Below are positions 1 through 64,000 of a stretch of 64,000 bases of DNA, piece by piece. How positions within the stretch are numbered: the first letter of the stretch is position 1; each line of letters begins with the position of its first letter. The translations under genes and the position numbers were made by a program. Origin of the DNA: Oscillospiraceae bacterium. Lineage in GTDB: Bacteria; Bacillota; Clostridia; Oscillospirales; Oscillospiraceae. The stretch covers positions 1-64,000 of the forward strand of contig SVLH01000001.1 in the NCBI GenBank assembly GCA_015068025.1, in the 5' to 3' direction. Below the pieces are notes generated by a model. It had not been told where the DNA came from, ran no database searches, and worked only from the letters and a program-made list of their open reading frames with translations.

Positions 1-122
1 ATGGCTCGCAGAATTCAGGATTATTCGAGCAATTTTAGTTCTATCTTCTTGTCTCCCGAGCACTGGTCGCAACAAGATAGAATAGAAAAACCGAGCTCTG
101 ATGCTTCTATCTTCTTACCTAA
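1..122. repeat. AT-rich repeat-bearing segment abutting truncated spoIIIAC; possible recombination site/element end or contig-end artefact
   Basis: Two direct copies of cgagc-N8-ttctatcttctt (26-50 and 92-116, period 66), an inverted aagatagaa (74-82) between them and a third cgagc (57-61). Composition differs from flanking genes. In-frame stops (TGA 99-101, TAA 120-122) precede the spoIIIAC remnant. Confidence 0.5.
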
Positions 123-206
123 GCAGGGCTGGTCGTGGTGCTGATGATCCTTGTGCAGGAGATCAGCGACTTGTTCCAGCTGATAAAATATCTGTTTGAT
201 TTTTAG
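123..206 (+). pseudogene. spoIIIAC: SpoIIIAC C-terminal fragment (stage III sporulation protein AC), truncated at 5' end
   Basis: Translation AGLVVVLMILVQEISDLFQLIKYLFDF* resembles the SpoIIIAC C-terminus and lies immediately upstream of spoIIIAD; the upstream frame is closed by stops. Confidence 0.6.
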
Positions 207-208
207 AG

Positions 209-601
209 ATGGAACTGATCATGCGGATCACGGCCCTTTGCGTGGTGGGAGCCCTTCTGGCGCTGGTACTCAGACGTGCCGCACCGGAGCAGGCGCTGCT
301 GCTGACGCTGGCAGCTGTGGCATTGATATTGTTGCTTTTGGGCGATTTTGTCGGCGAACTGGTAGGCTTTTTAAATGAATTGGCGGAAAAGAGCGGCGTT
401 TCCGCTTCGCTGTTCAAACCGATCTACAAAACGGTGGGGATCGCGCTGGTGGTAAGGAGCGGAAGCGGACTTTGCCGCGACGCAGGAGAATCTGCGCTGG
501 CAGTTATGGTGGAAACGGCGGGAACGGTGTGTGCGCTGCTGGTGGCTCTGCCGCTATTGCAAGCCGTGCTGACGTTTTTGATGGAGCTGATGCAGGCATG
601 A
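209..601 (+). CDS. spoIIIAD: Stage III sporulation protein AD
   Basis: ORF with hydrophobic SpoIIIAD-like sequence; position in spoIIIA operon. Confidence 0.9.
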   Translation: MELIMRITALCVVGALLALVLRRAAPEQALLLTLAAVALILLLLGDFVGELVGFLNELAEKSGVSASLFKPIYKTVGIALVVRSGSGLCRDAGESALAVMVETAGTVCALLVALPLLQAVLTFLMELMQA

Positions 602-1677
602 TGAAAGGATTATTTTGCTTTGTCCTGATGCTGCTGCTTATGACTGTGCAGGTCCGGGCGGCAGAACTGCCGGGCGAGTTGATAGACAGCCTTCCGGATG
701 CGGCGGAAGATCTGCTGTGGGGACAGGAATTTACCGACGCAGGCGCTGTTACCGAGGGGATCGGCAGGATTCTGCAAGGCCTGCCCGAGCAGGCGGAGGA
801 GATTCTGCACGGCAGTCTGCGGGGTGCTGTGACGGTTTTGCTGATCGTGGTGCTGTGCGGTGCAGCGGATTGCCTTGATCGTGGGACAGGCGGCGCGGCG
901 ACGGTTTTTATTCCTATGGCAGGGGCGTTGTCGGTCACAATGGCCACAGCCGGGACCCTTGACTCCATGATCGGCGCCGGGGCAGAGGTGATCCGGGAGC
1001 TGAGCGTCTTTTCCAAAGTGCTTTTACCTACCCTTGCGGCGGCCATGGCGGCCTCCGGTTCCGTGACGTCTGCCGGTTTCCATCAGGTCACAACGGTCTT
1101 TCTGGTGGATGTGCTGGTGAGCCTCATTGAAAAGCTGCTGCTGCCGCTGGTCTATCTCTACATCGGCGTCCTGACGGCATCGGCCTGTCTGCCGGAAAAC
1201 CGGCTGGGAACCATCGCAAATGGATTGAAAAAGGTTGTTGTCTGGCTTCTGGCAACATCGCTGCTGTTGTTTACGGTGTATCTTTCCGTAATCCGGGTGA
1301 TTTCAGGAACGGCAGACAGCACCGCAGTCAAAATGACAAAAACCGCCATCTCCGGCGTGGTTCCGGTGGTTGGCGGCATCATTGCGGAGGCTTCGGAAAC
1401 GGTACTGCTGGGGGCGGGGATGTTGAAGAACACGATCGGTATCGCGGGCATGCTGGCTATTCTGGCCACCTGTATCTATCCGTTTTTGCAGCTGGGCATT
1501 CAATATCTGCTCTATAAGCTGACGGCATTTCTCGCTTCCGTGGCAGGTCCGCCCCGGCTTTGCGGGCTGATCGATGGTCTGGGCGGCGCTTTTGGCCTGG
1601 TCCTGGGGATGGCCGGAAGCTGTGCACTTCTGCTTTTAATCTCTGTGCTGTCCTCCGTGGCGGCGGTGATCCCATGA
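598..1677 (+). CDS. spoIIIAE: Stage III sporulation protein AE
   Basis: Polytopic SpoIIIAE-like protein; start reassigned from 472 to ATG 598/601 overlapping the spoIIIAD stop. Confidence 0.9.
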   Translation: MMKGLFCFVLMLLLMTVQVRAAELPGELIDSLPDAAEDLLWGQEFTDAGAVTEGIGRILQGLPEQAEEILHGSLRGAVTVLLIVVLCGAADCLDRGTGGAATVFIPMAGALSVTMATAGTLDSMIGAGAEVIRELSVFSKVLLPTLAAAMAASGSVTSAGFHQVTTVFLVDVLVSLIEKLLLPLVYLYIGVLTASACLPENRLGTIANGLKKVVVWLLATSLLLFTVYLSVIRVISGTADSTAVKMTKTAISGVVPVVGGIIAEASETVLLGAGMLKNTIGIAGMLAILATCIYPFLQLGIQYLLYKLTAFLASVAGPPRLCGLIDGLGGAFGLVLGMAGSCALLLLISVLSSVAAVIP

Positions 1678-2153
1678 TCGGCGCGCTGCGGGAATGGCTC
1701 TGCTCCGTTCTGACAGTAACGCTGCTGCTTTCTGTGGTGGAGTTGCTGCTGCCGGAGGGAAATATGCGAAAGATCGGAGGCTTCACAGGCGGTTTGGTCC
1801 TGCTGCTCACGCTGCTGAGCCCCGTCAAAGGGCTTCGGTCGGAAATCCCGGAGCTGCGCTGGGACGTGTACGAGCAGGCGATCATACAGCGTCAGGAGGA
1901 ACTGTCTGCCGTCGGGAACAGAGAGCTGCGGGAACTCATAGAAAGCCGCAGCGCCGCATATATATCGGACAAAGCAGACAGCCTGGGCATTTCGGTGACG
2001 GTGCGCGTCAGGGCGGAAGAAAACGCAGAAGGCATTCCTGTTCCGGAATGGGTCGAGATCACAGGAGTATATTCTGCGGAACTGGCAGCCTGGCTGGAGA
2101 GCGAACTGGCCGTTCCGGCAGAGAGGCAGGTTTGGAATGAAGGGAAAAACTGA
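1674..2153 (+). CDS. spoIIIAF: Stage III sporulation protein AF
   Basis: ORF MIGALREWLCSVLTVTLLLSVVELLLPEGNMRK...; ATG 1674 overlaps the spoIIIAE stop. Confidence 0.88.
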   Translation: MIGALREWLCSVLTVTLLLSVVELLLPEGNMRKIGGFTGGLVLLLTLLSPVKGLRSEIPELRWDVYEQAIIQRQEELSAVGNRELRELIESRSAAYISDKADSLGISVTVRVRAEENAEGIPVPEWVEITGVYSAELAAWLESELAVPAERQVWNEGKN

Positions 2154-2649
2154 AGGAGTGCAAAAGCTATGGAACAGATACAAGTATGTGGTGTTGGTGA
2201 TTTTGATCGGCGCGGTGCTGCTTCTTCTGCCGGATGGCGGAAAAGCGGAGCAGGCGCTACCGCAGACAGAGGCGCTGGGCGCGGAGAAGCAGGATCTGCA
2301 AAAAGAGATGGAGGAGATCCTGGGGAACATCAGTGGTGTGGGACAGGTGCAGGTCCTGCTGACAGTGGACTCGGACGGCGAACGGCAGCTGGCGCAGAAC
2401 AACGAACTGCGCTACAGCGGCCCCGTGGCATCTCCGGAGGATTATTCCAGACGCTCCGAAGTGGTTTTAACAAACGAAGGAAGCGGGGAAGAGGCCGTGG
2501 TGATCCGCAGGGTATATCCCCGGTATCGGGGTGCGCTGGTGGTATGTCAGGGAGGGGACAGGGCGGACGTAAAGCTGGCGGTGACCGAGGCGGTGGCGGC
2601 TCTGACGGGGCTTGCCAGCGACCGCATCACCGTGGCAAAGTGGCAGTAA
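2137..2649 (+). CDS. spoIIIAG: Stage III sporulation protein AG
   Basis: Single TM plus SpoIIIAG-like domain; operon order. Confidence 0.88.
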   Translation: MKGKTEGVQKLWNRYKYVVLVILIGAVLLLLPDGGKAEQALPQTEALGAEKQDLQKEMEEILGNISGVGQVQVLLTVDSDGERQLAQNNELRYSGPVASPEDYSRRSEVVLTNEGSGEEAVVIRRVYPRYRGALVVCQGGDRADVKLAVTEAVAALTGLASDRITVAKWQ

Positions 2650-2669
2650 TCATTTGGAGGAGGAACGGC

Positions 2670-3242
2670 ATGACGGCAAAATGGAAACGAAATACAGTGG
2701 TTGCAACGATGACGGTACTGGTGTGTGCCGCGGTGGCTTTGAACTGGAAATACTCCGGCGAAGAAGCAGTGCAGAATGCAGAGGAGACCGGCACGAAAAT
2801 TCTCGGTGAGGCCATGCTGGTATCGGGACAGGACGAGGAAAACAGCGAAAGCGGAGAGACGGCGGATGAAGCATCCGTTTATACCGGCGGTGATTACTTT
2901 GCCTCTGCCCGCCTGACCCGCCAGCAGGCGCGGGACAACGCCATCTCTCTGCTGCAGGAGGCAGCAGAGCAGGAAAATGCGGATCAGGAAGTGGCCAATG
3001 AAGCCAGCGAGGGGATTCAGGTACTGGCAACGTATACCCTGAAAGAGGCGCAGATCGAAAATCTCGTAACAGCCAAAGGGTATACGGACTGCGTGGCTTT
3101 TATGGGGCAGGATTCCGTCAGCGTGGTGGTTTCCACGGAAAGCGGTGATTTGACGACGGAAGATGTTGCAAAAATCAAAGATATTGCCATCACGGAAACG
3201 GGACTGCCTGCCAGAAGTGTAAAAATCATGGTTGCAAACTAA
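2670..3242 (+). CDS. spoIIIAH: Stage III sporulation protein AH (SpoIIQ-binding family)
   Basis: MTAKWKRNTVVATMTVLVCAAVALNWKYSG...; RBS ggaggagg; start moved from 2169 to 2670. Confidence 0.85.
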   Translation: MTAKWKRNTVVATMTVLVCAAVALNWKYSGEEAVQNAEETGTKILGEAMLVSGQDEENSESGETADEASVYTGGDYFASARLTRQQARDNAISLLQEAAEQENADQEVANEASEGIQVLATYTLKEAQIENLVTAKGYTDCVAFMGQDSVSVVVSTESGDLTTEDVAKIKDIAITETGLPARSVKIMVAN

Positions 3243-3249
3243 TTTGGAG

Positions 3250-3278
3250 TTGTAATTTTAGGGATGACATGGTACAAT
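3250..3278 (+). promoter_or_regulatory. Putative sigma-A promoter of asp23-nusB
   Basis: TTGTAA-17 bp-TACAAT. Confidence 0.6.
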
Positions 3279-3335
3279 AATAATCCGTAAATACGGCTTT
3301 TACCAAGGATATCACAGATAAGGAGAATCAACACC

Positions 3336-3713
3336 ATGGCAGAAAGCAAGGAATATATGACTTTACAGGAAGAGAATGGCAGTATCCACATTTCCGAGGA
3401 AGTGATCGCCGCCATCGTGGTGGGTGCTGTCCGCGAGGTGGAAGGCGTTTCCGGCATGATGACCAATCTGGGCGGCAGCGTCACGGATCTGATGACGAAT
3501 AAGAAGAATGCCCAGAAGGGTACCAAGGGTGTGAAGGTCAACCTGACCGAAGATAGCCTGACGCTGGACATTTACCTGCTGGTTAAGTTCGGCCAGCCGA
3601 TCCCCGAAGTGGCGGAGAATGTGCAAAAGAGCGTTGCCGCCGCTGTGGAGGCCATGACCGGCCGCGCAGTGCAGACGATCAATATCCATGTTGGCGGCGT
3701 GACTATGGGTTGA
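3336..3713 (+). CDS. Asp23/Gls24 family envelope stress response protein
   Basis: GSIHISEEVIAAIVVGAVREVEGVSGM... Asp23 family signature; upstream of nusB. Confidence 0.92.
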   Translation: MAESKEYMTLQEENGSIHISEEVIAAIVVGAVREVEGVSGMMTNLGGSVTDLMTNKKNAQKGTKGVKVNLTEDSLTLDIYLLVKFGQPIPEVAENVQKSVAAAVEAMTGRAVQTINIHVGGVTMG

Positions 3714-3755
3714 CACAGCCGCGGGTGTGAACGAGAGAGAAAAGGAAGTAGCGCT

Positions 3756-4205
3756 ATGGTACGAAATACCGCACGGGAAATCGCCATCCACCTTTCCTAT
3801 GAGCTGAGCTTTACCAGCAAGGAGATCAATGCCCTGCTGGATGAGCGCCTGCAGAAGGAGTCTTTTGCCATTCTGGCAGAGGAGGATGCGCTGTATCAGG
3901 AAACGCCCAACGCCAAGCAGGAGGAGTATATCCGCCGTCTGGTCAAGGGCGTGAACGAACACGCGGCAGAACTGGACAGTTACATCGCTAAATACGCCAA
4001 GGGCTGGAGCTTTGCACGAATCCCGCTGGTCGCCTCTGCGATCATGCGCGTTGCCATGTACGAGATCCTGTATATGCCGGATATCCCCAATGGCGCGGCC
4101 ATCAACGAGGCGATCGAGATCGCCAAGAAGTATGAAACCCCGGAAACGGTGAAATTTATGAACGGTATTCTGGGCACCTTCGTGCGTCAGGAGATCGGCG
4201 AATAA
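3756..4205 (+). CDS. nusB: Transcription antitermination factor NusB
   Basis: NusB-like sequence (RIPLVASAIMRVAMYEILYMPDIPNGAAINEAIEIAKKY). Confidence 0.95.
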   Translation: MVRNTAREIAIHLSYELSFTSKEINALLDERLQKESFAILAEEDALYQETPNAKQEEYIRRLVKGVNEHAAELDSYIAKYAKGWSFARIPLVASAIMRVAMYEILYMPDIPNGAAINEAIEIAKKYETPETVKFMNGILGTFVRQEIGE

Positions 4206-4212
4206 GAAAAGA

Positions 4213-4260
4213 CGGCAGAGCGGGACGCGGTGGCAGCCGCCGTCCGGCTCTGCTTATTTT
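4213..4260 (+). terminator. GC-rich hairpin between nusB and xseA
   Basis: gcagagcgggacgcgg / ccgccgtccggctctgc stem followed by ttatttt. Confidence 0.5.
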
Positions 4261-4275
4261 GAAAAAGGAGGGAGT

Positions 4276-5490
4276 ATGGAACAGCATATTTTCGGTGTTT
4301 CCGAAGTGAATCAGCTGGTCAAGCTGCTGCTGGACAACGAGCCGCTGCTGGCCAATGTGGCGGTGCGCGGTGAGCTTTCCAACTATAAGATCTACCCCTC
4401 CGGTCACCATTATTTTACCCTGAAGGATCCGGAAGGCGCGCTGCGCTGCGTCATGTTTAAGAGCGCAGCCATGAAGCTGCGCTTCCGGCCGGAAAACGGG
4501 ATGCAGGTGATTTTGCAAGGGCGAATTTCCGTATTTCCCCGGGACGGTGCCTATCAGCTCTACTGCAATACCATGACGCCGGAGGGCGCTGGCGATCTGG
4601 CGCTGGCCTTTGAGCAGCTCAAGCAGAAACTGCACGAAGAAGGCCTGTTCGACCCGGCACATAAGAAGCCGCTGCCTCCGTTTCCGGAGAAAATCGCCAT
4701 TATCACATCCTCTGCCGGTGCGGCAGTCCATGATATGATCCGCATCCTGCGGCGGAGATACCCTCTTGCCAAAGTGATCCTCCTGCCGGTGCGGGTACAG
4801 GGCGCAGAGGCACCGCCGGAGATCGTGGGTGCCATCCGATACGCCAACCGCTGGCGAGTGGCCGATCTCCTTATCACGGGTCGCGGAGGCGGATCCATGG
4901 AAGATCTGTGGGCGTTCAATGACGAACGGGTCGCCCGCGCCATTTATGAATCGGAACTGCCGGTCATTTCAGCCGTTGGCCACGAACCGGACGTCACCAT
5001 CGCGGACTTCGTGGCAGATGCCCGGGCGTCCACGCCCTCCAACGCGGCGGAGATCGCCGTGCCGGACAAGGCGGAACTTCTTCGCTGGCTTCGGGACGCC
5101 GGTGGACGCATGGAGCAGGCCGAATCGGCTCGCCTGGAGTCGCTGCGGAGCAAGCTGGATGGAATGGCGCAAAAACGGGTTATGACCGACCAGCTTGCCT
5201 ATGTGCAGGACAAGCGGATGGAGCTGCTTCATGTCCAGCAGCGACTGGGCGATCTTTCCGCCGTGCAGGTGAGCCGGAAACGGCAGCGGTTTTCCGCTCT
5301 GACGGCAGCGCTGGACGCTATGAGTCCGCTGAAAGTGCTGGGACGCGGCTATGCCATGGCGCAGAACGAACAGGGTCAGATATTGAAAAGCAGCCGGGAC
5401 GTGGCACCGGGCGACCGGGTTTCCGTCACCCTTGGCGAGGGAGGCTTCTCCGCTGTTGTGGAGACGCTGTTGAAGGAGGATGAAGCATGA
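4276..5490 (+). CDS. xseA: Exodeoxyribonuclease VII large subunit
   Basis: XseA family (VRGELSNYKIYPSGHHYFTLKD; GRGGGSMEDLWAFNDE). Confidence 0.97.
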   Translation: MEQHIFGVSEVNQLVKLLLDNEPLLANVAVRGELSNYKIYPSGHHYFTLKDPEGALRCVMFKSAAMKLRFRPENGMQVILQGRISVFPRDGAYQLYCNTMTPEGAGDLALAFEQLKQKLHEEGLFDPAHKKPLPPFPEKIAIITSSAGAAVHDMIRILRRRYPLAKVILLPVRVQGAEAPPEIVGAIRYANRWRVADLLITGRGGGSMEDLWAFNDERVARAIYESELPVISAVGHEPDVTIADFVADARASTPSNAAEIAVPDKAELLRWLRDAGGRMEQAESARLESLRSKLDGMAQKRVMTDQLAYVQDKRMELLHVQQRLGDLSAVQVSRKRQRFSALTAALDAMSPLKVLGRGYAMAQNEQGQILKSSRDVAPGDRVSVTLGEGGFSAVVETLLKEDEA

Positions 5491-5723
5491 GCGAAAAGAA
5501 AGTCACGTTTGAGCAGCAGCTCTCCCGTCTGGAGGAGATTGTAGCTGCGTTGGAGAAGGGTGACGCCCCTCTGGCGGATTCCCTGAAGCTGTTTGAAGAG
5601 GGAACGAAGCTGATCGCAGCCTGCTCCAAGCAGTTGGATCAGGCCGAGCAGAAGGTTGTCAAGCTGATGAAGGGCGCTGACGGCGCGCCCGTGGAACTGC
5701 CCTTTGCGGACGAGGAGGATTGA
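5487..5723 (+). CDS. xseB: Exodeoxyribonuclease VII small subunit
   Basis: XseB family; overlaps xseA stop. Confidence 0.95.
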   Translation: MSEKKVTFEQQLSRLEEIVAALEKGDAPLADSLKLFEEGTKLIAACSKQLDQAEQKVVKLMKGADGAPVELPFADEED

Positions 5724-5725
5724 CT

Positions 5726-6601
5726 ATGGAACTGGCCTTTGCCGAGCGGTATGAACTGTATCGTCAGGAGATCGAGCAGTATCTGAATTCTCTCTTTGAG
5801 GAGGAGCCCCATTGGGCGGATCTGTATGCGTCCATGCGCTATTCTGTTTTGGCGGGCGGTAAGCGGATTCGTCCCGTGCTGACACTGGAGTTTGCCCGTC
5901 TGGCCGGCATGGACTGGCACGATGCCGTGCCGGTGGCTTGCGCATTGGAACTGGTGCATACGTATTCCCTGATCCACGATGACCTGCCCTGCATGGATGA
6001 CGACGATCTGCGCCGCGGCAAGCCCACCAACCACAAGGTATACGGCGAAACGCTGGCGGTTCTGGCAGGCGATGCCCTGCAGGCAGAGGCCTATCGCCTG
6101 ATTTTGACTGCCCCCGGTCTGAAAGCCGAGCAGAGAGCAGAGTGCGCCCTGATTTTGGCAGGCGCCTCCGGAGCCGACGGCATGGTGGCGGGGCAGGTGC
6201 TGGACACCCTCCACGCGCCGAAAACGGAGCAGGAACTGACGGAAGTTCACCGCCTGAAAACCGGCGCCATGATCGCAGGAGCCTGCCGCCTTGGTGTTGC
6301 GGCTGCCGATGCGAAGGAAGCCTTCCATCAGGCAGCTGCGGAGTACGGCTATCAGTTGGGTATGGCGTTCCAGATCCGGGACGATATGCTGGACGTGATC
6401 GGCAATGCAGACGAGTTTGGCAAGCCCATCGGCTCCGACCGGGAGGAAGGAAAGGTCACTTTCCCGGATCTGCTGGGTCTGGAAGGCTGCGAGCGGGCGG
6501 TTTTGGATTGTACAGAACGCGCGAAATCGGCCGTTGCCCCGTGGGACGAGGACGGCTTCCTTGCCGAACTGGCGGACAGCCTGACGAATCGTATGAAGTG
6601 A
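5726..6601 (+). CDS. ispA: Farnesyl/geranyl diphosphate synthase (polyprenyl synthetase)
   Basis: DDLPCMDDDDLRRG and second DD-rich motif (QIRDDMLD). Confidence 0.96.
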   Translation: MELAFAERYELYRQEIEQYLNSLFEEEPHWADLYASMRYSVLAGGKRIRPVLTLEFARLAGMDWHDAVPVACALELVHTYSLIHDDLPCMDDDDLRRGKPTNHKVYGETLAVLAGDALQAEAYRLILTAPGLKAEQRAECALILAGASGADGMVAGQVLDTLHAPKTEQELTEVHRLKTGAMIAGACRLGVAAADAKEAFHQAAAEYGYQLGMAFQIRDDMLDVIGNADEFGKPIGSDREEGKVTFPDLLGLEGCERAVLDCTERAKSAVAPWDEDGFLAELADSLTNRMK

Positions 6602-6609
6602 ATATCCAG

Positions 6610-6641
6610 ACAGCCGAAGCAGGTTTGCTCCGGCTGTTTTT
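6610..6641 (+). terminator. Intrinsic terminator after ispA
   Basis: acagccgaagc..gctccggctgt stem followed by ttttt. Confidence 0.7.
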
Positions 6642-6697
6642 CCTTAAAAATCAAGGAAAAGACGCAAAAAGTTTACAAATGTATATACAGAATAATA

Positions 6698-6726
6698 TTG
6701 CATATTCAATGTGGGAGTGGTATACT
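6698..6726 (+). promoter_or_regulatory. Promoter of OLE RNA/oapA unit
   Basis: TTGCAT-17 bp-TATACT with extended -10 TGG; predicted TSS ~6733 at the base of the OLE terminal helix. Confidence 0.75.
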
Positions 6727-6732
6727 GATTTT

Positions 6733-7391
6733 CGCTAAGCGGCGGCGCAGTATTCTAGTCAGATCTGCCGTTTCCCAAGGAGGGCCTAAAAATCCTCTAA
6801 AGGGCACATCGATGAAACCTCTGGTGCCTGCTTGATACGCCCAGTGTTGGGCGGGTGCTGGGGGGAAGCGCGCCACGCGTGCTTGCGGACTCAGGGCGAT
6901 TTCCAATGGCATGGTTACCCTGACCCTGTTTCCGTGGAGACCTGTTCTTGTGCATGGCCGTACTCCCATTGTGGTATTTCCGAGCTATGTACGAAACAGA
7001 TTAGGAACCTGCAATGCGGTGCATCGGCGCCTGACGGAGCCGTAACGCTGTGTGCAGACGTAGCCTGCCTTGAGGTGGGTATGGAGGATGAGAGGTCAGG
7101 TTGTACGGACTCCGGCCGGAGTTGAGCGACCCTTTGCTCTCTGAAACCATGGCTGCAAAAGAGGCTAAAGAAGCGGACAGACTGTGGTGGAAAACACCTA
7201 GGCTGTTCCTGTGGAGACAAAAAAGGGATTACAGTGCGGACTAAGTGGCAGTCGGGTAGCGCGGATAGGCAACGCCGCGCCGTGACACCGAACGGGGAAC
7301 CGCCTCCATCGGCAACGAGAGGTGTGTCTCGGGGAAATCCAACCCGTACCTAAGCCGTAAGATTTACCTTTTTTGCCGCCGTCGGCTTAGC
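6733..7391 (+). ncRNA. ole: OLE (Ornate Large Extremophilic) RNA, candidate
   Basis: ~660 nt without credible ORF between ispA and an OapA-like gene + dxs (established OLE locus). Dedicated promoter; complementary ends (gctaagc-ggcggc at 6734-6746 vs gccgcc-gtcg-gcttagc at 7375-7391); many internal helices, e.g. cgcccagtgttgggcg. Confidence 0.82.
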
Positions 7392-7426
7392 AATCGCAAC
7401 CAAGCATTTCTTTGGAGGACAGTTCC

Positions 7427-7975
7427 TTGAAAAAGAAAAAATCAGATAAAAAGGGCAGCTCACCGTATCGGTGGGCGCTGACAGCGTTTTTGATGGCGGT
7501 GGCCGTATCTGCAGTGCTGACGCTGGCGTCGGAATCGATGCTGGACGGTGCGGGTGTGGCAGTCGCTCTTTTGATTTTATGGATCTTTATCGCCCTTGGC
7601 ATCCTGTTCGATATTCTCGGCGTGGCCGTCACGGCGGCTGACCCGAAACCCTTTCATTCCATGGCGGCGCACAAAGTCAAGGGTGCAAAGCAGGCGCTGA
7701 TGCTGCTGCGAAATGCAGATCGCGTGTCCAGCATCTGCAACGATGTGGTGGGTGATATCTGCGGCATCGTGTCCGGTGCCACCGGTGCGGTCATCGTGGT
7801 GCGATTACAGTCCGGATTGGGACTGAACGCCATCCTGGCCTCCGTGGGCGTGACCGCGCTGATCTCCGGCCTTACCATCGGCGGAAAGGCGCTGGGAAAG
7901 CCCTTTGCCATGAACCGCAGCACGCGCGTCGTCTATCTGGCAGGAAGAGTTCTGTATTTTTTCCGCTGCCGTTAA
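7427..7975 (+). CDS. oapA: OLE-associated membrane protein OapA-like
   Basis: Multi-TM basic protein immediately downstream of candidate OLE RNA; DxxxD motif (NDVVGD); start reassigned to TTG 7427 after RBS ggagg (track start 7412 overlaps the RBS). Confidence 0.78.
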   Translation: MKKKKSDKKGSSPYRWALTAFLMAVAVSAVLTLASESMLDGAGVAVALLILWIFIALGILFDILGVAVTAADPKPFHSMAAHKVKGAKQALMLLRNADRVSSICNDVVGDICGIVSGATGAVIVVRLQSGLGLNAILASVGVTALISGLTIGGKALGKPFAMNRSTRVVYLAGRVLYFFRCR

Positions 7976-7991
7976 CAGAGGAGTACTTTCC

Positions 7992-9851
7992 ATGATTCTG
8001 GAACAAATTCATTCTCCCGCCGATGTCAAGGCGCTTTCGGCGCAGCAGCTTCCGCAGCTTTGCGAAGAACTGCGCGCATTTCTCATAGAAAACGTTGCAA
8101 ATACGGGCGGACATCTGGCCGCCAATCTGGGTGCCGTGGAGCTGACAGTGGCGATCCATCGGGTGTTTGACACCGCCAGCGACCGTCTGGTCTTTGACGT
8201 GGGACATCAGTCCTATGTCCACAAGGCACTCACAGGGCGGAAAGACCGGTTCGCCACCCTGCGGCAGCTGGACGGACTGTCCGGCTTTCCCAAGCCACAC
8301 GAAAGCGAGCACGACGCCTTTATCGCCGGCCACGCATCCAATTCCGTGTCCGTGGCACTGGGTATGGCGCGGGCCAGAACGCTGCAAAAGGCAGATTATC
8401 ACGTTCTGGCACTGATCGGCGACGGTGCGCTGACCGGTGGCCTGGCCTACGAGGGACTCAACAACGCCGGGGCGTCCGGTGAGCCGCTGATCGTCATCCT
8501 GAACGACAACGGCATGTCCATCAACCCCAATGTGGGCGGTATGCCGACCCATTTGACCCGTCTGCGCAGCAAGCCGGGCTACTATCGCTTTAAAAAGTGG
8601 TATCGCAGCCTGTTCGGCCCGCAGCCCACTAGCCATGCCCTTTACCGCTTCAACCATAAAGTCAAGACCTTTGCGAAGAAGACTCTGCTGCCCGGCAGCA
8701 CCTTGTTTGAGGATATGGGATTCAACTATTTCGGCCCAGTGGACGGACACGATCTGGGACAGCTCTGTGACATTCTGCAGCTGGCAAAGGAACTGGAACA
8801 GCCCGTGGTGGTGCACGTTCACACGGTCAAGGGGAAAGGGTACCCCTTCGCCGAGCAGGAACCGGGCAGATTTCACGGCATCAGTCCTTTCGATCCTGTT
8901 ACCGGCATCGTGAAGGGCGGCGGAGAAGACACATTCTCTGCCGTATTTGGCCGTGCGCTGACGGTGTGTGCTGCGGAAGATGAGCGCGTCTGCGCCATCA
9001 CAGCCGCTATGGCGGACGGCACCGGCCTCGCACCCTTTGCGGGATCCTATCCCGACCGCTTTTTCGATGTGGCCATCGCGGAAGGGCACGGTGTTGCCAT
9101 GGCCGCCGGCATGGCGGCACAGGGCATGATCCCCGTGTTTGCGGTGTATTCCACCTTTTTACAGCGTGGCTTCGATCAGTTGATCCACGATGTGTCGCTG
9201 GAGGGGCTCCATGCCGTGTTTGCTGTTGACCGCGCAGGACTTGTCGGCGCAGACGGAGAGACCCATCACGGCTGCTTTGACGCCCTGTTTTTACCGGAAA
9301 TTCCCGGCTTTACGGTGCTTTGCCCCGCCAGCTTCGCGGAACTGCGTTCTATGCTGCATCAGGCGCTTTTTGACCTGGATGGTCCCGTCGCCCTGCGCTA
9401 TCCCCGGGGTGGGGAGGGGCGGTTCCGGGAGGATACCTCTGGTGCCGACATCGTGCGGCTCTGCGAGGGCGGGGACATTACGCTGGTATCCTACGGTATC
9501 CTTGTCAACCACCTGCTGGATGCAGCTGAACTCCTAAAAAATAAGGGCATCTGCGCGGAAGTGGTGAAGCTGAACCGTATTGCGCCTCTGTCCGGTGAAG
9601 CTGTCTGTGAGGCGCTGGGCAACAGAAAGAACATTCTTGTGCTGGAGGATTCCTTCGGTGCAGGCTGTGTGGGACAGCGGCTGAACGCCATTCTTACGGA
9701 GAATGGACAGGCTCCCAATCGTTTGATTCTGAAAAATCTCGGAAAAACGTATGCGCCCGAGGGAAGCGTGAGCCAGTTGGAGCAGCGTTTGGGACTGGAC
9801 GCAGCGGCCGTAGCCGCAGCAGCAGAGGAGGCGATTGCAAGTGGCAAATAA
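7992..9851 (+). CDS. dxs: 1-deoxy-D-xylulose-5-phosphate synthase
   Basis: DXS-like (VGHQSYVHKALTGRKDRF; GDGALTGGLAYEGLNNAG; transketolase C-terminal domain). Confidence 0.97.
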   Translation: MILEQIHSPADVKALSAQQLPQLCEELRAFLIENVANTGGHLAANLGAVELTVAIHRVFDTASDRLVFDVGHQSYVHKALTGRKDRFATLRQLDGLSGFPKPHESEHDAFIAGHASNSVSVALGMARARTLQKADYHVLALIGDGALTGGLAYEGLNNAGASGEPLIVILNDNGMSINPNVGGMPTHLTRLRSKPGYYRFKKWYRSLFGPQPTSHALYRFNHKVKTFAKKTLLPGSTLFEDMGFNYFGPVDGHDLGQLCDILQLAKELEQPVVVHVHTVKGKGYPFAEQEPGRFHGISPFDPVTGIVKGGGEDTFSAVFGRALTVCAAEDERVCAITAAMADGTGLAPFAGSYPDRFFDVAIAEGHGVAMAAGMAAQGMIPVFAVYSTFLQRGFDQLIHDVSLEGLHAVFAVDRAGLVGADGETHHGCFDALFLPEIPGFTVLCPASFAELRSMLHQALFDLDGPVALRYPRGGEGRFREDTSGADIVRLCEGGDITLVSYGILVNHLLDAAELLKNKGICAEVVKLNRIAPLSGEAVCEALGNRKNILVLEDSFGAGCVGQRLNAILTENGQAPNRLILKNLGKTYAPEGSVSQLEQRLGLDAAAVAAAAEEAIASGK

Positions 9852-10665
9852 AACACGTCTGGATGTGCTGCTGGTGGAGCAGGGACTGCTGGAAAGCCGC
9901 CAAAAAGCACAGGCCACCATTATGAGCGGCCTGGTATTTGTGAATGATCAGCGGGTGGATAAGCCCGGAACCGCCGTTGCAAACGATGCCAAAATCGAAA
10001 TTCGCGGAAATACCCTGAAATATGTCAGCCGCGGCGGCTTAAAGCTGGAAAAGGCCATGGCGACCTTCCCGGTGGATCTGAAAGGCGCCATCTGCGGCGA
10101 TATTGGTGCATCTACCGGCGGCTTCACCGATTGCATGCTGCAAAACGGTGCGGCAAAGGTCTATGCGGTGGATGTAGGCTACGGGCAGCTTGCGTGGAAA
10201 CTGCGGGAGGATTCCCATGTGGTCTGCATGGAGCGCACCAATGCCCGGTATCTCGACCACGAGCAGATCCCCGACGAACTGGATTTTGCGTCTATCGACG
10301 TGAGTTTCATTTCCCTGAAGCTGATCCTGCCAGCCGTCTGCGGCATCCTGAAAGAGGGCGGCCATGTGACGTGCCTTGTGAAGCCGCAATTTGAGGCAGG
10401 CAAGGAAAAGGTTGGGAAAAAAGGTGTGGTCAGAGACCCTGCCGTCCATCTGGAGGTTCTGGAAAACTTTCTGATTCATGCAAAGGAATCTGGCTTTACA
10501 GTCCTTGGGCTGACGTATTCTCCCATTCGCGGGCCGGAAGGAAACATTGAGTATCTGGGTTATCTGGAAAAAGCGGAATGGGCAGAGAAGGAATTTGATT
10601 TGAAAGCGCTGGTGGAGGAATCTCACCGGACGCTGAAAGAACACGGAGAGGGGAACGGACAATGA
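9841..10665 (+). CDS. tlyA: TlyA family rRNA (cytidine-2'-O)-methyltransferase / hemolysin A family
   Basis: S4 domain + FtsJ-like methyltransferase (GDIGASTGGFTDCMLQNGAAKVYAVDVGYGQL); GTG start 9841 after gaggagg. Confidence 0.93.
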   Translation: MANKTRLDVLLVEQGLLESRQKAQATIMSGLVFVNDQRVDKPGTAVANDAKIEIRGNTLKYVSRGGLKLEKAMATFPVDLKGAICGDIGASTGGFTDCMLQNGAAKVYAVDVGYGQLAWKLREDSHVVCMERTNARYLDHEQIPDELDFASIDVSFISLKLILPAVCGILKEGGHVTCLVKPQFEAGKEKVGKKGVVRDPAVHLEVLENFLIHAKESGFTVLGLTYSPIRGPEGNIEYLGYLEKAEWAEKEFDLKALVEESHRTLKEHGEGNGQ

Positions 10666-11546
10666 ATCAAAAGAAAATCATCCTGTGTCCCAATCCCCAC
10701 CGTGATGTTGGGATGGTGACCACCAAGGCGGCGGAAAGTATTCTGCGGGAGTCGGGCTTCCAGACGGTTGTCTGTTCGCCTTTCCGCGACCAGAAGGATG
10801 AGTCCTTCGCGGATTACGATGTCAAGCCACTGCTGCAGGAACTCAAAGGCGCGGATCTGCTCATCACCTTTGGCGGTGACGGCACAATCCTGCATCTCGC
10901 CAAGCTGGCTGCCCTGCACAAGATCCCTGTTCTGGGCATCAACATGGGCGGTCTGGGCTTTATTGCAGAACTGGAGAAGGGAGAGCTCGATGCCCTCCGG
11001 AAGCTGCAGGACTGGACCTTTGAAACGGAGCAGCGTATGATGCTGGATGTTGCTGTCATGCGGGACGGAAAGCAGATCTACACCAATCTGGGTCTGAATG
11101 ATGCTGTCATTCGGGAAGGCCCCATTTCCCATGCCATCCACCTGAAGATCTCCTCCGACGGGCGCCATCTGGCGGACATCGCCGGCGATGGCGTCATCGT
11201 CGCTACGCCCACGGGTTCTACGGCCTATTCGCTCTCTGCCGGCGGCCCTGTGGTGGAGCCGGTGGCACAGACCATGGTCGTGTGCCCCATCTGTATCCAC
11301 AATATGCGGTTTTCCTCTTATGTGCTGGCGCCGGAACACACCCTGACGGTGGAACTGGAGCGCAATGGCAGAAAGCCGGTATACCTATTTGTGGACGAAA
11401 GCCGCGCCTTTGCGCTGAAATCGGACGATAAGGTCATCGTGCGCCGCAGCAAGCATGCCCTGAAACTTGTCCGTTTGACGGAGCGCAGCTTCTGCGAGAT
11501 TTTTGCACAAAAAATGCTTCCGGGAGGGCTGAACAGTGAAAAATGA
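10662..11546 (+). CDS. nadK: NAD kinase
   Basis: GGDGTILHLAK and NMGGLGFIAE motifs, TPTGSTAYSLSAGGP. Confidence 0.96.
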   Translation: MNQKKIILCPNPHRDVGMVTTKAAESILRESGFQTVVCSPFRDQKDESFADYDVKPLLQELKGADLLITFGGDGTILHLAKLAALHKIPVLGINMGGLGFIAELEKGELDALRKLQDWTFETEQRMMLDVAVMRDGKQIYTNLGLNDAVIREGPISHAIHLKISSDGRHLADIAGDGVIVATPTGSTAYSLSAGGPVVEPVAQTMVVCPICIHNMRFSSYVLAPEHTLTVELERNGRKPVYLFVDESRAFALKSDDKVIVRRSKHALKLVRLTERSFCEIFAQKMLPGGLNSEK

Positions 11547-11985
11547 TCGTCAAAGCATGATCCTTGAGATCATTTCCCAGGAAAATATCGAAACACAGGA
11601 GCAGCTGCTTGCGCGCCTGCAGGAAAAGGGCATCACCAGCACGCAGGCCACGATCTCCCGCGACATCAAGCAAATGCACCTCATCAAGGAGCCGGTGGGG
11701 CAGGGGGTATACAAATACGCCGTGTCCAACAACCGCACCAAACTGAATGTGGCGGAGAAGCTGCGCACCATCTTCCGCGAGAGCATCACGAGCATCGCCA
11801 GCGCCCAGAATATCGTGGTCATCAAGACCATGCCGGGCCTTGCCAGTGCCGCGTGCAGCGCGCTGGACAACATGGAGATCAGCTACATGGTGGGCTCTCT
11901 GGCAGGCGATGATACCGCCTTTTTGCTGATGCGGGATACCGAATCCGCGTCCATGTTCTGCGAAGAACTGAAATCCATGCTGTAA
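11536..11985 (+). CDS. argR: Arginine repressor
   Basis: ArgR family N-terminal (TQATISRDIKQMHLIK) and C-terminal domains. Confidence 0.95.
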   Translation: MKNDRQSMILEIISQENIETQEQLLARLQEKGITSTQATISRDIKQMHLIKEPVGQGVYKYAVSNNRTKLNVAEKLRTIFRESITSIASAQNIVVIKTMPGLASAACSALDNMEISYMVGSLAGDDTAFLLMRDTESASMFCEELKSML

Positions 11986-12009
11986 ACCCGGAAAAGGAGG
12001 GTGTCTGCC

Positions 12010-13692
12010 ATGCTGGAACTTCTGCATATTGAGAATATTGCGGTCATCGAAGAGGCGGACATCGGTTTCTGTCCCGGTTTCAACGCGCTGACAGGCGAGA
12101 CCGGTGCCGGTAAATCCATCGTCATTGACGCCATGAACGCGGTGCTGGGTGGGCGAACCTCCCGGGAACTGATCCGTACCGGCGCGGAAAAGGCCTTCGT
12201 CAGCGCTGCGTTTTCCGCTGTCAGCAGAGAATTAACGGCCTTTGCGGAGACCGGCACAGAGCCGGACGAAAACGGCGAACTTCTGCTGCAGCGCGAAATT
12301 TTTGCCGACGGACGGAACAACTGCCGCGTCAACGGCCGGCCGGTCACCGTGGCACAGCTGCGGCGGATCGGCAACGAACTGCTGAACATCCATGGTCAAC
12401 ATGACGGCCAGCAACTGCTGGACGAGGAGCAGCACGGCACTTATCTGGATCGCTTCGGGCGAACGGAAACGGTGCTGGCAGCCTATCAGGAAGCATACGC
12501 GGCCATGAGCGATCTGCGCGCCCAGATCCGCGCTTTGCAGATGGATGAAGCCGAAAAAGCCAGAAGAGTAGACAGCCTGCATTTCCAAATCGGTGAGCTG
12601 GAGCGGGCGGAACTGAAAGCGGGCGAGGAGGAGGAACTTCTGGCTCGACGCAACATCCTGCGGAACGGGGAGAAGTACATTGCGGCGCTTTCCGGGGCAG
12701 ATTGGTGTCTCTCCGGCGGCGACGATTCCGCCGGCGCTGTGGCACAGCTGCGGGAGGCGGAGTCGGCTATGGCCGGGATCCGCAACTTGGGCGATGACCT
12801 TGCTGAACTGTATAAGCGATTGGAAGAACTGCGGTGTGAAGTGTTTGACCTTGCCGAAACAATTCGCGACAAGCGGCAGGAATTTGACTTCTCTCCGGAC
12901 GAACTGGACGCGGTGGAAAGCCGCAGCGACCAGTTGTATCGCCTGAAAAAGAAATACGGCGCCACTGTTGAGGACATGCTGGACTATCTGGAACGGTGCC
13001 GGGCGGAACTGGATGAGATCGAAACGGCCGATGACACCATTCTTCTGCTGGAAACCAAACTGAAAAAAGCGGAGGCTGCCGTATTTGCCGCCGGCGCGGA
13101 ATTGTCTGCGGTACGAAAGGCCGCAGCGCTGGCACTGGAACAGCGTATTCAGAAAGAGCTGCAGGAACTGGACATGGGAAAGGTTCGCTTTTCCATTGAC
13201 TTTGCCGAAAAAGAGCCCGCGGCAGACGGTTGCGATGTGATCCGCTTTCTGATGTCCGCCAATGTGGGCGAAGATCTGCGTCCCATTGCAAAGATTGCTT
13301 CCGGCGGTGAGCTTGCCCGCATCATGCTGGCGCTGAAAAATGTGCTGGCAGAGCAGGAAGCCGTCAGCACGCTCGTTTTCGATGAAGTGGATACCGGCGT
13401 CTCCGGCCGCGCAGCCCAGAAAGTGGCGGAAAAGCTGGCGCAGGTCAGCCGACGCAAGCAGGTGCTCTGCGTGACCCATCTGCCCCAGCTGGCAGCCATG
13501 GCGGATGTGCATTTCTCTGTGGAAAAGGGCGAAGCCGGTGGCCGTACTTACACGAAGGTTCTCTGTCTGGACCGGGAACAGCGCAAGGCGGAGCTGGCGC
13601 GGATCACCGGCGGCAGCAAGGTGACGGACGCCTTGCTGGAGAGTGCCGGGGAGCTTCTGGACGAGGCGGAACGGTTTCGTAAAGGGATTTGA
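12010..13692 (+). CDS. recN: DNA repair protein RecN
   Basis: LLHIENIAVIEEADIGFCPGFNALTGETGAGKSIVIDAM... RecN family; start at ATG 12010. Confidence 0.96.
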   Translation: MLELLHIENIAVIEEADIGFCPGFNALTGETGAGKSIVIDAMNAVLGGRTSRELIRTGAEKAFVSAAFSAVSRELTAFAETGTEPDENGELLLQREIFADGRNNCRVNGRPVTVAQLRRIGNELLNIHGQHDGQQLLDEEQHGTYLDRFGRTETVLAAYQEAYAAMSDLRAQIRALQMDEAEKARRVDSLHFQIGELERAELKAGEEEELLARRNILRNGEKYIAALSGADWCLSGGDDSAGAVAQLREAESAMAGIRNLGDDLAELYKRLEELRCEVFDLAETIRDKRQEFDFSPDELDAVESRSDQLYRLKKKYGATVEDMLDYLERCRAELDEIETADDTILLLETKLKKAEAAVFAAGAELSAVRKAAALALEQRIQKELQELDMGKVRFSIDFAEKEPAADGCDVIRFLMSANVGEDLRPIAKIASGGELARIMLALKNVLAEQEAVSTLVFDEVDTGVSGRAAQKVAEKLAQVSRRKQVLCVTHLPQLAAMADVHFSVEKGEAGGRTYTKVLCLDREQRKAELARITGGSKVTDALLESAGELLDEAERFRKGI

Positions 13693-13699
13693 TTGAATG

Positions 13700-13727
13700 G
13701 GGAGAGGCAGTGCTGCCTCTCCTTTTT
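13700..13727 (+). terminator. Intrinsic terminator after recN
   Basis: ggagaggcagtgctgcctctcc followed by ttttt. Confidence 0.8.
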
Positions 13728-13740
13728 GTGGAGAAACAAG

Positions 13741-13769
13741 TTGACCGCGTCCGGTTTTTCCCCTACAAT
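13741..13769 (+). promoter_or_regulatory. Promoter for UvrD/PcrA helicase gene
   Basis: TTGACC-17 bp-TACAAT. Confidence 0.65.
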
Positions 13770-13802
13770 AGACAGCAAGATTTGATGAAATTTGGTGAAC
13801 CT

Positions 13803-16295
13803 ATGAGCAGTTTCAACGAACGATATATTGCCGCCCGCCGTGTGGTCATTGCCTCCGATCTGCGGAGGCTGAATCCCATGCAGCGCGAGGCGGCCATGAC
13901 CACAGAAGGGCCACTTCTGCTGCTGGCAGGCGCAGGCAGTGGAAAGACCACCGTTCTGATCCAGCGGGTCTATAACCTGCTGACCTACGGACGGGGCAGC
14001 GACAGTGACTTTGTGCCGGAGTGGGTCACAGAAGATGACCTGGCTTTTCTGGAAAGATTTCCCCAGCGCCCCACAGAGGCAGAGGTCGAGCGTGCCCGGC
14101 AGCTGTGTGCCGTGGATGTGCCGAGCCCCTGGGAGATCATTGCCATCACCTTTACCAACAAGGCAGCGGGAGAATTGAAAGACCGTCTGGCGGCTCGTCT
14201 TGGCCCGATGGCAAACGATATCTGGGCGTCTACATTCCATTCTGCCTGTGTCCGTATTCTGCGGCGGGACATTGACCGCATCGGCTTCGACAAAGACTTT
14301 ACCATTTACGACACCGATGATGCCAAGCGGGTCATCAAGGACATTCTGAAGGAACTGGATCTGGATGATAAAACCTTCCAGCCCAAGAGCGTACTGGGGA
14401 TCATCAGCGCCGCCAAGGATCGCTATGAGAGTCCTGAGGCATTTGCCGCCAGCCACAACAACGAGCTGGACTGGAAGATGGCACGGATTGCAAAGATCTA
14501 TGCCAAATATGCCCAGAAGCTGCGCAGCGCCAATGCGCTGGATTTTGATGACATCATCTACCATACCGTTACGCTCTTGCGGCAGGAGCCGGAAGTACTG
14601 GCCTACTATCAGAACAAATTCCGCTATGTGCTGGTGGACGAGTATCAGGACACCAACCATCTGCAATACTTACTGACCAGCCTGCTTGCCGGCGGACAGG
14701 AAAACCTCTGTGTGGTGGGCGATGACGACCAGTCCATTTACCGCTTCCGTGGTGCCAACATCGAAAACATCCTGAACTTCGAACAGCAGTATCCCACGGC
14801 ACGCACCATCCGTCTGGAGCAGAATTATCGCTCCACACAGAACATTCTGGATGCTGCCAATGCGGTGATCCGGAACAATGTGGGCCGCAAGGGAAAGACC
14901 CTTTGGACGGACAACGGGACGGGAGATACCGTCACCGTCAAGACCACCTTCAACGAAGCGGACGAGGCTAACTATGTGGTGGGCGACATCGTCATGGGCG
15001 TGAACCGAGGACGCAACTTCCGTGAAAATGCCGTACTCTACCGCATGAACGCCCAGTCCAACGCGCTGGAATATGCCCTGAAGCGAAACGGCATCCCCTA
15101 TAAGGTGGTGGGCGGCACAAAGTTTTTTGAACGCACAGAAGTGAAGGACATGCTGGCCTATCTCTGCGTGCTGAACAATCCGCTGGACGATCTGCGCCTG
15201 CGCCGCATCATCAACAATCCGCCCCGGGGCATCGGCACCACAACGGTGGATAAGGTGTCGGCCATTGCAGATGCACAGGGCGCTTCGCTGTATGAAATTT
15301 TGCGCAATGCCGATCTGTTCCCCGAATTGAAATCCGCCTGCGCAAAGTTAATGAAGTTTGCCGACCTCATTGACGAACTGCGCCGCGCCGGCGGGACGCT
15401 TGCTCTGCCGGAGTTCTATGATGCCGTCTGCGACAAGAGCGGATATGTCCGTGCGCTGGAAGAAAAGAATGACATGGAGAGCCGCGGCCGGTTGGAGAAC
15501 GTGCAGGAACTGAAATCCAACATTCTCGGCTTTCTGGAACAGGATCCTGAAGATGCGACCTTGTCCGGTTTCCTGAACGAGATCGCCCTATACACCGATC
15601 TGGACAGCATGGAAGCAGGAGATAACTGCGTCACCATGATGACGATCCATTCCGCCAAGGGTCTGGAGTTTCCGGTGGTCTATGTGGTGGGCATGGAGGA
15701 GGGGATCTTCCCCGGTGTCTCCGCCCAGTACGATCAGGAAGAACTGGAAGAGGAGCGGCGCCTGTGCTATGTGGCCATGACCCGTGCCAAGGAAAAACTG
15801 ACTTTGACCAATTGCCGTCAGCGCATGCTGTACGGCCGAACCAGCGCCAACCGCGCCTCCCGCTTCCTTGAAGAGATCCCGGAGGATAACAGGCGCTGGG
15901 AGAGCAAGCCCCAGCCCCGTTTCGGCGGTATGGAGGAGGATGCCATCTTCGGCGGAGACCGCTACGAGGACGGCTTTGGCGACGGATATTCCGGTCGAGC
16001 CTCCGGCGGAAACCACGACAGTGTGCAGACCTATCGGGATACCGGAAGCACTTCCGGAAACCGGACACCTCTGTCCTCTGCAGTAGGCGCGCGCCATGCG
16101 GCGGCAGCTTCCGGGACATCTCCCATGCTGCAGTTGAAACAGGGGGATATGGTGACCCACACCGCTTTCGGAAAGGGCATGGTACTGTCCGTCCGTCCTA
16201 TGGGCGGCGACGCGCTGATCGAAGTGGCCTTCGATACGGTGGGAGCCAAGAAGCTGATGCTGAAGGCGGCCGGGAAACACATGGAAAAACTGTGA
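13803..16295 (+). CDS. pcrA: UvrD/PcrA-type ATP-dependent DNA helicase
   Basis: LLLAGAGSGKTTVL, VDEYQDTNHLQYLL, TIHSAKGLEFPVVYVVGMEEGIFP motifs; track start 13689 lies in terminator/promoter, so ATG 13803 is preferred. Confidence 0.93.
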   Translation: MSSFNERYIAARRVVIASDLRRLNPMQREAAMTTEGPLLLLAGAGSGKTTVLIQRVYNLLTYGRGSDSDFVPEWVTEDDLAFLERFPQRPTEAEVERARQLCAVDVPSPWEIIAITFTNKAAGELKDRLAARLGPMANDIWASTFHSACVRILRRDIDRIGFDKDFTIYDTDDAKRVIKDILKELDLDDKTFQPKSVLGIISAAKDRYESPEAFAASHNNELDWKMARIAKIYAKYAQKLRSANALDFDDIIYHTVTLLRQEPEVLAYYQNKFRYVLVDEYQDTNHLQYLLTSLLAGGQENLCVVGDDDQSIYRFRGANIENILNFEQQYPTARTIRLEQNYRSTQNILDAANAVIRNNVGRKGKTLWTDNGTGDTVTVKTTFNEADEANYVVGDIVMGVNRGRNFRENAVLYRMNAQSNALEYALKRNGIPYKVVGGTKFFERTEVKDMLAYLCVLNNPLDDLRLRRIINNPPRGIGTTTVDKVSAIADAQGASLYEILRNADLFPELKSACAKLMKFADLIDELRRAGGTLALPEFYDAVCDKSGYVRALEEKNDMESRGRLENVQELKSNILGFLEQDPEDATLSGFLNEIALYTDLDSMEAGDNCVTMMTIHSAKGLEFPVVYVVGMEEGIFPGVSAQYDQEELEEERRLCYVAMTRAKEKLTLTNCRQRMLYGRTSANRASRFLEEIPEDNRRWESKPQPRFGGMEEDAIFGGDRYEDGFGDGYSGRASGGNHDSVQTYRDTGSTSGNRTPLSSAVGARHAAAASGTSPMLQLKQGDMVTHTAFGKGMVLSVRPMGGDALIEVAFDTVGAKKLMLKAAGKHMEKL

Positions 16296-16331
16296 GAAAA
16301 AGAGCCGATTCCTTTTGGAATCGGCTCTTTT
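16296..16331. terminator. Bidirectional terminator between convergent genes
   Basis: gaaaaagagccgattccttttggaatcggctctttt. Confidence 0.85.
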
Positions 16332-17359
16332 CATGCTTCTTCTGTGTACAGTTCGCCCTCGTTGGCTTCTTCGGCCACGGCTTCAGATTGGGGAAGCTCC
16401 GTGGGGAAGCGGACGGATAGAACAGCCTGTGGGAAATTGTAGGAAACGGCGGCGTGCCTCCCTTTTTTCTGTGCTTCGGCTTCCAGTGCGTGTACCAGTT
16501 CTGTCAGGATCTCCCGGGTCAGATAGCCGCTCCGCCAATGGAACACGAAGGGGAGGCCTTTTCGAATTGGCATCTGTGAGCGTTTGCAGACGTCTTCGAT
16601 CTTTGTAAAGGAGAGTTTGCTCTCCCTGTAATAAAAGCGGTCATTCTGCGTACAGGCGGGAACGGGATAGACCACGGGCTGATGGTCACGAAACAGCCGG
16701 TCGTCGCCCAGATTGAAGTAATCGTAGCGGATGGTATCGTCCTGCCCCAGAGAGTTATCAAAGGTGGCGTCCAGATGGAAATATTGCCCATCAAGTTTAA
16801 GGATGTTCCATGCGTGGCGGTACTTGATGCCCTGTGCGGGATTGGCTTCAGAAATGGCGATGATGCACCACAGTCCCAGCGCATCGCAGAGGATCTTCAC
16901 GCTTTTGGCGATGCCCTCACATACACCCACGCCTTGCCCCAGCGGACCGATGATCTCGTGAGAATAGGGCTTTTTCAGCTTGTCATACCGCACATTTTGG
17001 CATATAAAATCGTGGATGTACCGCTCTTTTTCCAACGGTGTCATGTTCTGCGCCGGTCGGGCAAGTTTGGCGATGCGGGCGGAGAGCGCCTTCTGGTGAT
17101 CTCTGATCTTGCTCTTTTCAAAGAGATACTCCGGGATCAGTTCCACATGGTCCGCACCGGGATAAAACCGATAGGAAAAGCCGGTGATATAGAAAATTTC
17201 CGGGCAGTCCAGCCGCAGTTTGAAAAAAATGTCGGAAAGCTGCCGGCCATCCAGCTTCGGCACAGGAAAGGAGGGGCTCAACGCTGTGAGCCCTGTTTTC
17301 ATGGCGTGATACGCGCTCTGCTGCGGCTTCGTCAGATGTTGAAAGTAATAGGTTTCCAT
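16331..17359 (-). CDS. Transglutaminase-like domain protein
   Basis: GVGVCEGIAKSVKILCDALGL..., HAWNILKLDGQYFHLDATFDNS (transglutaminase core Cys-His-Asp). Confidence 0.8.
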   Translation of the reverse strand: METYYFQHLTKPQQSAYHAMKTGLTALSPSFPVPKLDGRQLSDIFFKLRLDCPEIFYITGFSYRFYPGADHVELIPEYLFEKSKIRDHQKALSARIAKLARPAQNMTPLEKERYIHDFICQNVRYDKLKKPYSHEIIGPLGQGVGVCEGIAKSVKILCDALGLWCIIAISEANPAQGIKYRHAWNILKLDGQYFHLDATFDNSLGQDDTIRYDYFNLGDDRLFRDHQPVVYPVPACTQNDRFYYRESKLSFTKIEDVCKRSQMPIRKGLPFVFHWRSGYLTREILTELVHALEAEAQKKGRHAAVSYNFPQAVLSVRFPTELPQSEAVAEEANEGELYTEEA

Positions 17360-17371
17360 TCCGTTTCTCCG

Positions 17372-18013
17372 TCAGCGCTGTGTTTGCGGATACAGAAGCT
17401 CCTCGAAGCTCTCGATGAACACATCGCAGAAAGCACGCATTTCCTTCGATTCTGCGTTGAAGTACTGGTCGTACACGCCCACCACCCGCATGCCGGCGGC
17501 TCTTGCGCCGCTGCAGGCGGCAAGGCTGTCATCAAATACGGTGCAATCCTGCGGGCGGACGCTGTTTTTCTCCGCGGCGGCCAGCCAGACATCGGGGTGC
17601 TTTTTGTGCATGCCGGCCTGCTGGGCGAAGGTGACGTTTTCAAAATACTTCTCCAGATCCAGCTTTTTCAGCGCAGTATAGCAGTGTTCCGGCACACTGG
17701 AGGTCACCACCGCCATCCGGCGGCCTTCCGCCTTGCACTGCTTCAAAAAGGAACGCACGCCGGGCTTGATGGGCACCCGGGCGTACATATCACGGGACAT
17801 CTCCATCCACTCGGCAATGATCTCCTCGCAGGATTCCTCCAGATGGCAGAACTCTTTTGTGAACTCTGCGGCCAGAGGCAGTGCAGTGTGGGCTACGCCT
17901 TCGAAATAGGCACGGGAGTAGGGGATGTTCCGCTTGGCCAGAAAATCGATATCCACTTGCTTCCAAACGCCGTTGGAGTCGATGAGGGTCCCGTCCAGAT
18001 CAAAAAAATACAT
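17372..18013 (-). CDS. HAD family hydrolase (phosphatase)
   Basis: MYFFDLDGTLIDSNGVWKQVD...; HAD motifs; start reassigned to 18013. Confidence 0.88.
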   Translation of the reverse strand: MYFFDLDGTLIDSNGVWKQVDIDFLAKRNIPYSRAYFEGVAHTALPLAAEFTKEFCHLEESCEEIIAEWMEMSRDMYARVPIKPGVRSFLKQCKAEGRRMAVVTSSVPEHCYTALKKLDLEKYFENVTFAQQAGMHKKHPDVWLAAAEKNSVRPQDCTVFDDSLAACSGARAAGMRVVGVYDQYFNAESKEMRAFCDVFIESFEELLYPQTQR

Positions 18014-18636
18014 CAGTGTTCCGTCCTTTCCAGCCAGAAGCGCCAGGGGAAATCCTTTGCTTCCTCTGCATAATCCACGCCGATGCGTAAGCCGCTGCAA
18101 ATCTGTTCCGCAGGAATCTCCGGGCAGGGAAGCCCTACATCTTCAGGAGACTGGCAGACAAACAGCATATCCCCGGTGAGATCGGCGCCGTTCTGCGCCT
18201 TTGTCAGCTGCAAGCCCTGACACACCTTGCCCGGGCCATTCATGAAGTTCTTGCTTCGGTAAGGGGTCATGGGTCTGTCCCCAAAGCGGAGGCGGTGCAT
18301 GGTCTCCGCGCCGGCTACCGGTTCGATCGCCCGGATCAGTACCGCCGAGGGCTCGCCCTCCGGTTCGGTGACAAAATTCAGGCAATGGTACATGCCGTAA
18401 ATCAGATAGATGTAGGCGTGTCCCGGCGGGCCGAACATGGTGGAGGTGCGTTCCGTCCGGCGGTAGTTATAGGCGTGACAGGCTTTATCGCAGCGGCCTA
18501 TATAGGCTTCCGTTTCCGTGATGCGGCCCACTAGGATTTCACCGCTGTCCAGTCGGCGTACCAGATATTTTCCCAGCAGCAGCCGGGCGATCTCAACCGT
18601 ATCGCCGGAGTAAAAAGAACGGGAAAGTATTGCCAT
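18013..18636 (-). CDS. DNA-3-methyladenine glycosylase (MPG/AAG family)
   Basis: Pfam Pur_DNA_glyco-like (GRITETEAYIGRCDKACHAYNYRRTERTSTMFGPPGHAYIYLIYGMYHCLN). Confidence 0.93.
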   Translation of the reverse strand: MAILSRSFYSGDTVEIARLLLGKYLVRRLDSGEILVGRITETEAYIGRCDKACHAYNYRRTERTSTMFGPPGHAYIYLIYGMYHCLNFVTEPEGEPSAVLIRAIEPVAGAETMHRLRFGDRPMTPYRSKNFMNGPGKVCQGLQLTKAQNGADLTGDMLFVCQSPEDVGLPCPEIPAEQICSGLRIGVDYAEEAKDFPWRFWLERTEH

Positions 18637-18719
18637 TTTGTCACCTCGGTGTTAAAATCCAATACGCTGCAAGGCTCTGCTTTGCAGTATATCATGGAAC
18701 AAAATTCGGAGCAAGAGGC

Positions 18720-19610
18720 ATGGGGATGAATCGAGTAAGACAAACTGTGCTGCCGATCCTGGCAGCTTTGATCTGGGGTACCGCCTTTGTGGCCCAAAGC
18801 GTCAGCGCGGACCATGTGGGTGCATTTACCTTCAATACCGCCCGCTCTGTTGTGGCATTTTTGTTTCTGCTGGTGCTGTGTCTGCTCCTGCGGGTCAGAG
18901 GCCGTACCGTTTCCAAAGAAGCCCCTGCCGGAAACCGGAAAGCGCTGCTTCTGGGCGGCTTTTGCTGCGGCGCTGCGCTGACGGTGGCCTCCTTTTTTCA
19001 GCAGAAGGGACTGGAAACCACAAACTCCGGAAAAGCGGGCTTCATTACGGCACTTTACATCGTCATTGTTCCTATTCTTGGCATTTTTCTGAAAAAAAAG
19101 GCACCGAAGATCATCTGGTTCTGTGTGCTGCTGGCCGTAGTCGGTCTCTATTGCCTGTGCATCAAAGATGGCTTCAAAGTGACCATAGGAGATTTCTATG
19201 TGCTGATCTGCGCGTTCTGCTTCTCCGGTCATATTCTGGTGATCGACCACTTTGGACAAAAGGTGAACGGTGTGGAGCTGTCCTGCGTGCAGTTTTTGGT
19301 GGTATCCGTCTTTTCGGGAGTGGGCATGCTGGTGTCCGAAACACCGTCCTGGGAGGCCCTGATGGCCTGCATCGGCCCGATCCTGTATGTGGGCATTTTT
19401 TCCAGCGGCGTTGCCTATACGCTGCAGATCTTGGCACAGAAGGACTCCAATCCCACGGTGGTATCCTTGCTGTTGAGTCTGGAATCAGTATTTGCTACGC
19501 TGGCAGGGGCGGCGATCCTGCATGAAAAAATGAGCGGCAGGGAGTATTTTGGCTGCGCGCTCATGCTGTCGGCTGTGATTCTGGCACAGCTTCCGACGAG
19601 AAAAAGATAA
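18720..19610 (+). CDS. EamA/DMT family transporter
   Basis: 10-TM-like protein with EamA repeats (ILAALIWGTAFVAQSVSADHVGAFTFNTAR). Confidence 0.9.
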   Translation: MGMNRVRQTVLPILAALIWGTAFVAQSVSADHVGAFTFNTARSVVAFLFLLVLCLLLRVRGRTVSKEAPAGNRKALLLGGFCCGAALTVASFFQQKGLETTNSGKAGFITALYIVIVPILGIFLKKKAPKIIWFCVLLAVVGLYCLCIKDGFKVTIGDFYVLICAFCFSGHILVIDHFGQKVNGVELSCVQFLVVSVFSGVGMLVSETPSWEALMACIGPILYVGIFSSGVAYTLQILAQKDSNPTVVSLLLSLESVFATLAGAAILHEKMSGREYFGCALMLSAVILAQLPTRKR

Positions 19611-19639
19611 GCAAAGCGGGGAGTGTCCCCGCTTTGCTG
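19611..19639 (+). terminator. Intrinsic terminator-like hairpin
   Basis: gcaaagcggggagtgtccccgctttgc. Confidence 0.6.
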
Positions 19640-19751
19640 TCGTTTGCATGTTATTTGTTTCCGCAGATGCCTGCGCGGCGTTTTCTGTTGGACAAAGACG
19701 GAAGATCATGGTATAATACTAAACTGTATTCGTATGTAGCGAGGTGGTATC

Positions 19752-20471
19752 GTGCGCATCGACATTTTAGGAGTCGGATTCGACAATGTAACCATGCAGG
19801 AAGCCATAGATCACGCGGTGGAGCTGCTGCAAGGAGAGGGAACCCATTATGTGGTGACCCCAAACCCGGAGATTGTAGAGGTCTGCCGCGAGGACGCGGA
19901 GGCCAAAGAGGCTGTCAACGGTGCTGCGTTGGTGCTGCCGGACGGCATCGGCGTGATCAAAGGTGCCGCCATGCTGGGCACTCCGCTGAAGGAGAGGACT
20001 CCGGGCGTTGAGTTTGGCGCGCATCTGGTTGAGAAGATGGCAGAGAAGGGTCTGTCCCTTTATCTTCTGGGCGCAAAGCCCGGCGTAGCAGAACTGGCAG
20101 CCAAAAACCTGGCAGAGAAAAATCCGGGGCTGAAAATCGCCGGCGCCCATGACGGCTACTTCAAAGAGGATGATGCTGTTGTAAGCGCTATTCGGGAAAG
20201 CGGCGCGGATTGTGTCTTCGTCTGCCTCGGCGCGCCGAAGCAGGAAAAATGGATGAAGAAAAACGGAGCCGCCACGGGCGCAAAGCTGCTGTGCGGACTG
20301 GGCGGAAGCATGGATGTTTTCGCCGGAACGGTGGAGCGTGCGCCGAAATTCTGGTGCGACCATAATCTGGAGTGGTTCTACCGCCTGTGCAAAGAGCCGC
20401 GCCGTATCGGGCGCATGATGAAGCTGCCGCTGTTTCTGGTACACGTAAGACAGGAGAAAAAACGGAAATGA
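19752..20471 (+). CDS. WecG/TagA/CpsF family glycosyltransferase
   Basis: VVTPNPEIVEVCREDAEAKEAVNGAALVLPDGIGVIKGA; GAPKQEKWM motif. Confidence 0.93.
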   Translation: MRIDILGVGFDNVTMQEAIDHAVELLQGEGTHYVVTPNPEIVEVCREDAEAKEAVNGAALVLPDGIGVIKGAAMLGTPLKERTPGVEFGAHLVEKMAEKGLSLYLLGAKPGVAELAAKNLAEKNPGLKIAGAHDGYFKEDDAVVSAIRESGADCVFVCLGAPKQEKWMKKNGAATGAKLLCGLGGSMDVFAGTVERAPKFWCDHNLEWFYRLCKEPRRIGRMMKLPLFLVHVRQEKKRK

Positions 20472-21133
20472 ACGGAAAACTGATCGTATTTGAAGGTACG
20501 GACGGCTCCGGAAAGGCCACACAGACAAAATTGCTCTGTCAGGCATTGGAGCGGATGGGTACGCCGTACCGGAAAATTGATTTTCCCAGATACGGAAAGC
20601 CCTCTGCCGCCATGGTGCAGGAATATTTGGACGGAAATCTGGGTAAAAAACCCGGTGATGTAAATGCCTACGCCGCATCCATGTTTTACGCCATGGACCG
20701 CTTTGCCTCCTACAAGCAGGATTGGGGCGCGTTTTATGAGCGGGGCGGATTGATCGTGGCAGACCGCTATACCACATCCAACGCGGTGCATCAGGCCTCC
20801 AAGCTGCCGGCAGGGGAGAGAGATGTCTATCTGGACTGGCTGTTTGACACGGAATACCGCCTGCTGGGGCTGCCCAAGCCGGATCTGGTGATCTATTTGG
20901 ACATGCCCACCGAGATCACAGAGAAGATGATGCGCCGCCGCGAAGCGGACACCGGCACCCATGCCGATATCCACGAGCAGGACGCGGACTATCTCAAACG
21001 CTGCCGCGAGGGTGCAAGAGAAGTGGTCAAGACCTGTGGCTGGACGGTGATCAACTGCGCTGACGGCGACGCCCCCCGCACACCGGAGGACATTCACGCC
21101 CAGGTGCTTGACATTGTAAAGGCGATCTTGTGA
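20468..21133 (+). CDS. tmk: Thymidylate kinase (dTMP kinase)
   Basis: MNGKLIVFEGTDGSGKATQTKLL P-loop; DR(Y)xxS motif. Confidence 0.93.
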   Translation: MNGKLIVFEGTDGSGKATQTKLLCQALERMGTPYRKIDFPRYGKPSAAMVQEYLDGNLGKKPGDVNAYAASMFYAMDRFASYKQDWGAFYERGGLIVADRYTTSNAVHQASKLPAGERDVYLDWLFDTEYRLLGLPKPDLVIYLDMPTEITEKMMRRREADTGTHADIHEQDADYLKRCREGAREVVKTCGWTVINCADGDAPRTPEDIHAQVLDIVKAIL

Positions 21134-21192
21134 GCCTGTCCCGGCGCGGCACGGCAAACCGGGACGCTTCCGCGTCCCGATCTGTTAAGTAT

Positions 21193-21348
21193 TCAGCAGC
21201 AGCTGCAGCCCTCGTTGCAGCCGCAGCCGCCGTGCCCATGGTGATGTTCCCCGCAGCTGTTTCCGCTGTTGCAGCAGCACAGAAGCAGGATCACAATGAT
21301 GATGAGCCACAGGCAGGAGCAATCGTTGTTGCCGTTGTTGAAGCACAT
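21193..21348 (-). CDS. Small Cys-rich single-TM peptide (51 aa), not in supplied ORF track
   Basis: Minus-strand ATG 21348 after RBS gaggtgat: MCFNNGNNDCSCLWLIIIVILLLCCCNSGNSCGEHHHGHGGCGCNEGCSCC*. TM segment plus 13 Cys and an HHHGH cluster. Confidence 0.75.
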   Translation of the reverse strand: MCFNNGNNDCSCLWLIIIVILLLCCCNSGNSCGEHHHGHGGCGCNEGCSCC

Positions 21349-21477
21349 GAATATCACCTCGCTTTGTGATAGTCTATGCGCAGACGGCAGGCCGGGAGCC
21401 TGGCCACTTGAAAATTTACCGGAAAAAGGTTTTGGATTTCTGCCGTTTCGTTGGAAACGGAGATAGGGAGGATTTGA

Positions 21478-22646
21478 TGTCTGGATTCAAAAACGGTGAT
21501 ACCGGCGAGTGGAATGCGGAAAAGGTACGCCGGCAGGAGCAGCATTCCAACCAGAACAAAGGGAACGGCAGACAGCCGCAGCAGAGCGGAAGCCCGCTGC
21601 TGAATATGATCCTGTACGCAATGCTGGTGCTGCTGACCTCCGCGGTGCTGGCCAGCGTGGGATGGAAGCTGGCAAGCGACCTCTGCGCATTCAACAAAGG
21701 CACCAAAGAGGATACTGTTGTTGTGGAGGTTACAGAAACGGACACGGTCAGTACCGTGGCCGACAAGCTGGAAGAAGCCGGATTGATCGAATACAAATGG
21801 TTCTTCAAGCTGTTTGCAAAGTTCGCCAACGCCGATGAAAAGATCGGCATGGGCATCTATACCCTGAACAAGGAGATGGATTACCGCGCTCTGATCGTGG
21901 GAATGCGTCCCGGAAGCCCTGTTTCCGAAACGGTGGATGTCACCATTCCGGAGGGCTATACAGTGATGCAAACCATCAAATTGCTGGCCAAAAACGGAGT
22001 CAATACCGAGAAAAATCTGCTGGAAGCCGCCAAGACAGCACAGTTTGATTACGATTTTATCGATAATGACTCCAAGGATATTACCCGTCTGGAGGGCTAT
22101 CTGTTCCCGGACACCTACACGTTCTATGTGGGTCACAACCCCGAAGCTGCGTTGGGCAAGTTCCTGAAAAACTTCAAAAACAAGTACAACTCTCTAGATC
22201 CGGAGCTTCTGGCGCAGGCGGAGGCCAATGGTTACACAATGAAAGACATTGTGACGATCGCCTCTTTGATTGAAAAGGAGACGGACGGCAGCGACCGGAA
22301 GAAGATCGCCTCCGTCATCTATAACCGGCTCAACGATACCGACGGCAGACACGGCACGCTGGCCATGCTGAACATCGACGCATCGCTGCTGTATGTGCTT
22401 CCCGAGGGAACGACCCAGATCACAGCGGCGGACAAAGAGCTGGATTCCCCCTACAACCTCTACAAGTATGCGGCACTGCCGCCCAGCGCTATTGCAAATC
22501 CTGGTCTTGCATCTCTGGAAGCCGCGCTTGAGCCGGAGAACACAAGATATTATTACTATGCGCTGGGGAAGGACGGAAAGCATCATTTCTCCAGAACCCT
22601 GCAAGAACACAACAACTTCCTGAACAGTGGTAATTATGCTGGATAA
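21478..22646 (+). CDS. mltG: Endolytic transglycosylase MltG (YceG-like)
   Basis: N-terminal TM; LEGYLFPDTYTFY and ASLIEKET motifs; start reassigned to ATG 21478. Confidence 0.93.
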
Positions 22647-23871
22647 GAAACAAATTCCCGAACTGCTGGCACCTGCCGGTGATATGGAGCGGCTGAAAAT
22701 GGCCGTTCTGTACGGCGCGGACGCCGTATATCTGGCCGGCACGGATTTTGGCATGCGTGCCTTTGCCGGCAATTTTACGCCCGATGAGCTGCGTCAGGCG
22801 GTGGACTATGCCCACCGCCATGACGTTCGGGTACACTGCACCATCAACACCATGCCCCGCAACGACGAGATCGTCCGCCTGCCGGAGCATCTGGAGGTAC
22901 TGAACGAGGCGGGGGTGGATGCCCTGATCGTAGCTGATCTTGGCGCATTCCGCATGGCAGAGAAGTATGCGCCCCGCTGTCAGCGCCACATTTCCACACA
23001 GGCCAGTATCTGCAACTATGAAACGGCGCGGGCCTGGCACGATCTCGGTGCTTCCCGTGTGATCCTTGCCAGAGAAGTGGGACTGGAGGAGATCCGCCTC
23101 ATTCGTGAAAAGACACCGAAAGAGCTGGAAATTGAGGCCTTTGTCCACGGCGCCATGTGCGTGAGTTACTCCGGCCGGTGCCTGTTGAGCAATTACATGA
23201 CCGGACGGGATTCCAGCCGCGGCGCCTGCGCACAGCCCTGCCGCTATCAATACGCCTTGATGGAGGAGAAGCGCCCCGGCGAATATTTCCCCATCGAGGA
23301 GGACGAAAAGGGCACGTACATCCTTAACTCCAGAGATATGTGTATGATCGACCATCTGGACGACCTGATCGATGCCGGACTGAACAGTTTGAAGATCGAA
23401 GGGCGTGCAAAATCCGCCTATTATGCGGCCATTGTCACCGGCGCCTATCGCCATTGTCTGGATGCCGCTGCCGCCGGACTGCAGGCAGACCCCGTTTGGC
23501 GCGACGAAGTGGACCATGTGAGCCATCGTCCCTATTCCACCGGGTTCTACTACGGATATCCCGGACAGTTTTACGAAAACTCCCGCTATATCAGGGAGTG
23601 GCAAGTGGTTGCCCTTGTCACGGAGTGTGACGAGGAGGGCAACGCAGTTCTCTCTCTGCGCAACAAATTCCGTACCGGCGATGAGGTGGAACTGGTCGGT
23701 CCGAACCTGCGTCCCTTCTCCATAACTGCACCTGCCATGCAGGACGAGGATGGAAATGTGCTGGACGAGCCCCGGACGCCCCAGATGGTGTTCCGCATGA
23801 AGCTGCCTCGTTCCGTACCCCCCATGACACTGGTGCGCCGTGCCGTGGAGCTGTCTGCGAAGGATGTATAA
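22636..23871 (+). CDS. Peptidase U32 family protein
   Basis: ELLAPAGDMERLKMAVLYGADAVYLAG; EAFVHGAMCVSYSGRCLLSNYMTGRDSSRGACAQPCRYQY. Confidence 0.95.
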   Translation: MLDKKQIPELLAPAGDMERLKMAVLYGADAVYLAGTDFGMRAFAGNFTPDELRQAVDYAHRHDVRVHCTINTMPRNDEIVRLPEHLEVLNEAGVDALIVADLGAFRMAEKYAPRCQRHISTQASICNYETARAWHDLGASRVILAREVGLEEIRLIREKTPKELEIEAFVHGAMCVSYSGRCLLSNYMTGRDSSRGACAQPCRYQYALMEEKRPGEYFPIEEDEKGTYILNSRDMCMIDHLDDLIDAGLNSLKIEGRAKSAYYAAIVTGAYRHCLDAAAAGLQADPVWRDEVDHVSHRPYSTGFYYGYPGQFYENSRYIREWQVVALVTECDEEGNAVLSLRNKFRTGDEVELVGPNLRPFSITAPAMQDEDGNVLDEPRTPQMVFRMKLPRSVPPMTLVRRAVELSAKDV

Positions 23872-23877
23872 CAGCAT

Positions 23878-23913
23878 AAAAAGACCGCCGGAGATTTTCT
23901 GGCGGTCTTTTTC
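23878..23913. terminator. Bidirectional terminator
   Basis: aaaaagaccgccggagattttctggcggtcttttt. Confidence 0.85.
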
Positions 23914-23914
23914 C

Positions 23915-24445
23915 TTATTTTCCAAGAACTTCGTGACGGACAAAATCAAAGGCGGCGTCCTCACCCTCGTCCCGCAGAACAATCAGCATCCGCTCCAGCA
24001 GTTCTGCTGTGGCAGGGTGGAGCAGCAAGCGGCGGTCTTTGCCTCGCAGGAAGAAGCTGTAAGGATCACCCGGCTGAAAGTCCGCGCCCCGATAGACCTT
24101 GCTGGCGGCAAGACGGTCGCAAAACATTTCCGCCACGTATTTTTTTGGCATCTCCACCCCATCGATGCCGATGCCGCTGGGGCTGTAATCCGTCCAGTAC
24201 TCGAAGTGGTGGCGGTTGCGCCCCTTGTGGTGGATCCAGGCTTCGCTGTATCCGAACAGCCTGCGCTGCTGGTCGTTGGGGCTGCGGTCGCCCTGAAAGT
24301 ATTTCACGCCCGCCAAAAACTCAACAGGGGAGTATTTGGACAGATCGTGGGTTAAACCTTGCCAATACAGCCCCAGCCGGAAGCAATACTTCCGCACCAG
24401 CGCCCTGTGGCGATTCACCGTCTTCAAATGTGCAAAAAAACGCAC
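23915..24445 (-). CDS. DUF5662 family protein
   Basis: MRFFAHLKTVNRHRALVRKYCFRLGLYWQGLTHDLSKYSPVEF...; GTG start 24445 with gaggtga RBS. Confidence 0.8.
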   Translation of the reverse strand: MRFFAHLKTVNRHRALVRKYCFRLGLYWQGLTHDLSKYSPVEFLAGVKYFQGDRSPNDQQRRLFGYSEAWIHHKGRNRHHFEYWTDYSPSGIGIDGVEMPKKYVAEMFCDRLAASKVYRGADFQPGDPYSFFLRGKDRRLLLHPATAELLERMLIVLRDEGEDAAFDFVRHEVLGK

Positions 24446-24597
24446 AGTGCTCACCTCGTGTCCCGAATTAAAAGCAGTATACCATATCCCGCAGGAAAAT
24501 ACGAGGTATTTTTGATCGACTTCATATCTGTTGCGGATGCAACTGACGTCGACCGGTTTTCTTTGTAAAATATGGAAAAACATAAGGAGGGATCCCA

Positions 24598-24801
24598 ATG
24601 CAGTGGTTCTTTTTGATCGGAGTCGGCGTGATTCTCGTTGTCGGCGCGTGGTTCTGGGGCAATGCCAGCGATCCGAAAAAAGGCGGTGCTATGGGCTGCT
24701 GCCATTGCGGACAGTGCATTGCCTCCGGCGAGTGCGTGATGCGCAGAAATCTGCAGAAGAAACTGCAGGAAAAGCAGGTGAAAGAGACGGCTTCTTCTTG
24801 A
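24598..24801 (+). CDS. Small membrane-anchored Cys-rich protein (67 aa), unknown function
   Basis: N-terminal TM then MGCCHCGQCIASGECVMRR; RBS aaggaggg. Confidence 0.75.
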   Translation: MQWFFLIGVGVILVVGAWFWGNASDPKKGGAMGCCHCGQCIASGECVMRRNLQKKLQEKQVKETASS

Positions 24802-24825
24802 CAAACGGGTCAAAACCGATATAAT
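24798..24825 (+). promoter_or_regulatory. Promoter of T-box/alaS unit
   Basis: TTGACA-16 bp-TATAAT; the -35 overlaps the stop codon of the upstream small ORF. Confidence 0.75.
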
Positions 24826-24831
24826 AATGAC

Positions 24832-25075
24832 GACCCATATGTCAAACGCAAGGACAAAGCCAGTTTTGCTGTGCCGGTCGAAGCGAGAGGGGAGACGGTG
24901 AAAGCCCCTTGGCCTTGAGCCGCAAAACAGCCACTTTGGAGCAGTCCGCGACGAGCGGAACGGTTCATTCCCGTTATCGAATGGCTAAGATGCTTTCCGA
25001 ACGGAAAGATAATTAGGGTGGTACCGTGAAGCAAGTCTTCGCCCCTAAAACGGGGGGCGGAGACTTTTTATTTTT
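24832..25075 (+). promoter_or_regulatory. T-box riboswitch (alanine), upstream of alaS
   Basis: Canonical T-box AGGGTGGTACCGTGAAGC (25015-25032) and terminator aagtcttcgcccc..ggggcggagacttttt; Stem I helices caaag/ctttg and gttttgc/gcaaaac bracket aGCCa (GCC 24930-24932 = Ala specifier). Confidence 0.92.
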
Positions 25076-25115
25076 GTAACCAAATATCCATATATACTTT
25101 TAGGAGGACACAACG

Positions 25116-27755
<2,640 letters not shown>

Positions 27756-27768
27756 TTCCATAAACGCC

Positions 27769-27802
27769 GAACGGGACGGCTTTTGCCGTCCCGTTCTTTT
27801 TG
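27769..27802 (+). terminator. Intrinsic terminator after alaS
   Basis: aacgggacggcttttgccgtcccgttcttttt. Confidence 0.9.
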
Positions 27803-27860
27803 TTGCAAAACTTTGGTTTTGGTAGTAAAATGAAGTTATCAAACAAAGGAGGTTCCCGGA

Positions 27861-28199
27861 ATGTCTGATTGCTTATTCTGTAAGATCGCAACAGGGGAGA
27901 TCCCCAGCAGCAAGGTCTATGAGGATGACCTGTGCTATGCGTTCTATGATATCGCCCCCCAGGCACCCACCCACTTTCTTGTGATCCCCAAAGCGCATAT
28001 CGGCTCTGTGGCCGAGGTGTGCGGGGAGAACAGCGCTGTGGTGGCCCACATCTTTGAGGTCATTGCCAAGGTAACTGCAGAACTGGGTCTGGACAGCTAT
28101 CGTGTGGTGTCCAACATCGGCGAACGGGCGGGACAGAGCGTGTTCCATCTGCATTTCCATGTCCTGGGCGGACGGGATATGACCTGGCCTCCGGGTTGA
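27861..28199 (+). CDS. HIT family protein (histidine triad)
   Basis: CLFCKIATGEIPSSKVYEDD; HLHFHVLGG. Confidence 0.95.
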   Translation: MSDCLFCKIATGEIPSSKVYEDDLCYAFYDIAPQAPTHFLVIPKAHIGSVAEVCGENSAVVAHIFEVIAKVTAELGLDSYRVVSNIGERAGQSVFHLHFHVLGGRDMTWPPG

Positions 28200-28219
28200 T
28201 TGATCCGTCGTTGAAGAAA

Positions 28220-28258
28220 GAAGCAGCGCTGTGCAAACAGCGTTGCTTTCTTTTTCTT
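28220..28258 (+). terminator. Intrinsic terminator after HIT gene
   Basis: agcagcgctgtgcaaacagcgttgct followed by T-rich tract. Confidence 0.7.
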
Positions 28259-28329
28259 TATGCGATATAATGTCACTACCTAACCAAATGGTTAGGTTTG
28301 CGCATATACTAACTAACCAAATGGTAACC
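28243..28329 (+). promoter_or_regulatory. Promoter and operator palindromes for XRE regulator
   Basis: TTGCTT-17-TATAAT (28243-28271); palindrome cctaaccaaatggttagg (28279-28296) and second half-degenerate copy ctaaccaaatggtaacc (28313-28329). Confidence 0.7.
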
Positions 28330-28348
28330 TCTCTATGAGGTGATTTGC

Positions 28349-28567
28349 TTGTATTTGCGCAGATTTTATGATTTAAGAGAAGATAATGACCTTACAAAAA
28401 AAGCTGTTGCTACGTATTTGGGAATTCATCCTACTGTGTATAGCCGCTATGAAAGCGGAGCACGGGATTTTCCCTTGGAGATTGTAGTAAAACTGGCCGA
28501 TTTTTACCGGGTCAGCACGGACTATCTGCTGGGCAGAACGGACGACCCCGCACAGCCCAAGCGATGA
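28349..28567 (+). CDS. XRE family helix-turn-helix transcriptional regulator
   Basis: LREDNDLTKKAVATYLGIHPTVYSRYESGARDFPLEIVVKLADFYRVSTDYLLGRTD; TTG start after gaggtga. Confidence 0.88.
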   Translation: MYLRRFYDLREDNDLTKKAVATYLGIHPTVYSRYESGARDFPLEIVVKLADFYRVSTDYLLGRTDDPAQPKR

Positions 28568-30789
28568 GAGTTCTTGCAACCTTTACTGCCAGCTTTGCCG
28601 CGGGCATCTTCCTTGCACAGTATCTGCTGCCCTTCGAATGGCTGCTGCCCAGTGCGGCGGTCTGCTTTGTGCTGGCCTGCGGACGGATCTTCCTGCGCGG
28701 AAAGACGGGGCGCCGCCTTTTGCTGATCGGCGTGGGGCTTGCGCTGGCTCTCGGCTGGAACTGCCTGCATACCCTGAAAGTTCAACAGCCGGCTGTGGCT
28801 TTGAGCGGCAGCAGACAGACTGTGGTCATGACGCTTTGCGAATATGCCACACCCACGGAAAACGGCGCTAAAGCGACGGTGCGGGCGGAGGACATTCCGG
28901 GAAAGCTGGTCTATTACGGAGATCCGGCGCTTCTGGAGCTGCGCCCCGGCCAGACGGTTACCGATGATGTCTATCTGGAAAATGCCGCCTGTATCCGCGA
29001 GGAGGATGTGACTGCCTTTACCTCAAAAGGCGTGTTTCTGCTGGCCTATTCCCGTGGCGAAGCTGTATTTGGGGAGGGGAGCATGACCTCTCTGCGCTGG
29101 TGGCCGGCACGAATGGGCAGAGCCATGCAGGAGAGGCTGGCGGTGCTGTTTGAGGGAGATATCGCCGCATTCATGACCGCCCTGCTGACAGGCGATAAAT
29201 CCGGCCTATCCGTGCAGGCCTCTGCCGACCTTTCCGAGGCAGGTCTGTATCATATCCTCGCGATCTCCGGTATGCACTGCGGCTTTTTGCTGACGATGGT
29301 GACTGCATTGGCAGGGAAGCAGCGCAGACGACTGATTGCTGCAACGATGATCCCGCTGCTGGCGTTTTATGCAGTTCTGACGGGCGGCAGCCCCTCGGTG
29401 CTGCGTGCGTGTGTGATGCTGATTCTGTTTCTTGCCGCCCCGCTGTTTGGAAGGGAAAGCGACGCACCAACCGCTCTGTTTACCGCGCTGTTTCTGATTC
29501 TACTGGTCAACCCCTTTGCTGCGGCTTCTGTGAGTTTGCAGATGTCTTTTGCCGCCATGGCCGGTATCCTCTGGCTGACGCCGCGGCTGTATCGACTGAT
29601 CACCGGAGGCAAAAAAACTGGCAAGGTATTTTCCTTTATTGCAACTGGAATTTCAACGACGATCGGTGCCATGGTCTTTACTGCACCGCTGTCTGCGCTG
29701 TACTTTGATACCTTCCATCTCATTTCTGCTTTGAGCAATCTGATGTGCCTGTGGGCGGCCACCCTTGCGTTCATCTTTGGTCTTGCCGCCACGGCTGCGG
29801 CCTTTTTGTTCCAGCCGCTGGGGCTTTTGATCGCGGTGTTGCCGCGTGTTCTGGCCGGGCTCATCCTCGCGGCCGCCCATGTTCTGGCGGCGATCCCCGG
29901 TCATGCGATCTATTTTACGAATCCGTATCTGAAATACTGGCTGGCTTTTCTCTATGTGCTGTTTACCGCAGCGTATTTGCTGCGTGGCGGCAGAAGAAAA
30001 TATGTCTTGGCGACAGTACTTGCTGCGGCTATGCTGGTGGTCACCCTTTGGTTGGGGCAGAACCGGTACAGCGCGGCTCTGGATGCCGTGGTTCTGGATG
30101 TGGGGCAGGGGCAATGTGTTCTGCTGAAGTCGGAGGACGAATTTGCACTGGTGGACTGCGGCAGTGCAAACAGCTGGTACGACCCCGGCACCATTGCCAG
30201 CCAGCATCTGCGATCTGCCGGCTGTACGGAACTGGACTACCTCATCCTGACGCATTTCGATGCCGACCACACCAACGGCATTTCGGATCTTTTGAGCCGC
30301 ATGACGGTGGAAACGGTGTTGATCCCGGAAAGCGACGATGAATTGCTGGCGGAACTGGACGCATTCGGCGTTTCCGTGGAAACGATCTATGATCTCCGCA
30401 CGCTGGAGTTCGGCCTTGCGGAATTGACGATCTTTCCTCCGGTGGGAGAGGGGGATGACACCAACGAACGCGGTCTCTCGGTGCTGGCCTCTGCGGGAGA
30501 GCAGGATCTCCTTCTGACGGGCGATATGTCCACCGCCACGGAAAAGCGCCTGCTGAAGCAATACCGTCTGCCGGATATCGAAGTTCTGATGGCGGGACAT
30601 CACGGCTCCAAACACTCTACCTCCACAGCCCTGCTGGACGCCCTGAAGCCGGAAACCGTCTGCATCAGCGTCGGCAGCAACAACTACGGCCATCCGACCG
30701 CGGAAGTATTGCGGCGTCTTGCGGAACGCGCCTGCGTGGTATATCGGACAGATCTGCACGGCACCGTCCGCATTTCCCTGAACGACTGA
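28564..30789 (+). CDS. comEC: ComEC/Rec2 family DNA internalization protein
   Basis: Competence TM domain (LYHILAISGMHCGFLL) and C-terminal metallo-beta-lactamase domain (LTHFDADHTNG). Confidence 0.93.
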   Translation: MRVLATFTASFAAGIFLAQYLLPFEWLLPSAAVCFVLACGRIFLRGKTGRRLLLIGVGLALALGWNCLHTLKVQQPAVALSGSRQTVVMTLCEYATPTENGAKATVRAEDIPGKLVYYGDPALLELRPGQTVTDDVYLENAACIREEDVTAFTSKGVFLLAYSRGEAVFGEGSMTSLRWWPARMGRAMQERLAVLFEGDIAAFMTALLTGDKSGLSVQASADLSEAGLYHILAISGMHCGFLLTMVTALAGKQRRRLIAATMIPLLAFYAVLTGGSPSVLRACVMLILFLAAPLFGRESDAPTALFTALFLILLVNPFAAASVSLQMSFAAMAGILWLTPRLYRLITGGKKTGKVFSFIATGISTTIGAMVFTAPLSALYFDTFHLISALSNLMCLWAATLAFIFGLAATAAAFLFQPLGLLIAVLPRVLAGLILAAAHVLAAIPGHAIYFTNPYLKYWLAFLYVLFTAAYLLRGGRRKYVLATVLAAAMLVVTLWLGQNRYSAALDAVVLDVGQGQCVLLKSEDEFALVDCGSANSWYDPGTIASQHLRSAGCTELDYLILTHFDADHTNGISDLLSRMTVETVLIPESDDELLAELDAFGVSVETIYDLRTLEFGLAELTIFPPVGEGDDTNERGLSVLASAGEQDLLLTGDMSTATEKRLLKQYRLPDIEVLMAGHHGSKHSTSTALLDALKPETVCISVGSNNYGHPTAEVLRRLAERACVVYRTDLHGTVRISLND

Positions 30790-30804
30790 ACGAAGGAGAG
30801 CATC

Positions 30805-31860
30805 ATGGCAAAGCAGACAAGTGACACGAAGAAAACCGGAGCGCTTCAAAAACTGAAAGCAGACCTTGCCTCCGGAACGGTCGGCTGTGCATACGTTTTC
30901 CACGGGGAGGAGAGCTACCTGCGGGAATACTACCTGGGAGAGCTGCGCAAAACGCTGGTTCCCGCGGGCTTTGAGGAGTTCAACTACCACCGTCTGGAAG
31001 GAAAGGATCTGACCGCCCAGACCCTCTCCGAAATCGCGGAGGCCATGCCCATGATGGCAGAACGCACGCTGGTGGTGGTGACGGATCTGGACCTGTTCAA
31101 GATGCCCGAGGATCAGAGGGAGCGCATGATCGCCTTCTTCGAGGACATCCCGCCCTATTGCTGTGTGGTGTTCGTGTACGATACCATCCCCTATAAGCCC
31201 AACGGCACCATGAAGAAGCTGAACAAGACCATCGGCGACCATGTGCAGGTGGTGGAGTTCAAGGCGGCGGACAGCAGCGACCTGATTCCGTGGATCGTGC
31301 GCCGCTTCCGGGCGCTGGATAAGGACATCGACCGTGCAGCGGCCGAATACCTGATCTTCCTCTGCGGCGGGCTGATGACCGGCCTTGTGCCGGAGATCCA
31401 GAAGATCGCCGCCTACGCCAAGGGAAAGACCATTACCCAGAAAGACATCGACGCCGTGGCAGACCCTGTGCTGTCCGCAGAGACCTTTAAGCTGGCGGAT
31501 GCTGTCATCAAGGGGGAGCGGGACAGAGCGGCCTCTATTCTGGGGGATCTGCTGAAAATGCAGACAGAGCCCTTCATGATCCTCGGCGCGCTGGGCAGCC
31601 AGCTCCGCCGTCTGTATACCGCCCGCATCGCCATCGACAGCGGCAAGGACAAATATTGGGTCATGGAGCTATGGGGGATGAAAAGCGACTATCAGGCAAA
31701 GATCCTGCTGTCCGCCGCCAGGCAGGCCACCTCCGACTGGTGCGCCGATGCGGTGAAGCAATGTCAGGTTTTGGATCGAAGAATGAAAAGCGAAAAGGGA
31801 ATTGACGGAGCAGGCGAATTGAAACTGCTCCTGGTGCGGCTGGGAGCGCGGCGCACATGA
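30805..31860 (+). CDS. holA: DNA polymerase III subunit delta
   Basis: HolA-like (YVFHGEESYLREYYLGELRKTL). Confidence 0.92.
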   Translation: MAKQTSDTKKTGALQKLKADLASGTVGCAYVFHGEESYLREYYLGELRKTLVPAGFEEFNYHRLEGKDLTAQTLSEIAEAMPMMAERTLVVVTDLDLFKMPEDQRERMIAFFEDIPPYCCVVFVYDTIPYKPNGTMKKLNKTIGDHVQVVEFKAADSSDLIPWIVRRFRALDKDIDRAAAEYLIFLCGGLMTGLVPEIQKIAAYAKGKTITQKDIDAVADPVLSAETFKLADAVIKGERDRAASILGDLLKMQTEPFMILGALGSQLRRLYTARIAIDSGKDKYWVMELWGMKSDYQAKILLSAARQATSDWCADAVKQCQVLDRRMKSEKGIDGAGELKLLLVRLGARRT

Positions 31861-32456
31861 GGAGACCGATCCGGGAAGTCATCGTGGTGGAGGGCCGCTA
31901 CGATAAAAACACACTGCTGCAGGTGGTGGACGCTACCGTCATCACGCTGGGTGGATTTGCGGTGTTTGACGACAGGGAGAAGCTGGCTTTCCTCCGTCGT
32001 CTGGCGGAGAAGCAGGGCATCATCGTGCTGACGGACAGCGACGGCGCCGGCTTTATGATCCGCAATTACCTGAAAGGTGCGCTGCCCAAGGAACTGGTGA
32101 AGCAGGCCTATATTCCCGATGTCAGCGGCAAAGAACGCCGCAAGCGTCATGGCGGTAAAGAGGGGAAGCTGGGCGTGGAAGGCATGAAACCGGAGATCCT
32201 GTTGGAAGCTCTGCGGCGTGCCGGCGCCACCTTTCTGGACGAAAGCGGGACGGAGAGCACACCAGCAGGAGAGCCCATTACAAAAACCGACCTGTTCCTC
32301 TGGGGTCTTTCCGGCGGAGTGGGCAGTGCGGACAAGAGAAGTGCACTGCTGAAAAAGCTGGAGCTTCCGGAGCACCTGACGGCAAACGGCTTGCTGGACG
32401 CCCTGAATCTGCTTTACAGCAGAGAGGAAGCCGAGAATCTGATCCATGAACTTTAG
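31857..32456 (+). CDS. rnmV: Ribonuclease M5-like toprim protein (DUF4093-containing)
   Basis: Toprim motifs VVEGRYDKNTL and LTDSDGAGFMIRNYL. Confidence 0.85.
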   Translation: MRRPIREVIVVEGRYDKNTLLQVVDATVITLGGFAVFDDREKLAFLRRLAEKQGIIVLTDSDGAGFMIRNYLKGALPKELVKQAYIPDVSGKERRKRHGGKEGKLGVEGMKPEILLEALRRAGATFLDESGTESTPAGEPITKTDLFLWGLSGGVGSADKRSALLKKLELPEHLTANGLLDALNLLYSREEAENLIHEL

Positions 32457-32459
32457 CAA

Positions 32460-32502
32460 GATACAGAGCCACCGGGAACAGTGGCTCTGTATCTTCTTTT
32501 TT
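32460..32502 (+). terminator. Intrinsic terminator after rnmV
   Basis: gatacagagccac/gtggctctgtatc 13-bp stem, then ttctttttt. Confidence 0.85.
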
Positions 32503-32537
32503 CGACACTTTCGACATTCTTCGACAAATCCCGACAA
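32501..32537. promoter_or_regulatory. Phased array of Spo0A-box-like repeats
   Basis: TTCGACA at 32501, 32510, 32520 and CCCGACAA at 32530; matches the TTCGACA/TGTCGAA core of the Spo0A box. Confidence 0.6.
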
Positions 32538-32576
32538 GGCGCCGGTGATATGCTGTCGGATGAGGAGGGGAATGCT

Positions 32577-32822
32577 TTGAAACGAACACTTTTCGCTACG
32601 GCCATCTGCCGCGGTCTGCCGATCCGGTATTACCTGTTGCTACAGAAAAAGGCGGCAGGATACTCTTACGGTATCCGGGTGGAATATAACGGAGAATCAG
32701 TGACTGCGGCAGGTCTGAGCCTGTCGGAAATGAAGATCCGGCAGTTGCTTGGCACTTTGGTGCGAGGATGCGTGACGCCGGTGTCAGTACCGGACATTTT
32801 GCAGGACTGGCTTTTGGAGTGA
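32577..32822 (+). CDS. DUF6514-like small protein
   Basis: KRTLFATAICRGLPIRYYLLLQKKAAGYSYGIRVEY...; RBS gaggagggg then TTG 32577. Confidence 0.65.
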   Translation: MKRTLFATAICRGLPIRYYLLLQKKAAGYSYGIRVEYNGESVTAAGLSLSEMKIRQLLGTLVRGCVTPVSVPDILQDWLLE

Positions 32823-32827
32823 AATAC

Positions 32828-32856
32828 TTGCTTTTTTCCTGCGAAGTCTGTATAAT
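32828..32856 (+). promoter_or_regulatory. Promoter of glnS
   Basis: TTGCTT-17 bp-TATAAT. Confidence 0.65.
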
Positions 32857-32900
32857 ACAAGCCTATGCTGAAATTGACCTGAAGGAAGGATTGACAGCTT

Positions 32901-34631
32901 ATGGCAGAAGAGATCAAGACCATGCAGGAAGAAGTTTCCGAAAGCCGGAACTTTATCCATGCGTTTATCGAGGAGGATCTGGCTCCCGGCGGACAGTATG
33001 AGGGCAGACAGATCCACACCCGTTTTCCGCCCGAGCCTAACGGCTATCTTCACATCGGCCACTGCAAGGCGCTGACCATCGACTTTGGTACCGCAGAGAA
33101 GTTCGGCGGCATCTGCAACCTGCGCTTTGACGATACCAACCCCGCCAAGGAGGACACCGAATTCGTCGACGCCATTCAGGAGGACATCCACTGGCTCGGT
33201 TTTGACTGGGATGACCGGATGTTCTACGGTTCCGATTATTTCGAGAAGACCTACGAACTGGCCGTCGGCCTGATCAAAAAGGGTCTGGCCTATGTCTGTG
33301 AGCTGACGCCCGATGAGTTCCGCGAATATCGCGGCAGCATCGGCGTGCCCGGCAAGTCACCCTGGCGCGACCGTCCCATCGAGGAGAGCCTGGATCTGTT
33401 TGAACGCATGCGCAACGGCGAGTTCCCCGAGGGAAAGTATACCCTCCGTGCCAAGATCGATCTGGCCAGCGGCAACTTCAATATGCGCGACCCGGTCATC
33501 TACCGTATCCGCTATATCGAGCATCACCGTCAGGGCACCAAGTGGTGCATTTTCCCCATGTACGACTTTGCCCACCCCATTCAGGACGCTTTGGAGGGCA
33601 TTACCCATTCTCTCTGCTCTCTGGAGTACGAGGCACACCGCCCCCTGTACAACTGGGTTATTGAAAATACGGACGTTCCCAGCCGTCCCCGCCAGATCGA
33701 GTTTGCACGCCTTGGCATCAACTATACCGTCATGAGCAAACGCAAGCTCCGCCGTCTGGTGGAGGAGAGCCGCGTTTCCGGTTGGGACGATCCCCGCATG
33801 CCCACCCTGTGTGGCCTGCGCCGCCGCGGCTACACCGCCAAGTCCATCCGCAATTTCTGCGAGCGCATCGGCGTTTCCAAGGCCGATTCCACCGTGGACT
33901 ACGGTTTTCTGGAGCATTGCCTGCGTGAGGACCTGAACGAGACCGCCGAGCGCGTTATGGGCGTTCTGCATCCCATCAAGCTGACCATCACCAACTATCC
34001 CGAGGGTCAGAGTGAGACGGTGACTGTGGAGAACAACCCCGTGGATCCCGCCTCCGGCACCCGCGAAGTCACCTTCTCCCGCGATCTCTGGATCGAGGCA
34101 GACGACTTCCTGGAAGTCCCTGTGCCCAAGTATAAGCGTCTGTATCCCAGCGGCCCCGAGTGCCGTCTCAAAGGCGCCTATCTCATCACCTGCACCGGCT
34201 ACGTGAAGGACGAGGAGGGCAACATTATCGAAGTCCTGTGTGAGTACGATCCCGACAGCCGCGGCGGCGATCCCGCCGACGGCCGCAAAGTCAAGGGCGC
34301 CACCATCCACTGGGTGGATGCCGCAACCGCCGTGGACGCGGAAGTCCGTCTGTATGACTACCTGTTCACAGATGCCGATCCCGACGGCGCGGACAAGGAC
34401 TTTATCGACTGCCTGAATCCCGCCTCTTTGGAGACTCTCTCCGGCTGTAAGGTGGAGGCCGGTCTCCGCAAGGAGGCAGAGGCCTACGAACAGACCGAAA
34501 AGAAGGGAAAGACCGCACCGTCCTTCCAGTTCATGCGTCTGGGCTATTTCTGCTTTGACAGCAAGGATTCTTCTCCGGATCACATGGTATTCAACCGCAG
34601 TGTTTCCCTGAAAGACAGCTTTAAGAAATAA
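32901..34631 (+). CDS. glnS: Glutamine--tRNA ligase
   Basis: GlnRS class I motifs (FPPEPNGYLHIGHCKA; VMSKRKLRRLVEE). Confidence 0.96.
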   Translation: MAEEIKTMQEEVSESRNFIHAFIEEDLAPGGQYEGRQIHTRFPPEPNGYLHIGHCKALTIDFGTAEKFGGICNLRFDDTNPAKEDTEFVDAIQEDIHWLGFDWDDRMFYGSDYFEKTYELAVGLIKKGLAYVCELTPDEFREYRGSIGVPGKSPWRDRPIEESLDLFERMRNGEFPEGKYTLRAKIDLASGNFNMRDPVIYRIRYIEHHRQGTKWCIFPMYDFAHPIQDALEGITHSLCSLEYEAHRPLYNWVIENTDVPSRPRQIEFARLGINYTVMSKRKLRRLVEESRVSGWDDPRMPTLCGLRRRGYTAKSIRNFCERIGVSKADSTVDYGFLEHCLREDLNETAERVMGVLHPIKLTITNYPEGQSETVTVENNPVDPASGTREVTFSRDLWIEADDFLEVPVPKYKRLYPSGPECRLKGAYLITCTGYVKDEEGNIIEVLCEYDPDSRGGDPADGRKVKGATIHWVDAATAVDAEVRLYDYLFTDADPDGADKDFIDCLNPASLETLSGCKVEAGLRKEAEAYEQTEKKGKTAPSFQFMRLGYFCFDSKDSSPDHMVFNRSVSLKDSFKK

Positions 34632-34665
34632 AAGAGAGCGGCGTCGTCTGACGCCGCTCTCTTTG
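34631..34665. terminator. Bidirectional terminator
   Basis: aaagagagcggcgtcgtctgacgccgctctctttg. Confidence 0.85.
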
Positions 34666-34667
34666 TA

Positions 34668-35078
34668 TCAAAGATCGAGTTTTTCTTCCAACCGATAGAA
34701 GGTAAACGTACCGCTGCCCAGCAGAGCGCCGTTTTGATCGGTGACGCGGACATCGAATACACAGAGGGTCTTTCCGGCTTTCACTTCCTGTGCCTCGGCT
34801 GTGAGCTGGTCGCCCGGATTTGCGGAACGGAAATAGTTGTATGTGGCATTTACCGTCACCGCCAGATACCCGCAGGTAGCCATAGCCGTTCCGGCGGCAT
34901 GATCCGCCAGTGTAAAGTAAACACCGCCATGGGCACGGCCGATGGGGTTCAGGTCATCCTCACCGATGCTCTTGCTGACACGGCTGTACCCGGGACGGAT
35001 CTCCTCCACGGTGATCCCCATTCTTTCCGTGAATCGACTGCAATTCTGGCGAAAGGCCTTCAGTTTTTCAAAATCCAT
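34668..35078 (-). CDS. PaaI family thioesterase (hotdog fold)
   Basis: NPIGRAHGGVYFTLADHAAGTA motif; start reassigned to 35078. Confidence 0.88.
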   Translation of the reverse strand: MDFEKLKAFRQNCSRFTERMGITVEEIRPGYSRVSKSIGEDDLNPIGRAHGGVYFTLADHAAGTAMATCGYLAVTVNATYNYFRSANPGDQLTAEAQEVKAGKTLCVFDVRVTDQNGALLGSGTFTFYRLEEKLDL

Positions 35079-35145
35079 GGGGGAACACTCCTTTTCCGTA
35101 GTGGCACCATTGTACGCCTTCCTGCGAAAAAGGTCAATTCGGGAA

Positions 35146-35919
35146 TCAGATATTCCGTTTGATGGTGTTGATGGCGCCCTTTTCCAGTCTGGAGACCTGC
35201 GCCTGCGAGATGCCCACCTCGGCAGAAACCTCCATCTGCGTTTTTCCCTCGTAAAACCGCAGGGAGAGGATGCGTCGTTCCCGTTCGTCCAGCCGTTCCA
35301 GCGCATCTTTTAATGCAATGCGGTCTGTCCAGAGTTCATCCGTGTTTTTTCTGTCGCTGACCTGATCCATCACGCAGATGGCATCACCCCCGTCGGAATA
35401 AACAGGCTCATAGAGGGACACCGGGTCCACGATGGCGTCCATGGCAAAGACCACTTCCTCCCGAGGAATATCCAGTTCCTTGGCAATCTGCTCTACGGTG
35501 GGTTCCCGCTGTGTCTCCGCCAGAATGCGATCCCGTACCTGCAAAACACGGTATGCGGTATCCCGCATACTGCGTGATACGCGAATGGCGCTGTTGTCCC
35601 GCAGATATCGCCGGATCTCGCCGATAATCATCGGAACACCATAGGTGGAAAATCTGACCGGCTGATTGATGTCAAAGTTATCGATGGCCTTAATCAGTCC
35701 TACACAGCCCACCTGAAACAGATCATCCACCTGTTCTCCGCGTCCGGAAAACCGCTGGATCACAGACAAAACCAGACGCAGATTGCCTTCGATCAGCTGC
35801 GTTCTGGCCTCCTGATCTCCATCCTTTGTCCGACGCAGAAGCTCCATGGTTTCGTCGTTTTTCAGAACCTTCAGCTTTGCGGTGTTTACCCCTGCGATCT
35901 CGACCTTCCCCAGCATCAA
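35146..35919 (-). CDS. sigG: RNA polymerase sporulation sigma factor SigG
   Basis: N-terminus KVEIAGVNTAKLKVLKNDE plus sigma-70 regions 2-4; sigma-G-type signature. Confidence 0.93.
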   Translation of the reverse strand: MMLGKVEIAGVNTAKLKVLKNDETMELLRRTKDGDQEARTQLIEGNLRLVLSVIQRFSGRGEQVDDLFQVGCVGLIKAIDNFDINQPVRFSTYGVPMIIGEIRRYLRDNSAIRVSRSMRDTAYRVLQVRDRILAETQREPTVEQIAKELDIPREEVVFAMDAIVDPVSLYEPVYSDGGDAICVMDQVSDRKNTDELWTDRIALKDALERLDERERRILSLRFYEGKTQMEVSAEVGISQAQVSRLEKGAINTIKRNI

Positions 35920-36077
35920 AAGACACCCTCCTGCTTCCTGAAACCTTTTGGGAAAAGTATGGACGCAGGGAGTTTTTCCTATACTGGAAGCTTTTGTCGC
36001 ATTCTGAAAAACGAAAGACGCGCGCGGTGATAGGACATCATCGTCCCCGCATAGGCTTTTTTCGGGAGGGATGTGTG

Positions 36078-36362
36078 ATGCAGTGCAGGATTCGTGATTT
36101 ACGCTGCAAGGAAGTCATCAATATCTGCGACGGCTGCCGCCTCGGTCTGGTGTCGGATGTGGATGTCAGGATTCCGGAAGGGCAGGTGGTGGCCATTGTG
36201 GTCAATGGACCCTACCGGTTTTTCGGACTGTTCGGCAGGGGAGAGGAGTACTACATTCCCTGGGAGTGCATCCAGCGTATCGGGGATGACATCATTCTCA
36301 TCGACAAGCCGTTTCAGCGACGGGACCCCATTCCGGAACACAAACGCAGACGAAAGTTCTGA
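36078..36362 (+). CDS. YlmC/YmxH family sporulation protein
   Basis: [27 protein letters not shown] (PRC-barrel-like). Confidence 0.88.
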
Positions 36363-36368
36363 AAAAGA

Positions 36369-36418
36369 GAAAAATACGGAAAGACCTCCTGATTTTCAGG
36401 AGATTTTTCCGTATTTTT
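36369..36418 (+). terminator. Intrinsic terminator
   Basis: aaaaatacggaaa..ctcctgattttcaggag..ttttccgtattttt. Confidence 0.75.
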
Positions 36419-36441
36419 GCTTATTTTTTTGGAAAAAATGC

Positions 36442-36471
36442 TTGCATTGTACTTTGCTGCTGTGGTATTAT
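36442..36471 (+). promoter_or_regulatory. Promoter of rpsB-tsf
   Basis: TTGCAT-18 bp-TATTAT; ~110-nt leader follows. Confidence 0.55.
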
Positions 36472-36583
36472 ATTTCAGCATTCCGCACGGTGCGTCGACT
36501 TTCTGTCTGTGCCATACAGGTTGGCAGGGGGGATGAAGCCGCCGGAGGTAAAAACTAAATTTGATTTGGAGGAACACACAACA

Positions 36584-37315
36584 ATGGCATCTAACGTCGT
36601 ATCCATGAAAGCCCTGCTGGAAGCAGGCGTCCACTTCGGTCACCAGACCCGTCGCTGGAACCCCAAGATGGCTCCCTACATTTACACCGAGCGCAACGGT
36701 ATCTATATCGTTGACCTGCAGAAGACCGTCCGCAAGCTGGAAGAGGCTTACAGCTTCGTCCGCGAAGTTGCCCAGAACGGCCAGTCCATCCTGTTCGTCG
36801 GCACCAAGAAGCAGGCCCAGGACGCCATCCGCGAGGAGGCTCTGCGCTGCGGTCAGTACTATGTCAACGCTCGCTGGCTGGGCGGCATGATGACCAACTT
36901 CAAGACCATGCGTACCCGTGTGGATCGTCTGAACCAGCTCAAGACCATGCAGACCGACGGCACTTTCGATATGCTGCCCAAGAAGGAAGTCATGAAGCAT
37001 CTGGGCGAGATCGAGAAGCTGGAGAAGTATCTGGGCGGCGTGAAGGATATGAAGACCCTGCCCGGCGCTCTGTTCATCGTTGACACCCGCAAGGAGCGCA
37101 ACGCCATCGCCGAGGCTCACAAGCTGGGTATCCCCGTTGTGGCTATCGCCGATACCAACTGCGATCCCGATGAGATCGATTACGTCATCCCCGGCAACGA
37201 CGACGCGATTCGCGCCATCAAGCTGATCTCCTCTGTCATGGCCAACGCCGTTCTGGAAGGCAAGCAGGGTGAGCAGATCGAGGCCGTCGAAGAGAAGGTC
37301 GAGGACGCCGAGTAA
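36584..37315 (+). CDS. rpsB: 30S ribosomal protein S2
   Basis: [38 protein letters not shown]; start at ATG 36584. Confidence 0.98.
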
Positions 37316-37370
37316 TCAACGCTTCAAGCGCGATGCGCTTTTGATATCAATAAAATTGGAGGATATAAAA

Positions 37371-38285
37371 ATGGCTTTTACCGCAGCTGATGTTAAGAAC
37401 CTGCGCGAAATGACCGGCGTGGGCATGATGGATTGCAAGAAGGCTCTGGCCGAGGCTGATGGCAACATCGACAAGGCTATCGAATATCTGCGCGAAAAGG
37501 GTCTGGCCGCTTCCGCAAAGAAGGCCGGCCGTATCGCCGCCGAGGGTATGGCCTACGCCGCCGTGATCGACGGTGTTGGCGTTGTGGTCGAAGTGAACGC
37601 CGAGACCGACTTCGTCGGCAAGAACGAGAAGTTCGTCGACTTCGTCAAGGGCGTTGCCGCTGTCGTCGCCAAGGAAAATCCCGCTGATCTGGACGCTCTG
37701 ATGGCCGCCAAGTACAACGACACCCTGACCGTTGAGCAGCAGCAGCAAGAGATGGTTCTCGTCATCGGCGAGAACATCAAGGTTCGCCGCTTTGCCCGTT
37801 TCGCCGACGGTGTTTCCGTGGCCTATGTCCACGCCGGCGGCAAGATCGGCGTTCTGGTCAACCTGGAGACCAACCTCACCGCCGAGCAGGTGGAAGAGGC
37901 CGGTAAGGACGCCGCCATGCAGATCGCCGCTCTGAACCCCCGTTTCTGGGATAAGTCCCAGGTTACCGACGAGGTTCTGGAGGCCGAGAAGAAGATCATG
38001 ATGGTCCAGATGGCCAACGATCCCAAGATGGCCAATAAGCCCGAGCAGGTCATCGAGAAGATCGTTGTCGGCAAGCTGAACAAGTTCTATTCTGAGAACT
38101 GCCTGCTGCAGCAGGAGTTCGTGAAGGACAACAACTTCACTGTCGAGCAGTATATCGCTTCTGTTGCCAAGGCACAGGGCGGCACCATCACTTTCAAGAA
38201 CGCCGTGCGCTTCGAGAAGGGCGAGGGCATCGAGAAGAAGGAAGAGAACTTCGCAGCCGAGATCGCTTCCATGGTGAAGGGCTAA
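37371..38285 (+). CDS. tsf: Elongation factor Ts
   Basis: MAFTAADVKNLREMTGVGMMDCKKALAEADG; start at ATG 37371. Confidence 0.98.
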   Translation: MAFTAADVKNLREMTGVGMMDCKKALAEADGNIDKAIEYLREKGLAASAKKAGRIAAEGMAYAAVIDGVGVVVEVNAETDFVGKNEKFVDFVKGVAAVVAKENPADLDALMAAKYNDTLTVEQQQQEMVLVIGENIKVRRFARFADGVSVAYVHAGGKIGVLVNLETNLTAEQVEEAGKDAAMQIAALNPRFWDKSQVTDEVLEAEKKIMMVQMANDPKMANKPEQVIEKIVVGKLNKFYSENCLLQQEFVKDNNFTVEQYIASVAKAQGGTITFKNAVRFEKGEGIEKKEENFAAEIASMVKG

Positions 38286-38307
38286 TTACCCATTTCCGAA
38301 ACGAAAC

Positions 38308-38345
38308 AGAGGCAGACGCATCTCGCGTCTGCCTCTTTCTTTTTT
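38308..38345 (+). terminator. Intrinsic terminator after tsf
   Basis: agaggcagacgcatctcgcgtctgcctctttcttttt. Confidence 0.88.
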
Positions 38346-38402
38346 CCGGTAAGGAACTTTCGCGCTGTCTGCGGAAAAACTGTCCATTCAACAGGGTTTT
38401 TC

Positions 38403-38431
38403 TTGTATTTAGTGTTTGAATCTGGTATAAT
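38403..38431 (+). promoter_or_regulatory. Promoter of M50 protease-scpAB unit
   Basis: TTGTAT-17 bp-TATAAT. Confidence 0.7.
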
Positions 38432-38467
38432 GCAACTATATTTTGGGTTATTGTGACTGGAGATACC

Positions 38468-39127
38468 ATGCTGCATTATTTACGGGAGCTGTTGCAGGCT
38501 CTGGATATCGGCTCGCTGCTGGACGCACTGCTGCGCGTTGCCGCGGTGCTGTTGTGCCTGACGGTGCATGAGACCTGCCACGGACTGGCAGCATATATGT
38601 TGGGCGACCCCACCGCAAAGCGGATGCGCCGCCTTTCTTTCAATCCGCTGCGCCATATCGACTGGTTCGGTCTGGCGATGATGTTCTTTGCTGGCTTTGG
38701 CTGGGCAAAACCCGTGCCGGTGGATGATCGCTATTTCAAAAAACCGAAGCTTGGCATGGCGCTGACCGCGCTGGCAGGCCCGCTTTCCAATCTGGTGCTG
38801 GCAGTTTTGCTGATCCTTACCAGTAAACTGGTATACCTTTACATCCCTTATTCCACAGGAGTTGAACTGCTGTTCAGCTTCCTGTTATATGTGGCAGCAC
38901 CGCTCTCTGTTGGTCTCGGCCTGTTCAATCTGCTTCCCATCCCTCCGCTGGACGGATCAAAGCTGTTTGCGGCGTTCCTTCCCGACCGGGCATACAACAA
39001 ACTGATGTACTACGAGCGTTACGGCATTTTGGTGCTGCTTGCGCTGTCCTATTTTGGCGTGATGAGCAGCTTCATCAGTGATGCCATCGTCTCCGTTTAC
39101 ATGTTTCTCTTTACCCTGATTTATTGA
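38468..39127 (+). CDS. Site-2 protease (M50) family metalloprotease
   Basis: LTVHETCHGLAAYMLGDPTA (HExxH-like HETCH) and NLLPIPPLDGSKL. Confidence 0.92.
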   Translation: MLHYLRELLQALDIGSLLDALLRVAAVLLCLTVHETCHGLAAYMLGDPTAKRMRRLSFNPLRHIDWFGLAMMFFAGFGWAKPVPVDDRYFKKPKLGMALTALAGPLSNLVLAVLLILTSKLVYLYIPYSTGVELLFSFLLYVAAPLSVGLGLFNLLPIPPLDGSKLFAAFLPDRAYNKLMYYERYGILVLLALSYFGVMSSFISDAIVSVYMFLFTLIY

Positions 39128-39137
39128 GGTGGACTGT

Positions 39138-39920
39138 TTGGAAAATCCTGTATACAAACTGGAAAAAGTGGTTCGCTCCCGCAGCGAGGAAATGCAGGAC
39201 TTTGAGGGGCCTCTGGATCTGATTCTTTTCCTGCTCGGAAAGAATAAGATGGAGATTCAGGACATCTCCATTTCCCTGATCTGCGACCAGTACATCCTCT
39301 GGCTGGAACAGCGCCAGAAGCTGGATCTGGAGGTTGCCAGCGAATTTGTTACCATGGCCTCCCATCTGGTATATATCAAGACCCGCATGCTGCTTTCCAT
39401 CGAGGACGAGGAGGCACAGAGCGAAATGGACGCCCTGATCCAGTCGCTGGAGGAGCGCAAACGGAACGAAAATTACGTCCGCGTAAAAATGATGGCGCAA
39501 AGACTGGAACCCATGAGCGAGTTCGGCCGGAACATCCTGACCCGAAATCCGGAGCCCGTGAAGCGCGGAAAGATCTACGAATACGATCAGGAGAAAGCGG
39601 ATCTCGTCCTTGCTATGGCGGAGATCCAGAACCGTGCAGAACGAAGCCTGCCCCCACCGAAAACCTCGTTCCAGGCCATCGTGCAGCACGAACCCTATCC
39701 GGTGGCGAGCAAGGCAAGAGAGATCCTGCGACACATTCGTGAAAGCGGTATTACCCGTTTCCGTCTCCTGTTCCGCGGCAATCGCAGCCGCAGTGAGGTC
39801 GTTGCTACATTTCTGGCGGTTCTGGAGCTTTGCCGCGCCCGTGTTCTGCATCTGGCCGGATCGGAAACGGACTGCACCGTGCGTCAGGAGCGGGAACTGC
39901 CGGACGATCTGCGGCTGTAA
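39138..39920 (+). CDS. scpA: Segregation and condensation protein A
   Basis: DFEGPLDLILFLLGKNKMEIQDISI; TTG start 39138 after tgaggtgga. Confidence 0.95.
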   Translation: MENPVYKLEKVVRSRSEEMQDFEGPLDLILFLLGKNKMEIQDISISLICDQYILWLEQRQKLDLEVASEFVTMASHLVYIKTRMLLSIEDEEAQSEMDALIQSLEERKRNENYVRVKMMAQRLEPMSEFGRNILTRNPEPVKRGKIYEYDQEKADLVLAMAEIQNRAERSLPPPKTSFQAIVQHEPYPVASKAREILRHIRESGITRFRLLFRGNRSRSEVVATFLAVLELCRARVLHLAGSETDCTVRQERELPDDLRL

Positions 39921-39944
39921 GCCTTTCGACACGTTTTTGGGGGT

Positions 39945-40274
39945 ATGATGATGGCAAAGCACGAATTCGGTATTATGCCCTGTGTGCCGGGAGTACACGA
40001 GCGCTATGATGCTTATGAACCGGAGAAATACGGATGCATTGCAGTTGATGATGCATTGATAGAATGCATCGCTCCGGAGTGGAGCGAGATCGACACCTAT
40101 TGGCATACGACCGACTGCCCTGCGAAAGGGCTGGCGTATTGCGGTGTTACTCTGATCCCACCGGAATCGTTACATGCTATGACCAAAGGAAAAACCAATG
40201 CAGTTTCGCCGTTGAAGGAACTGTTTCGGCAAGCGGCAGAGGGGAAGCGTTTTGTGATCCATTTTGGGTTGTAA
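39945..40274 (+). CDS. Hypothetical protein inserted between scpA and scpB
   Basis: 109-aa ORF M(MM)AKHEFGIMPCVPGVHERYDAYEPEKYGCIAVDD...; same-strand, compact spacing. Confidence 0.7.
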   Translation: MMMAKHEFGIMPCVPGVHERYDAYEPEKYGCIAVDDALIECIAPEWSEIDTYWHTTDCPAKGLAYCGVTLIPPESLHAMTKGKTNAVSPLKELFRQAAEGKRFVIHFGL

Positions 40275-40315
40275 GCACCGCTGTGTATATTAATCATGAT
40301 AAGGAGAAATCCGCC

Positions 40316-40960
40316 ATGGAAACCATGGAGATGAAAGAAATAGAATCTGCCATCGAGGGCATCCTGTTCGCATCGGGAGAGCCTGTTCACGTGGATCGCA
40401 TCTGTGTGGCGATGGAGATGGATCGGTCAACCGTGGAGCAGGTGCTCCAGAGGCTGATGGATTACTACGCCTACGAGCGGCGGGGCATCCGCCTTCTGCG
40501 GATCGAGGACAGTTGGCAGCTTTGCTCCTCGCCCGATTACGCGGACATGATCCGCAAAGCCTTTGAGATCCGAAAGCCGGCAAAGCTGAGCCAGCCCGCG
40601 CTGGAAGTCCTCACCATCATCGCCTATTATCAACCCACTACCCGCGCTTATGTGGATCAGATCCGCGGTGTGGACAGTTCCTACACAATGGGACTTCTGC
40701 AGGAGCGAAAGCTTATCGAGGAGTGCGGCCGGCTCCAGGTACCCGGCAGACCGCACCTGTACCGCACCACCAAGCATTTCCTGCGGGCGTTCCATCTCAA
40801 CAGTCTGGACGATCTGCCTGAAATGCCCGATCTGGGAAGCGACGGCCAGATGCGCCTGACCGATGACGGCCAGATCGTCGACCCGTCGGAAACCACCGAG
40901 GTCTTTGGAAGCGACCTACCGGAAGATGCTGCATTCCCCGGAGAAGGCGCCGAGGAATAA
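40316..40960 (+). CDS. scpB: Segregation and condensation protein B
   Basis: ESAIEGILFASGEPVHVDRICVAM; QPALEVLTIIAYYQPTTRAYVDQIRGVDS. Confidence 0.95.
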   Translation: METMEMKEIESAIEGILFASGEPVHVDRICVAMEMDRSTVEQVLQRLMDYYAYERRGIRLLRIEDSWQLCSSPDYADMIRKAFEIRKPAKLSQPALEVLTIIAYYQPTTRAYVDQIRGVDSSYTMGLLQERKLIEECGRLQVPGRPHLYRTTKHFLRAFHLNSLDDLPEMPDLGSDGQMRLTDDGQIVDPSETTEVFGSDLPEDAAFPGEGAEE

Positions 40961-40998
40961 CCGCGATCCGATAGCTGTGCCGGAAGGAGGTGCTGCCT

Positions 40999-41622
40999 GT
41001 GTTCTGGCTTTGGATCCTGGGGATTCTGATCGTGCTTTTGTTCCTGTTATGTCTGACTCGCGTCGGAATTCAGGCAAGATGGCACGGCGGCAGTTTGGTA
41101 CTGGATGCGAAGATCGGTTTGCTTTGCTTTCACATTTTACCGAGGAAGAAGGAGAGCGGCAAACCGACTGGTAAGAAAAAGAAAACGCCCAAAAAAACGA
41201 TCGCGAAACCGACATTTACAGATATCAGGGATGCCTTCCGCGCTCTTGCGCCGCCCTTGAAGCGGGCGCTGCGCCGCACCGGGCGCGGCGTGCGGATCCA
41301 TCCTCTGCGCGTCTCGTTGACCCTTGGCGGCCAGGAGGATCCCGCCGCCGCAGGGCAGCGATACGGACAGCTTCAGGCATGGCTTTGGACGCTGATGCCG
41401 GAGGCGGAACAGCTTCTGGATATTCCGGATCCCCGCATCCACATCGGTTTGGATTTTGACGCGGCGGAAACCACCACAGAAGCAGAGGCGGGGATCTCCA
41501 TCAGAATCGGAACCCTGCTTGCCGTTGCCTTTGGCATGGGAATTCCGGCGCTGCGCTGGTTGATTCGCTATCAGAACAAAGAACGAAAGACCGCGACCGT
41601 TCAGGAAGCAGTCAGGACATAA
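40999..41622 (+). CDS. DUF2953 family protein
   Basis: N-terminal TM; YtfI/DUF2953-like context upstream of ytfJ. Confidence 0.75.
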   Translation: MFWLWILGILIVLLFLLCLTRVGIQARWHGGSLVLDAKIGLLCFHILPRKKESGKPTGKKKKTPKKTIAKPTFTDIRDAFRALAPPLKRALRRTGRGVRIHPLRVSLTLGGQEDPAAAGQRYGQLQAWLWTLMPEAEQLLDIPDPRIHIGLDFDAAETTTEAEAGISIRIGTLLAVAFGMGIPALRWLIRYQNKERKTATVQEAVRT

Positions 41623-41637
41623 GAAAGGATGACTCTT

Positions 41638-42039
41638 ATGGATAATACACTGGACAAGAAGAACAATCTGAGCGACATGCTCCGCTCCTCTATGGATAAG
41701 GTACGGGAGATGGTGGACACCAACACCATCGTCGGCCAGCCCATCACCACGCCGGACGGCGTGACCCTGATCCCGATCTCCAAGGTCAGCTTCGGTTTTG
41801 GCGGCGGCGGTGCGGATTACGGTAAAGGCGTGCCCAAGGACGGCTTCGGCGGCGGTGCCGGTGCCGGCGTGAAGATCGATCCGGTGGCGTTTCTGGTAAT
41901 CAAGGACGGCTTTACTCGTGTTTTACCGGTTGCGGCGCCTCCCAAGACCACCGTGGATCGCATTGTGGATATGGCCCCCGATCTTCTGGATAAGGTGGAA
42001 AAATTTTTCGACAAAAAGAACGAAAAAGAAGAGCTGTAA
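41638..42039 (+). CDS. ytfJ: GerW/YtfJ family sporulation protein
   Basis: NTIVGQPITTPDGVTLIPISKVSFGFGGGGADYG signature. Confidence 0.95.
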   Translation: MDNTLDKKNNLSDMLRSSMDKVREMVDTNTIVGQPITTPDGVTLIPISKVSFGFGGGGADYGKGVPKDGFGGGAGAGVKIDPVAFLVIKDGFTRVLPVAAPPKTTVDRIVDMAPDLLDKVEKFFDKKNEKEEL

Positions 42040-42083
42040 GCGGGACATACTATCATCACTGTGATTATATGAGGTGATGACCT

Positions 42084-43172
42084 TTGTTTCGGCGCGCTCT
42101 TTCTGTTCTTTCCTTTGTGATTTTGCTGCACGCATTGTCGGTGCGGAGCCTTGCTGTCAGCACTTCGGCAACCTCTGCCATCCTGATGGATGCGGACAGC
42201 GGGCGGATCCTGTATGAGCAGAATGCCGACAAACAGATGCTGATCGCCAGCACAACGAAGATCCTAACGGCGCTGGTTGCCATTCAGGAAGGGAATCTGA
42301 CCGACACGGCAACGGTTTCCCGGGAGGCGGCTTACACCGAAGGGTCTTCCATGTACCTGAAAGTCGGGGAAACGCTGACACTGGAAACCCTTCTGTATGG
42401 CTTGCTGCTCTGTTCAGGAAACGATGCGGCAGTCGCCATCGCACAGCACGTGTCAGGCAGCACAGAGGCATTCGTATCACGAATGAACGAAACAGCCAGA
42501 AGTATTGGCATGGAGCACAGTTCCTTCGCCAATCCCAACGGACTGGACGCTGACGGTCATTATTCCACTGCCAGAGATATGGCACTGCTTGCCTGTGCAG
42601 CGGCGGAAAACGAAACGCTGATGCGCATCGCTTCCACCCGCTCTGTCACCATCGGCGGCAGAACAATGACCAACCACAACAAACTGCTGTCCTATATGGA
42701 GGGCTGCACCGGCCTGAAAACGGGATATACTAGAGCTGCCGGCCGAACCCTTGTCAGCTGTGCGGAGCGAAACGGACAGCGACTGGTGGCCGTTACCTTG
42801 CAGGACGGAAACGACTGGGCGGATCACCAAACCCTTTATGAGTATGGATTTTCGTCCTTTCCCCTGTATCAGGCGGCGGTTCTGGGACAGCCGCTCGGGG
42901 AAGTACCGGTCCTGAACGGCATAAAAGACACCGTGACCCTTGTGGCGGCCGACAGCTTCTCCTGGCCGTTGGCGGAAGGGGAGCAGCTCACCTCACAAAT
43001 CAGCCAAACCGCCCCTTTGGCGGCACCGGTCTCTGCCGGAACCCAAGTAGGCGAGGCGATTTTCTCTCTGGACGGCAGGGAAGTGGGACGAGTAGCGCTG
43101 TTGTGCGGCGAAAGTGTTCCGCCTAAACTGATATCTGCGCTGTATGCCCTGAAAAACGGATTATCTGGATGA
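42084..43172 (+). CDS. dacF: D-alanyl-D-alanine carboxypeptidase (DacF type)
   Basis: SxxK motif STTKILTALVA; SGN (CSGNDAAVAIA); KTGYT motif. Confidence 0.93.
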   Translation: MFRRALSVLSFVILLHALSVRSLAVSTSATSAILMDADSGRILYEQNADKQMLIASTTKILTALVAIQEGNLTDTATVSREAAYTEGSSMYLKVGETLTLETLLYGLLLCSGNDAAVAIAQHVSGSTEAFVSRMNETARSIGMEHSSFANPNGLDADGHYSTARDMALLACAAAENETLMRIASTRSVTIGGRTMTNHNKLLSYMEGCTGLKTGYTRAAGRTLVSCAERNGQRLVAVTLQDGNDWADHQTLYEYGFSSFPLYQAAVLGQPLGEVPVLNGIKDTVTLVAADSFSWPLAEGEQLTSQISQTAPLAAPVSAGTQVGEAIFSLDGREVGRVALLCGESVPPKLISALYALKNGLSG

Positions 43173-43181
43173 GGTCGACAT

Positions 43182-43889
43182 ATGCAGGAGCGATTGCAAA
43201 AAATTCTCTCCGCCGCCGGGATTTGCTCCCGCAGAGCGGCGGAGAACTACATTTTATCCGGACGGGTCACCGTCAACGGAATGATTGCTGTTCTGGGACA
43301 GCAGGCTGATCCGGAAACGGATGACATCCGGGTGGATGACACCCCCGTTTCCATTGGGGAAGAACGGGTCTATCTTCTGCTGAACAAGCCTTGCGGTTAT
43401 GTTACCACGCTCTCCGACGAAAAGGGCCGCCCCACCGCCGCCGATCTGGTGGCAGACTGCGGCATACGGGTCTATCCCGTAGGCCGGCTGGATCTGAATT
43501 CCGAGGGGCTGCTCCTGATGACCAACGATGGCGCTCTGATGCAGCGCCTGCTGCATCCTGCCGGGGAAGTCAACAAGACCTACCACGTCTGGGTCAGCGG
43601 CGCAGTGGACGGCGCAGCAGAGCGCCTCTCCGCCATCACGGATCTGGAGGGAGAGGTGATCCGTCCCGCAGAGGTGACTGTTTTGGAACAGCGCAAACAC
43701 AAAGCGACCCTATCCATCGTGATCCACGAGGGGAAAAACCGCCAGATCCGCCGAATGTGCGCCGCCTGCGCTCTGCGTGTGGAGCGCCTTCGTCGCGTTG
43801 CGGAGCATACCCTGACCCTTGGCGATCTTCCTGTCGGAACATGGCGGTATCTCACCGAAGCAGAAGTGGATGCACTGAAAAACATATAA
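43182..43889 (+). CDS. rluB: Pseudouridine synthase (RluB family)
   Basis: S4 domain + GRLDLNSEGLLLMTNDG motif. Confidence 0.94.
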   Translation: MQERLQKILSAAGICSRRAAENYILSGRVTVNGMIAVLGQQADPETDDIRVDDTPVSIGEERVYLLLNKPCGYVTTLSDEKGRPTAADLVADCGIRVYPVGRLDLNSEGLLLMTNDGALMQRLLHPAGEVNKTYHVWVSGAVDGAAERLSAITDLEGEVIRPAEVTVLEQRKHKATLSIVIHEGKNRQIRRMCAACALRVERLRRVAEHTLTLGDLPVGTWRYLTEAEVDALKNI

Positions 43890-43893
43890 ACGG

Positions 43894-43922
43894 AAATAGC
43901 CGCCTGCGCGGCTATTTTTTTT
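43894..43922 (+). terminator. Intrinsic terminator after rluB
   Basis: aaatagccgcctgcgcggctatttttttt. Confidence 0.85.
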
Positions 43923-43952
43923 GTATTTTTGAAAGAAATCTTGCAAATAGAG

Positions 43953-43981
43953 TTTGAAATATGACGAGTTTGTGATACAAT
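43953..43981 (+). promoter_or_regulatory. Promoter of RpiR-family gene
   Basis: TTTGAA-17 bp-TACAAT. Confidence 0.55.
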
Positions 43982-44040
43982 ATGAAAGCGTTTGACTCAA
44001 ACCCACTGATTGACGCGCAGAACAGAGAGAACACGGAGGG

Positions 44041-44913
44041 ATGACCGTGCCCAAGAGCATCTTACACATTGTCGAGAGCAATATGAGCGCCTTCTCCAAG
44101 GGACAGAAGCGCATCGCGGCATACATTCTGGAAAACTACGATAAAGCTGCCTTTATGACCGCCAGCAAGCTGGGTAAGTTGGTGGGCGTCAGCGAGTCCA
44201 CCGTGGTTCGTTTTGCTTCGGAGCTTGGTTATGAGGGTTATCCCAGCATGCAGCGGGCGTTGCAGGAGATGATCCGCAGCCGCCTGACCTCCACCCAGAG
44301 AATTCAGGTCGCGGATGATAAACTCTCCGGCCCGGATATTCTGGGTTCTGTGGTGCAGGCCGATATCGACCAGCTGCGGGAAATGGCTGCCCGGTCGGAT
44401 CGCGGCGCTTTCAGCGAGGTTATGGAGCACATCCTGAATGCAAAACACATCTATATCGTCGGCTCCCGTTCCTCCGCATTTGTGGCCGGCTATTTGAATT
44501 TCTATATGCATCTGCTGTTTGAAAATGTGACTCTGGTTCAGTCCAGCGCAACCGGTGAAATTTTTGAGCAGCTGTTCCGCATCGGCCCCGGCGATGTGCT
44601 CATTGCCATCAGCTTCCCCCGGTATTCCAAAATCACACTCAGCACCGTCCAGTTTGCCATGGACAGAGGTGCGACGATCATTGGCCTGACAGACAGTCCC
44701 ATGTCGCCCATCCACCAGAAAGCGGCGGCATCCCTGTTCGCGCCTTGCGAAATGCTCTCCTTCGTGGACTCCATGGTGGCGCCGCTGTCCATCCTGAATG
44801 CGCTGCTGGTGGCGCTGGCGCACCGTATGGGCGCTGATGTATCCACGATCTTCGGAGAGCTGGAGGACATCTGGGACGCTTACAGTGTATTCGGTAAGGT
44901 GGACGATGAATAA
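44041..44913 (+). CDS. MurR/RpiR family transcriptional regulator
   Basis: N-terminal HTH_6 (VGVSESTVVRFASELGYEGYPSMQRALQ) + SIS domain. Confidence 0.94.
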   Translation: MTVPKSILHIVESNMSAFSKGQKRIAAYILENYDKAAFMTASKLGKLVGVSESTVVRFASELGYEGYPSMQRALQEMIRSRLTSTQRIQVADDKLSGPDILGSVVQADIDQLREMAARSDRGAFSEVMEHILNAKHIYIVGSRSSAFVAGYLNFYMHLLFENVTLVQSSATGEIFEQLFRIGPGDVLIAISFPRYSKITLSTVQFAMDRGATIIGLTDSPMSPIHQKAAASLFAPCEMLSFVDSMVAPLSILNALLVALAHRMGADVSTIFGELEDIWDAYSVFGKVDDE

Positions 44914-46144
44914 AAGAACAATCGTTGTGATCGGCGGCGGTGCAGCCGGCATGATGGCCGCCATTTCCGCCGCTGAGCAGGGGGCACTGGTCACCTTGCT
45001 GGAGCCCAACGAACGCCTGGGCAAGAAATTGAATATTACGGGCAAAGGCCGCTGCAACGTCACAAACGACGCAGATCTGCAAACGCTGCTGGCCAACACG
45101 CCCCAGAACGGCAAATTTCTGTACAGCGTTTTTTCCCGCTTTGACGGCAGAGATGCAAAGACATTCTTCGAACAGCTGGGCGTCCCCATGAAAACAGAAC
45201 GGGGCAACCGTGTTTTCCCGGTCAGTGACCGTGCATTCGATGTCAGCGGCGCGCTGGAACGCCGCCTGAAAGCCTTGAAAGTCGCTCTGGTTCGCGATCG
45301 GGCAGTCAGCCTGCAGCTTACAGACGGCGCGGTATGCGGCGTTACAGGTGCCCAGAAGACATACCCGGCAGACGCGGTCATCCTTGCTACCGGAGGCGTG
45401 TCCTATCCCGCCACCGGCTCCACAGGCGAAGGCCACCACATGGCAGCAGAGGCCGGCCACACCGTCACACCCCTGCGCGCTTCGCTGGTTCCCCTGAAAG
45501 AGAAGGGAAATCTCTGCGCGAGAATGCAGGGCTTGAGCCTGCGGAATGTGGAACTGACCGTTTTTGAAAACAACAAGAAGCTTTACACCGATTTCGGCGA
45601 GATGCTGTTTACCCATTTTGGCGTCAGCGGCCCGCTGATCCTGTCCGCTTCGGCACATATGCGACACTTCGACAAGAAGGAATACCGACTGGAAATCGAT
45701 TTGAAACCGGCGCTGGATGAGCAGATGCTGGACAAGCGGCTGCTTTCGGACTTTGAAAAGCACGCCAACAGCGATTTCTGCAACGCGCTGAACGACCTTC
45801 TTCCGCAAAAGCTGATCCCGGTGATGGTAGAACTGACCGGTATTCCGCCGCATCAGAAAGTTCATGACCTCACCAGAGAGCAGCGGCGGAAGCTGTTGAG
45901 CCTGTTGAAGGCATTTCCCGTAGAGATCGCAGGCCCGCGCCCCGTGACCGACGCGATCATCACTTCCGGCGGTATTAAAGTGGGAGAAATCAACCCAACC
46001 ACAATGGAATCAAAGATTGTAAAGGAACTTTACTTTGCAGGCGAGATCATTGATGTGGATGCCTATACCGGCGGATTTAACTTACAAATCGCCTGGGCGA
46101 CCGGCAAAGCTGCCGGTTTTGCTGCAGCGCAAAACAATATGTAA
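44906..46144 (+). CDS. NAD(P)/FAD-dependent oxidoreductase (HI0933/BaiN-like family)
   Basis: VVIGGGAAGMMAAISAAEQGALVTLLEPNERLGKKLNITGKGRCNVTN; start reassigned to 44906. Confidence 0.94.
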   Translation: MNKRTIVVIGGGAAGMMAAISAAEQGALVTLLEPNERLGKKLNITGKGRCNVTNDADLQTLLANTPQNGKFLYSVFSRFDGRDAKTFFEQLGVPMKTERGNRVFPVSDRAFDVSGALERRLKALKVALVRDRAVSLQLTDGAVCGVTGAQKTYPADAVILATGGVSYPATGSTGEGHHMAAEAGHTVTPLRASLVPLKEKGNLCARMQGLSLRNVELTVFENNKKLYTDFGEMLFTHFGVSGPLILSASAHMRHFDKKEYRLEIDLKPALDEQMLDKRLLSDFEKHANSDFCNALNDLLPQKLIPVMVELTGIPPHQKVHDLTREQRRKLLSLLKAFPVEIAGPRPVTDAIITSGGIKVGEINPTTMESKIVKELYFAGEIIDVDAYTGGFNLQIAWATGKAAGFAAAQNNM

Positions 46145-46149
46145 CAGGA

Positions 46150-46833
46150 GTGAACCCTATGAAAACCATTTCCGTTGCCATCGATGGCCCCTCCGGAGCC
46201 GGAAAAAGCACGCTTGCCAAGAGCCTCTCTGCCAAGCTGGGCTATGTGTATGTAGACACCGGCGCGCTGTACCGCACCATCGGCTATTATGTGTTCAGCC
46301 ACGGCATCGACCCAAAGGATCAGGAGGCTGTGACGGCCGTTCTGCCTGAAATTCAGGTAGAGATGTGCTATGGCGATGACGGATTGCAGCACATGCTGCT
46401 CAACGGACAGGATGTCACCCGGGAGATCCGCCTGCCGGAGATCTCCATGTACGCCTCTGCCGTGTCTGCACATCCGCCTGTCCGCGCATTTCTGCTGGAA
46501 ATGCAGCGGCAGCTGGCTCGCACCAACAATGTCATCATGGACGGCCGGGACATTGGCACGGTGGTTCTTCCCGACGCACAGGTCAAGATCTTCCTGACTG
46601 CCACCGCAGAGGAGCGGGCACGTCGCCGTCATCTGGAGCTGGAACAGCGCGGAACGCCCCAGCCCTTTGAATCGGTTCTGCAGGACATCCGGCAGCGTGA
46701 CTACAACGATTCCCACCGCGCCGTGGCACCCTTGAAGCAGGCGGATGATGCTGCGCTGCTGGACACTACCAACCTGAACTTCGCAGAGGCCGAGCAGGCG
46801 GTGCTGGAGATCATTAAGGAGAAGACCCGCTGA
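46150..46833 (+). CDS. cmk: (d)CMP kinase
   Basis: VAIDGPSGAGKSTLAKSLSAKLGYVYVDTGALYRT. Confidence 0.97.
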   Translation: MNPMKTISVAIDGPSGAGKSTLAKSLSAKLGYVYVDTGALYRTIGYYVFSHGIDPKDQEAVTAVLPEIQVEMCYGDDGLQHMLLNGQDVTREIRLPEISMYASAVSAHPPVRAFLLEMQRQLARTNNVIMDGRDIGTVVLPDAQVKIFLTATAEERARRRHLELEQRGTPQPFESVLQDIRQRDYNDSHRAVAPLKQADDAALLDTTNLNFAEAEQAVLEIIKEKTR

Positions 46834-47468
46834 TGAAACCGTTAAACAGACTGTTTGCAGTCCTTTATCGAACCCTTGGTCCGGTGGCGCGGCTGCTGTT
46901 TCCCACCCGAGTGGAGGGGCTTGAAAACGTTCCGCCCAGCCGTGTCCTGTTCTGTCCGAATCATTGCAGCGACATCGATCCGCTTCTGGTGGCTGCAGCG
47001 CTTCCGGTCAATTCCAGACTCCATTTCATGGGAAAGGCGGAGCTGTTTGAAAACAAGCTGCTCAACTGGTTTTTCCGGAAGCTGGGCGGCTTTCCGGTAA
47101 AGCGCGGTGAAAGCGATATCCAGGCGGTAAAAACTGCCATCCAGATCCTGAAATCCGACGATAATCTTCTGATCTTCCCGGAGGGCACGGTCATTCGTGA
47201 CGGCATCGGCGCTGTGGACGGTCTGCCCGCACATGCAAAGGGCGGCGTGGCCATGATCGGCGTGCGCACGGAGGCCACCATCATTCCTGTTTTTATCGCG
47301 CAGGGAAAGCGACTGTTCCGCCGCACCCGCGTGGTGTTCGGCAAGCCCTACACGCCGGCTATTACCGGCCGCCGCGGAACTGCCGAGGAAATGCAGCAGA
47401 TCGCCGATGAGATCCTGAAAAACGCCTATGCACTGGGCGGACAGGCCGTAGGAGGGAAGCCCCTGTGA
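46833..47468 (+). CDS. plsC: 1-acyl-sn-glycerol-3-phosphate acyltransferase
   Basis: FCPNHCSDIDPLL (HxxxxD-like NHCSDID) and FPEGT motifs. Confidence 0.93.
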   Translation: MKPLNRLFAVLYRTLGPVARLLFPTRVEGLENVPPSRVLFCPNHCSDIDPLLVAAALPVNSRLHFMGKAELFENKLLNWFFRKLGGFPVKRGESDIQAVKTAIQILKSDDNLLIFPEGTVIRDGIGAVDGLPAHAKGGVAMIGVRTEATIIPVFIAQGKRLFRRTRVVFGKPYTPAITGRRGTAEEMQQIADEILKNAYALGGQAVGGKPL

Positions 47469-49435
47469 GTAAAAAAGTACTTCTTGCGGAAAGCGCCGGC
47501 TTCTGCTACGGCGTGCAGCGCGCCGTGGATCTGGCAAAGAAAACCTCGGAAGAGAACGGTGGCTGCTGGATGCTGGGCGACCTGATCCACAACACCCACG
47601 TCATCCGTGCACTGGAGGAAAAGGGCGTCCGCAAAGTGGCGGATCCTGCCGCGCTGCAGGCAGGGGAGACCGTTGTTATCCGTTCCCACGGAGAGCTGAA
47701 AAGTGTGCTGGACGATCTGGAGCAGCGCGGGATCGCCTGCGTCAACGCCACCTGCCCCAATGTCATGCGGATCCAGAAGCTGGTGGCACAGGCGGAGCAG
47801 GAAGGAAGACAACCCGTCATCATCGGCGAGTCTCACCATCCCGAGGTCATCGGGATCGCCAGCTGGTGCAGCAATCCTCTGGTGTTCGAAGGCCCCGAAT
47901 CCGTGCAGGAATGGCTCGACGGCGATGAAAAGCGCAAGGACATCCCCCTGACTGTAGCTGCACAAACAACTTGCATTCGCGAGCTTTTTGAAACTTCTTG
48001 GAAAATCCTAAAAAAAGAGTGTACAAACGTAAAAATATTTGATACAATATGCAATGCTACGCATAAGCGGCAGTCTGAAGCGATGAGCATCGCCGAACAG
48101 GCTGACGTAATGGTTGTGGTGGGAGACCGTAAAAGCGCCAACACCAAACATTTGACGGAAATCTGCATGAAGAGATGCCCCCGTGTGATCCAGATCGAAC
48201 ACGCGGACGAGCTCTCGCCGGACGTTTTCGATGGATGCTCTGTTGCTGGGCTTACGGCCGGCGCCTCTACACCTGCGGGCATTATTAAGGAGGTATATGC
48301 AACGATGAGCGAAGAAATCAAAGCGGCCGAGGGCATGGAAATGTCCTTCGAGGAATTACTGAATCAGTCTTTCAAAACTTTAAATACAGGAGAGAAGGTC
48401 ACCGGTATCGTCACGGCCATCACCCCCACTGAGGTGCAGGTGGACGTGGGCGCCAAGCAGGCAGCTTACATCAAGCTGACCGAGCTGAGCGATGATCCCA
48501 GCGCAAAGCCTGAGGATATCGTCAAGATCGGCGACGAAATCGAGACCTACATCGTCCGCGTCAACGACGTGGAGGGTTACGCCGAACTGTCCAAGAAGCG
48601 TCTGGACGCTGTCAAGATTTGGGAGAACATTGAAACTGCCGTTGAGGAAAAGACCGTGCTGGAAGGCACCGTGACCGAGGAGAACAAGGGCGGTCTGGTC
48701 GTTTCTGTCAAGGGTATGCGCGTGTTCGTGCCCGCTTCCCAGAGCGGCATGCCCCGCGGCGCCGACCTGTCCGAGATGAAGGGCAAGAAGGTCCAGCTGC
48801 GCATCACCGAGGTCAACCGTGCCCGCCGTCGCGTGGTCGGTTCCATCCGCGCTGTCACCGATGAGGTCCAGAAGGCCGCTCAGGAGGCTATCTGGAGCAC
48901 CATCGAAGAGGGCAAGCGTTATACCGGTACCGTGAAGTCCATGACTTCCTATGGTGTCTTTGTTGACATCGGCGGCGTGGACGGTATGGTACATATCTCC
49001 GAGTTGAGCTGGAGCCGCATTAAGACTCCCTCCGAGATCTGCAAGGTCGGCGATACCATGGAGGTCTATGTCATCTCCTTCGACGCCGAGAAGCGCAAGA
49101 TCTCCCTGGGCTGCAAGGATCACAGCGTGGATCCCTGGACTGCCTTCATGAACAAGTACGGCGTTGGCGATGTGGCCGAGGTTCGCATCGTGAAGCTGAT
49201 GACCTTCGGTGCTTTTGCCGAGGTCGTTCCCGGCGTTGACGGTCTGATCCACATTTCCCAGATCGCTGACCGCCGCATCGAGAAGCCCGAGGACGTCCTG
49301 TCCGAGGGTCAGGTCGTGACCGCCAAGATCACCGCTGTCGATGAGGAGAAGAAGAAGATCTCCCTGTCCATCCGCGCTCTGCTGGCTCCCGCTGCAGAAG
49401 AGGATGTGGCTGACGAGGCTCCCGTCGAGGAGTAA
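47465..49435 (+). CDS. ispH: Bifunctional 4-hydroxy-3-methylbut-2-enyl diphosphate reductase / S1 RNA-binding protein (IspH-RpsA fusion)
   Basis: N-terminal IspH (AESAGFCYGVQRAVDLA; TAGASTPAGIIKEV) fused to several S1 domains. Confidence 0.96.
   Translation: MSKKVLLAESAGFCYGVQRAVDLAKKTSEENGGCWMLGDLIHNTHVIRALEEKGVRKVADPAALQAGETVVIRSHGELKSVLDDLEQRGIACVNATCPNVMRIQKLVAQAEQEGRQPVIIGESHHPEVIGIASWCSNPLVFEGPESVQEWLDGDEKRKDIPLTVAAQTTCIRELFETSWKILKKECTNVKIFDTICNATHKRQSEAMSIAEQADVMVVVGDRKSANTKHLTEICMKRCPRVIQIEHADELSPDVFDGCSVAGLTAGASTPAGIIKEVYATMSEEIKAAEGMEMSFEELLNQSFKTLNTGEKVTGIVTAITPTEVQVDVGAKQAAYIKLTELSDDPSAKPEDIVKIGDEIETYIVRVNDVEGYAELSKKRLDAVKIWENIETAVEEKTVLEGTVTEENKGGLVVSVKGMRVFVPASQSGMPRGADLSEMKGKKVQLRITEVNRARRRVVGSIRAVTDEVQKAAQEAIWSTIEEGKRYTGTVKSMTSYGVFVDIGGVDGMVHISELSWSRIKTPSEICKVGDTMEVYVISFDAEKRKISLGCKDHSVDPWTAFMNKYGVGDVAEVRIVKLMTFGAFAEVVPGVDGLIHISQIADRRIEKPEDVLSEGQVVTAKITAVDEEKKKISLSIRALLAPAAEEDVADEAPVEE
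48020..48048 (+). promoter_or_regulatory. Candidate internal promoter within ispH part of the fusion
   Basis: TGTACA-17 bp-TACAAT in a locally AT-rich coding patch. Confidence 0.35.
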
Positions 49436-49446
49436 TTTCCGCCAAT

Positions 49447-49477
49447 GAAAAGACAGGCCGAAAGGCCTGTCTTTTTT
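49447..49477 (+). terminator. Intrinsic terminator
   Basis: aaaagacaggccgaaaggcctgtctttttt. Confidence 0.9.
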
Positions 49478-49550
49478 ATGTTTTCGTTGCATTGTTTTTT
49501 GTATTCTGTTATAATCTTGACAATATAAGGTTAAAAATACCATGATCGGA

Positions 49551-50912
49551 TCGTTAGGAGGAACATTCATGGGTTATCAGGAATTATATAAGCAGAAGCT
49601 GACCACCGCGGAAGAAGCAGTAAAGGTCATTCAATCCGGCGACTGGGTGGATTACACCTGGTCTACCAGCCATCCTGTTGCACTGGATCAGGCACTGGCT
49701 GCACGGAAAGACGAGCTGTTTGACGTGAAGGTGCGCGGCGGCGTAACCATGTGGATGCCTGAAATCTGCAAGGCCGAAGATGCTGGAGAGCACTTTACCT
49801 GGCACTCCTGGCATTGCAGCGGCGTCGACCGCAAGATCATTGCCAAGGGCATGGGTTATTTCAGCCCCATGCGCTACTCCGAATTGCCCCGTTTTTATCG
49901 GGAGCATCTGGATCCCGTGGATGTGGTGATGATGCAGACCACCCCCATGGATGAGCACGGCAACTTCAACTTCGGCTTGAACTGCTCTCATCTGGGCGAT
50001 ATGCTTGCCCGCGCCAAGTGCATCATCGTGGAAGTCAACGAAAATATGCCATGGGTCAACGGCCTGACTGCCACCGAGATCAACATCCGCGATGTTGCCA
50101 TGGTGGTGGAGGGCGACAATCCCGCCATCGCACAGCTGCCCGGCGGCGGCGAAGCCACCGAGGTGGATATCGCCGTGGCCAATCTGGTGGTACCCATGAT
50201 CCCCGACGGCGCCTGCCTGCAGCTGGGCATCGGCGGCATGCCCAATGCGATCGGTGCCATGATCGCCCAGTCCGACCTGAAGGATCTGTCCGTCCACACC
50301 GAGATGTATGTGGATGCCTTTGTTGCCATGGCAGAAGCCGGCAAGATCACCGGCCGCAACAAAGCCATCGATAAGGGGCGTCAGGTCTTTGCCTTCGCGG
50401 CTGGTTCCAGAGACCTTTACGACTATATCAACCATAATCCCGAGATCATGGCCGCCCCCGTGGAATACACCAACGATGTCCATGTGGTCTCCCAGATCGA
50501 CAATTTCATCTCCATTAACAACGCCATCGACATGGATCTGTTCGGTCAGGTCAATGCCGAATCCGCAGGCACCAAGCACATCTCCGGTACCGGTGGTCAG
50601 CTGGACTTCGCAATGGGCGCCTATATGTCCAAGGGCGGCAAAAGCTTCATCTGCATGTCCTCCACTGTGATGGGGAAGGACGGTGTCCTGAAGAGCCGCA
50701 TCGTGCCCACCCTGACTCCCGGCTCTATCGCCACTGACCCCCGTTCCTGCACCCACTATATCGTCACCGAATATGGAGCAGTCAATATGAAAGGTCTGAA
50801 CACCTGGCAGCGCGCTGAAGCCGCCATCTCTCTGGCACACCCCATGTTCCGGGAGGAACTGATTTCTCAAGCCGAGAAAATGAATATCTGGCGCCGCTCC
50901 AACAAGAAGTAA
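49551..50912 (+). CDS. Acetyl-CoA hydrolase/transferase family protein (butyryl-CoA:acetate CoA-transferase-like)
   Basis: [27 protein letters not shown]...; [26 protein letters not shown]; start near aggagg. Confidence 0.85.
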
Positions 50913-50924
50913 ATATGTGAATTA

Positions 50925-50964
50925 GAAAAAACGGCGGGCAGCGGAGATCTGTCCGCCGTTTTTA
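50925..50964 (+). terminator. Intrinsic terminator
   Basis: aaaaaacggcgggc..gtccgccgttttt. Confidence 0.85.
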
Positions 50965-51007
50965 GACTGTTTTTGCAGAGATTTCAAGAAATTATTCAGA
51001 AAAATGC

Positions 51008-51036
51008 TTGTAAAAGTAGGGAATTAACGGTATAAT
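51008..51036 (+). promoter_or_regulatory. Promoter of carD-ispD-ispF
   Basis: TTGTAA-17 bp-TATAAT. Confidence 0.75.
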
Positions 51037-51108
51037 ACAAGTGTATTCATTTACGGTTTTACAGGTGGAACGCTTCGCATTGTGCGACAGACGGAGAAGG
51101 GATGTGCC

Positions 51109-51603
51109 ATGTTCAGCGTTGGAGATCAGGTCGTGCATCCAATGCACGGCGCCGGTATCATTGATGATATCGTCCAGGAAAAGGTCGCCGGAGTCACAAA
51201 AGAATACTATGTTTTCAAAATGCCGGTAGGTGGTCTGATCTTAAAAATCCCGACTGCCAACTCCCAAGTCGTCGGCATTCGTTCCATTATGTCCAAAACC
51301 GAGGCAACTGCGCTTCTGGATGCCATCCCTGCGCTGCAAGTGGAATGCAACACAAACTGGAACAAACGTTATCAGGAAAACCTGCTGCGCCTGAAAAGCG
51401 GGGATCTCTACGAGGTCGCACGCGTCATCAAGGCGCTGATGCACAGGGACAGCCAGAAGGGTCTTTCCACCGGCGAGCGAAAAATGCTCCACAGCGCCAA
51501 GCAGATCATGATCTCCGAGATCGTTCTGGTAGAGAATGTTGCATATAAGGACGTTGAGTTTCGTCTGGATCAGGCCATGATGCAGCTGCCTGTTGCGAAC
51601 TAA
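51109..51603 (+). CDS. CarD family transcriptional regulator
   Basis: MFSVGDQVVHPMHGAGIIDDIVQEKVAGVTKEYYVFKMPVGGL; start reassigned to 51109. Confidence 0.94.
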   Translation: MFSVGDQVVHPMHGAGIIDDIVQEKVAGVTKEYYVFKMPVGGLILKIPTANSQVVGIRSIMSKTEATALLDAIPALQVECNTNWNKRYQENLLRLKSGDLYEVARVIKALMHRDSQKGLSTGERKMLHSAKQIMISEIVLVENVAYKDVEFRLDQAMMQLPVAN

Positions 51604-51623
51604 TCGACCGGGGGACCATTTTG

Positions 51624-52358
51624 ATGAAATTACCTTTTTGGAAAAAAATACGGCAGAGCAGCCGCCCCAGATGCACCGCACTGGTGGCGGCTGCCGGCAA
51701 TTCCACCCGGATGGGCGGCGTCAACAAGCTGCTGCAGCCACTGGACGGCGTACCTGTACTGGTGCGTACACTGACCGCGCTCCAAAGGGCAGAACGGGTG
51801 AATGAGATCATCATTGCCACCAGGGAAGATGACATCATGGAGATCTCCCGCCTGTGCCATACATACGGCATCACCAAGTGCAGCAAGGTCATCCGCGGCG
51901 GCGAGACCCGCGTCCATTCCGTGCTGCTGGCCGCACTGGAGGCTTCCTCCGACACGGAGCTGCTTGCGGTGCAGGACGGTGCGCGGCCTCTGGTGACACC
52001 GTTACTGATCGATGCCGTCATCGCGGCAGCAGAGCGGTGCGGCGCCGCTGCACCGGCGATCCCGGTGAAGGATACGGTCAAGACGGTAGGGACAGATGGC
52101 GCCGTGGAGCAGACGCTGGATCGATCCTCTCTGCGCGCTGTCCAGACACCGCAGGTCTTCCAGTCTGCCATCCTGAAAGCCGCGCTGCAATCCGCAGCAG
52201 AACAGCAGCTGCCCGTCACCGACGATTGCAGCGCTGTGGAAGCGTTGGGAAAAACCGTTTTCCTCATTGACGGCGAGGAGGAGAACCTGAAGATTACCAC
52301 CCCAATGGATCTTTTTTTCGCAGAGGCCATCCTACAGGCCAGGAAGGAGCAGCGATGA
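51624..52358 (+). CDS. ispD: 2-C-methyl-D-erythritol 4-phosphate cytidylyltransferase
   Basis: [43 protein letters not shown]. Confidence 0.95.
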
Positions 52359-52837
52359 CAAATCTGCGGATCGGACACGGATACGATGTACATCGGCTGG
52401 TGGAGGGGAGACCTTTGATCCTTGGCGGCGTTGAGATCGTCTGGGAGAAAGGCCTTCTGGGACATTCCGACGCCGATGTGCTGACCCACGCCGTGATGGA
52501 CGCCATCAGCGGCGCCGCCCGTCTGGGAGACATCGGAACGCTCTTTCCGGACACAGATCCTGCCTATGCCGGGATCTCCAGCCTGAAACTGCTGAAAGAG
52601 GTCGCCGCGCTGCTGGCGGCCCAGGGGTTCTGCGTGGTCAACCTGGATGTAACACTGCTGGCGCAGGCACCGAAAGTGGCGCCCTATCGCCGGCAGATGG
52701 CAGAAAATCTCGCAAAAGCCCTTGGGATCAGCCAAGATCAGGTCAACGTAAAAGCAACTACGGAGGAAGGTCTTGGCTTCACCGGAGATGGGTCGGGAAT
52801 GGCGGCACATGCTGTGGTATTGCTGGAAACGATCTAA
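52355..52837 (+). CDS. ispF: 2-C-methyl-D-erythritol 2,4-cyclodiphosphate synthase
   Basis: [40 protein letters not shown]. Confidence 0.97.
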
Positions 52838-52843
52838 CAGAAG

Positions 52844-52872
52844 AAGACGCGCCTGCGGCGCGTCTTTTTTTC
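52844..52872 (+). terminator. Intrinsic terminator after ispF
   Basis: gacgcgcctgcggcgcgtcttttttt. Confidence 0.88.
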
Positions 52873-52914
52873 ACCTTTTTCGCCCCGGGGCATACACTGG
52901 GTAAGAGAGGAGGA

Positions 52915-53181
52915 ATGTCTGTGGACAATTATTTGCTTCTGGCCCGCTCGGTGACCTATGCACAGAGAATGCACAAGGTTTTGGACCGGGCAGGGATCCG
53001 CTGCCAGATCTTCCGCGCCCCCAGAACCCTCACAGATATGGGATGCGCCTACGCCGTATACGTTGCCGGCGAAGATCTGACAGCCGTCATGAATGTGCTT
53101 CACAGGAGTTCTCTGACTCCTGTTAAACTTTTTTTCAACCACCAGGGGACGTATCAGGAGGTCAGCTATGATCTACCTTGA
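52915..53181 (+). CDS. DUF3343 domain protein (putative Se/S carrier-like)
   Basis: YLLLARSVTYAQRMHKVLDRAGIRCQIFRAPRTLTDMGCAYAVYV. Confidence 0.85.
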   Translation: MSVDNYLLLARSVTYAQRMHKVLDRAGIRCQIFRAPRTLTDMGCAYAVYVAGEDLTAVMNVLHRSSLTPVKLFFNHQGTYQEVSYDLP

Positions 53182-54292
53182 CAGCGCTGCCACCACCTTT
53201 CAAAAGCCGCCCTCTGTCCGTGCTGCCATGCAGCAAGCTCTTACCGCCATGAGTTCTCCCGGACGCGGAAGCTATCCGGCTGCCGCCAAGGCTGCAGAGG
53301 TCGCTTTTGCTTGTCGCAGCGAGCTGGCTGAGCTCTTTCATCTGGACAATCCGGAACAGGTGGTATTTACCATGAACGCCACCCACGCGCTGAATATCGC
53401 CATCAAAAGCCTTGTGCCAAAGGGAGGACGCGTCGTCATCTCCGGCTACGAACACAACGCCGTGACGCGGCCTCTTACTTCATTGGAGGCAGAATGTATC
53501 GTTGCGGCAGCACCGCTTTTCCGGCCCGAAGCGGTAGTGGAAGCCTTTTCCGCGTGCATCACGCCTGGCATCGATGCAGTGATCTGCAACCACGTTTCCA
53601 ATGTATTCGGCTTCATTCAGCCCGTGGAAGCCATTGCGGCACTGTGCCGCGAGAGAGGAGTCCCCTTCATCATCGATGCTTCCCAATCCGCCGGAATCCT
53701 TCCGCTGGACATGAGGGCACTGGGCGCCGCTTTCATCGCAATGCCCGGACACAAGGGACTGTATGGTCCGCAGGGCACCGGGGTGCTGCTGTGCGCGGAA
53801 GGGCAGGAAACAAAACCTCTTTTGGAGGGTGGAACAGGCAGCTATTCCGTGCAGCAGGAAATGCCGGACTTCCTTCCGGATCGATTGGAGGCAGGAACGC
53901 ACAATATGCCCGGCATTTCCGGTCTGCTGGCAGGCGTCCGCTATGTCCGCCAGCGCGGAGTGGGCACGATTTTCCGCCGGGAGCGGGAATTAGCCTTTAC
54001 AATGAGCAAAGAACTTCATAAATCAGATGGTGTACAGGTATTTTCCTTGCCGGATATGAGGGCGCAGGCAGGCGTTCTGTCGGTGATCCCAAAGGGAAAA
54101 GACGTAGAATCTTTTGGTGCAGAACTGGAAAAACACGGTATCGCGGTGCGCGCCGGGATCCATTGCGCGCCGCTGGCACACCGAAGCGCCGGAACACTGG
54201 AGACGGGCACGCTCCGCTTCAGTTTTTCCGATTTCAACACACCAGAGGAGGTGTGGCACACCCTGCGGGTCTTGAAGCGCCGTTTGCCTTGA
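53168..54292 (+). CDS. Aminotransferase class V / cysteine desulfurase family protein
   Basis: MIYLDSAATTFQKPPSVRAAM; PLP-lysine region MPGHKGLYGPQGTG. Confidence 0.93.
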   Translation: MIYLDSAATTFQKPPSVRAAMQQALTAMSSPGRGSYPAAAKAAEVAFACRSELAELFHLDNPEQVVFTMNATHALNIAIKSLVPKGGRVVISGYEHNAVTRPLTSLEAECIVAAAPLFRPEAVVEAFSACITPGIDAVICNHVSNVFGFIQPVEAIAALCRERGVPFIIDASQSAGILPLDMRALGAAFIAMPGHKGLYGPQGTGVLLCAEGQETKPLLEGGTGSYSVQQEMPDFLPDRLEAGTHNMPGISGLLAGVRYVRQRGVGTIFRRERELAFTMSKELHKSDGVQVFSLPDMRAQAGVLSVIPKGKDVESFGAELEKHGIAVRAGIHCAPLAHRSAGTLETGTLRFSFSDFNTPEEVWHTLRVLKRRLP

Positions 54293-54330
54293 GAGTTCTG
54301 AACAGTCCGTTAATTTTCCCGCGATTCACC

Positions 54331-54359
54331 TTGCAATTTTTCGGTATATTTTATATAAT
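54331..54359 (+). promoter_or_regulatory. Promoter of cdaA-cdaR
   Basis: TTGCAA-17 bp-TATAAT. Confidence 0.75.
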
Positions 54360-54405
54360 ATAGTAATCAATGTGCCCATGGTAGGAAAGGGATGATGACG
54401 TCAAA

Positions 54406-55290
54406 ATGGAACTGAATTTTACCGAGCTTTTTGCCAGCATCGGACGCTATCTGATCTCCATTAACATCACTGGCTATCTGGATATCGCGATCCTTGCATT
54501 TGTTGCCTATAACATCCTGCTTTTGGTACAAAGCACCAAGGCAGCAAGCCTCCTGAAGGGTCTTGCAGTGTTCTTCGCGATCATCATGCTGTCCTCGCTG
54601 CTGAAGCTGCACAGCATCTATTTCATCCTGAGCCGGGTTCTGGAATATGGCATGGTGGCGTTTCTTGTGCTATTCCAACCGGAACTTCGCCGAATCCTGG
54701 AACAGATGGGTTCCCGCCGTTTCATGCGGTTCTTCTCCCATACGGAGAGCGGAACCAATCTGGAGCAGAGCATCGACCAGACGGTGCTGGCCTGCGCTGA
54801 AATGTCCCAGTCCCGTACCGGCGCCCTCATCGTATTTGAGCGAGAGATGCGGCTGGACGACATGATCCGCAGCGGCACCGTTCTGGATGCGGCTGTTTCC
54901 AGCGAATTGCTGAAAAATATCTTCTTCGTCAAGGCTCCCATGCACGACGGCGCTGTGATTATTCGCGGCGGAAGAGTACAGGGCGCCGGCTGTATGCTGC
55001 CGCTGAGCAGAAACGAAAATCTCTCCAGAGCTCTGGGCATGCGCCACCGCGCCGGCATCGGCATGAGCGAGAACTCCGACGCCGTGGTCGTCATCGTATC
55101 CGAGGAGACCGGCTCTGTTTCCGTGGCGGTTGGCGGCATGCTGAAACGGCATCTGAAGCCGGAAACCCTCGGCAACCTTCTGCGGAACGAATTGCTTCCG
55201 CAGGACGACCTTGACGAGGACAAGCAGAAGTTCTCTCTGCTGAAATTACTGCGTACCAAGCTGAACGGAGGTACGTCTGATGGAGAATAA
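54406..55290 (+). CDS. cdaA: Diadenylate cyclase CdaA
   Basis: DisA_N domain: MHDGAVIIRGGRVQGAGCMLPLS; RHRAGIGMSE. Confidence 0.97.
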   Translation: MELNFTELFASIGRYLISINITGYLDIAILAFVAYNILLLVQSTKAASLLKGLAVFFAIIMLSSLLKLHSIYFILSRVLEYGMVAFLVLFQPELRRILEQMGSRRFMRFFSHTESGTNLEQSIDQTVLACAEMSQSRTGALIVFEREMRLDDMIRSGTVLDAAVSSELLKNIFFVKAPMHDGAVIIRGGRVQGAGCMLPLSRNENLSRALGMRHRAGIGMSENSDAVVVIVSEETGSVSVAVGGMLKRHLKPETLGNLLRNELLPQDDLDEDKQKFSLLKLLRTKLNGGTSDGE

Positions 55291-56581
55291 TCAGAACAAG
55301 AAGGGGGTATACATCCTCCTGTCCATTTTCATTGCTGCGGCGATCTGGTTTTTCGTGGACGAATACGGCAACAACGGCGGCCCCTATTTGCAGGAAAAGA
55401 CTGTAGAGGACATCCCCATTGAGTATCGTTACGAAAACATCCTGCTGGACCGCGACCTGATGGTGTTGGAAGAGGGAACCACCGCAACCATCGACCTGAC
55501 GCTGGAGGGGGGGCGCCGGCTGCTTTCCCGTCTTGACCGGTCCGACATTCAGGTCACGGTGGATCTTTCCGCCATTGCTGCGCCCGGCGTACAGAATTTG
55601 AGCTACAAGATCACTTTCAGCAACAACCGATTCAACAATCTTACCCGCAAAAGCAACACCCCCGGCTTTGCCACCGTGAATATCAGCGAACTGAACAAGA
55701 AAACCGTGGATGTGCGCTGTGAACTGGTTGGCAATGTGGCCAATGGTTATTCCGCCGGTGCGCTGCAGCTGGAACAGACCACCGTTGACATTCGCGGTCT
55801 GGATTCGGATATCGAAGAGATCAGCTACGCCAAGGTAACCCTTGATATCGGTAAGGATGCCATGGAAACAGTCTCCCGTCAGCTGACCTGTCAGTTCTAC
55901 GACCGAAATGACCGTCTTGTGGATATCAAGAACATCCATCCCTCCATAGAATCGGTTTTGGCGACACTTCCCATCTATGTGACCAAAGACCTGACGCTGG
56001 ATGTGACCATTCTCGAAAGCGTTGGCCTGCGGGCGGACAATCTGAATATCAGCATCGAACCGGCGGTCATTACCGTCACCGGCGACGCCCTTGCGCTTCG
56101 TGATGTGGAAAGCATCACCCTTGGAGAACTGGATCTGCTGAATGTTCCCAAAACCGGCATTTCCACCCACTCTTTCTCCGTCTCGATCCCGCAGGAGTGG
56201 CAGAATGTCAACAACATTACCCGTGCGACCATCACCGTCAGCTTTAAGGATATGGTCTTTTCCAAAATTCCTGTCAAGAAGATCACCTATATCAACCAGC
56301 CCGCAGGGAAGGAGATCACGCTCCTCAATCCGGAACTTGAGATCACAGTCTATGGCAAGAGCGCTGATGTTGCATCCATCGCGCCGGAACGACTGTCTGT
56401 CACGGCAGATCTGCGCAATTTCTCCAGCGCTTCCGGCACCTATACCGTGCCCGTATCCGCAGAGATCACTTCCGGCAAGGATGTTGGTATTTCCGGAGAG
56501 TATGAGGTCAAGATCGACATTCAGGACTTGGAACCGACAGAACCGGAATCAGACCCTTCCGTTGAATTGCCTGCGGAATAA
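55280..56581 (+). CDS. cdaR: CdaR (YbbR-domain) regulator of CdaA
   Basis: N-terminal TM and YbbR-like repeats; downstream of cdaA. Confidence 0.9.
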   Translation: MENNQNKKGVYILLSIFIAAAIWFFVDEYGNNGGPYLQEKTVEDIPIEYRYENILLDRDLMVLEEGTTATIDLTLEGGRRLLSRLDRSDIQVTVDLSAIAAPGVQNLSYKITFSNNRFNNLTRKSNTPGFATVNISELNKKTVDVRCELVGNVANGYSAGALQLEQTTVDIRGLDSDIEEISYAKVTLDIGKDAMETVSRQLTCQFYDRNDRLVDIKNIHPSIESVLATLPIYVTKDLTLDVTILESVGLRADNLNISIEPAVITVTGDALALRDVESITLGELDLLNVPKTGISTHSFSVSIPQEWQNVNNITRATITVSFKDMVFSKIPVKKITYINQPAGKEITLLNPELEITVYGKSADVASIAPERLSVTADLRNFSSASGTYTVPVSAEITSGKDVGISGEYEVKIDIQDLEPTEPESDPSVELPAE

Positions 56582-56599
56582 CACACAAAGGAGTTCTTT

Positions 56600-57010
56600 A
56601 TGACCCAAATCGCAACCGTTGAGCGCGTCATCGACTCCAACCACGCGCTGATCTCCGTTCCCCGGAAGTCCGCCTGCGGCCACGACTGCGAGGAGTGCGC
56701 CGGCTGCGGTGTTTCCGGTGCCGCTGTGGAGGCAGTCGCCGTGAATCTCATTGGCGCAAAACCAGGGCAGAAGGTCGTGGTGGAGAGCAGTACCAAAAAG
56801 ATGCTGGGCATTGTGACGCTGGTCTATACCACGCCCATTGTGCTGTTTCTTCTTGGGTATCTGGTCATGGTGGCGCTCTCTGCCAGTGTGGCGATCCAAT
56901 ATACCGCCGCGATCGCAGGTTTCGTTCTGGGGATCGTCATCGCGATCCTGTATGACCGCCGACTGCGCTCCCAGGGTGGATTGACCTTTACCATCGTCCG
57001 TCTTTTCTGA
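56600..57010 (+). CDS. SoxR-reducing system protein RseC family
   Basis: CGHDCEECAGCG Cys cluster + two TM helices. Confidence 0.88.
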   Translation: MTQIATVERVIDSNHALISVPRKSACGHDCEECAGCGVSGAAVEAVAVNLIGAKPGQKVVVESSTKKMLGIVTLVYTTPIVLFLLGYLVMVALSASVAIQYTAAIAGFVLGIVIAILYDRRLRSQGGLTFTIVRLF

Positions 57011-57011
57011 A

Positions 57012-57899
57012 ATGTTTGGATATGTAAGACCTCCGCTGCAAATGCTTTCCGAAGAAGATGCTGTGCGCTTCCGCAGCATGTATTGCGGACTGTGCCACAC
57101 TCTGGGAAGCCGTTACGGAGCAGCTGCCCGGATGATCCTGAACTATGATTTCACCTATCTTGCCATTTTCCTCTCCGAAGCCGGGAAGGAAGATGTTCGT
57201 CATCGCCGCTGCATCGTGCATCCCGTGCATCCGAGACCGTATCTCCCGACCAACGATGCGCTGGCTCTTGCGGCGGATGAAAGTGTGATCCTGACCTATT
57301 GGCAGCTGCGGGACGGCGTGACCGACCACGATTGGCTCCACGGACTGAAATACCGGAGTCTTTCAGCCGTTCTGGAACCGGCATATCGAAAAGCCGCAGC
57401 GCTGCGGCCGGCCTTTGACCGGGTCGTGCGGCAGCAGCTGGATGTGCTCTCCAAACTGGAAGCGCAGCAATGCAGCTCCATCGACGAGGCGGCGGATGCC
57501 TTTGCCAAATTGCTGGAATACGCTGCCGACGAGATCGCAGACCCCGTCCGGCGGCGCGTCCTGCGGCAGATGCTGTATCATCTGGGAAGATGGATCTATC
57601 TGATCGACGCGGCAGACGACCTGAAAGAGGATGCGGTTTCAGGAAACTACAACCCCGTTCTTCTGCGGTTCGAATTGACCGACGGTGTCTGGACAAGCGA
57701 AGCGCGCCGCGAATTTACTGCCACGCTGGATCACTCCATCCACATGGTTACGACCGCCTTTGAGCTTTGGGACTTTGGCGTATGGACGCCGCTTTTATCC
57801 AATACCCTTTATACCAGCCTTTTCCAGGCAGGAAAATCTGTTCTGGACGGAACGTTTCAAAAGAGCGCCGTCAGAAAAAGAATTAAGGAGCCTTCATGA
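57012..57899 (+). CDS. DUF5685 family protein
   Basis: MFGYVRPPLQMLSEEDAVRFRSMYCGLCHTLGSRYG. Confidence 0.85.
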   Translation: MFGYVRPPLQMLSEEDAVRFRSMYCGLCHTLGSRYGAAARMILNYDFTYLAIFLSEAGKEDVRHRRCIVHPVHPRPYLPTNDALALAADESVILTYWQLRDGVTDHDWLHGLKYRSLSAVLEPAYRKAAALRPAFDRVVRQQLDVLSKLEAQQCSSIDEAADAFAKLLEYAADEIADPVRRRVLRQMLYHLGRWIYLIDAADDLKEDAVSGNYNPVLLRFELTDGVWTSEARREFTATLDHSIHMVTTAFELWDFGVWTPLLSNTLYTSLFQAGKSVLDGTFQKSAVRKRIKEPS

Positions 57900-58519
57900 A
57901 CGATCCCTATCAGATCCTCGGCATTCCCGAAAGCGCCTCGGATGACGAAGTAAAAAAAGCATACCGAGACCTTGCGCGGAAATACCATCCCGACAATTAC
58001 CACGACAATCCGCTGGCTGATCTGGCACAGGAGAAGATGAAAGACATCAACGCCGCCTACGAACAGATCACCAAAATGCGCAGTGGTGGCCGTCCCGGCG
58101 GGACAGGCTCTGCCTATTCCGGCGGATACAGCGGATACGGCGGCGGGTATTCTGCCTCCGGCAGTTCTGTATTGCAGCAGGTGCGTATTGCCATTCAGAG
58201 CGGCAACATCAGTCGTGCAGAGGCGCTGCTGGCCAATTACAGCGACCACAACGCCGAATGGAACTTTTTGCGCGGGGCGGTCTGCTATCGGCGCGGATGG
58301 ATGGACGAGGCAAAGCGGTATTATCAAACTGCCTGCCAGATGGAACCCGGCAATCCGGAATATCGGCATGCGCTGGAATTTATGGAAAACGGCACACGAT
58401 CGGCCTATCAGCCGGGCGGCGGTGTCTTTGGCACAGAGCAATGTGCGCCAAACCTTTGCCTGCCCCTTTGCTGTGCCTATTCTCTGTTGAGCAGCGGCGG
58501 ATGGATCTTCTGCTGTTGA
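57896..58519 (+). CDS. DnaJ (J-domain) protein
   Basis: DPYQILGIPESASDDEVKKAYRDLARKYHPDNY (HPD motif). Confidence 0.93.
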   Translation: MNDPYQILGIPESASDDEVKKAYRDLARKYHPDNYHDNPLADLAQEKMKDINAAYEQITKMRSGGRPGGTGSAYSGGYSGYGGGYSASGSSVLQQVRIAIQSGNISRAEALLANYSDHNAEWNFLRGAVCYRRGWMDEAKRYYQTACQMEPGNPEYRHALEFMENGTRSAYQPGGGVFGTEQCAPNLCLPLCCAYSLLSSGGWIFCC

Positions 58520-58542
58520 GCGGATACAAGGGAGGAAAAAAC

Positions 58543-59421
58543 GTGATTAAAAGCATGACCGGCTATGGCCGGGCGAAAGAAACACGAAACAAACGCGACA
58601 TTACCGTTGAGGTCCGTTCCGTGAACAACCGGTATCTGGACTGCACGGTGAAAATGCCCCGGCTGTATACCTTTGCCGAGGACGCTGTAAAACAGCACGT
58701 CCAGCAGGCAATTTCCCGGGGAAAGGTGGATGTGTTCATTTCCGTGGATGCTTCCGCAGCGGATGTGGCGAAGGTGACCGTCAATCAGGAGCTCGCCGCC
58801 CAGTACGCCGCAGCCCTGCAGGAACTGGCGGAGGTTTGCGGCACGGCGGCACACATCACGCCAGAGCAGCTCTCCCGCTATCCCGATGTCCTCACAGTCA
58901 CCAAGGCAGACGAGGATCTGGAAACCGTCAGCGCCGATTTGTGCGCTGTGCTGGATCAGGCGTTGGAGGCTTACAATGCCATGCGCGCCGCAGAAGGCGA
59001 GAAACTGGCGGAAGACATCGGCAACCGCCTGACTGCCATTGAGCAATATACCACCCAGGTGGAATCTCGCTCTCCGGAGACGGTGGCGGAATACCGCGCC
59101 AAGCTGACAGCCCGTATGCAGGAGGTACTGCAAAGCACCACCATCGACCCCCAGCGGATCCTGACCGAGGCCGCCATTTATGCGGACAAGGTGGCTGTTG
59201 ATGAGGAAACCGTTCGACTCCGCAGCCATGTTGCACAGCTGCGTACCATGCTGCTTTCCAACGAGCCCATGGGACGGAAGATGGACTTCCTGATCCAGGA
59301 GGTCAACCGCGAATCCAACACCATTGGTTCCAAGTGCAACGATGTTGCCATCGCGCAGGTGGTGATCGGCCTGAAGGCAGAAGTGGAAAAAATGCGCGAG
59401 CAGGTACAGAATGTGGAGTAA
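58543..59421 (+). CDS. yicC: YicC/YloC family endoribonuclease
   Basis: [36 protein letters not shown] start 58543 after aagggagg. Confidence 0.94.
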
Positions 59422-59426
59422 TCGCC

Positions 59427-59678
59427 ATGAAATTTATTAACATCGGGTTTGGAAATATGGTGTCAGAGGAGCGATTGGTCGCAATCGTCAGCCCCGACTC
59501 TGCACCGATCAAGCGCATGGTACAGGAGACCCGGGAACGGGGTATGCTGATTGATGCTACTTACGGCCGCAAAACAGCGTCCATCTTCATCATGGACAGC
59601 GACCATGTGATCCTGTCGGCTCTGCCGCCGGAAAAATTTAGTCTCCGCACCGGAGGCGGGGAGGAGGAGCGCGTATGA
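59427..59678 (+). CDS. remA: RemA family extracellular matrix regulator (DUF370)
   Basis: [47 protein letters not shown]. Confidence 0.94.
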
Positions 59679-60274
59679 GTACATCAGGAAAGTGCTTTGT
59701 GGTCTCCGGCCCATCCGGTGTCGGAAAAAGTACCGTGCTGACTGCACTGCTGGAAAAACACAAGGACATTTATTTCTCTGTTTCTGCCACTACCCGCCAA
59801 CCCCGCCCCGGCGAGATCGACGGCGTTCATTACCATTTCATCGACGCCGATACCTTCCGGGCGTGGATCTCTCAAGACGAATTTTTGGAGTATGCGGAAT
59901 TTGTGGGGAACTTTTATGGAACCCCCAAAAAGTATGTGGATCAGGCCATGGACGAAGGCCGTGATGTGATCCTTGACATCGAAGTGCAGGGCGCCACTCA
60001 GGTGATCGCCAAGCGACCTGATACCGTCCGCATTTTTATCGCTCCCCCCAGCTGGGAAGAACTGGAACGCCGCCTGACCGACCGCGGCACCGACACGCCG
60101 GAGAAGATCAAGAAGCGTCTGCTGCGAGCCAAGGTGGAATTCCAGACCGCCCACACCTATGACTATCTCGTGATCAACGATACCGTGGAATCCGCCGTTG
60201 CCGAGCTGGAAGCCATTATGACCGCGGAACACTGCAAGGCCAACGAACGGATCGCGCTGATCGATACCAAGTAA
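59675..60274 (+). CDS. gmk: Guanylate kinase
   Basis: [21 protein letters not shown]. Confidence 0.97.
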
Positions 60275-60320
60275 TACCTGTTTATATTTTCGCCGCAAGG
60301 CAGATTGGAAGTAATTGATT

Positions 60321-60533
60321 ATGATGCTCTATCCCGCTATGAACAAACTCACCAGCTATGTCCCTAATCGCTATATGCTGGTCAACGTGGTGGCACGCCG
60401 TGCCCGCCAGATCGCAGAGACCGCAGAGGATTGCGGCGAGCGCCTGACCGAAAAGCCCGTCACGCTCGCCATCAACGAAGTGGCTGACGGCAAGCTGGAC
60501 GCCAGCGGAATGGATCTGACCATTCAGGCCTGA
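60321..60533 (+). CDS. rpoZ: DNA-directed RNA polymerase subunit omega
   Basis: RYMLVNVVARRARQIAETAEDCGERLTEKPVTLAINEVADGK; between gmk and priA. Confidence 0.93.
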   Translation: MMLYPAMNKLTSYVPNRYMLVNVVARRARQIAETAEDCGERLTEKPVTLAINEVADGKLDASGMDLTIQA

Positions 60534-60567
60534 TTTTCTTCTAAACATCCGTAAAGGAGGGCAAGGC

Positions 60568-63024
60568 ATGGAACACGCCGTCATCGTGAAAGTGGCTGTC
60601 AGTGCCGCGCCCTATGCCATCGACAAACCCTATGACTATCTCGTGCCCGATGCACTTGCCCAGACCGCCGTTCCCGGCGTGCGGGTGATCGTGCCTTTCG
60701 GGCAGGGAAACCGAAAATCGGAAGGATTTGTGCTGGCCCGGAACGACGGGGGCGAAAAGCGCCCCGGTCTGAAGCCTCTGGATTCCGTGCTGGATGACGC
60801 CCCCATTCTGGACAGCGACGGCATTGCGCTGGCACTGTGGATGCGTCAGCGGTACTTTTGTACCATGTTCGAGGCACTGAAAACCATTCTGCCGGCCGGC
60901 TTGTGGTATCGCTTCCGCGAGATCTGGCACCTTGCAGAGGAGGGGATGGACCGCGCCGCGGCAGATGCCGCTGCCTCCGGGATCAGGAAAGCCCCCGCTG
61001 TGCTGGATGTGCTGTTTTCCTCCGGTGGAAAGGCAGATCTGGAGGCCTTGCGAAACGCCTGTGGCGACGAGGTGGAGCGCACGCTGAAAAAGCTGCAAAA
61101 GGCCGGCGTTGTCACCTGTGAGGCCACCGCAAAACGGAAGATCAACGACAAGACCCGCTGGGTCGCCTCTCTGACAGCCGATGCCGAGGATGCCCTGGCC
61201 ATCACCGCGGCGCAGAAGCGCTCTGCGCCCATGCGCCATGAGATCATCCGCTTTCTGTCCACCACCGGCCGTGCATCTGCTGCGGATATCTGCTATTTCA
61301 CAGGCGCCTCCATGCAGTCTTTGCGTGGCTTGGAAAAGATGGGTATTCTGGCTCTGACGGAAGAAGAGGCGCTGCGCGTGCCTCTCCCGGAGGAAACGGA
61401 GCCCGGCGCACCTATCTGCCTGAACGGGGAACAGGAGGCCGCTTTTGCGTCCATCCTTTCTCTTGCCCAGCAGCAGAAGGGAGAGGCCATCTTGCTGCAC
61501 GGCGTGACCGGCAGCGGAAAAACACAGGTCTACCTGCGTCTGGTGCAGGAAGTTCTGAAACAGGGAAAAACCGCCATCGTGCTGGTGCCGGAGATCGTTC
61601 TGACACCGCAGATGATGCAGAAATTTACCTCCTATTTCGGCAGCGAGGTGGGAATGCTCCACAGCTCACTGCGTATGAGTGAACGCTACGACCAATGGAA
61701 ACGCATCAAGCGGGGAGAGGTCAAGGTCGTTCTTGGCACCCGCTCCGCGATTTTTGCCCCGCTGCAAAATCTTGGACTCATCATTCTGGACGAGGAGCAG
61801 GAGGGCAGCTACCAATCGGAAAACGCCCCCCGCTACCACACCAGAGAGATCGCAATGTATCTCTGCGCCAAGCAGGGCGCCATACTGCTTCTTGGCTCCG
61901 CAACCCCTGCGGTGGAGACGGCTTGGGCGGCAGAGCAGGGGCTGTATCAAAAAGCACTTCTGCGGAGCCGTTACAACGAAAACGCACTGCCACAAGTGAC
62001 CGTTGCAGATCTGCGGCAGGAGATTCGGCGGGGCAATTCCGGCCTGATCGGCGAAGCTTTGCAGGCGGAGCTTACGAAAAATATTGCCAACGACGAACAG
62101 AGCATTCTGTTTTTAAATCGGCGAGGCAGCAGCAGAATGCTGCTTTGCGGCGAATGCGGACATGTTCCCGAATGTCCGCGCTGTAGCGTACCCCTGACCT
62201 ATCACTCCGCCAACGAGCGACTGATGTGCCACTACTGCGGCCACTCCGAGCGCACACAGAACGAGTGTCCCGTCTGCGGCGGCATCATGAAGCGCGTTGG
62301 CTGTGGTACCCAAAAGGTGGAGGAGGAACTGCGGCAGCTGTTCCCGGAGGCAGGCATCCTGCGTATGGACGCAGATACCGCATCCGGCGGCCACCGTGCA
62401 CTACTGGAACGGTTTGAACGCGAGCGCATTCCGATCCTTCTCGGCACCCAGATGGTGGCCAAGGGCCTGGATTTTGAGAATGTGACCCTTGTAGGCGTGC
62501 TTTCAGCCGATACGTCTTTGTATGTGGATCATTACCGCGCCGCTGAGCGAACCTTCAACCTGCTGACACAGGTCGTTGGGCGAGCAGGACGCGGCGGCAA
62601 GATTGGCCGCGCCGTGATCCAGACCTATACCCCGGAAAACGATGTGATCCAATGCGCAGCCAGTCAGGATTACGCCCGTTTTTACGAAAGCGAGATCCGT
62701 ATGCGCCGCCTGCGGCGCTATCCGCCCTTTGCCGACATCTTTACGGTGACTGTATCCGGAACGGAGGAGGGGGCGGTGCTGCGTTCCTCCGTCCTTGTGC
62801 GGGAACAGCTCAAGCACCTGTTTCAGGAACAGGAAGCCGAGATCCTCGGTCCCGCTCCTGCCCCCGTGCTGAAACTGAACAACCGCTATCGCTACCGCTG
62901 TACACTGGTAGGGAGGAACAACAAGGACACCCGGGACAAGCTTAGCTGGCTGCTGAAAGAATTTGCAAATGACCGCGCAAACCGCGGACAGAATATTTTT
63001 GTAGACTGCAACGTCATGGATTAA
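60568..63024 (+). CDS. priA: Primosomal protein N' (PriA helicase)
   Basis: LLHGVTGSGKTQVYLRL; zinc-binding Cys motifs; LLTQVVGRAGRGGK. Confidence 0.97.
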   Translation: MEHAVIVKVAVSAAPYAIDKPYDYLVPDALAQTAVPGVRVIVPFGQGNRKSEGFVLARNDGGEKRPGLKPLDSVLDDAPILDSDGIALALWMRQRYFCTMFEALKTILPAGLWYRFREIWHLAEEGMDRAAADAAASGIRKAPAVLDVLFSSGGKADLEALRNACGDEVERTLKKLQKAGVVTCEATAKRKINDKTRWVASLTADAEDALAITAAQKRSAPMRHEIIRFLSTTGRASAADICYFTGASMQSLRGLEKMGILALTEEEALRVPLPEETEPGAPICLNGEQEAAFASILSLAQQQKGEAILLHGVTGSGKTQVYLRLVQEVLKQGKTAIVLVPEIVLTPQMMQKFTSYFGSEVGMLHSSLRMSERYDQWKRIKRGEVKVVLGTRSAIFAPLQNLGLIILDEEQEGSYQSENAPRYHTREIAMYLCAKQGAILLLGSATPAVETAWAAEQGLYQKALLRSRYNENALPQVTVADLRQEIRRGNSGLIGEALQAELTKNIANDEQSILFLNRRGSSRMLLCGECGHVPECPRCSVPLTYHSANERLMCHYCGHSERTQNECPVCGGIMKRVGCGTQKVEEELRQLFPEAGILRMDADTASGGHRALLERFERERIPILLGTQMVAKGLDFENVTLVGVLSADTSLYVDHYRAAERTFNLLTQVVGRAGRGGKIGRAVIQTYTPENDVIQCAASQDYARFYESEIRMRRLRRYPPFADIFTVTVSGTEEGAVLRSSVLVREQLKHLFQEQEAEILGPAPAPVLKLNNRYRYRCTLVGRNNKDTRDKLSWLLKEFANDRANRGQNIFVDCNVMD

Positions 63025-63045
63025 GCAGTCAAGGAGGAAACGATC

Positions 63046-63546
63046 ATGGCATTACGAAAAATCGTGGAACAGGGCGATGAGTGCCTGAACAAGGTATGTC
63101 GTCCCGTTACCGCATTTAACGCCCGTCTGCACGCTCTGCTGGATGACATGGCAGAAACCCTGGCTGATGCCAACGGCGCCGGTCTGGCCGCGCCACAGGT
63201 TGGTGTTCTGCGGCGGATCTGTCTGGTTCTGGACGAAGAAAACGAAGCCTATCTGGAGCTCATTAATCCCGAGATCATCGCCCAGAGCGGGGAACAGACC
63301 GGTCTGGAAGGATGCTTGAGCGTTCCCGGTAAATGGGGTATCGTGACCCGTCCCAATGTGGTGCGCGTCCGCGCACAGGATCGCTACGGTGATTGGTTCG
63401 AGGCAGAGGCCGAGGGACTTGGCGCTCGTGCGTTCTGCCATGAGATTGAACACCTCGACGGACATCTGTACACCGAGCATATCGACCGCTTCCTCACCGA
63501 CGAGGAAGTGATGGAATATTTCCGCGACGCAGAAGAAGAGGAGTGA
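63046..63546 (+). CDS. def: Peptide deformylase
   Basis: GAGLAAPQVGVLRR; EGCLSVPG; CHEIEHLDGHL motifs. Confidence 0.97.
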   Translation: MALRKIVEQGDECLNKVCRPVTAFNARLHALLDDMAETLADANGAGLAAPQVGVLRRICLVLDEENEAYLELINPEIIAQSGEQTGLEGCLSVPGKWGIVTRPNVVRVRAQDRYGDWFEAEAEGLGARAFCHEIEHLDGHLYTEHIDRFLTDEEVMEYFRDAEEEE

Positions 63547-63550
63547 TTGC

Positions 63551-64000
63551 ATGCGGATCCTGTTTATGGGAACGCCGGACTTCGCCGTTGCATCTTTAAA
63601 GCGGCTCGTAGAGGACGGGCACGACATCTGCGGCGTTATCACCCAGCCCGACAAACCGAAAAATCGCGGACACAAAATGCAGCCAACCCCTGTAAAGGAA
63701 TATGCTTTGACACAGAATCTGGAGGTCTTTCAGCCGCTGAAAGCCCGTGACGGTGAAGCCATGGGCATTGTGGAGCAGCTGAAGCCGGAATTGATCGTGG
63801 TTGCCGCATACGGCAAGATCCTGCCTGAAGATCTGCTGAACTATCCCAAATACGGCTCCATCAATGTCCATTCATCCCTGCTGCCTGCCTATCGCGGCGC
63901 AGCACCCATCAACTGGGCCATCCTGGACGGCCTTGCCGAAACCGGCGTGACCATCATGTATATGGCCAAGGAACTGGATGCCGGTGATATCATTCACCAG
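63551..64000 (+). CDS. fmt: Methionyl-tRNA formyltransferase (truncated by window end)
   Basis: MRILFMGTPDFAVASLKRLVEDGHDICGVITQPDKP...NVHSSLLPAYRGAAPINWAIL; ORF open to the right edge. Confidence 0.95.
   Translation, partial: MRILFMGTPDFAVASLKRLVEDGHDICGVITQPDKPKNRGHKMQPTPVKEYALTQNLEVFQPLKARDGEAMGIVEQLKPELIVVAAYGKILPEDLLNYPKYGSINVHSSLLPAYRGAAPINWAILDGLAETGVTIMYMAKELDAGDIIHQ

Follow-up and report, generated by a model that had tools for sequence, protein, structure and literature searches.

A full-length OLE RNA with a lineage-specific J5/6 hairpin upstream of oapA in a gut Oscillospiraceae genome

The ole locus and its neighbourhood

The window, that is, the whole 64-kb stretch of DNA that was analysed, belongs to an incomplete metagenome-assembled genome (MAG) of the gut Oscillibacter/Dysosmobacter group. 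It carries the gene order xseA-xseB-ispA-ole-oapA-dxs, the classic isoprenoid/exoVII neighbourhood, and the preliminary description had correctly placed its RNA candidate with ispA on one side and, on the other, an OapA-like gene and then dxs. Beyond dxs lie tlyA, an NAD kinase gene, argR, recN, and a gene for a PcrA-like helicase. The features of the locus are as follows:

4276–5723, + strand: xseA and xseB, exonuclease VII (PF02601, PF02609)
5726–6601, + strand: ispA, farnesyl diphosphate synthase (NF045485, PF00348)
6612–6641, + strand: probable terminator hairpin and T-run, agccgaagcaggtttgctccggctgttttt, separating ispA from ole (read directly)
6690–6707, no strand assigned: inverted repeat GAATAATATTGCATATTC overlapping the -35 element, conserved upstream of ole and probably operator-like
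6698–6726, + strand: putative ole promoter, TTGCAT - 17 nt - TATACT, with a predicted start at about 6733 (conservation across the lineage)
6733–7391, + strand: OLE RNA (Rfam match at 6726–7398, 397.5 bits, E 2.8e-113)
7427–7975, + strand: oapA, encoding a 182-aa CNNM/DUF21-type membrane protein (weak PF01595 match, hydropathy, DxxxD)
7992–9851, + strand: dxs (TIGR00204)

The start codon of oapA is most likely the TTG at 7427, located behind GGAGGA at 7414. The encoded protein scored 25.8 bits against PF01595, under the cut-off of 28.4, and gave no NCBIfam match; its closest OapA, from another Oscillospiraceae MAG, is 96% identical. Residues D106 and D110 are spaced equally to D100 and D104 of H. 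halodurans OapA, the replacement of which constitutes the PM1 mutant (PMC9723947). OLE was located directly upstream of OapA in all 80 homologue loci fetched, some of which were cut by contig ends.

A TATACT box resembling a -10 element and a weak -35 element precede the RNA in 36 of 37 lineage loci. A strong consensus sigma-70 promoter was ruled out: the consensus scan gave no entry at the appropriate position, the ole promoter falling under its cut-off, and the promoter assignment therefore rests on conservation. The hairpin at 6612–6641 was not detected by the consensus scan either. In most of the 37 lineage ole loci, an AT-rich palindrome, GAATATGTTGYATATTY, lies over the -35 element, in the window within the interval 6681–6726; when one mismatch was allowed, the pattern occurred at ole in 9 of 11 genomes and at one other site, in genome G023. 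In a subclade with long J5/6 inserts, described below, this position is occupied by another palindrome, GGAAAC...GTTTCC. We found no earlier description in the literature of a near single-copy palindrome over the ole promoter, and our guess is that a dedicated ole regulator acts at this site.

Identity of the RNA and comparison with known OLE classes

The proposal that the stretch encodes an OLE RNA was borne out by a covariance model search, in which the score of the match to RF01071, the Rfam OLE family, compares with a gathering score of 50 bits and the alignment covers model positions 1–616 of 616, and by the presence of OapA directly after the RNA. OLE was the sole Rfam match in a scan of the full window. 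The qualification of this RNA as divergent has to be dropped: the match is strong and spans the full length, and the changes specific to the lineage are local. The predicted folding energy was -272.7 kcal/mol against a shuffle mean of -246.6 kcal/mol (z -3.8; better than 20 of 20 shuffles), and open reading frames within the stretch are short, the longest having 97 aa in the sense and 101 aa in the antisense direction. In the Rfam alignment, the P4 A-rich loop, P5, P6, J6/7, and the P12.2/P13 core are all present, and irregular-length inserts distinguish related OLE genes. The following elements lie outside the kink-turn region:

6734–6746, + strand: 5' arm of the terminal helix (own- versus swapped-partner duplex energies, 124 OLE RNAs)
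6785–6795, + strand: L4 A-rich loop, CCUAAAAAUCC, conserved in the Rfam alignment
7255–7340, + strand: probable P12.2/P13 region with two GGCAAC loops (Rfam alignment)
7375–7391, + strand: 3' arm of the terminal helix (same comparison as for the 5' arm)

The complementarity of the ends had been described precisely (gctaagc and ggcggc in the 5' arm, gccgcc...gcttagc in the 3' arm), and these ends are left unpaired in the Rfam alignment. Across the 124 RNAs, the mean end-duplex energy was -19.6 kcal/mol for each RNA with its own partner and -13.9 kcal/mol (sd 0.33) with swapped partners. Since own ends pair far better than swapped ones, the two ends form a genuine helix with covariation, which may already be part of published OLE models. 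The L4 A-rich loop forms the A-A dimer bridge in cryo-EM structures (PMC12286853), and P12.2/P13 is the OapB-binding region in H. halodurans (PMC9723947).

With the full-length OLE class (RF01071; Fernando & Breaker 2024) the RNA has in common the whole-model match, the conserved core, the linkage to oapA, and the isoprenoid/exoVII neighbourhood. It differs from that class in having a J5/6 hairpin of about 18 nt (>100 nt in one subclade), G+C-rich helices, and GCGG in place of AAGG with a P6 that is two pairs longer. OLE variants 1 (TANB77) and 2 (RF39) have gut-associated hosts, as here, but in these variants P7, P8, and P9 are shortened or lost, the OapB site is often lost, and OapB and OapC are mostly missing, whereas the present RNA has P7–P9 as well as the P13 region, and both proteins occur in the genus. 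Assignment to variant 1 or 2 was ruled out, the P7–P9 helices being aligned at full length. We conclude that the stretch 6733–7391 is very probably a functional OLE gene. It is a new representative of a known RNA class and adds modest structural and evolutionary detail.

The kink-turn region

Two arrangements of the kink-turn have been published. In the OapC kink-turn of Lyon 2022, J4a/5 is joined with J5/6, whose AAGG is required, and in that of Kretsch 2025 it is joined with J6/7, which is also the arrangement in the cryo-EM of the C. acetobutylicum OLE (PMC12286853, PMC12412911). A point against the latter arrangement is that, in vitro, OapC is bound by an H. halodurans fragment that lacks J6/7 (PMC9723947). 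The corresponding elements of the present RNA are:

6807–6816, + strand: J4a/5 kink-turn strand CAUC-GAU-GAA (UC, 3-nt bulge GAU, GAA; compared in 150 distinct OLE sequences)
6866–6884, + strand: lineage-specific J5/6 hairpin AAGCGCG-ccacg-CGUGCUU, without counterpart in canonical OLE, with covarying pairs
6885–6888, + strand: GCGG in place of canonical AAGG, extending P6 by two pairs into J6/7 (pairing with compensations)
6934–6940, + strand: J6/7 GUGGAGA, the other strand of the cryo-EM kink-turn

In the 150 distinct sequences, the C and the GAA of J4a/5 are kept (C-NNN-GAA) around a variable 3-nt bulge, and GAG of J6/7 occurs in all of them, an invariance that is partly built in, since C...GAA and GAG were prerequisites for extraction; inspected failures still show both. 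Extraction missed 39 of 216 loci, mostly truncated copies or copies with altered anchor loops. Nucleotide numbers (84, 85, and 142–193) are approximate H. halodurans numbering, mapped via the Rfam consensus and the published text.

AAG stands at the base of P6 in 79 of 81 canonical OLEs, and in the lineage AAGG is replaced by GCGG, GCAT, or GCAA, together with the inserted hairpin. The strict combination of U84 and GAU was found in 74 of 81 canonical OLEs and in 30 of the 69 that bear an insert (Fisher test, nominal p 1e-10, with ancestry ignored); the insert-bearing RNAs have lost AAGG and kept C85, GAA, and the J6/7 GAG. The first four pairs of the inserted hairpin are standard in 98–100% of 47 unique sequences, including changes from A-U to G-C. 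The four bases 3' of this hairpin pair with bases before GGAG in 96–100% of 51 sequences, so that P6 is two pairs longer. At positions 142-193 and 143-192, 96% of the 51 unique sequences have a standard pair and compensations occur, and the pairs of the extension appear as G-U, G-C, or A-U alternatives across the lineage. We found no earlier description in the literature of this J5/6 hairpin insertion or of the AAGG change that lengthens P6.

The J5/6 AAGG required in the Lyon 2022 kink-turn is thus gone in this lineage, whereas both strands of the Kretsch 2025 kink-turn, C-NNN-GAA and GAG, are kept. The loss of AAGG together with the relaxation of U84 and of the GAU bulge is read here as a lost J5/6 contact with a retained J6/7 kink-turn. 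Given the extra J5/6 hairpin and the longer P6, the kink-turn would most likely combine J4a/5 with J6/7, as in the cryo-EM arrangement, and not J4a/5 with J5/6 and a partly opened P6; for this lineage we hold the J4a/5–J6/7 assignment with moderate confidence. Covariation of nucleotide 84 with J6/7 was sought and none was found, many sequences having C84 or A84 against GAGA, so that support for the cryo-EM kink-turn is confined to C85-G and the G.A pairs.

J5/6 inserts of more than 100 nt were observed at five OLE loci (L039, L040, L041, L042, and L044), and no OapC was found in their genomes. A genome-wide search did not find YbxF in these five genomes (G003, G009, G019, G026, and G027; completeness about 95% for G003 and G009), and their five rpsL loci have no ybxF upstream, compared with YbxF in 21 of the 28 other OLE-carrying genomes of the genus (nominal p 0.003). 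As the five long-insert genomes may be one clade, the loss of OapC is an association only. A subclade of this kind without OapC has, as far as we found, no earlier description in the literature. Broken OLE copies in G022 and G026 were ruled out, both copies reaching contig ends.

The extra hairpin could instead be neutral filler that is uninformative on the kink-turn, an explanation that competes with the kink-turn part of our reading only. Its location in a joining region and the varying length of other OLE loops would fit this, but the insert is accompanied by the loss of AAGG, the longer P6, and the relaxed U84 and J4a/5 bulge, and inserts of >100 nt coincide with the loss of OapC; we regard neutral filler as plausible without favouring it. 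Returning to the J4a/5–J6/7 kink-turn, a fuller proposal has about an even chance in our judgement: that this is an Oscillospiraceae OLE variant in which a longer P6 and an added hairpin take the place of the J5/6 strand of the Lyon 2022 model, OapC is contacted via J4a/5 and J6/7 only, and the long-insert subclade has an RNP without OapC. Few conserved bacterial RNAs lacking a known biochemical function are as large as the membrane-bound OLE, and the rebuilt protein-binding bend region helps to decide between the two published kink-turn models. The lineage amounts to a naturally occurring set of mutants of the OapC contact: closely related genomes differ in the strands, in whether the protein is present, and in how long the insert is, so that the two models are directly testable.

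Partner proteins, proposed function, and distribution

Within the genus, the OapB gene lies between map and infA and is present in all genomes that are at least 91% complete; its product matched the solved OapB structure (PDB 7k9b) with an E value of 5.5e-8. The gene for OapC/YbxF lies upstream of rpsL, and OapC was found in most relatives. Neither OapB nor OapC was found in the 71% complete genome of the window, an absence most likely due to incompleteness because infA and rpsL are also missing. bS21 is encoded in the window's own genome (G000:C37:31380-31541) and in nearly all relatives. The CCUCCU anti-Shine-Dalgarno mimic of H. halodurans P6 is absent from P6 of this OLE in the Rfam alignment; the H. 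halodurans mimic mutants M1–M3 still bind bS21 (PMC12054373). The argR gene (11536–11985) is four genes downstream of oapA, and unpublished evidence for ArgR-OLE binding is mentioned in the same paper (PMC12054373).

The ole gene comprises a promoter-like element followed by an OLE RNA that is full length, at about 660 nt, and precedes oapA in the isoprenoid/exoVII cluster. By analogy with the OLE RNAs studied in H. halodurans and Clostridium, the 5' domain would fold into an RNA dimer, OapA would tie the RNA to the cell membrane, the P12.2/P13 region would be gripped by OapB, the kink-turn bound by OapC and P6 by bS21, and the particle would adjust growth when Mg2+, alcohol, cold, or the carbon source imposes stress.

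The RNA might also be viewed as a long structured 5' leader of oapA-dxs, that is, a cis-regulator and not a free RNP, since OLE always adjoins oapA, lies on the same strand with 35 nt between the 3' end of the helix and the oapA start, and is followed by no terminator detectable by consensus scan before oapA. H. halodurans OLE, however, is an abundant separate RNP (PMC12265935, PMC11332333), and the elements conserved for OapB, for OapC, and for the dimer belong to the free RNA, which makes a leader very unlikely. Even less credible is a degenerate OLE, recognisable, no longer functional, and retained via its linkage to oapA: it would suit the missing P6 mimic and the two MpfA-like CNNM/CBS proteins in the genome that could take over, but it is opposed by the compensated pairs of the terminal helix as well as of the new hairpin and P6, by the conserved promoter and intact oapA, and by the partners kept in the genus.

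We therefore retain a functional OLE gene as the preferred reading. Of the 37 genus genomes searched, 33 carry OLE, the window's own included, as do 125 of 293 genomes (43%) sampled from the class Clostridia. Named relatives are Oscillibacter and Dysosmobacter, many of them from ruminant, deer, or chicken gut samples. The suggestion of a gut-dwelling, non-extremophile host agrees with this placement in gut Oscillospiraceae, but its implied novelty for the extremophile label does not stand, since the list of Fernando & Breaker 2024 already comprises 2,822 OLE-carrying Bacillota genomes, the gut clades TANB77 and RF39 among them (PMC11332333). As OLE is common in Clostridia, gut commensals included, culturable commensals are available as models.

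Some observations concern MpfA. The two MpfA-like CNNM/CBS proteins of the window's genome are encoded in tandem (L264, contig C6:2000-5500); at most one is usual in published OLE genomes. In a Dysosmobacter MAG (G013, L031 2513-3670), a divergent MpfA-like gene lies directly beside ole, replacing ispA. A complete same-family relative without OLE (G088) encodes two MpfA-type proteins, which fits the published anticorrelation of OLE and MpfA.
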